Positions 1 through 37,395 of a stretch of 37,395 nt of DNA are shown piece by piece. The translations under genes were made by a program, and so were the position numbers. Source of the DNA: Isotricha intestinalis (Eukaryota > Ciliophora > Litostomatea > Vestibuliferida > Isotrichidae); assembly GCA_023807065.1 (NCBI GenBank), contig JAJJLU010003697.1:1-37395 (forward strand). Reading direction: 5' to 3'. The first letter of the stretch is position 1; each line of letters opens with the position of its first letter. The notes beneath the pieces were generated by a model. That model was not told where the DNA came from. It saw nothing but the letters and a program-made list of their open reading frames with translations, and did not search any database.

Positions 1-429
1 AGGAGAGTAAAAATATTATATAAATTAAAAGATAGATAATATTGATATAATTAATTATTTAATAGAAAAAATACAAAGATTTGCATATGAAAATAAAATA
101 GTTTGTCATAATAGTGATATTTTTATATGTTATAAATGAAACAAAGCCAAAAAAACATATAACATATAAAAAAATAATATCCAAATAATAATTAAAGTTC
201 ATTAATAAAATCATATATTGGTAAAATTTATTAAATAAAAACAATTTACAGATATAATTTGTTTTAATTCACATTTTATAACTTTTATCCTTAATTAAAA
301 AAAATAAATTAAACCATATATTTTTTCAGTTTTTTTCATTTTTTATTACTTTTTTATGCATTATTTAATAATTACCTATTTATTTTTTATTAGATATACA
401 TATAATTTAATATATTCAGATAATATATA
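1..429. other. AT-rich spacer, no gene seen
   Basis: This stretch is extremely AT-rich. Its short open frames translate to low-complexity Phe/Ile/Tyr/Asn strings with no recognisable motif. I see no RNA gene, no telomeric repeat and no convincing coding segment. Confidence 0.5.
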
Positions 430-1750
430 AAATAAAAGTTGAATTTAATTTAAAATGAGAACAAACAGTTCTCAAATTAAAAAAAATTTTTTTACAAGGA
501 GTTGAAAATGATATAACAAATTTCAAAGTCTCTTTAATAAATATATTAAAAAATTCTGACTCAAATAAATAAAATGATAATATTACATCTGACAATTCAA
601 ATATGAATTTAATTGAATTAATAAATTCATTAAAAGAAAAAAACTCAGTATATGAAAAAGACATTGAAAGTGTAATAGATGAAAAATTAGAAATGCAAAT
701 AGAAATTAATAATTTAAAGCTTAGTAAAATTAAATCAAATAAAAATAAATTAAATATCCTAATTTAACTAAAAATATTGAATTTAATACCCAATTAAAAA
801 AACAAAATGAAGATATGAAAAATGGAATTGATAAATTAAATTCTATGATAGAAAAACAAAATCGTAAAAGAAAATTTATTCAATTGATAATAATAAAAAT
901 AATGATAATGATAATATTATTAATACTAAATGTCTAAATTGTGAAAAAAAAAATGAAGAGTTAAAAAAATTAACAAATGAAAAAATAGATATTATACATG
1001 CAATAAATGAATTAAAAAAACAATTAGAAACTTTAAAATCCAATAAAAAAAAAGGAAAAATATAAAAATGAAAGAAAAAATAATTTAAAATGAATCACTT
1101 CCAAATATTGAACATTATTTTATTTTAAATAATAAATTTCAATTAGTATTTAAAAATAGGAATTTATGGCATATGAAAAGATGTAATAAATTTCAAGAAT
1201 TTAAAGAAAAAAATAAAAATATTTATAAATCTTTTGATGAAATATTAAAAGCTTTTGTTGATTCTTATGAAAATAAAAATCAAGAAGAAAGTGTTGAATT
1301 ACTAATTAATAATAATTATAATAATGATAATGATATAAACAACAATAATATTCATAAAAATATGAAAATATTCTCAGAAAAAAGAAAGTAATCCTAATTT
1401 TAATACATATGAAAATAAAAATAATAAAAATTTTAAAGAAGATACTTCCTTATCATTTTCAGATATTCAAATTAAAAATATTGTCTATTTATCATTTTTT
1501 ATTTCATATTTTTCTATTTGAAATAAATATATAAATAATTATTAAAATATATATATTTACTATTGGAAATAATATATTATTAAGATATAAAAAATTCAAT
1601 TAAACAATAATATCATAATAATATCAAATTTTGGAATAATATTCATCAATTACTTTTTTTTGGTTTCCTATATAATAGGATTTATAATTATTAAAAATGC
1701 TGGATTTATGATATTCTCAGGTTATTTTTTAAGAATGAAATAATTATGTT
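430..1750 (+). pseudogene. Decayed coiled-coil protein gene, possibly with a C-terminal TM part
   Basis: The plus strand has codon-like, Lys/Glu/Asn-rich sequence that can be followed only by changing frame several times. An early segment (about 499-570) is interrupted by TAA. A segment from 603 reads MNLIELINSLKEKNS and ends near 765, where a one-base shift continues it as YPNLTKNIEF. Further shifts fall near 880 and 1055. The longest intact piece (1173-1391) starts MKRCNKFQEFKEKN and is followed in another frame by SNPNFNTYENKNNK and then hydrophobic residues (about 1480-1750). None of the breaks has the GTAAG...AG form of the short introns seen elsewhere in the window, so disabling mutation fits better than splicing. 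The residues suggest a charged coiled-coil protein with a membrane-associated tail. The family is not recognisable. Confidence 0.6.
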
Positions 1751-1808
1751 TTTTGGTTTAATTTGTTTTTTTTATAAATATGCTATTTGATTATATATAT
1801 TTCATTTA

Positions 1809-3314
1809 TCAAACGCAATAATCTTCATTTTGAAACATTTCAAAAATTTTATTAATATTTTCATCTATATTATTAGCATCAAAAGTACTTATTTCATTTG
1901 TTTTATTACTAAAATTTTTTATGAAATTAAATAATATTTCATCTTGTTCATAAAAAATGGATTTTTCATTGATTATATATTTAATAATATGACTATTAAT
2001 TCCAATATATTCTTTATTAATAGAAAATAATTTAAGCCCATTATATAGTTCAATTCCCCATTCAACTCTACCTGAAAAAAAGTATAAAATTCTAAAATTT
2101 TTTCCTTTTCCATTTTTTAATATCTTTAATATATAATCAAATAAATCACCTAATGTCCTTTTTCCTTCAGTAAAGATTTTTATTTTTTCTAATTTACAAA
2201 ATTGAAAATGTCTTTCATCAATATCTTCTGAATTAAATGATAATAAGTGTATTTTTTCTTTATCATTATATCCTAATTTTTTTAAAGAATTATATAATAA
2301 ATTATTCAATAAAGGATCAATATATTTTTCCATATCTTCTGAAGCATCTACTATTAATATAATTTCAGGATTTGATGTTGCTTTTGTTTTTAATAATCCA
2401 ATTTTTAAATTTGATATTTGTTCATTTGTTTCTGGTTCATATAAAAAAATATTTTCATTTATTTCATCATCTCTTTTTTTATTATTAATTATATTTTCAT
2501 CAATTAATTCTTGAGTTCCCGCATTACTAAGATCAAATTCTTTTAAAGTATCATAATTATTGATTGAATTTTGTTTTTTATTTTTAGTCTCTTTAATCAT
2601 TTTTTCTTCAAAATTATTTTTTGATTTTATATTTAAATTGAAATCAATATTTATTGGTGTTTCTTCTTTTTTGATATCAAAATTACATATTTCTTCATCA
2701 TCATCCTTATTTTTTTTTTTAATTTTTTTATAACGATGAGATGATTTGTTTCTTTTTTTTATTTCATCACAAGCAAATTTGAAAGGATTCATAATTTCAT
2801 TTTTTTTATATAGATGATCTCTTGCACTTTTATATCCTGTGATGATGTGTTTGCTCTTACATGTATCCTTTTTTAACTTTTCTTTATTATTATTATTTTT
2901 AACTGTGTTATTATTATTTATCTTTTTTTTATTTGTATCATGTAGAATTTCTTTTATATTCTTTTTATCTTTACTTTCATTGTCATTCATTTGTTTTTCC
3001 TCTTTATGATGAATTTCATTAGAAATATTTGTATTACCTTTAATATAACTATTTTCTTTATTTTTAATATTATTTTTATTTTTATCTTTTTCATTTGTTT
3101 GTTCTTTTATAATATTTGTCTTTTTTTCTTTTTGTATACATATTTTATTAATACTTTTCGATTTTCTTCTATTATTCATTAATCTTATTGGAGAAAATAA
3201 ATTACTAGTTTTCATGGGGGTATTTATGATACCTTCTTCATTTGGGGTTAAATTTTCTTCGGATAAAGATAATGAATTATGGATTATTGGAAATTCTTGA
3301 TTATTTAAGGTCAT
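1809..3314 (-). CDS. Low-complexity protein with C-terminal von Willebrand A-like domain
   Basis: This is a 501-aa protein. Residues 1 to about 310 are Lys/Asn/Glu-rich and probably disordered, with basic patches such as NNRRKSKS. From about 315 the sequence becomes globular: PEIILIVDASEDMEKYIDPL, then an alternating strand/helix pattern with EKIHLLSFNSED and FRILYFFSGRVEWG. That is the layout of a vWA (Rossmann-like) domain. The MIDAS signature DxSxS is only partly kept (DASED: Asp and the first Ser present, second Ser replaced by Asp), so metal binding may be weakened. vWA domains generally mediate protein-protein contacts; the partner is unknown. The first ATG after the upstream stop is used, and the gene ends in TGA. 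The vWA call rests on pattern, not on close identity. Confidence 0.65.
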   Translation of the reverse strand: MTLNNQEFPIIHNSLSLSEENLTPNEEGIINTPMKTSNLFSPIRLMNNRRKSKSINKICIQKEKKTNIIKEQTNEKDKNKNNIKNKENSYIKGNTNISNEIHHKEEKQMNDNESKDKKNIKEILHDTNKKKINNNNTVKNNNNKEKLKKDTCKSKHIITGYKSARDHLYKKNEIMNPFKFACDEIKKRNKSSHRYKKIKKKNKDDDEEICNFDIKKEETPINIDFNLNIKSKNNFEEKMIKETKNKKQNSINNYDTLKEFDLSNAGTQELIDENIINNKKRDDEINENIFLYEPETNEQISNLKIGLLKTKATSNPEIILIVDASEDMEKYIDPLLNNLLYNSLKKLGYNDKEKIHLLSFNSEDIDERHFQFCKLEKIKIFTEGKRTLGDLFDYILKILKNGKGKNFRILYFFSGRVEWGIELYNGLKLFSINKEYIGINSHIIKYIINEKSIFYEQDEILFNFIKNFSNKTNEISTFDANNIDENINKIFEMFQNEDYCV

Positions 3315-3881
3315 TAAATAATATTGAAATATAATTCAATTTTTTATTTAATTTAAAAGAAATAAATAAATTAAAAAGAAATCTATTTAAATTAAATATT
3401 TATAAATATATCTTATATAGAAATATATTTTTTACATCCTATTAGCTTCCCAAATGGAGGATAAAATTATTTATACAATAAAATAAAAAAATATATATTA
3501 ATATAAAAATCAAAAAATAATTTAATAAAATGATTTAATGATAATTTTTTAGATTTTTAATTTGATTATATGTATTATTTTCTTCATATAAATGTGTTTT
3601 AAAAAAAAATGAAATTGAATATATAGATAGGACTTTTTTTTCTTTGAAATTAAATGGATTGAATTTATTATTAATATGTTGAAGAAACAATATTTTTGAA
3701 ACAAAAATCATTGATATAAATCTAAAACAAAGAAGATAATATTTATTGATAAGTCATTAATTATATTTTTTTAAAATGAAAAATTTAAAATATGAAAAAA
3801 TAAATCTTAATTATTTTACTTTTATATTAATAGTTTTCTTGAATATATCAGTTAATTTATTATATATAATAAATTAAATAA
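3315..3881. other. Intergenic spacer between two minus-strand genes
   Basis: The spacer is AT-rich. It holds one very short plus-strand frame at about 3776-3877 (33 codons, starting MKNLKYEKINLNYF and hydrophobic toward its end), but there is no support that it is a gene. It should contain the promoter of the vWA-like gene's downstream neighbour and the terminator of the upstream one; no specific motif is recognisable. Confidence 0.4.
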
Positions 3882-5045
3882 TTAAACCATAAAGCTTTTT
3901 TCTTCCTCAGAATCTATTGCTGGATTCAATAAATTTTTTCTTATTTCGTTAACTTCTATTTCTCCTCTAATTCTTACTTCTTTTGCAGTATTTACGTTTA
4001 ATCCCCAAAAATTACAAATAATGATTTCATTGAAAATTAAACATGAAAAAAATATTAATATATTTCCTGTTATATCCAGAAGAAGGTCAAAAATTGTTAG
4101 ATTTTGTTCTTTATTAATATTTTTTATCCAATGGTACATATTTTCTAATGAATTACTTATAATTCTAGTATTAGGAGAATAATAAAAAATTGTTAACATA
4201 ATATTAATATTTATCCCTAAACTAAATATTAAAATAAATAGAACATTTATAAAGCAATAATATTTATTACTTTTAAAAATTAAAATAAAATTATCAACAG
4301 CATCATAAATATTTAAATTTTTAATTTTTAAAAAATTGAGAAGAATAATACTTATAAAAAAAACAACTAATCCACAAAATCCTTCATAAAAAACCAATTT
4401 AAAAGGTGAAAGAAATTGTTGCTCCATTAAATATTTTTCATTAACTTCTTGTAACCCATCTAAAATAAAACAAATTAATATTAAAATATAGTCTATTAAT
4501 TCATAATCAGAATAATAATGAAATAATATTATTATCCCAATAGAAGTAAGTATCATACTAAAATAATGATGTTGATAAAAAGAATAATTTATAATTAATT
4601 TGCAGAAAATTCCATTGAAAAAAATTTGAAAAATACTTCCAAAATCTACAATACTTTCTTTTTGACCAAAATAACAAAGGAAAAAAAACATTGTAAAGGT
4701 ATCAGTAATTGCATTCCAAGTTAATATTAAAATTACTTTAAAGGTATTTTTTTTTTTTTTTACAGGACTTATAACAGGTTGAATTTCTGTAGAATTTAAT
4801 AAATTCGTGTTATCTTTTTTTATAAATTTTTTTTTTGAAATATATACGAAAATAATGCTAAATAAGTCTCCTAAATAAACTAATGGAATATTTAATATTG
4901 TTATATTTTGTGAATTTTCAATCTCAGGAGTTTTAATCGTTATCACATTATTCCTAAAATGAGTTCTTATAATATATAAAATTGGAACAATTAAAGGAAA
5001 TATTATTGATAAAGAAATAGAACCGAAGGAAAACAATTTAAACAT
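3882..5045 (-). CDS. Multi-spanning DMT/SLC35F-like transporter
   Basis: This is a polytopic membrane protein with about nine or ten hydrophobic segments. Examples are FGSISLSIIFPLIVPILYII near the N-terminus, MILTSIGIIILFHYY, and LILICFILDGLQEVNEKYLM in the middle. The size (387 aa), the helix density and the GLQEVNEKYLM-type segment resemble the drug/metabolite transporter superfamily, especially SLC35/nucleotide-sugar or SLC35F-like carriers. The substrate cannot be read from the sequence. The frame stays open upstream to about 5159, but it has no ATG there (only a TTG at 5144), so I start at the ATG at 5045, immediately before the first TM segment. The C-terminus is hydrophilic and acidic (NPAIDSEEEKSFMV), which fits a cytosolic tail. 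It lies divergent from the SAPS gene. Confidence 0.65.
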   Translation of the reverse strand: MFKLFSFGSISLSIIFPLIVPILYIIRTHFRNNVITIKTPEIENSQNITILNIPLVYLGDLFSIIFVYISKKKFIKKDNTNLLNSTEIQPVISPVKKKKNTFKVILILTWNAITDTFTMFFFLCYFGQKESIVDFGSIFQIFFNGIFCKLIINYSFYQHHYFSMILTSIGIIILFHYYSDYELIDYILILICFILDGLQEVNEKYLMEQQFLSPFKLVFYEGFCGLVVFFISIILLNFLKIKNLNIYDAVDNFILIFKSNKYYCFINVLFILIFSLGININIMLTIFYYSPNTRIISNSLENMYHWIKNINKEQNLTIFDLLLDITGNILIFFSCLIFNEIIICNFWGLNVNTAKEVRIRGEIEVNEIRKNLLNPAIDSEEEKSFMV

Positions 5046-5346
5046 TTTTATAATAAAAATTTTATAGTTTTTCTTTATTATTTTATAACAAATAAAATAT
5101 TGGGAAATATTTTTTATTATATCTTTAAGAAATATTTTTTTCAAATAAATATTGTGGATTTATTTCCTAATCAATAATTTTAAGAATATCTTAAAAATTT
5201 TACTCAAAACATTTCAAATTTGAATACAAATTTAAATAACATTTCAAATAAATAATTTAGAAAAATCAAAATAAAAAAATAATCAAATTAAAAAAAAAAT
5301 AAAATCCAATAAATAAAATTTAATATTATAAAAAAAGGAAGGAGCA
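5046..5346. promoter_or_regulatory. Shared divergent upstream region of transporter and SAPS gene
   Basis: About 300 bp separate the start of the minus-strand transporter from the first ATG of the plus-strand SAPS gene, so both promoters must lie here. The region is nearly pure A/T. I cannot pick out a TATA element or any other specific site against that background. Confidence 0.4.
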
Positions 5347-7933
5347 ATGTTCTTTAGCTCATAGTAAGAATATAAATAATATAAAAAAGTAATTTTATGA
5401 AAGCATTGGATTTAGATCCAATATTAGAAAAAAAAAATGAAGGAACATTAACAGTAATAGATCTTTTAGATTCAAATGATGCAGTAACAGATTTAAAATC
5501 AGGACAATCACAATTATCTGATGTGTAAGATAAATCATTTAAATTTAAATTAGTATTAATGTTAAAATTATTAAAGAATTAATTGATTATTGTACTAAAA
5601 TGCCTTCTGAAGATACTCCTACTATTGGACATAAATATCCTTTTAATGCTTGCGAAATTTTATGCTCTGCTAATGGATTAAATATAAATAAATTAATGAG
5701 TCTAAAAAAAGAAGTTAAAGTTGAGGAAAATAAGGATAATGAAGAGAAAAATGAAAATAAAGAAAATGATGAAAATTTAAACGACGTTGATAATTTAAAT
5801 GATGATATAAAGGATTTTGAAGAAAAAAAAGAAGATGTAGAAGAAAAAAAAGATGAAAATGCAGAAGAAAAAAATGAAAATGCAGAAGAAAAAAAAGAAG
5901 AAAATGAAGTAGAAAAAAAAGAAGAAAATGTAGAAGACAAAAAAGAAAATGAAGAAGACAAAAAAGAAAATGAAGAAGAAAAAAAAGAAAATGTAGAAGA
6001 AAAAAAAGAAGAAAATGTAGAAGAAAAAAAAGTAAATGGAGAAGAAAAAAATGAAAATGCAGAAGAAAAAAAAGAAACTGAAGAAGAAAAAAAGGAAGAA
6101 AATGAAAAAGAAAAAAAAGAAGAAAATGAAGAAGAAAAAAAAGAAGATGATGAGATTGGTATAGTACACAATATATTTGATTATTTATTCAAATTTTTAG
6201 ATATTGCTCCCTCAGAAGATAATTACGTTTTAATGGGTTATTTTGCAAAATTAGTTAACAATTTATTAAAAGATAAACCAGAAATTTTATTAGGATATAT
6301 TTTTAATAAAAAACCAGAAATAATTCAAAAAATGATTATTCATATAAATAGAAAAGCAATAGGAAATACAATAGAAAATTTCATATTAAATTTAAATGAT
6401 GATATATTTTTATTATCAAATGATTATATAATTAAAATATGTAAATCCTTAATTGAAGGATTAAATAATGTTGAAACAGATGAAAGAGGAGTTGAAGTTA
6501 TTTGTGATTTATTAATTAATTCAATGGTAACTTCATCAAAAAATAATTTGAGTTTATTTTTAAATGCAGAAGGTTTAATGGAAAAATTGGAAGAAATTAT
6601 AGAAAAATTTATGAATGAAAAAAAAGATGATAAAGTAACTTATTTATTAAAGTTACTTATCAAAATAAACGATACTTTACTTAAGGATTTCGAGAATAAA
6701 GTTACTAAGAATTTTACTTTTGATGAAACTGAAAATGAAATTATTAATATAATAAGAAGTATTGATAGAGGAGGAAGTGCTTATGATGCTTTAACAAATA
6801 AATCTGATTTTTCAGGAGTTGGAACTAGTTTTTTAAAAAAAAATCCTGAAAGATTAATCAAATTAATTGATAAAAATATGGAAATTATTATTAATGATAT
6901 TATGAAAGATGATGAAGATAAAAAAGAAGAAGTTATTATTAATGTTTTCTCTGATAAAAAAACTAAAAAATTTGGAGTTAAATCTTTGTATGAATGGGAA
7001 TTATTAAGGAGTACTTTAGATATTTATGTTAATTTTTATGCTATTGATGAACAGAAAGATAATATTGATTTAAGTATTAAAAAAATTTCTGAAAGTAAAA
7101 TTTTTTCCAAATTCATTCAATTATACTTTTATTATACTATGAATAATATTTTTCAAAATAGAGTAAATGAAATTGTTTCAATTATTATTAATGAAAAAAC
7201 ACCAAGTCTTTTAGTTAAATCTCTTTTTGAAATTGAAGACGATTTTTCAAAAAATTTTATTTCTCTTTTAGTTAATAATATAATAAATAATCCTAAATTT
7301 TCATATGAACCTTCTAATCAAAAAATGAATTCAACTTTAATGGCAAATAATTGTGATTTACTTAATCAAATATCATCTTCAACTAATCCAATAATAATAG
7401 AATTATTAGGGAAAGATAAAAATATTAAATTTTTCATAGATGATTTCGCATCAAAGATCTCAACTAAATTTTCTGATAAATTATTATATTCTGATTTAGA
7501 AGAAAGTACATCAAAAGTAGATTTTATGAATCCATTATATGATAATTTTGAGAATAAACAAAATGATAAAGAAAACGAATCAAAATCATCAAAAAGATCA
7601 ATCAAAGAAGAAATAGATTTGCATTTCTTAATATATAATAAATTTTTAAATGGAGAAGATTATTCATCTTTATTAAAAGAAGAAGAAGAAGAAGAGGAAA
7701 AGAAAAAAGAAAATGAAGAAGAAGAAGAAGAAATTAATAAACAAGAAAAAGTTGATGAAGAAATTGAAGAAAGTCCTTTATTTGAAGCTAGAAATTCTGG
7801 AATACCATTTGAACCAGAAAATAATAATAATAATGAAGAAATTAGTGAAGAATATAATGATAATAATTTTTGGAAAGGAAGTTTAATTGATCAAAGCTCT
7901 GAAGATGAAATCCTTAAGGAATTAGAAATATAA
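5347..7933 (+). CDS. SAPS-domain (Sit4/PP6-associated) phosphatase regulatory subunit, two short introns
   Basis: The coding sequence is best read as join(5347..5363, 5390..5524, 5554..7933), 843 aa. It starts MFFSSYNFMKALDLDPILEK, like the MFW...LLDKE start of SAPS proteins. It continues with TVIDLLDSNDAVTDLKSGQ and KIIKELIDYCTKMPSEDT, then HKYPFNACEILCSANG, which is the conserved SAPS pattern (LIDYI...P, KYPF.A.EIL). SAPS proteins (yeast SAP185/190, human PPP6R1-3) are scaffolds of the Sit4/PP6 Ser/Thr phosphatase. A Glu/Lys repeat region (about 5740-6150) is inserted before the helical SAPS repeats (VLMGYFAKLVNNLLKDKPE and so on), and a second Glu-rich stretch lies near 7675-7740. Both introns fall exactly where they restore the family sequence, at phases 2 and 2. 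Family call sure; exact exon 1 slightly less so. Confidence 0.88.
5364..5389 (+). other. 26-nt spliceosomal intron 1 of the SAPS gene
   Basis: The sequence begins GTAAGAATAT and ends AAAAAAG. It contains in-frame stops. Removing it joins MFFSSY to NFMKALDLDP, giving a SAPS-like N-terminus. It is very short, as in ciliates. Confidence 0.75.
5525..5553 (+). other. 29-nt spliceosomal intron 2 of the SAPS gene
   Basis: The sequence begins GTAAGATAAATC and ends AAATTAG. Without removal the frame stops at once (GTG TAA). Removal joins GQSQLSDV to INVKIIKELIDYCTK in the SAPS consensus. It is a phase 2 intron. Confidence 0.88.
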
Positions 7934-8093
7934 TTTTATTTCTATTTGTCTTATTATTAAAATATTTTAATGATATTAAAAGTTAATTTTATTATTATGA
8001 ACAAACTTTTTTTTTTTTGTAAATTTTTATATTTTATCTTTTTTAATTATTTTTTTTTTATTCATTTTAATAAATTAGAATATAATAATAATT

Positions 8094-10013
8094 ATGTCTA
8101 AAATTGTTCAAAAGAAAAAAGAAAATTCTAATTTTATTATTGCAAATTATGAAAAAAACGGTGGCTTACATTTAGATTTTTCTCAAATAAAACATCAGAA
8201 TAATTCAATACCATCAAATTTTATAAATAGAAATAATAAAAAAAATATATCTCCAAATCCTTATTCAGGAAGAATAAAAAAAAAAATAGGAAATAATTCA
8301 TTTAATTTAACAACAAATTCAGCAAATATAAGTGTAAATAATTCAGTAAGAAAAAAAAAAGTAACTACTTCAAGAATAAAAACTTCATATTCTTCTTCTA
8401 AACAGAAAAATTTATCAAATAATCAATCATTAAATGATTCTAATATTTCAATTGTAAATAATAAAAAAAAATTAAATTTATCTTATTCAAGATCTCAAAC
8501 TCCTAATATTCCAAAAAATAATTCAAATAAATTAAACAAATCTTTAAGTTCAGGAGCTTCTCCAATGATAATAAATCAAAGAAAAAAAAGTAAAATTGGA
8601 AATAAAAGTTTATCACCTTTTATGATGAATATGAAAATAAAAAAAATAATATCTCCAAAAATAAATAATAATACTTATACACATTTAAATAATCATTCAA
8701 ATAATATAAATAATAATAGTTTAAATCACACATCGAATTTTTCAAATAAAAATTACTTTCAACCAAAAAATATATTTTCAGGTTTCAAAAGAAAAAAAAA
8801 TGATGATGAAAAAATAAAGAAATATTATTTAATGAATAACTCAGCAAATTTTATAAAACAAACTCAAAAAAATATAAATGTATCTCCATATAATATACCA
8901 AAAAATATATCAATGTTATATCAAGATAAAGAGACAATAACTTCTGAATCTATATTATCAAATCACATGAATAATATTCATAAAATAAATCAAATAGAAG
9001 AAAGGAAAAATTCAGAAAACCAGAAAATTCAAACACCTCAACCAATAAGTACAGAAAATCTATTAAATATATCAAATTCAATTCAAAATTCAATAACTCA
9101 AAATAAAATAATAAAAAATCCAAATAATATAAAAAAAATAAAATGTATGCATGATTTAAGTAAAACAGGAATGTCAGGAGATGAAAAAAAGGTAAATCAA
9201 GATACTTATTTTATATTTAAAAATTTTGGAAACTCTTTTGAAAACATATATATGGGAGTATGTGATGGACATGGATATTATGGTCATGAAGTCAGTGGAT
9301 ATATAAGAGAAAATTTACCCATGGATTTAAACCATATGATAAAAGCAAAAAAATTAAATTTACAAAAAGACGATTTATCAGAAACAATAATACAAGCATT
9401 TATAACAGAAAACAATAGTCTTCTTCGAAATAAAATGATAGATTCTAATTTATCAGGAACAACATGTATATCAGTAATATATACACCATTAAAATTAATA
9501 ATAGCAAATATAGGAGATTCACGTTGTATATTAGGTAAATTAAATAAAAATAATAAATGGGAATGTGAGAATTTAAGTAGAGATCATAAACCTACATTAC
9601 CAGAAGAAGCAGAAAGAATAAAAAAAAAAGGAGGAAGAATTCGTCCGATGAAAGATGAAGATGGTTCATATGTTGGACCTTTAAGAGTTTATATGAAAGA
9701 TAGAGATATGCCTGGTTTAGCTATGACTAGAAGCTTCGGAGATTATTTTGCTAGTACTGCTGGCACTATTTGTACACCTGAAATCACTGAACATTATTTC
9801 TCTCAAGATGATAAATTTATCATTCTTGCTAGTGATGGATTATTCGAATTCATTGATAGTGATGAAGTTGTTAGTATTGTAAAAGATTATTATTTAGGAA
9901 ATGATATTGTAGCTTGTTGTGAATTCTTGTATAAGGAAAGTTGCAGGAGGTGGATTCAAGAAGAGGAAGATACTATTGATGATATTACTATTATAGTTGT
10001 CTTCTTTGAATAA
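8094..10013 (+). CDS. PP2C-type Ser/Thr protein phosphatase with long Asn/Ser/Lys-rich N-terminus
   Basis: The protein has 639 aa. Residues 1 to about 350 are Asn/Ser/Lys-rich low complexity with many SPxP-like and RSQTP sites. The catalytic domain fills the C-terminal ~290 residues and shows the PPM motifs in order: NQDTYFIFKNFG, VCDGHGYYGHEVSGYI (metal-binding DGHG, Asp391), LSGTTCISVIYTP, ANIGDSRCILG, LSRDHKPTLPEEAERIKKKGG, LAMTRSFGDYFAS, FIILASDGLFEFIDSDEVV and the terminal DDITIIVVFF. The metal-ligand aspartates (CDG, SDG, DDIT) are all present, so it should be an active Mn/Mg-dependent phosphatase. The long N-terminal extension probably carries localisation or regulatory sites. It lies 160 bp downstream of the SAPS gene on the same strand. 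Substrates are unknown. Confidence 0.95.
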   Translation: MSKIVQKKKENSNFIIANYEKNGGLHLDFSQIKHQNNSIPSNFINRNNKKNISPNPYSGRIKKKIGNNSFNLTTNSANISVNNSVRKKKVTTSRIKTSYSSSKQKNLSNNQSLNDSNISIVNNKKKLNLSYSRSQTPNIPKNNSNKLNKSLSSGASPMIINQRKKSKIGNKSLSPFMMNMKIKKIISPKINNNTYTHLNNHSNNINNNSLNHTSNFSNKNYFQPKNIFSGFKRKKNDDEKIKKYYLMNNSANFIKQTQKNINVSPYNIPKNISMLYQDKETITSESILSNHMNNIHKINQIEERKNSENQKIQTPQPISTENLLNISNSIQNSITQNKIIKNPNNIKKIKCMHDLSKTGMSGDEKKVNQDTYFIFKNFGNSFENIYMGVCDGHGYYGHEVSGYIRENLPMDLNHMIKAKKLNLQKDDLSETIIQAFITENNSLLRNKMIDSNLSGTTCISVIYTPLKLIIANIGDSRCILGKLNKNNKWECENLSRDHKPTLPEEAERIKKKGGRIRPMKDEDGSYVGPLRVYMKDRDMPGLAMTRSFGDYFASTAGTICTPEITEHYFSQDDKFIILASDGLFEFIDSDEVVSIVKDYYLGNDIVACCEFLYKESCRRWIQEEEDTIDDITIIVVFFE

Positions 10014-10248
10014 CTAATTTTGGAACATTTTTGTTTTATGTAGTATTTTTTTTCAGTCTTTTTTTATTTGTTATTATTAATTAAATTTTAATAATTTTTT
10101 TTTAATTTTTAAAATATATTTAATTCAATGTTTTATATATTTTATTTTTTTGAAGAAGAAGAATTAATTATTTATTTATTTAAGGGATTTGATATTTAAT
10201 AATATTAAATAATTAATAAAATGATTTTATAATTATAAAAGAAAGAAA

Positions 10249-10276
10249 ATGTCATCAGAGGATCCTAAGTTAAATA

Positions 10277-10310
<34 letters not shown>

Positions 10311-13300
10311 AGAAAAAAAAATAGAAAAAGAAGAAGATAGTAAAAACGATGAAAACAAGGAAGAAGAAGAAGAAGAAGAAAAGGAGGAAACAAAAGTAGT
10401 TGAAAAAATAAAGGAAAAAGAGGTATTAGAAGAAGAAAAAGAAGAACCAAAAAAAGAAGAAGAATCAAAAACTGAAATGATAAAAGAAGAACCAAAAATT
10501 ATCCAAAAAACATTAAATAAAAATATAACATCAAATTCTGTAGAAGAATTAGCTCCTAGTGAAAATATTGATATAAAAGCATCTGAATTACCAGAAGATA
10601 CAAATAATCCTAATATAAGTACAGAACAATTAAATATAAATGAAAATTATGATGATGGATTTATTCCAAATCAAACTTATGATATTTTACTTGATGATAA
10701 TGGTTTTCCAAAAATTAAAAAAGGTGAAATTTATTCTGTTGACATTGATACACAAATTAATTTTAAAATTAATAATTATGCTAATGTAAGTACTGAAATA
10801 AATGTAATTTCTAATGTTTATAATGATTTCCCAAATGTTTTTTTTATGAATGAATTAAATGATTATATTAGAGAAAATCCAACAATTTCTTTATTAAATA
10901 ATAATAATATTAAAGAACTTCCTTTAGATAAAATTAAAAAATATAGAATATCTCCTAATCAAATTAGTAATCTTATTAATTTTAAAATTAATTTAAAAAG
11001 AAATGGAATTTTTACTTTTATGATATTTTATAGAGCTAAAGATAATAGGAAATATCAATTAGCAAAGCCTTTTTATATTTTAGTTAATCCAATAATTGAT
11101 TTAGGAAGAGAAGAGAAAACAAATGGTATAATAAGAATATCATTAAATAAAATTCAACTTCAAAGTATTTTATCAAAAAATTTAGGAAAATTATCAAATT
11201 TTGAAAATTTCTATAAAGAACTATCATTATTGAAATATAATTTTATTCATTTAACATCTATTCAAGAATTATCATCATCTGAAAATTTATATTGTTTAAA
11301 AAATCAAAATGAAATATCTGATTCATTTTTTGATGAAAAAGAAAAATTATCAAATGAAGAAAAAATAAAAAAATTTAAAGAAAATATGGAATTATTAAAA
11401 ACCAAATATCATATAGGAAGTATAGTAGATATAGTATTAAATCAGACTTCAATAGAATCTAATTGGATTTATGATCATCCAGAATGTTGTTATACCTTAG
11501 ATAATTGTCCTTGGTTAACAGCTGCTTATGAATTAGATAAATTATTAGTTAATTATTCTAATTTATTTTTTGAAAAAAAAGTTGGTTGTGAAAGTGCTCC
11601 TTATTTAAATAATATTAATGATTTAAATGAAGCTATAGATGAAATGAGAAAAAGAATATTAAGAGAAAACTTTGAAGAATATTTTTTAATTCCTATTGAA
11701 GAATATATTTCTAAATTTAAAGAATATTATATAAACTTCGAAAAAAAACAAACTTTAGATGAAAGAAATATTTTATTCAAAGAATTAGAAGATAAATTTA
11801 ACATAAGTGTAAATTCTTCTGGAAAATTAATTTTAAATGAAGCTACAATTTATGATTTATTTTCTTCTTATTGTTCAAATTATGGTGAAAGTAGATTTGG
11901 AATTAAAATTAATATTGAATTAGTTTCTCTCTTACTTTTAGAAAATTATAGAGATATAAAAACAAATTCTTATCCAAATGAATTTACCTTTTTAAAAGAA
12001 GTTAAAAAATTTATTAATAAAATTAACCAAGATTGGACAAATAAAGTTTCTGAAATGATAAAAATTGCATTATTAAATGTGAAAGAATTTATAAGATATG
12101 AATTTTTAGAATTAAAAAGAACTGGAATTAGAAGAAAATTAATAGATAATTATTTTCATGTTATAGATCCAAATGATAAGAAAAAAATATTTTTATGTAA
12201 TGGATTTATAATGCAAAGTGAAGATCCAAAAGATAATTTCCCAGATTACACCAAAGAAGGAACATGGTATTTATTTAAAAGGAAAGTTATTATTTGGAAT
12301 GATTCTTTAAAATTAAATTATGGGGAGAATATTGAAAAAACGCCAAAATATTTATTAGAACATATGAAAAAATATATTTCTGATATGTCAAAAATATTTA
12401 ATGGATTATTTATAGATAATTTAATTACACTTCCAAAATTTATTGTCAAATACTTTATAAATGAAGCAAGAAAAGTAAATGAAAATTTATTTATTATATC
12501 TCAACTCCCAGAAAATAACAATAATTTAGAATCAGAATATATAAATGAATGTGGAATAAATTTATTTAGTAAAGAAATGTTATGGTGTACAAATCCATCA
12601 GAAATATTAGAATGTATAACTTCATTTACAAAAAAAAAATATAATCAAAATGAAAATGTAAATAATCAATTGAATATATTATATCCAGAAAATCCTCCAT
12701 CATTACTTTATGACCTTTCATTAGATAATCAAAGTTTTTATGAACAATATAATAATTTATCATTAAATTTATCAATAATGGCAAGTATAGGATTATTAAA
12801 TTGTGCAATTGGAACATCAAAAGGATTTGACCAATTATTTCCTTATCAACCAAGTATAGTAAAAGAAAGCAGAATTTATAATATAGATAAAAAATTTGAA
12901 AATTTATTATTAGAAATAAAAAAAAGATTACAACAAGAAGGACAAACAAAGGAAATTTTTTTTGAGTTTCATCCTAGAAATTCTGAAAATCCAAATACAA
13001 AAACAGTTAAATTAGCATTAAGTTCTCATGGATGGAAACCTGATATTCCATTAACAAAAATAAATGATAATTTATTTACTGTTAGATTAAGATTACCTCC
13101 TGGAAAATATCATTATAGATATGTTTTAGATGGTAATATTTGGACTTATGATTCTAGCCAACCAATGGAATTTGATGCAAATAAAAAAATAATTAATGTT
13201 GTTGATTTATGTATTGACACTAAAATATTATCTAGTGATATAAAATTGTTAAGAAGGGATTTAAATCTTATTCGAGATTCATTAAAAAATTTAAAAACAG

Positions 13301-13941
13301 AAGTTTTCATTCAAAATGATAAAGATTTAATTTGTATAATTAGAATGATTAATGATGGTAAAAAAGTTAAAATGAGTATTGACTCTAATTCAAGTAGAAG
13401 AGCTTCAATTGATAAAAGTGATAAAGATTATAATAGAAATATAGATAATTTTTATAGTATGGATCAATTGTCACTTGCTGAGAATAATTATAAAAATCAA
13501 AGACAAACAAATAATTATAATGATTTTGCAAGTAATCCTAATTTTAATATTAGAAATGTTAATTTTAATAATTATCAACGTGAATTCATTGATAGTATTA
13601 TTTATGAAGGTTATGCGGTTATTTGTAGACCTGGTTATGATAAAAATGATAATAATTCTATTAATGGTAAAATTATTGTTCCAGGTGAAATAACTGATTT
13701 TATTTGTGGTTGCTATATGAATATTGGTGATTTTGATATTAATAAATTTTTAAATGATAATGTACTTAAAGGTGTTAAAGGTAATGTATATTATTCAAAA
13801 GATGCTAATTTCTTGTCTTCTATTTCTAATGTGCTTTATCAAAATGGTAATACTATTATTGATTTTCATTCTATTTTACCAAATACTGTTATTGTTCTTA
13901 AAATATCTAGTGGAGGATATAATTTAAATAATTATCATTAA
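10249..13941 (+). CDS. Glycogen debranching enzyme (AGL)-like protein, likely catalytically dead, with inserted CBM48-like domain
   Basis: The protein has 1230 aa. Residues 1 to about 105 are Glu/Lys low complexity. Residues ~140-285 match the AGL N-terminal beta domain (KPFYILVNPIIDLG), and ~285-880 match its 4-alpha-glucanotransferase (GH13-like) domain: NWIYDHPECCYTLDNCPWL, NGFIMQSEDP, LLEHMKKYISDMSKIFNGLF, and AIGTSKGFDQLFPYQPSIVK. At ~900-988 lies a CBM48/AMPK-beta-like domain (HGWKPDIPLTK, LPPGKYHYRYVLDG). From ~1000 to the end is the AGL central domain (SINGKIIVPGEITDF, ILPNTVIVLKI). The amylo-1,6-glucosidase domain is missing. The nucleophile Asp723 is kept, but the acid/base Glu is Gln752 at the same 29-residue spacing as in human AGL, the RxD Arg is Phe721, the region I His is Gln399 and the region IV His is Leu825. 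I infer a glycogen-binding pseudoenzyme. Confidence 0.9.
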
Positions 13942-14411
13942 AGTGGAATTACTTTTTAGGTTATTTAATAAATAAATATTTAAAAGTATATAATGTGAAA
14001 TTTAAAATATATTTTAATTTAAATTATTTTTTAGATAAAGAGAAAGTTTTTCTTTTCTTATATCAACAATAAATTATTTTTCCTTTCTTTTATTGTTTCT
14101 TATTATTTTTTTTGTAAAATTGTTTTAAATTCCTTATGTAAACGATTTTTCAATATAAAAATATTATATTATTTGCTATAGATTAATAATAAAGAAATTT
14201 AGAATTAATAATAAGAATAAAAAATTTCATTATTATGAATAAATTAATAGTACTAAATTAAATCATATAAAAAAGAATTGGAAAATAAATTTATATCTGA
14301 TTTAAATTTTCAAAAAGAAGAAGAATTAAAAAATAAATCGAAAAAACTCAACATTATTATAATTTAAAGATAATTAAAAAATATATATTATTGTTTCCAT
14401 TTTATTGTTTT
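13942..14411. other. Convergent intergenic spacer
   Basis: This lies between the 3' ends of the debranching-enzyme-like gene and the USP gene. It is mostly A/T. A short codon-like stretch at about 14258-14364 reads SYKKELENKFISDLNFQK with no start codon and could be a coding relic. Nothing else is recognisable. Confidence 0.35.
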
Positions 14412-15983
14412 TTATTTATTCAAATTTTTAAAAGTAATATTTGTTTTATCATTATCATTCCTTACATATTCATCATCATTATAAATAATAAAAGAACTAC
14501 TTTCCTCATCTTCATTATTATAATTATTATTATTATTATTATTATTTTTATTTTTATTATATGAATCAATATAAACTTCTCCTATTTTATCATCAGAAAT
14601 ATTCAATTCATTAGATTCTTCATTAGGATTCTCTTTATCATTTATAAGACTTCCACTGTCATGAGTTAATAATGTAAAACTATTGTTTTTTTTGTGAAGA
14701 GAATTATCTTTATTTGTTTTTTCATTATTATTCTTTCCTAAATTATCGAATTGAAGTTCATTGTTTATTAAGGAACAATTCTTACTTCCATGTATAGAAA
14801 CATTTTCTCCTTTTCTCACATCAATTTCATAACAATTATTATATACTCTCTTAAAATCTTCTTTACTAAAAACTTGATTATTATCAATAGTAGAATTAGT
14901 ATTAAGATTATTAGTATAAAATAGCATGACAGGATGATAATAATTTTTAATAACATCAAATACTAAATCTTTATAAGATTTGAATTCTTTTATTTTAACA
15001 TCTTCTATAAAATACCAATTATTACCTTTATTAATTGCACAAGTATAATGACCATTATAAAATAAAACAATGGCATATAAATAATAAATAGTATTTAAAT
15101 TTGCATTTTTTTCAAAACTTAATAATCTTCCATTATAATCATAAAGAGGAATTAAATTAAAAACTTTACATACATCTGTCATTTTTGGAATTGGTCTATC
15201 CCAAGTAATATTAATTACAAAATAAGGTTTATTTTCATTGCAAATAAAAGCCTCTTTTTCTATTTCTGGATTTTTACATAAACATCCATCAATTCTTATT
15301 TCATGCTCAATAAATTTATTTACTGTTTTTGAAATTGAAAATAATTGATTTCTATAAGATTCACTTGATTGATTATGGATTTCTTCTAAAATTTCAAAAA
15401 TAAAAATTTCAAAAACAAAATAATTTGAATCATATTTATTTGATTTTTCTTTATTACATTTTGTACAATATATTCTGTCTTTTATATTCATTGAAAATAA
15501 TTCATGTGCTAAACATTTATTACAACTGAATGAACTTGGATTTTCAGTATTAAAATCTTTATTAGCATTATATAAATGAATTGAATTTAAAATATAATTA
15601 AATGTTTCTACTGGATCTCCTAATTCTCCTTCAATTATTTCATGAAAATAATTAGATAATGCTTTTCTAAAATATTTTATTGATAACGTATATTCAATTG
15701 GAGAATATTGACATTTTTTATAATCATCAAAAAAATTTTTTAAATGAAATATTGGATTTTTCTTTATATTTGGCTCTGATAAATCAAATTCAATTTGCCT
15801 TATTTTTATATTAAAATACTCAATATGAAATAATATTTGAGATAATACATTCAAAAAACAATTATTTTGCCCTTTAGGATTTACTAATGGAATTATTTGA
15901 TGATAAATCATGTGTTTTAAATTATCTAATATTAAACTATTATGTTTTATTTTTTTTTTGGGATTTGGGGTTTGGTCGTTCAT
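14412..15983 (-). CDS. Ubiquitin-specific protease (USP, peptidase C19), USP53/54-like Cys box
   Basis: The 523-aa protein has the USP catalytic core in residues ~25-357. The Cys box is NPKGQNNCFLNVLSQILFHI, with the candidate nucleophile Cys42; the QNNCFLN form is like USP53/USP54 and plant UBPs of that type, not the common GNTCYLN. A CxxC pair (Cys154/157) and a second (Cys173/176) form the zinc-finger region. FVINITWDRPIPK follows, then the His box YAIVLFYNGHYTCAINKGNN (His312) and YFIEDVKIKE (Asp328 as the third triad residue), ending with YHPVMLFYTN. All triad candidates are present, so it should be an active deubiquitinase. Residues ~360-523 are a Ser/Asn/Glu-rich tail with a poly-Asn run. 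The CAP gene lies upstream on the same strand, 234 bp away. Confidence 0.88.
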   Translation of the reverse strand: MNDQTPNPKKKIKHNSLILDNLKHMIYHQIIPLVNPKGQNNCFLNVLSQILFHIEYFNIKIRQIEFDLSEPNIKKNPIFHLKNFFDDYKKCQYSPIEYTLSIKYFRKALSNYFHEIIEGELGDPVETFNYILNSIHLYNANKDFNTENPSSFSCNKCLAHELFSMNIKDRIYCTKCNKEKSNKYDSNYFVFEIFIFEILEEIHNQSSESYRNQLFSISKTVNKFIEHEIRIDGCLCKNPEIEKEAFICNENKPYFVINITWDRPIPKMTDVCKVFNLIPLYDYNGRLLSFEKNANLNTIYYLYAIVLFYNGHYTCAINKGNNWYFIEDVKIKEFKSYKDLVFDVIKNYYHPVMLFYTNNLNTNSTIDNNQVFSKEDFKRVYNNCYEIDVRKGENVSIHGSKNCSLINNELQFDNLGKNNNEKTNKDNSLHKKNNSFTLLTHDSGSLINDKENPNEESNELNISDDKIGEVYIDSYNKNKNNNNNNNNYNNEDEESSSFIIYNDDEYVRNDNDKTNITFKNLNK

Positions 15984-16217
15984 TATTTAATTTAAAATAT
16001 TTTTATAATCATTAACTAATCATTTTTTCTAAATTTTTTTTTAGAATTATATTCAATGAGTAAATTAAATGATTTTTGAAATTTAAACAACTCAATTTAT
16101 AAAAATATGATTTTTTTTAATTATTATATAATAAAATAAATTCAAAAACATAAAATAAAACAAATTATAATACTAAAAATAAATCTTTTTATTTTTTTCC
16201 TGAGGAAAATAAATAAA

Positions 16218-16874
16218 TTATAGTGGAGGTAAAACATTTTCTTCAAAATATTGGGAAGTATTAATATTTCCAGCAGGATAATAATTTCCAACAGCAAAAT
16301 AAGAATTATCACTAGCTTTAGAATATCCAAATCCAACTTCTTTAGTTGCAGCCCAAACGACTTGTGTAAAATGACCAGTTCCACTTTTCCAACCTGGTTT
16401 CTTAAAATTATAATCATTAATTTCATCATACCAAGCTTGAGTCATATTAGAACCAGTACAATCAGAACCAAAACACATATAAATATTTTCTCCAAGTGAT
16501 TCACCTTTATATTTATTTTTTGAATGTTCTAATGTTCTGATTGATGCTAAATATTTTGAATATTTTTCTGCTATATCACATAATTCTTTATTTAATGTTA
16601 CTGGAGGTACTCCATGCTTTTTTCTTAATTCATTATGTTTGTTTAATGATTCTATTTGAAATGAAGAAAATATTGATTCTTCTTTTTTTTTATTTATTGA
16701 TAGTATCATTTTTTCTCCTTCATCTTCATTATTTTCATTTTCTATTATCTCTTTTGGTTCTTGTATTACTTGTTCTGCATTCTTTTTTGGAGATTCATTT
16801 TGTTGGTTTGATTGAATATTTTTTGGCTTTACTTCTTCTTTTGTTTCTGATGCTTTACTTCCTCCACAACCCAT
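16218..16874 (-). CDS. CAP/SCP-domain (GAPR-1-like) protein with N-myristoylation signal
   Basis: The 218-aa protein starts MGCGGSKASE. Gly2 with Cys3 and Ser6/Lys7 is a textbook N-myristoylation plus palmitoylation signal, and there is no secretory signal peptide. Residues ~30-65 are acidic. The CAP domain covers ~73-218: LNKHNELRKKHGVPPVTLNK, LEHSKNKYKGESLGENIYMC, QAWYDEINDYNF, GHFTQVVWAATKEVGFGYSK and FAVGNYYPAGN. The CAP tetrad is complete (His117, Glu129, Glu151, His168; the last pair is spaced 17 as in human GAPR-1). Most CAP proteins are secreted; the lipid-anchored cytosolic type resembles GAPR-1/GLIPR2 on the Golgi cytosolic face, which binds lipids and regulates autophagy in animals. 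I infer a membrane-attached cytosolic protein. It is divergent from the FHA gene, 207 bp apart. Confidence 0.9.
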   Translation of the reverse strand: MGCGGSKASETKEEVKPKNIQSNQQNESPKKNAEQVIQEPKEIIENENNEDEGEKMILSINKKKEESIFSSFQIESLNKHNELRKKHGVPPVTLNKELCDIAEKYSKYLASIRTLEHSKNKYKGESLGENIYMCFGSDCTGSNMTQAWYDEINDYNFKKPGWKSGTGHFTQVVWAATKEVGFGYSKASDNSYFAVGNYYPAGNINTSQYFEENVLPPL

Positions 16875-17081
16875 TTTTTTATTGTAAAAATTTTAATTTT
16901 TTATATTATTTATTGCTTCGTTGTGATTCTTTATTTTTCTTATTTAAAAAAAAATTATTAATAATATATAATTTTACGTTATGATCAATTATAAAAAAAA
17001 GATTTAATCATGATTGAAATGAATAAAAAAATAAATAAAAATATACATTTAAAGTTTATACAAAAATATTTTAAATAAAAA

Positions 17082-18143
17082 ATGTCATTTTTAAATTGTT
17101 GTAAATCTGATATAGTATCTCGTGAATTTATAATAAATAATAATAATAATGAAATTCCAATAAACAATAAAAATATAAAACCACAATCATCAATGAAATC
17201 AAAATCAGGTTTTGAAAATAAAAAAAAACTAATATCAGATAGTCAAGTAAGTAACACAGAAAATAATATCAATAATAATTCAACAAATAATAACACAACA
17301 AATAATAATACAATAAATAATAATACATCAAATAATAATCTAGCAAATAACATTACAAATAATATGAATTCCAATTTAAAAACAAGTCAAATTTCCTTTG
17401 CAAATTTAGATATATCATCAACAGGAAATAATATATCATCATCATGTAAATTATTATTAACTGGAAATTTATTTTTTAATAAAAATTTAATAATAACTCA
17501 AAATGGTTTAAATCAAGGATTAAGAAATAGAAATGATGGTCAAACTTTTTTTGGAACTTCAAATGCAAAAGATTATACTGGAACACCATATAATGATTTT
17601 ATTATTAATCTTCAAACTGAAGAAAATAAACAAAATGAAATATCTCATACTGGAAGAATTTTTGGTATTTCTTGTAGTAAAAAAACTAATGAATATCAAA
17701 TTTATATGATGAATGGTAATTATTATTTAAATTATGAAATCACTCATATATTTTATTTTTATAATGAAAAAGAATATTTAATTATATTAGGTAAAATTTT
17801 ATTAACTATTATTCAAAAAGATGATTTAAATAAAATGAAAATTATTGAAATTAAAGTTGAAAGTGAAGATGAAAATGGAGAACAAAATTTTACTTTTAGT
17901 GAAAAAAATTCACCTATAAGCATTGGGAGAGTTAATTCTTCTATTAATTTGAATTATTCTTTTATTTCTAAAAAACATGCTATTATTGAATTTTCTGAAG
18001 AAAATAAAAAATTTTTTTTTAAAGATTTAAATAGTACTAATGGTTCTATATTGATTTTAAAAGAAGATGATTCTTTAAAAATTAAAGGAGATATGAAATT
18101 CAAATTAAATGATATAAATTTTCATATTTTAGAACTTCCATAA
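17082..18143 (+). CDS. FHA-domain protein with Asn/Thr-rich linker
   Basis: The protein has 353 aa. The N-terminus MSFLNCCKSD has a Cys pair that could be palmitoylated. Residues ~55-105 are an Asn/Thr repeat (TNNNTTNNNT). The C-terminal ~75 residues form a forkhead-associated phospho-Thr-binding domain: ISIGRVNSSINLNYSFISKK, HAIIEFSEENKKFF and FKDLNSTNGSILIL. The signature Gly-Arg, Ser-x-x-His and Asn-(Gly) positions (GR, SKKHA, STNGS) are all present. The middle (about 130-260; FFGTSNAKDYTGTPYNDFI, RIFGISCSKKTNEYQIYMMN) has FHA-like strand texture and may be a second, degenerate beta-sandwich. Such proteins recognise Thr-phosphorylated partners; the partner is unknown. It shares a 207-bp divergent promoter region with the CAP gene. 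Confidence 0.85.
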   Translation: MSFLNCCKSDIVSREFIINNNNNEIPINNKNIKPQSSMKSKSGFENKKKLISDSQVSNTENNINNNSTNNNTTNNNTINNNTSNNNLANNITNNMNSNLKTSQISFANLDISSTGNNISSSCKLLLTGNLFFNKNLIITQNGLNQGLRNRNDGQTFFGTSNAKDYTGTPYNDFIINLQTEENKQNEISHTGRIFGISCSKKTNEYQIYMMNGNYYLNYEITHIFYFYNEKEYLIILGKILLTIIQKDDLNKMKIIEIKVESEDENGEQNFTFSEKNSPISIGRVNSSINLNYSFISKKHAIIEFSEENKKFFFKDLNSTNGSILILKEDDSLKIKGDMKFKLNDINFHILELP

Positions 18144-18846
18144 TATATTTTTCAAATCTTTTATTTTTATTAATTATAAATACCTGTTGTGAATAAATAT
18201 TTAAGTCTGTGTTTAATTAAATATTTTAATAATAAATGTTTTATTTAAGATAATAAGAAAATAATAAAATAACTCAAGAAATTTTTAAAATATAGAATTA
18301 AATGGTAATATTAACTATTCTATTACACTACCTAAATTAAAAAGAAAAATATACTGATTCATAAAAACAAAAAATTATATCATAATTTTTTTTTATTAAA
18401 TATTATATTATTTCTTTTTCTTATTAGATTAATAATTTTAAATGAATTTTATTTTTGATTATTTTTTTCTTCCTAATAAAATCATATTTGGTCAATTTAT
18501 TGTTATATTTTTAAAGAATTTATGTTTCTATTGTTTGTATTTAACGTTAATATCTTAATTAAATTGTAATTTGATATATTATTATCATTGAATAATTACT
18601 ATTTTTTTCTTTTTTTCCCTAAAATAAATAGTTATATGTAAATTTCTTATACTTACTTTTTTTCCTCTATATTAAATTTAAATAATATTTCATATATTGT
18701 TTTATTATTAATTAATTATATTTTCAATTATTTAATATATTTTTAAGAAGTTTCACTAAAAATTAAGAATTTTTCTTGGTTAATATTGAAAAAATTGATG
18801 TTGAAAAAAAAAATAAAACAAAAATAATTTATTGATTATATTAAAA
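18144..18846. other. 703-bp convergent intergenic region
   Basis: It lies between the 3' ends of the FHA gene and the NUP50-like gene. It is A/T with long T runs on the plus strand. I see no sustained coding frame on either strand, no tRNA-like cloverleaf and no clear repeat. Confidence 0.45.
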
Positions 18847-20260
18847 TTATTTTCTTTCAATATATTTAATAGATTCTTCAAAAGCAGTTTTGAAATTTTT
18901 AAAATCTTCAGAATTACTAAAAGGTATTTTTGCAGCTCCTAATTCAGTATTGCCTAATTCATTCAAATAAATATACCATATAGTTGCAATATTTTTATAA
19001 TTTTTTTCTTCACCTTCTATTTTACTTATATTTGGCCTAATAAATCCTTCAACAAGTTTATTTCCTCCTTGATTTCTAAAAACAATAACACTACTTTTTT
19101 TATTTTTATCTTTTGAAATTTCTACTGATAAAAATCCATTTCCTTTTGACACATATTTTTTTGTTATTCTTGAAAAAACATAAAAATTATCTATATGATT
19201 ATTATATTTTTTCTCATAATTTGAAAAATCTTGAGAAACTAAAGGTTTTGGTTTTTCAGATTTTGGTTTATTTTCTTCTTCCTCGTTAAATAATTCATTT
19301 TCTTCTTCTTCATTCTCTTCTTTTTTATCATTGTTTTCTGTGAAAAATGAATTTGTGTTTTTAAAACCTGAAAATGTTAATTCAGGTTTTTCTAAATTTG
19401 AAAATAATGTTGATTTAAATAAATTCCCTTGTTTAAATATATCTTTTTTTTCATTATCTTTATTACCAAATAAACTTGTTGAATTATTATTATTTGTGTT
19501 ACTAAATATAGATGTTGAATTATTATTATTGCTATTACCAAATAAACTTGTTGAATTATTATTATTTGTATTACTAAATATAGATGTTGAATTATTATCT
19601 TTATTACCAAATAAAGTTGTTGAATTATTATTATTTGTGTTACTAAATATAGATGTTGAATTATTATTATTATTACCAAATAAACTTGTTGAATTATTAT
19701 TTGTATTACTAAATATAGATGTTGAATTATTATTTTTTTTATTACCAAATAAACTTGTTGAATTATTATTATTTGTATTATTATTACCTATTGTCCCAAA
19801 AAGACTCTGATTAGTTGATGTTGATTGACCAAATAACAATAAATTTGGTTTTGTTTCTTCTTTCTTTTCTTCATTTTTTAAATTATTTTCTTCTTCTTTT
19901 TTATTATCTTTCTTTTCTTCTTCCTTTATTTGTTTCTTTTCTTCAATATTCTCATTATTATTGATATTTTTTGAATTTTCTATAATATTTTGATTTAATA
20001 TTCCTGAATTATTCTTTTCTTTTTTTTCATCATCTTCATCTTCAGATTCAACTGTAATTTTTTGTGCGATCATTTTTTTAAAAATATTCTTATTTTTATC
20101 ATTTAACTTATGTATTTCTTCTTTTTTTTTCATATTTTCAATTTCTTCTTTACTCCTTGACATTTCAATATATTCCTATAAAAATAATTATAAAACTATT
20201 TACATTATCTGAATCATCATCTCTTTGAGTTCTCTTTTTTCCAATTAAAGAATTTTCCAT
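18847..20260 (-). CDS. NUP50-like FG nucleoporin with Ran-binding domain, two exons
   Basis: I read the gene as complement(join(18847..20175, 20204..20260)), 461 aa. Exon 1 encodes MENSLIGKKRTQRDDDSDN, whose KKRTQR basic cluster recalls the importin-alpha-binding N-terminus of NUP50. Splicing out 28 nt continues in frame as EYIEMSRSKEEIENMKKKEE. An acidic Lys/Glu linker follows, then an FG region with seven LFG motifs and four IFS motifs in a regular Asn/Ser/Thr repeat (STSLFGN...STSIFSN). After another acidic linker, a C-terminal RanBP1-type Ran-binding domain follows (about 340-460; YKNIATIWYIYLNELGNTEL, FKNFKTAFEESIKYIER). NUP50 binds Ran and importin-alpha at the nuclear basket and helps recycle import receptors. 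FG plus a single C-terminal RanBD fits NUP50; yeast Nup2 is the alternative name. Confidence 0.87.
19440..19800 (-). repeat. Tandem FG/FS-encoding minisatellite in the NUP50-like gene
   Basis: Units of about 66-75 bp alternate LFGN and IFSN blocks separated by Asn runs and STS. Four LFG/IFS pairs are nearly regular, plus flanking single LFG motifs. Unit length varies through the Asn run (GTTATTATT-type triplets). Two other frames across the region also stay open, purely because of the repeat. Confidence 0.85.
20176..20203 (-). other. 28-nt intron of the NUP50-like gene
   Basis: On the coding strand it begins GTAAATAGTT and ends TTTTTATAG, in phase 0. Reading through it meets a stop at once, while removal fuses a short ATG-initiated exon to the long frame with no codon lost. 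Confidence 0.8.
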
Positions 20261-20372
20261 TAATATATTTATTATTTTAATTTATCTTTTTTATTTGACG
20301 AAATAAAAAAATTAATCAAATTATTAAAATAGAATAAAGTTTTTTAAAAAATTACAAATTATTTAAAACAAA
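20261..20372. promoter_or_regulatory. 112-bp divergent promoter of NUP50-like and mucolipin-like genes
   Basis: Once the NUP50-like exon 1 is placed, only 112 bp separate its ATG from the ATG of the channel gene on the other strand. Both promoters must fit here or overlap the coding ends. The DNA is almost entirely A/T and no specific box is evident. Confidence 0.55.
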
Positions 20373-22058
20373 ATGAAAGAAATAATGCCAATTAGAGATA
20401 AAATAACTTTAGATCCAATAAGTAAATATAGGATATATGGGAGATTTCCTTGGAAATTATTTGTTCATATTTTAATAGTAATAGGAACAACAATGCAAGC
20501 AATTGTTGTAGTAAGTGTAAACACAGATTATATGAGAGCTCAAGAAAAAGTTTTTTATCAAAAATTAGTGAGTGAATCAGAAAAAGCTGTTAAAGATTAT
20601 CCTAGAGTAACTTATTTATATAATATTCAACAATTAAGAGAACATTTACAATTAACTACTAGTAATATGTTTAAATTTGATAATAATTCTCTTGAATTAT
20701 TAGTTTTTAAAGATAATGACGATAAAGATGTTAAATTGAAGAATATTCCTCTCTATATATATTTTAATAAAGAAATTGATGATGCAAAATCTATTATTCC
20801 TATAAAATCTAATTGGAATATTACTGAAAAAGATTATGGTCCTTTTAGTGATAATTATAATGATGACCAAATAAAAACATTTCTAAATTATGTAGAAAAA
20901 TTTGAATTATATTATCAATTTAATACTTATGTACCATTTTACTATAAACAACATTTAGAATGTTTTGGTTGGCAGATTACACAAATATATGATTTTTCAT
21001 TAAGAGCACATTTTATAGTTTCACTAAATATTGAAAAAAAAGCCTGTGAAGATAGAACAGATTTAAAATATTATGAAATTTTCTTTGCAAGATTTTTATG
21101 GGTTCATGTTCTTGTAATTTTTTTTTCAATTATTTCAATGATATTATCATTTAGGTATTTATATACAATAATAAGAATTTTTTGGATTAAAAAAAATATA
21201 AATTTATATGGTAATAATGAAGAATTTTTAAAAGAATATAAAAAAATTGGTGAATTATTAAATAATTGGGAAATATTAAATATAATAGGTAATATATTTC
21301 AATTGGGAAGTGGAATATCTGGATTATTTGATAAAGAAAATATTAATGCTTCAACAGAAATTTTAGTTGGATTTGGTTCAATGTTTGCATATTTTGGTTT
21401 AGGAAAATATTTAGATTATTCTCCTAAATATTCAACAATATATAAAACATTATTTTTTGCCTTTCCTAATGTAATTATATTCTTAATAAGTATTCTTCCT
21501 GTTTTTTTAGGTTTTTCATTTTTAGCTTTATGTATTTTTTGGAGAAGTGAAAGATTTACAAATGTTTCAGATACAATGTTTAATTTATTTGCAATAATAA
21601 ATGGAGATTCAGTTTATGATATAATATCAGATGTAACAAAAGTTAGTTATTTTCTTGGTCAAATGTATGGATATATTTTTTGTATATTATTTATCGTTGT
21701 TGTTATGAATGTTTTTATTTCTATTATTAATGAAGCATATATTTCTTCTAAAATGCTTGATCAGGGCCATTGGATTTATTCTTATATGAAAAATGATCCT
21801 TTGATTTTAAAAGATGATAATCAAGATTTACCTAATATTAAATCTATGACTTCTAAAGAAGTTAAAGAGGAATTAAATAAAAGAATTAATAAATTGGAAG
21901 AAGGTATTGAAAAATGTTATAAATGTATTGAAGATGTTAAAGAAATTGGAGATGAAAATGAAAGGAATAGATTGAAAAATTTGTTGATTGAGAAAATTGA
22001 TAAAATTGAAAATAATATTCTAATTTTAAGACAAATTTGGGAGGAAAGAGAATATTGA
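20373..22058 (+). CDS. Mucolipin (TRPML)-like cation channel
   Basis: The 561-aa protein has TRPML/polycystin architecture. An N-terminal basic stretch precedes TM1 (PWKLFVHILIVIGTTMQAIV, like PWKL...Q in mucolipins). A ~190-residue luminal/extracellular domain follows (about 60-240, with Cys residues), then TM2 (FLWVHVLVIFFSIISMIL) and further segments through ~420. The pore region MFNLFAIINGDSVYDIISDV carries the INGD filter that mucolipins have as NGDD, and S6 is YIFCILFIVVVMNVFISIIN. The C-terminus is a short Lys/Glu coiled coil. Mucolipins release Ca2+/Fe2+ from endolysosomal compartments. The second filter acid (D to S) differs, which could change divalent selectivity. The gene ends in TGA. 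Polycystin-2 is the alternative, but the short length and the NGD filter favour TRPML. Confidence 0.88.
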   Translation: MKEIMPIRDKITLDPISKYRIYGRFPWKLFVHILIVIGTTMQAIVVVSVNTDYMRAQEKVFYQKLVSESEKAVKDYPRVTYLYNIQQLREHLQLTTSNMFKFDNNSLELLVFKDNDDKDVKLKNIPLYIYFNKEIDDAKSIIPIKSNWNITEKDYGPFSDNYNDDQIKTFLNYVEKFELYYQFNTYVPFYYKQHLECFGWQITQIYDFSLRAHFIVSLNIEKKACEDRTDLKYYEIFFARFLWVHVLVIFFSIISMILSFRYLYTIIRIFWIKKNINLYGNNEEFLKEYKKIGELLNNWEILNIIGNIFQLGSGISGLFDKENINASTEILVGFGSMFAYFGLGKYLDYSPKYSTIYKTLFFAFPNVIIFLISILPVFLGFSFLALCIFWRSERFTNVSDTMFNLFAIINGDSVYDIISDVTKVSYFLGQMYGYIFCILFIVVVMNVFISIINEAYISSKMLDQGHWIYSYMKNDPLILKDDNQDLPNIKSMTSKEVKEELNKRINKLEEGIEKCYKCIEDVKEIGDENERNRLKNLLIEKIDKIENNILILRQIWEEREY

Positions 22059-22377
22059 AAAAATAATGTATTATGTTATAATATTTAAAAAGGAAGATTT
22101 TTAATTATTGTTTATTTATTATTTTTACTGATAATAAAATTTATAAAATCTAAAAACATAATGTATTCATTAATTATAATTTTTTAAAATTGGATGATTA
22201 TTTAAAATAAATAATAACAAGGAGAAAAATCATAAGAAAAATAATAGTTTAATATATTTATTTATTTTTAGAGATTTAACAAAAATGTTAAAAGTTCAAA
22301 TCCAATAATAAATAATAAAATTAATTATAACTGAATAATATATATTTTTAACAAAAAAATTAAAAAAATAAAAAAAA
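22059..22377. other. Spacer downstream of the channel gene
   Basis: About 320 bp of A/T sequence with no sustained coding frame. Nothing specific is recognisable. Confidence 0.4.
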
Positions 22378-22532
22378 ATGAGCTCAACAAAAATTGAATC
22401 TCTTTCAAAATATAAATATAAATGTGAAACTAAGTTATATGGCCTAAGAACAAAGAAAGAAATACAAAACATAAAATAAAAAAAAGGAATCAAATACAAA
22501 AAAATAAAAAAGAATTATTGAGATTTTAAAAA
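22378..22532 (+). pseudogene. Short gene remnant before the tandem duplication
   Basis: An ATG at 22378 opens 33 codons reading MSSTKIESLSKYKYKCETKL and ending IQNIK at a TAA. Lys-rich coding-like sequence continues in a shifted frame for a few more codons. Similar broken Lys/Glu/Asn-rich phrases (NGFPFTNNEGFPIKN, VINELEVNYQEEMSIF, LNQEENRFEEI) recur to about 22920. The region looks like a decayed gene; the family is unknown. Confidence 0.4.
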
Positions 22533-23368
22533 GAGGTAAGATAAAGAAGAAAAAGTTTAAATATTAAAATATAATTCATTTAATAAAAACATTGTGTTTA
22601 AAAATGAATTTAAATAAATAAATAATGGATTCCCTTTCACAAATAATGAAGGATTTCCAATAAAGAATTGAGAAAGAAATGAAAAAGAAGATAAAAAGTT
22701 ATAAATGAATTAGAAGTAAATTATCAAGAAGAAATGTCAATTTTTTAAAAAAATAATAATTTTATTCTATCCAATATGACAATAATAAATAAAAAAATAA
22801 TAAAATTAATACTATTGATTAAAAATGACTTAATCAAGAAGAAAACAGATTTGAAGAAATTACATAATTTAACTTTAAGCAAAATTCAAATATTTTTACT
22901 TAAGGAAAAAATAATGAAAATTTTAACTTTCACAAAAATAGAACCTGAAAATTAAATAAATAAAATAATGAAAAAGATTTGAAAATTAACAAGCTTAAAA
23001 TTCCTATTAAATAAAGAAATAAAACAATTAAATAAAAAATAAAAAAAAAATAAAATGAAATATAAATGAATTAATAAAATAAAAAATAACTTATAAAAAA
23101 AATGTTTTATAACTCCTATCGTACAACAAAAGCAGCGATGCGAGAGCGTAATTCAGGAAAATTATCAGGAACAGGTGAAAGTATAATAAATCCAAGAGAA
23201 AGATTATTAAATATTCAGAAAAGAGAGAGATTAAAAGGATTATTAATAACAAAATTTTGTAGAAAATATGGAATTGAACATCCTGAGGAAATTTTAGAAG
23301 GTGAAGTTGAAAAATTTTTAAATGGACAAAAATTAACTGAAGCTGATATTCAAAGATTAGATGCAAAA
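22533..23368 (+). repeat. Tandem duplication, upstream copy (836 bp)
   Basis: This unit starts GAGGTAAGATAAAG and ends in GATGCAAAA within the TPH-like coding sequence. It holds the pseudogenic leader plus the first ~89 codons of the gene. By eye it is identical to the following unit except for a 10-bp insertion near 22604. It is a direct, head-to-tail repeat. Confidence 0.92.
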
Positions 23369-23380
23369 GAGGTAAGATAA
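23102..23380 (+). pseudogene. Truncated 5' duplicate of the TPH-like coiled-coil gene
   Basis: This frame encodes 92 aa. The first 89 or so residues (MFYNSYRTTKAAMRERNSGK onward to RLDAK) are identical to the start of the full gene at 23928. At the duplication junction it picks up EVR and stops. It has the same upstream sequence as the full copy, so it may still be transcribed, but it lacks the whole coiled-coil body. Confidence 0.88.
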
Positions 23381-24194
23381 AGAAGAAAAAGTTTAAATAT
23401 TAAAATATAATTCATTTAATAAAAACATTGTGTTTAAAAATAAATAAATAATGGATTCCCTTTCACAAATAATGAAGGATTTCCAATAAAGAATTGAGAA
23501 AGAAATGAAAAAGAAGATAAAAAGTTATAAATGAATTAGAAGTAAATTATCAAGAAGAAATGTCAATTTTTTAAAAAAATAATAATTTTATTCTATCCAA
23601 TATGACAATAATAAATAAAAAAATAATAAAATTAATACTATTGATTAAAAATGACTTAATCAAGAAGAAAACAGATTTGAAGAAATTACATAATTTAACT
23701 TTAAGCAAAATTCAAATATTTTTACTTAAGGAAAAAATAATGAAAATTTTAACTTTCACAAAAATAGAACCTGAAAATTAAATAAATAAAATAATGAAAA
23801 AGATTTGAAAATTAACAAGCTTAAAATTCCTATTAAATAAAGAAATAAAACAATTAAATAAAAAATAAAAAAAAAATAAAATGAAATATAAATGAATTAA
23901 TAAAATAAAAAATAACTTATAAAAAAAATGTTTTATAACTCCTATCGTACAACAAAAGCAGCGATGCGAGAGCGTAATTCAGGAAAATTATCAGGAACAG
24001 GTGAAAGTATAATAAATCCAAGAGAAAGATTATTAAATATTCAGAAAAGAGAGAGATTAAAAGGATTATTAATAACAAAATTTTGTAGAAAATATGGAAT
24101 TGAACATCCTGAGGAAATTTTAGAAGGTGAAGTTGAAAAATTTTTAAATGGACAAAAATTAACTGAAGCTGATATTCAAAGATTAGATGCAAAA
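23369..24194 (+). repeat. Tandem duplication, downstream copy (826 bp)
   Basis: Same content as the preceding unit, lacking the 10-bp segment, and running straight into the intact remainder of the TPH-like gene. The junction is at a 4-A microhomology (AAAA before GAGG at both breakpoints), typical of slippage or end-joining duplication. Confidence 0.92.
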
Positions 24195-25571
24195 ATTAGA
24201 AAATTATTAATTGAAAAAAACCAATTATCAAATCTTCAAAAAGATTTAAATACTCAAAATGAAAATATTGGAAGTCAAAATTTAAATAATCCAAATTTAA
24301 CAAATCCAAATTATCAAAATACAATAAACACTTTAAATACTTTGAATCCTAATACATTTCAAAATGATGCTCAAAATATGTTAAATTTAGAAAATGAGAA
24401 TTTGAATAAAAAAGGAAAAAAAATATATTTAGATCCGGAAGAAGAATTAGCAGATTTAGAAGCAGAAGAAGCAGCAGCAAATCCAAAAGTTGAAAAGATA
24501 GATTTTTCACAATATGGAAATGAATGGAATGCAATAAATAAATATAAGAAATTAATGTATGATTTAGAATTAGAAGAAGAAAAAATAAGAGAAGAAGATA
24601 CTAAAAGAAGATTAAAAGAAGAATTACAAAATCAAATGAAAGAAAAATATAGAAAAATATATGAAGAAGAATTAAAAGATGCTGAATATAAAAAAATATT
24701 ACAAGAACATGCTGCAAAAATGAGAGAAATTGATAGACAAAAAGAAATTGCTTTAGAAAAACAAAAAGAAAAATTAAGAGAAAGTAGAAAAGCACAAATA
24801 GAAGATAAAAGAATATTAGAAAGAATTGAAGAATTAAAAACAAGAAGATATGAAAGAAGATTAAAAGAACAATATGAAAAAGAACAAGAAGAATTAAGAA
24901 AAAAAGAATTAGAAAATGAAAGATTAAAAGATTTAGCTTTTCAAGAAATTTTAAAAGATAATGCTTTAAGAAGAAAATTAGCAATTCAAAAAGAAAAAGA
25001 AGAAAAAGAATTAGATAGAAAATTAGCTCAAGAACAAATGATGGTTGATAAAAAAAAAGAACTAGAAAGACAATTATATTATAAAAGAATAGAAAGAAAT
25101 GCTGCAAATTTTATGAGTGGAACTGCAAAAGAAGCTTTAGATAAAATGAAAAGAGAACAAGAAGAGGAAGATAAAAAAATAATTGAATATAATATTGAAT
25201 TAAATAGAAGAGAAAGAGAAAAATTAATAAAAGAAGAGCAAGAAAGAGAAAGAAAAAAAGAAGAATTAGCTAAATTTTTAGAAATGCAAATTGCTGAAAG
25301 AAAAAAACAAGAAGAATTCGAAGAACAAATTAATCATGAACAAAGTAGAATATTTAGAATTGATGATCAAAAGTTTAGAGATGATCAAAAAATAATTGAA
25401 CAAAAAATTGAAAGAATGAATAAAAGAAATTTAGAAAAATTATTACAACAAATTAGAGAAAAAAGAGAAAGAGAAATGAAAAATGAAGATATGACTCCTG
25501 AAGAAATTGAAATGAATAGGCAAAATTTAGAAGCTTATATTAAGAGATTAAGAGAAAAGAAAGGAATTTAA
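23928..25571 (+). CDS. Long coiled-coil protein with TPH (trichohyalin/plectin-homology)-like region
   Basis: The 547-aa protein has a small globular-looking N-terminus (about 1-100), ending in helical HPEEILEGEVEKFLNGQKLT. A short Asn/Leu/Thr-rich linker follows (about 115-160). The rest, ~215-547, is a Glu/Arg/Lys-dense continuous helix: LRESRKAQIEDKRILERIEE, RRYERRLKEQYEKEQEELRK, FLEMQIAERKKQEEFEEQIN. This dense charged helix with W/F-poor, RKQ/E heptads resembles the TPH domain of cilium and basal-body proteins (MNS1, CFAP45, CFAP53, trichoplein), many of which are inner-microtubule proteins of axonemal doublets. The family member cannot be named from sequence alone. The start codon is in an A-rich context identical to that of the truncated upstream duplicate. 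Confidence 0.7.
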   Translation: MFYNSYRTTKAAMRERNSGKLSGTGESIINPRERLLNIQKRERLKGLLITKFCRKYGIEHPEEILEGEVEKFLNGQKLTEADIQRLDAKIRKLLIEKNQLSNLQKDLNTQNENIGSQNLNNPNLTNPNYQNTINTLNTLNPNTFQNDAQNMLNLENENLNKKGKKIYLDPEEELADLEAEEAAANPKVEKIDFSQYGNEWNAINKYKKLMYDLELEEEKIREEDTKRRLKEELQNQMKEKYRKIYEEELKDAEYKKILQEHAAKMREIDRQKEIALEKQKEKLRESRKAQIEDKRILERIEELKTRRYERRLKEQYEKEQEELRKKELENERLKDLAFQEILKDNALRRKLAIQKEKEEKELDRKLAQEQMMVDKKKELERQLYYKRIERNAANFMSGTAKEALDKMKREQEEEDKKIIEYNIELNRREREKLIKEEQERERKKEELAKFLEMQIAERKKQEEFEEQINHEQSRIFRIDDQKFRDDQKIIEQKIERMNKRNLEKLLQQIREKREREMKNEDMTPEEIEMNRQNLEAYIKRLREKKGI

Positions 25572-25659
25572 ATTTATTTTTTAAAAACAAAAATTATGAA
25601 ATAAATTTTTTAAATTTTTATTTTCATCTTATATAGATTTTAAATTAATTATTATTATT

Positions 25660-26636
25660 TTATTCTGAAAGTAATTTCTGAGCATATGAAAATAATATTC
25701 TGCTATACTCTGTGTTTTTCACTGAATTTGGATTTTGGTTTTTTTCATTTATTACAGTTTGAATTTCAATTTCTTTATCTTTTATTATTTTTTCTAATTC
25801 TATTATTTTTGTTTTTAAACCTTGTGATTCTATCATTATGATTCATTTTTTGAATTTTCTTGAACTTTTAAATTTAATTCATTAATTTGATTCGTTAAAT
25901 GTTCATTTTCTTGAACTTTTAAATTTAATGCATTAATTTGATTAGTTAAATATTCATTTTCTTGAACTTTTAATTTTAATTCATTAATTTGATTAGTTAA
26001 ATATTCATTTTCTTGAACTTTTAAATTTAATGCACTTATTTGATTATTTAAATAAGAATTTTCTTGATTTTTTTTTTCTAATAATGAATTAAATTCTATG
26101 TTATTTTGCATTAATTCTTTATTTTGATGTTTCATTTCTTCAATTTCTCGAATTGCATTTTCATATTTTATATTATTTTCTGATTGATTAAATGAATCAT
26201 TTGATTTTAATTCATTAATTTCTTTTTTCTGTTCTTCAATAATATTATTTAAGTCATTAATTTTAGATTTATAAGAGCTAATTTCATTAATTAAATTTAT
26301 AATATTTTTTTTTTCAATACTTATTGCTTCTTCACTTTTTTTATTTAATAAAGATGTGGTTTCATTTATTTCATTTTCTTTTAAAGACAATTTTTTTTTT
26401 AATTCCTCAATTAAAATTTCATAACTACTTTTTTCATTTTCATATATATCAAATTGTTTAGCATACATATTTCGGTTTTTAATTATAGTATCTTCTAAGG
26501 TAGTTACTTTTTTATTTAAAATATTTTCTCCTAAAAGAAAAATATCTTCATTTTTCACAAATGTTAAATTATTAAATCTTTTCGGTCCAATAGAATCAAT
26601 ACTATCATTAATATTCAATAAATCAGTATCAACCAT
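25660..26636 (-). CDS. Coiled-coil protein with 17-residue repeats, frame broken near its 3' end
   Basis: The main frame (25836-26636, 266 aa, start MVDTDLLNINDSIDSIGPKR) is a coiled coil from ~60 on. It ends in about four copies of a 17-aa unit like QENEYLTNQINELKLKV. It stops at TAA in KNES*, and an ATG overlaps that stop (TAATG). The overlapping frame (25660-25836, 58 aa, MIESQGLKTKIIELEKIIKD ... SYAQKLLSE) is also coiled coil. A single missing base would fuse the two into one protein of about 325 aa. No short intron explains the shift. Either the gene is a recent mutant, the assembly lost a base, or two overlapping frames exist. Function unknown; probably structural. Confidence 0.68.
25858..26060 (-). 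repeat. 51-bp tandem repeat encoding the 17-aa coiled-coil unit
   Basis: The marker TTGAAC recurs at 25860, 25911, 25962 and 26013 on the plus strand, exactly 51 bp apart. Copies differ at a few bases. The unit is a multiple of 3, so copy number can vary without a frame change. Confidence 0.92.
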
Positions 26637-27265
26637 TGTTAATTTAAAATAATTATTTATTTATTTTAGTTATAATTCAATATTTAAATTTATTTATATT
26701 ATATAAAAAAAGCAATCTTATATATACATATATCAATGAAATATAAAATAATCTTTTATTTAAAAAGGTAAAATTATATTTGAAGAAAAATTTGAATTAT
26801 TTCTTAAAAATTTTTTTAAATTATTCATTAATTCTTCAATAGAAATATATTTTAGATTTTATCATATAATTTTTTAATACTTTTTAAGTCTTATTTTATT
26901 GATTTTCTTTTTTATATGCTTTTACTCCAAAATTCTGTTCTAAAAGCAATTGTTTTTTTTTCTGAAAATATTTGATTATCTCAAATTTCAATTATCAATA
27001 GGATCTTTTTTCTTTGAATCAATGATTTTAAGAATTATTTTTTATTTTTGAACTTTTATTTAATTATTTTTTATTTGAGTGAAAAATATATATTTTTTTG
27101 AAAATTTCGTTCTATTTTTTTATTAGGATTAATCACATTTATTAATAATTTTAATTATTTTATATTTTAGATAATCTCTTAAAATTATGGTTTTTATGTC
27201 TAATCTTTAATAAATTTTCTTATAATAAGATTATAAAATATTATTTATATGATATAAATTCAAAG
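26637..27265. other. 629-bp divergent intergenic region
   Basis: This lies between the starts of the minus-strand coiled-coil gene and the plus-strand MGC protein, and holds both promoters. It is A/T with T-rich tracts. There is no coding frame I would defend and no recognisable motif. Confidence 0.45.
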
Positions 27266-28129
27266 ATGGGATGTTCTTCATGTAGTAATTTAACTAATAT
27301 AAATAATAAAAAATCAGAAGAAATTCTTAATACTCCTTTAAATTATAATTTACCTTTTCCTTCAATATGTATAGATATATCACATAATAATTATAATCAA
27401 GATTTAAAAAATAAAATCATAAGGGCAAAAGAAATTTTAAAAGAAATTGAAATAATAAGAGGAAATTTAGTTTTAAAATTTAATAAATTGCTATTAGAAA
27501 GTGAAGCTTATATTTTTAAAGAAAAGTCCACAGCGTTATTGTTGAGACATTTAATTTATACATTAATTTATGAAAAAAAAGAAGATTTGTGTTATTATGG
27601 TATTTTTTATATTGATGACCCACCTTTTATTTATTCAGATAATTTAAATGAAATACCAATTTATAATAAAATCACAAGTTATATTAATTCTTTAGTTTAT
27701 TTAAGGACTACTTTAAAACAATTTGAAAATTATGAACCTGAATTATTTTTTATTTTAAATGAAATTAATTCAAATAAAATATATTCAAATCAAGATATGA
27801 AAATTTTAGATAAAATTGAAACAGAAATCAAAATTAGCGTTGAATTATTACCAATATTAAGAAGATTTATTGTTCATAATTTATATTCTTTTAAAAAAGA
27901 AATGATTTCTTATGCATCAAATAGAGAATATTATTCAAGTAATATAATAAAATTAATAAAAGAGAATAATAATTTATTTCTCGAAAAAGGAATGTATGAC
28001 TCATTTGTAGAATTAAAGAAAAATAATCAAAAAGAATTAGAATTAATAATATTAGAAAATAACAAAGAAGATTCTAAAAATCAAATTGAAAAAATAATCC
28101 AAATAAATTCAGACACAAATAAAATCTAA
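27266..28129 (+). CDS. Unknown helical protein with putative N-myristoylation signal
   Basis: The 287-aa protein starts MGCSSCSNLT: Gly2 with Cys3, Ser5 and Cys6 fits N-myristoylation with palmitoylation, so it is probably tethered to a membrane on the cytosolic side. The rest is predicted mostly helical and contains no TM segment. Phrases such as LLLRHLIYTLIYEKKEDLCY, INSLVYLRTTLKQFENYEPE and IKISVELLPILRRFIVHNLY suggest a compact helical bundle with an acidic/Asn-rich tail. I do not recognise the family. It is convergent with the MORN5 gene, 156 bp apart. Confidence 0.7.
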   Translation: MGCSSCSNLTNINNKKSEEILNTPLNYNLPFPSICIDISHNNYNQDLKNKIIRAKEILKEIEIIRGNLVLKFNKLLLESEAYIFKEKSTALLLRHLIYTLIYEKKEDLCYYGIFYIDDPPFIYSDNLNEIPIYNKITSYINSLVYLRTTLKQFENYEPELFFILNEINSNKIYSNQDMKILDKIETEIKISVELLPILRRFIVHNLYSFKKEMISYASNREYYSSNIIKLIKENNNLFLEKGMYDSFVELKKNNQKELELIILENNKEDSKNQIEKIIQINSDTNKI

Positions 28130-28285
28130 AATGAAAAATAAAATTAATTAAAAAACAAATATAAATAATAAATGAAAATAAAAATAGATTATTGAATACA
28201 TAAAAAGAAAAAAAAAAAAAAATAAATAAAAACAAAAAAACTAAAAAAAAAAGAAGAATAAAAACTTAAAAATAGCGATATAATA

Positions 28286-28885
28286 TTATTTATTTTTAAT
28301 ATATTTTGTAAATTCATATTCCCTCAAAATATTATTAATAACTTCATCACCTTGTTCAATTTGATCTTGATTTTCTTCAGTAATTTCATCTTTCTTAGGA
28401 TTATACCTACATTTCAATTTGATCCATTCTTCTTCTTCTTCATTAGGTTCTCTCAAATATTTATTATCATAAGTGAAAATAGTTCCTTTTTCAGGAACAT
28501 AATAACCATCTCCAGTATCATAACATCCTTCAGGAATTTCTCTAAATAATTTTTCAGCATATTTATCAATATCTGGTTTTTCAATTCCATTGATTCTTTC
28601 ATGATAAAATCTCCTATCTTTATAAGTACAAAAATCCCATTTATTTGGTTCTTCAAAATCTAATCCATCTGCAAACTGGTAATTACCATTTAACAGTTTA
28701 CCTCTCTCCCATTCTCCTGAATATTTTCCACCATTTGGATATATTAATACTCCCTTTCCGTGAAAACGACCTTTTTCAAATTCTCCATCGTATATTACTC
28801 CGTTTTCAAATGTAAATTTACCCTTTCCGTGAAACCATCCTTCTTTCATCTCTCCTTCGTATTTTCCTTCTCCTATTAGATTCAT
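28286..28885 (-). CDS. MORN5: MORN repeat-containing protein 5 homologue
   Basis: The 199-aa protein has about three MORN repeats at residues 1-75: GKYEGEMKEGWFHGKGKFTF, YDGEFEKGRFHGKGVLIYPN, KYSGEWERGKLLNGNYQFAD. It continues with the MORN5-specific part: NKWDFCTYKDRRFYHERING, REIPEGCYDTGDGYYVPEKG and KYLREPNEEEEEWIKLKCRY. In human MORN5 these positions read WHYCDGYDRRFYTEILNG, IPKGYYDCGDGFYNP and FLRNADDDEHEWI, so the match runs the whole length. MORN5 is linked to motile cilia and sperm flagella; its biochemical role is unclear. A ~40-aa acidic C-terminal extension is added here. The gene is divergent from the CDK-like kinase. Confidence 0.92.
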   Translation of the reverse strand: MNLIGEGKYEGEMKEGWFHGKGKFTFENGVIYDGEFEKGRFHGKGVLIYPNGGKYSGEWERGKLLNGNYQFADGLDFEEPNKWDFCTYKDRRFYHERINGIEKPDIDKYAEKLFREIPEGCYDTGDGYYVPEKGTIFTYDNKYLREPNEEEEEWIKLKCRYNPKKDEITEENQDQIEQGDEVINNILREYEFTKYIKNK

Positions 28886-29240
28886 TTTTTTTAAAGTTAT
28901 TTTTTATGTTATTTTGTTTTTATTTTTTATTTAAATTTATTTTGATTTTTTTTGCATGAAACAATTATTGACCATAAATTTAAAAAAATAATGAGAAAAT
29001 CATTTAATCTATAAAAAAAAGCGTAAATTTAAAGAAAAATGAATGTGTGAACTAAATTTAATTCCCTCTATTATTTAATTTGTATAACAAAAAAATAAAA
29101 TAAAATAAAAATAGAAATAATAATTAAACTTTTTTCTTCCTCACAAAAAAATAAAATATAAATAAATATTATCATTATAAAAATATCTTTAATAAGTTTT
29201 ATTATTATTAAATCAAAATTCAATTAAAAAAAATTATAAA
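28886..29240. promoter_or_regulatory. 355-bp divergent upstream region of MORN5 and CDK-like genes
   Basis: Both genes start outward from this region. The sequence is A/T-rich and no individual element can be picked out. Confidence 0.4.
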
Positions 29241-30230
29241 ATGAAAGTAGAAAACAATGAAGAAACTGAAAAAATAAATAATAATGAAATAATAATCAAT
29301 TCAAAAGAATACAAAATATTAAAAGTATTAGGTTCAGGAGCATATGGAGAAGTATATGAAGTAGAAGATTCATCAGGAAATAAATATGCAATAAAGCAAA
29401 TGAAAATAATTAAAGGAATCCAAAGCATTAGATTTGATATGCTTAGAGAACCAAATTATTTACATTGTGGTCAAAATGAACATTTAGTCAATTTATATGA
29501 AACTACAATAATAAATCCATATCAAGTTGTTTTACTTATGGAATTTTGTGATTTAGATTTAGGTCTTTTTATTGAAAAATATAAACATAATCCTTTAATA
29601 TATAATGAAGAAACAATAAAAAAAATATCTTATCAATTAATCAAAGGAGTAGAATTTTTACATTCAAATTTATTAATGCATAGAGATTTAAAGCCACAAA
29701 ATATTTTATTAAATTTCCCCGAAAAAAACAATGAAGGAAATATAATTAATTTTAATAATTTTATTGTAAAAATAGGTGATTTAGGTTTGAGTAGAAAATA
29801 TTCAATGTTAAAAAGAAAATATACTCCAGGAGTTGGTACATTATATTATAGAGCTCCTGAAATAATTTTAGGTTCAGAACAATATTTTAATAATATTGAT
29901 ACTTGGAGTATTGGATGTATTATTGCTGAATTAATTTTAAAAAGACCCCTTTTTATTGGAAACAATGATAAAACTTTATTAATTGAAATGTGTAAAATTT
30001 ATGGTACATTTAATGATGAAATTTTACCTGGATTAGCATTTTTCCCAAAATATAAAGCTTTTCCTCAATATGAAGCAATTGGATTAATTAATTATTTAAA
30101 AGATAATAAACTTGTTGATGTAAGTGATGATTGTTTTAATTTAATTAAAGATATGTTAGTTCTTGATTCTACTAAAAGAATTCAATTAGAAGAAGCTTTA
30201 GAATCCAATTGGTTTAGAAATTTGAATTGA
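29241..30230 (+). CDS. Cyclin-dependent kinase-like (CMGC) protein kinase
   Basis: The 329-aa protein is one full kinase domain with all catalytic residues: glycine loop LGSGAYGEVYEV, Lys52 (YAIKQM), C-helix QSIRFDMLRE (Glu70) where CDKs have PSTAIRE, catalytic HRDLKPQN (Asp149), Mg-binding Asp180 in DLG (DFG replaced by DLG, as in several CMGC kinases), activation segment YTPGVGTLYYRAPE and DTWSIGCIIAELI. The extra ~10 residues between QN and the DLG loop (NFPEKNNEGNI) are unusual for a CDK. The T-loop has Thr at VGT and Tyr residues near APE. The diverged C-helix means that cyclin dependence is not certain. It ends in TGA. It could control cell cycle or ciliary processes; the sequence does not tell. 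Confidence 0.92.
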   Translation: MKVENNEETEKINNNEIIINSKEYKILKVLGSGAYGEVYEVEDSSGNKYAIKQMKIIKGIQSIRFDMLREPNYLHCGQNEHLVNLYETTIINPYQVVLLMEFCDLDLGLFIEKYKHNPLIYNEETIKKISYQLIKGVEFLHSNLLMHRDLKPQNILLNFPEKNNEGNIINFNNFIVKIGDLGLSRKYSMLKRKYTPGVGTLYYRAPEIILGSEQYFNNIDTWSIGCIIAELILKRPLFIGNNDKTLLIEMCKIYGTFNDEILPGLAFFPKYKAFPQYEAIGLINYLKDNKLVDVSDDCFNLIKDMLVLDSTKRIQLEEALESNWFRNLN

Positions 30231-30483
30231 AAATTTCAATTTTTTTTCATTTAAATATATTAAAATAACCAAATAAATTAAATTTATTATTTAGTAATGA
30301 TTATCTTAAAATTAATTTAAAATTAGAAGAAATAAATTTAAATTTTTTATAAAAATTTTAAGTCAACATATAAAATAGTTTATTTTTTTTCCAACTTTTT
30401 TATCTGAAATTTCATTTCATCTTTTTAAAACCAATTAATTAAATATAATAATCAAAATAAAAAGTTTATTTATTTAAATAAAT

Positions 30484-30957
30484 ATGTTCTTAAAAAATTT
30501 AAATCAAACAAAAAAGTTATTTTTAATATTTGAATCATTTACACTTTTTCTAATAATAATTACAATTTTTCAAATGCAACAAATATATGATAATAGTATT
30601 TTAGTAAAAGAAGATGATATAAATAGAACAAAACATTTACAAATATTATTATTAATTCTTTTTATTGCCAATTATATAGCTAATGTTAAATCAAAATATG
30701 AAATGAGTGGATTTAATGGAAATAAATTTTATGCAAATTGTCTTTTACTTCCAGGAATGTTAATTGAAAGTTATGTACTTTATGAATTATTTAATATGAC
30801 TTTATCAGAAATGACTATTGCATTATTAACTTTATCAATTATTGTTTTTATGACAGTGGATTTCCTTATTGATTTTAATATATATCAAAAATTTAATAAA
30901 AATCATAAAAAAAGAATAATTATTAAAGAAGGACAAGAAGGAATAAATCTTGTTTAA
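30484..30957 (+). CDS. Small membrane protein with about four TM segments
   Basis: The 157-aa protein has hydrophobic segments at about 12-30 (LFLIFESFTLFLIIITIF), 48-64 (LQILLLILFIANYIANV), 85-105 (NCLLLPGMLIESYVLYELFN) and 112-132 (IALLTLSIIVFMTVDFLIDF), separated by short hydrophilic loops. It has a basic C-terminal tail (KNHKKRIIIKEG). There is no signal peptide apart from TM1. I recognise no family. The large two-TM protein gene starts 102 bp downstream on the same strand. Confidence 0.7.
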   Translation: MFLKNLNQTKKLFLIFESFTLFLIIITIFQMQQIYDNSILVKEDDINRTKHLQILLLILFIANYIANVKSKYEMSGFNGNKFYANCLLLPGMLIESYVLYELFNMTLSEMTIALLTLSIIVFMTVDFLIDFNIYQKFNKNHKKRIIIKEGQEGINLV

Positions 30958-31059
30958 ATTTATTTATTTATATTTCATAAAACAATTAAATTTATAAAAA
31001 TATTTAAAAAAAATTCGAACATAATTTTAAAAAAAAACAAATATAATTAAAACTATTAT

Positions 31060-32988
31060 ATGAAGGATAAAAATATATTATATTATTTTAAACATATTGA
31101 TATATTTGGAACACATCCTTTGTTTACAATTAGAGGAAATCCAACATTTCAAACTTTTATAGGAGCAGAAGTAACATTAATATGTATTATATCAATATCT
31201 TGTTATATTTATTATTTCTTAATTCAAATGATTAATCATGAAAACCCAACTGTTTTAACTACAATAAATAATGAGGAAGTACCTCAATTAATCAGTTTAA
31301 CAAAAAAAAATTTTACCTTTGCCATTGGATTACAAGATCCAGAATATAATTCTTTTGTCGATGAAACTATATATAAACTTTCAGTTATTCAAAATAAAGC
31401 AATTTTAAATAAAAATGGAAGTGTAGAATATATTTCATCACCAATTAAAATTATCACTTGTGATAAATATAAATTTGAAATTGTTCCTGAATATTTCCAA
31501 AGATTAAGTTTATCTAATTTATATTGTATAGATTCTGAAAAATTTGAACTTGAAGGAGAATATAAAAGTGATATATGGTCATATGTAAAATTAAATTTCT
31601 CTAAATGCATAAATAGTACTTTAAATAATTATTCATGTAGATCAGAACAAGAAATAAAGAAAATATTAAAAGGAGGATATATAGGAATTTTTATATCTGA
31701 TTATAATATTGATCCAAATTCTTTTAATAAACCATATCGAGCTTATGGTAAGAATATATATAGTACTTTTTCTTCTGATTATTTTTCAGATATATTTTTA
31801 TATTTAAAAAGAGTTGAAATTCAAACTGATTCTGGATATCTTTTTCCGGAAGAAAGTAATATAAAATTTGCAGTTTATGATCATTCTCAAAATGAAATTG
31901 ATTATAGAGAAGCTCCACATTTTTTATCTTTAACATTAAGATTATCTTCAAAAGTAGAAGTTTATAAAAGAACATATATTAAATTACAAACTATTTTTTC
32001 AAATGTTGGAGGAATGATCAAAATAATTTTATTATTTGGTGAATATTCTATATATATAGTAAATTCAACTTTATATAAAAATTATATTTTAGAATTTTTT
32101 AATTTAGATGAAAGTGAAATCAGATTAAAACAAGTCAGAAAAATATATAAAATTGAAGGAAATAAAAATACAGAATCTATTTTAAATTCAAATCTAATGA
32201 TTAATCATTTAAATTCTTCAATAACAAATAAAACTTATAGAAATAATTATATGAATCCAAAAAATAGTCTTTTTTGTAAAAAAGAAGAATCACCACAAAA
32301 TATAAAAATCATTAATTGTGATGTAAATGAAAATGAGAATAATAATCCCTTAGACTTAATCTTTAAAAAAAAAAATTATTCATTTACAAGAGAAGTAGGG
32401 AAAAATTTAGATGAACAGGAAAAAATTATATCATTAAAGAGTTTAAGTAAAAGTCCTGATCCCAATTCAAATGCAATAAAACCAGCGTTGTTTATAGAAA
32501 ATAATACAAACATAAAATCACAATCACAATCAGAAAATAAATTAATAAAGATTTCAAAAATTAACAATACCAATGTTGATAATAATAATAAAAACCAATT
32601 TTTTGAAAAAATTGAACTTTTGAGTCCAAGAAGAAATCTGAGAGGATTTAATAAGAAAAATAAATTAATGGGAAACACTTTGATGCCTAATATTAAAATA
32701 AGGGCTATAAAAGTCCCTGGTTTTTTTACTGATTTTGTATGTAAGAAAAATACTTGTCAAATTATTAAACAAGTTCATCAAAATTATAAAGAAATTCAGT
32801 TTTTATTAGATATTGTTCATTATTTAAAAACTGAAAATAAAATTTCTATTTTTGAAAAACTTATTTTCACTGAAGAACAAAGAATAAATTTATCTTATAT
32901 TTATTCTTTTGAATCTGGTTTTGATTTAGAAAAAAAAGGATATGAACATATGATAAAACATAAAATTAATAAAAAAGAAAATGAATAA
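31060..32988 (+). CDS. Two-TM protein with large ectodomain, of a type seen in ciliates
   Basis: The 642-aa protein starts with a short basic cytosolic stretch and FKHIDIFGTHPLFTIRGNPT, then TM1 at ~36-58 (VTLICIISISCYIYYFLIQM). A ~260-residue domain with Cys (ITCDKYKF, LYCIDSEKF, SKCINST, YSCRSEQ) and NxS/T sites follows. TM2 lies at ~310-330 (FSNVGGMIKIILLFGEYSIY). The C-terminal ~300 residues are cytosolic, Asn/Lys/Ser-rich, ending in a helical stretch. The order IDIFG...TFQTFIG - TM - ectodomain - GGM(I/L) TM resembles a large family of ciliate transmembrane proteins of unknown function; I recall that family only in outline. Surface or vesicle location is inference. Confidence 0.75.
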   Translation: MKDKNILYYFKHIDIFGTHPLFTIRGNPTFQTFIGAEVTLICIISISCYIYYFLIQMINHENPTVLTTINNEEVPQLISLTKKNFTFAIGLQDPEYNSFVDETIYKLSVIQNKAILNKNGSVEYISSPIKIITCDKYKFEIVPEYFQRLSLSNLYCIDSEKFELEGEYKSDIWSYVKLNFSKCINSTLNNYSCRSEQEIKKILKGGYIGIFISDYNIDPNSFNKPYRAYGKNIYSTFSSDYFSDIFLYLKRVEIQTDSGYLFPEESNIKFAVYDHSQNEIDYREAPHFLSLTLRLSSKVEVYKRTYIKLQTIFSNVGGMIKIILLFGEYSIYIVNSTLYKNYILEFFNLDESEIRLKQVRKIYKIEGNKNTESILNSNLMINHLNSSITNKTYRNNYMNPKNSLFCKKEESPQNIKIINCDVNENENNNPLDLIFKKKNYSFTREVGKNLDEQEKIISLKSLSKSPDPNSNAIKPALFIENNTNIKSQSQSENKLIKISKINNTNVDNNNKNQFFEKIELLSPRRNLRGFNKKNKLMGNTLMPNIKIRAIKVPGFFTDFVCKKNTCQIIKQVHQNYKEIQFLLDIVHYLKTENKISIFEKLIFTEEQRINLSYIYSFESGFDLEKKGYEHMIKHKINKKENE

Positions 32989-33770
32989 ACAGTAAATTAT
33001 CAAAAAATTAAAATCTCATAATAGAAAGATTTATTATTTATAAATTATCATAACATTTAATAAATATTGGAATATTATTTGAAATATATTTATGAAATTT
33101 AATAACTTAAGTATTTGAGTTATTGTTATTTAATAATAAAAAATTAATAAACTGAAAAAATAACATTTGTTTTTATAAATTAATAAAATATTTTTAATTA
33201 AATATTGATTTTAAAAATAAATTAAGAAGAAAAATAAAAAAAATGAAATACTCTTTAAAAAAATTATAAATATAATATTTAATTTAAATTAATGATTTAA
33301 ATATTATTTATTTAATTAAAATTTAATTAATTATTTATTTAATATTTTCATTTTATCCTAATCATAACTTAATTCAATATTTCAAGTGCAAATTATACCA
33401 TTTATGGTTAAAAAACAAAAATCTTTCAAAAACGAGTATTTAAATATTAAAATATAAAATATAAATATATAATTTATAGGATTTTAATAATTGTTTTCAA
33501 TGGAATTGATTAGAAAAAATTGGATGAAAAAAAAAAATTAATTTTTACCCAAAACTGATATATTCTGGTTTATTTTATTTTATATGAATTAATAACAATT
33601 TCAGGAATTTATTCCAAAAAACAGAGTAAAATCTGAAAAAATATTTGTAAAAAAGAAAAACATTCAACCATAACCTCAAATTTCTTTAAATAACAAATTA
33701 ATCAAAATTTATCAAAATTTATCAAATAACTATATAATAGCTTAATATTTTAATTTATATAAAAAATAAA
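32989..33770. other. 782-bp intergenic region
   Basis: It precedes the charged secreted-protein gene on the same strand. It contains a short direct repeat (CAAAATTTAT twice, at about 33703-33722) and long A/T tracts. I see no coding frame and no RNA gene. Confidence 0.4.
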
Positions 33771-34586
33771 ATGAAGAAAATTATCATAACATTATTAGTG
33801 ATTTCCTTTGTTATAAGTCAAAAAAATTTCAGAGAAAAAAAGGCAACAGAAGATGAAAATGGCACAGGATTGATAGGAAGAATAATCAATCTTTTCAAAG
33901 ACTCAAAAAGAGAAGAAAAATCAGATAGAAGAAGACCTCCTCATGATGATGGTGAAGAAGAAGAAGAAGGAGATGATGATGATAAAAGACCACCTAGACC
34001 ACCTCATGATGAAGAAGAAGAAGAAGGAGATGATAAAAAAGAAAGAAGGGGTGGAAAAGATAGAAGAGGAGGAAGAAAAAGACCACCTAGACCTCCTCAT
34101 GATGAAGAAGAAGAAGAAGAAGGAGATGATAAAAAAGAAAGAAGGGGTGGAAAAGATAGAAAAGGAGGAAGAAAAGGACCAAAAAGAGATGATGAAGATG
34201 AAGAAGATGGTGATAAAAAAGGTAAGAGAGGTGGAAGAAGAGGACCAAAAAAAGAAGAAGAAGAAGAAGGAGATGATGATAAAAGACCACCTAGACCACC
34301 TCATGATGAAGAAGAAGAAGAAGAAGATGATAAAAAAGAAAAAAAAAGATAAAAAAGGTAAGAGAGGTGGAAGAAGAGGACCAAAAAAAGAAGATGAAGA
34401 AGAAGGAATGATGATAAAAGACCACCCAGACCACCTCATGATGAAGAAGAAGAAGAAGAAGATGATAAAAAAGAAAAAAAAGATAAAAAAGGTAAGAGAG
34501 GTGGAAGAAGAGGACCAAAAAAAGAAGATGATGAAGAAGGAAAAAAGGATATAAAAAAAGGAAAGTTAGGTTTTCTTTGGAATTAA
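33771..34586 (+). CDS. Secreted charged repeat protein, frame disrupted by two compensating indels
   Basis: The start MKKIIITLLVISFVISQKNF is a clear signal peptide. The mature part is almost only Glu, Asp, Lys, Arg, Gly and Pro, in repeats such as KRPPRPPHDEEEEEGDDKKE and GGKDRRGGRK. The original frame stops at 34352, just after a 9-A tract (34339-34347) where a second, otherwise matching copy at ~34468 has 8 A. The shifted frame then goes on encoding the same repeat until 34407, where one G is missing against the other copies (GGAATGATGAT for GGAGATGATGAT). From there the first frame reads DDKRPPRPPHDEEE again and ends KKGKLGFLWN at TAA 34584-34586. Read through, the protein would have about 271 aa. 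Function unknown; perhaps a calcium-binding or matrix/granule protein. Confidence 0.72.
33940..34545 (+). repeat. Imperfect tandem repeat encoding acidic and Pro/Arg/Gly blocks
   Basis: The block CCTCATGATGAAGAAG recurs about five times (near 33940, 34002, 34097, 34300, 34434), separated by GGTGGAAAAGATAGA- and AAGAGAGGTGGAAGA-type blocks. Because the units are nearly all GAA/GAT/AAA-like triplets, other frames on both strands also stay open here without being genes. Confidence 0.88.
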
Positions 34587-34689
34587 AAAGAAACTTTATT
34601 CTATCAATAGTATATTTATAATTGTTATATTTTGTATATATATATTATAAAAATAAAATATTTTAAAATTTTCATAAAATAAAAATTAA

Positions 34690-35297
34690 TAAAATACTTT
34701 TTGAGATTTCTAATATTTTAAGAATTTTTCTTTTTTTTCTCATTTCTTCAACTACAGAATTATCATTTATTTCAAATAAAAGTAAACTGTTTTTTTGAAG
34801 AAATATATCTTTTTTTCTTTAAATAGGAGGCAAATCTGATTTTGACATTCATTAAATCCATATAAATATATTGGTTTATAAGCAAATTTAACTTCAATAT
34901 CTTCAAGTTTTTTTACAACTAAAACCTAAAATTTTATTTTTTAAATCTTTAAAGAACTTTTAAAGAATCAGAAAAATTATCTTTTTTTTTGAAATTTATT
35001 GAATCAAATCAATTGAATTTTTCATAATTTGATTTAAATCTGGTATTCCTTATATATTAAATAATTTTTCAAGTTTAAATAAATCTTAGCTTTATTATAA
35101 TATATATTAAAAATAAAAATTAATTTTTGGAAATTTACCGCAAATAATTGAGAATTAGGATGAAAAAATGTTTTTTCAATTCTTTCTAACTTTCCTTTTT
35201 TATAATAAGATATTTCAACGGATGTAGAATTAAAATATAATGAATCTCTATATTTTCCTATAGAATAATTTATTAATGATAATGAAATTTTGGACAT
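34690..35297 (-). pseudogene. Decayed protein-coding fragment
   Basis: An ATG at 35297 opens a protein-like frame, MSKISLSLINYSIGKYRDSL, continuing to ERIEKTFFHPNSQLFA (to ~35139). Beyond that, coding-like phrases appear in changing frames: GIPDLNQIMKNSIDLIQ, KFFKDLKNKILGFSCKK, VVKKLEDIEVKFAYKPIYLY and SLLLFEINDNSVVEEMRKKR. A GTAAAT...TTTTAG intron of 213 nt (35138-34926) would join two of them in frame, but it would remove other coding-like sequence and is far longer than the other introns here. I therefore favour a pseudogene with several indels. The family is unknown. Confidence 0.55.
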
Positions 35298-35459
35298 TTT
35301 GATTTTGAAATAAAAATATTATTTATTCTATTGATAAATGTCTTTTTTTGAAACAATTTTTCAATATAATTGTCATTTTGATATAATGATTATCATTTTT
35401 AATTAATATATCATTTAAATAAAAACTTCTTTGAAATTTTCTTTATTTTTTTCTTGTTT

Positions 35460-35760
35460 TTTTTTAGAAAAATCATTTAATTCAATTCTATCTTTTCTTC
35501 TTTAATTTTATTAAATTTAGAATTTATTCTTCGATTTTTTCATTTTCTTCTTCTTTATTGTCTAATTCTAATTTTAAAATATTTTAATTTTTTAATCCTT
35601 CTTCTTCTTCATGATCTTCAATTATTTTAATACAAATACTTTCAAAAGAAATTTTTTTTTCTTCTTCTTTACTATTTTCAATATCATTATTATTTAAATT
35701 TTCTTTTTGTTTTCTTTTATTTCTTATTTTCTTTTTCTTTTTGGTTTATCCATTCAATTT
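35460..35760 (-). pseudogene. Glu/Lys-rich coding relic
   Basis: One minus-strand frame reads RKQKENLNNNDIENSKEEEK, ISFESICIKIIEDHEEEEGL and NILKLELDNKEEENEKIEE, broken by TAA codons after LKN and after IEE. It has no intact start. It resembles the disordered tail of a gene that has decayed. It may belong with the fragments on either side. Confidence 0.4.
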
Positions 35761-36049
35761 TCAATATGATTTTCATATATTGTTTAACTTAAAATATTGT
35801 TTTCATTATATGCACATTGTAAATAGTATTTTCCTAATAAAAATACTTCCACATAATAAAGGATAAAATGTACTTTTTAACATTTTTTTTATTTTTATAT
35901 TATATTATTCAATTAAATAAAGGATTTATTGTATATTTTTTACCGAATTCTTACAAGGATAAAAATCCATTTATGAAAATAAATATTAGTTAATATTCTT
36001 TTTATTTTATTTTTAATTTTTTAAATCCCTTAATTAATTAATAATCCCA

Positions 36050-36400
36050 CTATATAACTATTAAAGCAATAACTTTTAAAGCAGATTTCTCAATAATTTC
36101 ATATCTCAATTTAAAACAGTATTTAAAACTTCATTATAATGTCTTTCAAATTCAGATGTAATAACATTAGATTCATCTTTAACAAAAATAACAACAGCAG
36201 AAATTTTATTAATTTTTTCCCATTGAACAATTGTACTCATACTCATAGAATCAGTAACAAATAAACAGAAAAATAAATTTAATTTATTTCTTAATAAATT
36301 AGCAAGAACCAGGAAATTTATCATCAATATAATTTACTATCTTGTGACTTAAAGGTAAGAAATCTTTTTTTTCAAATATTTCATAATATTTTCACTTTTA
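36050..36400 (-). pseudogene. Protein fragment with possible vWA-like start, frame-broken
   Basis: The best piece (36106-36327) includes LFFCLFVTDSMSMSTIVQWE and ISAVVIFVKDESNVITSEFE. A hydrophobic strand followed by TDSMSMS recalls a DxSxS MIDAS of a vWA or a P-loop-adjacent strand, but it is too short to assign. Upstream, another frame reads KKDFLPLSHKIVNYIDDKFP and breaks one base before joining. Downstream, LRYEIIEKSALKVIALIVI continues in yet another frame after TGA. No short intron fits the breaks. Confidence 0.5.
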
Positions 36401-36565
36401 TTTCCAAAAAATAAATGTTATTGTTATTAAGCATACAAAAGTAATCAAAATTATAAAGACATAAAACAAAGTTGAATAAAATAATTAAAAATATTTTTTT
36501 AATTTTTGAATGAATAAATAAATTGTTATATAAATATAAACAATAGATATAAATAAAAACAATAA

Positions 36566-36806
36566 ATGAATAATGAAGTTACTTCACAAACAAATTCTGG
36601 GATTAAGAATCATTATCTTTAAAAAATAATGATATAATTGGAGAAAAAAAATCAAACGATGATCAAAACACTCAAAATGAAGCAAATAAAATAGAAGTAA
36701 TTAATTCTCAAGAAGAAGAGAAACAAATTTAATAAATATTATAAATGATAAAGAAAAAGAAAATAAAAATGAAAAATTAAATGAAAAAATATTATATTTA
36801 AGATAA
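36566..36806 (+). pseudogene. Short acidic gene remnant upstream of the ubiquitin-headed gene
   Basis: ATG at 36566 reads MNNEVTSQTNSGIKNHYL and stops. A shift gives NNDIIGEKKSNDDQNTQNEA to a stop at 36732, and a second shift gives NLINIINDKEKENKNEKLNE to 36806. This is a low-complexity, hydrophilic product with two frame breaks. It could equally be the disordered N-terminus of some lost gene. Confidence 0.45.
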
Positions 36807-36921
36807 ATAAAATTTTTTTATTTTTCACTGATTATAAAAAATATAATAAAATACTTTTAATGATTGTTAATATATAATTACTTTTTAATTTTTTTTTTTA
36901 TAATTATAAAACCAATTGTGA

Positions 36922-37395
36922 ATGAAAATTTTTGTAAAAACTTTAACAGGAAAAACACTAAAATTAGATGTAGAACCATCTGATACTATTGAAATTATTA
37001 AACTAAAAATACAAGAGCAAGAAGGAATTCCACCTGATCCACAAAGATTAGTTTTTGCTGGTAAACAGTTAGAAGATAATAGAACTTTGGCAGATTATAA
37101 TATCCAAAGAGAATCTACTTTACACATGCAACTAAGGCTTAGAGGAGGAGATACTTATTCAAAAGAAATAAATATAAAATTTATAAAAGATCAAAATAAT
37201 ACAAATAAATTATATTCTTCTATTTTTAAACCTTTTTTTCAAAAAGAAGAAGAAATATATGGTTTATTAAAGCTTTGTTTATTAAAAGAATTAGCATCAA
37301 AATTGGAAGACAATCAAATTAAGAAATTATCAGAATTATTATCATATATTTTATTAATTTTAAAAAATGGTTATATAATCAAATCAACAATAAAA
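36922..37395 (+). CDS. Protein with N-terminal ubiquitin domain, truncated by the window end
   Basis: The frame is open from ATG 36922 to the last base (158 codons visible; 3' end missing). Residues 1-76 are a ubiquitin domain ([20 protein letters not shown] ... [14 protein letters not shown]) clearly homologous to ubiquitin but with ~15-20 differences from the canonical sequence. Lys27, Lys29 and Lys48 positions are kept, Lys63 is Arg, Lys33 is Gln, Ile44 is Val, and Val70 is Gln. The LRLRGG end is kept and followed not by a second ubiquitin or a ribosomal protein but by [15 protein letters not shown] and a helical stretch ([33 protein letters not shown]). I infer a ubiquitin-like domain fused to a larger, probably multidomain protein. 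A processable fusion is possible since the GG is intact. The family of the tail is not recognised. Confidence 0.85.

Follow-up and report, generated by a model that had tools for sequence, protein, structure and literature searches.

A putative pseudo-glycogen-debranching enzyme family in the ciliate Isotricha intestinalis, with a possible role in binding storage glucan

Noncatalytic debranching-enzyme paralogues are already known from plants, where the isoamylase ISA2 (GH13_11) has lost its GH13 catalytic residues but has been maintained by selection throughout an entire lineage that also keeps an active paralogue, in storage alpha-glucan metabolism, as described in PMC12510319. The same source reports that noncatalytic ISA1/ISA2 complexes of maize shift the ratio of soluble to insoluble glucan, and that masking, recruitment, or chain-ordering has been proposed for noncatalytic ISA complexes; the reason plants keep the dead debranching subunit ISA2 is described there as not understood (PMC12510319). 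A second system is the eukaryotic glycogen debranching enzyme (GDE) AGL/Gdb1, represented here by that of Candida glabrata (CgGDE; PDB 5d06/5d0f). The third comprises the PTST/LSF1-type plant CBM48 proteins, which are described as non-enzymatic and as acting on starch. These proteins carry other partner domains.

The locus studied here lies in a 37,395-nucleotide stretch of DNA from Isotricha intestinalis (contig JAJJLU010003697.1), termed the window, and has the following layout:
10249..13941, + strand: putative pseudo-glycogen-debranching enzyme, 1230 aa (open frame)
10249..10650, + strand: N-terminal tail, low-complexity and Glu/Lys-rich, aa 1-134 (sequence)
11137..12492, + strand: glucanotransferase (GT, GH13-type) domain PF14701, aa 297-748 (Pfam)
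13000..13209, + strand: AMPK1_CBM (CBM48-type) glycogen-binding module, aa 918-987, with W929 and W965 (Pfam, alignments)
13246..13938, + strand: N-terminal three fifths of the central region of AGL, aa 1000-1230, with a low-confidence insert (alignment to the intact paralogue C564, structure matches)

Like ISA2, the window protein is a debranching paralogue in which the GH13 catalytic residues are lost, and one that selection appears to have maintained across its entire lineage alongside an active copy, in what would be storage alpha-glucan metabolism. A sequence-only reading of this DNA had called a pseudo-debranching enzyme acting as a glycogen scaffold or sensor new to its author; the kind has a plant precedent in noncatalytic ISA2 (PMC12510319), and what appears new here is the AGL-derived, multi-copy form, of which we found no instance in literature titles and abstract openings (a set with few subscription papers, and with preprints outside it). 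ISA2 belongs to the isoamylase class of Chloroplastida, whereas the window protein, in ciliates, derives from the eukaryotic indirect GDE (AGL): it is not of GH13_11 isoamylase descent, being a PF14701 protein placed inside the eukaryotic GDE tree. Unlike ISA2, its family has five copies, from which one of the two catalytic domains is missing. Experiments have been made on ISA2 complexes; a search for published experiments on the window family found none. The proposed non-enzymatic action on a storage glucan is shared with the PTST/LSF1-type proteins, which, unlike the window protein, are not GDE-derived.

The frame is confirmed as a homologue of the eukaryotic-type GDE. It matches PF14701 (hDGE_amylase) at 261.8 bits (cut-off 27, E 1.8e-77) and PF16561 (AMPK1_CBM) at 43.5 bits (gathering cut-off 26.8, E 3.7e-11), the latter module being additional to the sequence-only reading. 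That reading had noted the absence of the amylo-1,6-glucosidase domain, and Pfam indeed finds no GDE_C (PF06202) domain, with its Asp/Glu pair, in the window protein. It had also stated that the central domain remains, which holds for the first three fifths and fails for the remainder: the C-terminal part corresponds to about residues 866-1012 of C564, in which hGDE_central occupies 866-1117, and Pfam gives no hGDE_central match in the window protein. Against the AGL/Gdb1 equivalog TIGR01531 (cut-off 1399.55) the window protein scores 190.2 bits, a failure that decides little by itself because C564, at 935.1, also falls below the cut-off. The comparison with a GDE crystal structure that the reading had proposed was made by fold prediction (omitting aa 1-129), which gave a confident GDE fold with CgGDE as the best structural match; of the six Cg structures matched, four reach Cg residue 869-874 and two reach 995-997. 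The window protein resembles AGL/Gdb1 in predicted fold, in domain order to about Cg residue 870, and in its nucleophile position, and differs from it in the loss of the Arg, three His, and the Glu, in the absence of the glucosidase domain and probably of M2, and in an internal CBM48. CgGDE is also described as having two secondary glycogen sites, M2 and GC, which the window protein has probably lost along with those domains.

The best PDB match of the CBM module is AMPK beta1, and W929 and W965 align with two Trp of that protein, which we take to serve in ligand binding. Each position holds Trp in 20 of the 22 compared rows; at W965 the paralogues C579 and C940 have Tyr. The module is shared, among the matches listed, by alveolate GDEs of Tetrahymena, Moneuplotes, Cryptosporidium, Neospora, Besnoitia, and Vitrella, and in the intact ciliate C564 it lies ahead of the central domain. 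The aligned alveolate GDEs P0125, P0099, and P0097 keep the full active-site pattern HRDHEHD, unlike the window protein, which reads QFDIQLD at the same positions:
11443..11445, + strand: Q399, replacing the region I His (alignments)
12205..12207, + strand: F653, still aromatic, where Cg has the main-chain-binding Trp W470 (alignment; site described in PMC4837477)
12409..12411, + strand: F721, replacing the RxD Arg (Cg R533) (alignments)
12415..12417, + strand: D723, nucleophile position retained (Cg D535) (alignments)
12424..12426, + strand: I726, replacing the region II His (Cg H538) (alignments)
12502..12504, + strand: Q752, replacing the acid/base Glu (Cg E564) (alignments)
12721..12726, + strand: L825-D826, replacing the region IV His-Asp (alignments)

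The references for these alignments were the C. glabrata and human GDEs; both Cg rows carry the engineered E564Q, and the natural Glu is present in the human row. The alignment is gap-free between D723 and Q752, a distance of 29 residues that equals that from Cg D535 to E564. The sequence-only reading had recognized this exact spacing in an alignment to the GT part of AGL, together with the retained nucleophile D723, Q752 in place of the Glu, F721 in place of the Arg, and Q399 and L825 in place of His, and all of these assignments are borne out; the loss of the region II His (I726) comes in addition to its four changes, and D826 is kept beside L825. In CgGDE, the engineered substitutions E564Q and D535N are reported to abolish GT activity completely (PMC4837477), so that a Gln occurring naturally at this position (Q752) should by itself suffice for inactivation. 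Contacts to glucan are partly kept, with Cg W470 represented by F653, P450 by N634, and F566 by P754. The window protein is very probably a pseudoenzyme.

Six PF14701 loci occur in the source genome (G000; 57.3 Mb in 2153 contigs). One of them, C564, is the separate full-length AGL for which the sequence-only reading had suggested a search: it encodes 1660 aa with hGDE_N, GT, AMPK1_CBM, central, and GDE_C domains, and its HRDHEHD pattern is intact. The other five are truncated paralogues, namely the window gene (1230 aa), C155 (1114), C647 (1401), C579 (1119), and C940 (1113). All five lack the Arg and all three His, and four lack the acid/base Glu, which C647 keeps. Each of the six GDE genes is matched by a public protein of 98-100% identity (the twin of the window gene spans aa 77-994), and these proteins come from contigs sized differently from those of G000. 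Since the siblings share the losses (four the Arg and His changes, three the Gln) and near-identical public proteins exist, chance or assembly error is excluded. A split enzyme with its glucosidase half encoded elsewhere was also considered and is ruled out, the sole GDE_C match in the genome being fused within C564.

Besides its twin, the nearest relative of the window gene among the matches listed is P0003 (74% identical), and the nearest relatives of C155, with the same scope, are P0006/P0004 (79-80% identical); these sequence identities suggest that the window/C155 duplication predates the split from the P0003 and P0006/P0004 lineages. The paralogues lie in duplicated segments (window 10249-16874, L008:2877-8331, and L010:2616-8121) with the same relative orientation of genes. 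After the window gene come a UCH-like gene, which shares 51% identity (387 columns) with its counterpart after C155, and a CAP gene, which shares 45% identity (166 columns) with its counterpart after C579.

Three protein searches, two of them with 7988 and 7986 candidates scored and the third with 120 of 455 matches listed, yielded at least 160 further protein ids; among the matches listed, HRDHEHD is intact in 112 of 148 aligned rows. Trees were built with the catalytic columns excluded, from 74 of the 148 rows, from 45 of those 74 (a careful mixture tree), and from 67 chosen rows. A single pseudo-GT clade of 34 rows, with all five truncated paralogues among them, emerges in the 67-row tree; outside it, seven of the 67 rows have lost residues within the active clade and the other 26 are intact. 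In the 45-row mixture tree the pseudo clade (15 rows) is supported at 100/100 and the node uniting it with the active clade at 96/95; SH-aLRT for this node is 89 in the 67-row tree. By these trees the pseudo-GT clade is an old gut-ciliate group, sister to the active clade, and the gut clade as a whole groups with Tetrahymena, Ichthyophthirius, and Moneuplotes rows in the GDE tree. The rows losing GT residues inside the active clade are P0058/P0065, P0059/P0060, P0061, and P0064/P0069, some of which are altered at the glucosidase Asp/Glu too.

Within the pseudo-GT clade the Arg is absent from every row (34/34), the region I His is replaced by Gln in 33/34, and the region II His is lost in 32/34, being kept in P0157 and P0158. 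The acid/base Glu is kept in two rows (C647 and P0018) and the region IV His in one (P0018), while the nucleophile position holds Asp in 23 and Glu in 11. Parsimony requires three changes for the Arg (67 rows) and two for GDE_C, the latter over 61 rows that omit six partial or doubtful ones (P0159, P0030, P0065, P0026, P0160, and P0161) and with the GDE_C absence in P0155-P0158 read from proteins predicted from contigs hardly longer than the gene; on this count the Arg is taken to have been lost at least three times and the glucosidase domain at least twice. An arrangement of all Arg-less proteins as a single clade was rejected (AU p 5.7e-51, on a quick tree with long branches and a group chosen post hoc). 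The early branch P0018 lacks the Arg and the region II His and keeps the remaining catalytic residues, which suggests that these two were lost first. Several of the long pseudo proteins, P0015, P0016, and P0019 among them, retain GDE_C and its Asp/Glu pair in altered surroundings, and the glucosidase Asp is changed in P0017 and P0018; because such long members still carry GDE_C, the GT site of the window lineage probably died before the glucosidase domain was dropped. Other pseudo-GDE relatives (P0143-P0146 and P0155-P0158) are 2282-3053 aa long; in the three scanned (P0143, P0155, and P0158) the GT domain begins at aa 1022-1271, and the sequence ahead of it matches no Pfam family.

Given a barrel fold that is predicted to persist, glucan contacts that are kept in part, and a retained CBM, and with five copies standing beside one intact GDE, we lean toward the dead GDE paralogue working as an alpha-glucan-binding protein on the ciliate storage polysaccharide (amylopectin/glycogen). 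Together, the dead GT barrel and the CBM48 would bind alpha-glucan and leave it uncut, polymer chains being taken up by the groove of the barrel and by the module; bound chains may then be held, shielded, or ordered, or, alternatively, partner enzymes may be placed on them. This class of role is borrowed from the noncatalytic plant ISA complexes and applied to the ciliate storage polymer. Glucan binding by the window protein is likely in itself, and service as a polymer scaffold, rather than another use, is the somewhat favored reading of its sequence. The sequence-only reading had imagined a glycogen scaffold or sensor, and the presence of a glycogen-binding module in the sequence strengthens that proposal. 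The five dead relatives keep their sugar-binding parts, probably in order to organize the starch-like store of the ciliate.

The main rival, which overlaps with the alpha-glucan-binding explanation, is a regulatory subunit in the manner of ISA2, in which the pseudo-GDE hetero-oligomerizes with C564 and tunes its binding or activity, with no action on the polymer of its own. One intact GDE and five dead paralogues do share one genome, and maize ISA1 is reported to bind its noncatalytic paralogue ISA2 (PMC12510319); however, with the whole glucosidase domain gone any shared interface would be altered, and a ratio of five dead genes to one intact gene would be unlike that of a simple partner, so that we consider this model unlikely. 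It is improbable that the protein is a glucan-status sensor or signaling scaffold in the manner of AMPK beta, as the AMPK beta1 match of its CBM module and the PP2C and protein kinase encoded within the same window might suggest: the module was inherited from an enzyme, being present in intact C564 and the alveolate GDEs named above, Pfam finds no AMPK-beta interaction domain in the window protein, and the frames preceding the paralogues on C155 and C579 have no Pfam match, PP2C included. That the proteins remain catalytic by way of changed residues, through some GH13 reaction that uses D723/D826, or that at least C647 does so with its Asp and Glu, is highly improbable. D723 and D826 are retained in the window protein, the Glu is kept by C647, its twin P0012, and P0018, and the region II His by P0157 and P0158, but the losses common to the five paralogues (Arg and three His in all, Glu in four) stand against it, and the change of the nucleophile Asp to Glu in 11 of the 34 clade rows fits relaxed catalysis.

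Sequence comparisons support purifying selection on the window gene. Codon maximum likelihood (F3x4; four chosen pairs; aa 135-1230) gave pairwise omega of 0.023-0.071, with 2dlnL of 224-593 against omega 1, and YN00 gave 0.035 and 0.038 in two comparisons, both of C579/C940. By the cruder NG86 method, omega over aa 135-1230 was 0.30-0.64 among the short paralogues; in comparisons with the active gene it was 0.87-1.13, reaching 1.47 for single domains; values near or above 1 for distant pairs are attributed to extreme AT bias and saturation, for which reason the codon fit is preferred. Of the positions that never vary across 13 gut-ciliate rows whose GT site is intact, 62 of 112 in the GT domain, 11 of 17 in the CBM, and 10 of 13 in the C-terminal part are still invariant among the eight short pseudo rows; of the conserved GT positions, 39/112 vary in the short clade and 11/112 have switched. 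The sequence-only reading had argued for selection from a frame intact despite lost catalysis, and the trees, the codon-model omega, and the conservation in paralogues and relatives agree with it. Decaying pseudogenes or assembly artefacts, of which domain loss and active-site loss would be the expected product, are almost certainly not the explanation, given stop-free frames of 1113-1401 aa in all five paralogues in very AT-rich DNA (window 19% GC), a codon-model omega far below 1, and near-identical public proteins and diverged relatives that share the same substitutions.

A broader proposal, which we put forward tentatively and would not yet favor, is that gut ciliates independently evolved noncatalytic, AGL-type, multi-gene paralogues that help pack storage polysaccharide, in convergence with ISA2, and that repeated GT loss shows glucan-holding to be separable from catalysis. 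If true, debranching catalysis would have been lost a second time, independently and repeatedly, making the ISA2 question testable in a replicate lineage, one from a group for which stores of glycogen or of starch granules are reported (PMC10284877, PMC10978948). Glycogen is given as the main store of Entodinium caudatum (PMC10284877), and Balantidium ctenopharyngodoni is pictured with starch granules (PMC10978948). Because rumen and hindgut ciliates of this group are reported to digest starch for their animal hosts (PMC10284877, PMC11316547), ciliate glucan storage bears on digestion. Furthermore, annotation by homology would give many pseudo-GT proteins the name GDE and mislabel them as enzymes.

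Other glucan-related genes occur in G000, in keeping with the alpha-glucan-binding explanation. There are 37 AMPK1_CBM matches on many contigs (L013-L032), 36 of them above the cut-off and six within GDE genes. The 13 best lie in open frames of 270-333 aa, one of which, C61, was scanned and has an AMPK beta interaction domain; the matches suggest that AMPK-beta-like proteins are expanded in this genome. Of ten CBM-bearing frames scanned, seven (L033-L039) are starch-synthase-like (PF08323 and PF00534) with a C-terminal AMPK1_CBM, a count that, as the frames were selected via the CBM, says nothing on the share of synthases with one. A type I pullulanase (L061:847-3222; TIGR02104, 592.7 bits, cut-off 504.5), possibly, at a guess, acquired from bacteria, is encoded on contig C155, which also holds a pseudo-GDE, and branching-enzyme-like frames are present with scores below curated cut-offs.

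The sequence (CCCCAAT)3 occurs 840 times in forward and 746 times in reverse orientation in G000 (reversed control 0 and 0), and among the first contigs its places are the first 71 bases on the + strand or one high-coordinate cluster on the - strand; the repeat is present at neither window end. The telomere repeat (CCCCAAT)n is also reported from B. ctenopharyngodoni (PMC10978948) and from Muniziella cunhai, a trichostome with the standard code and an AT-rich genome (PMC11316547). By its telomeres the source of G000 is most likely a trichostome litostome ciliate, and a non-ciliate source, such as a trichomonad or an anaerobic fungus, was considered and is rejected by both the GDE tree and the telomeres. 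At 36922-37395 of the window, a ubiquitin-family frame runs off the window end.
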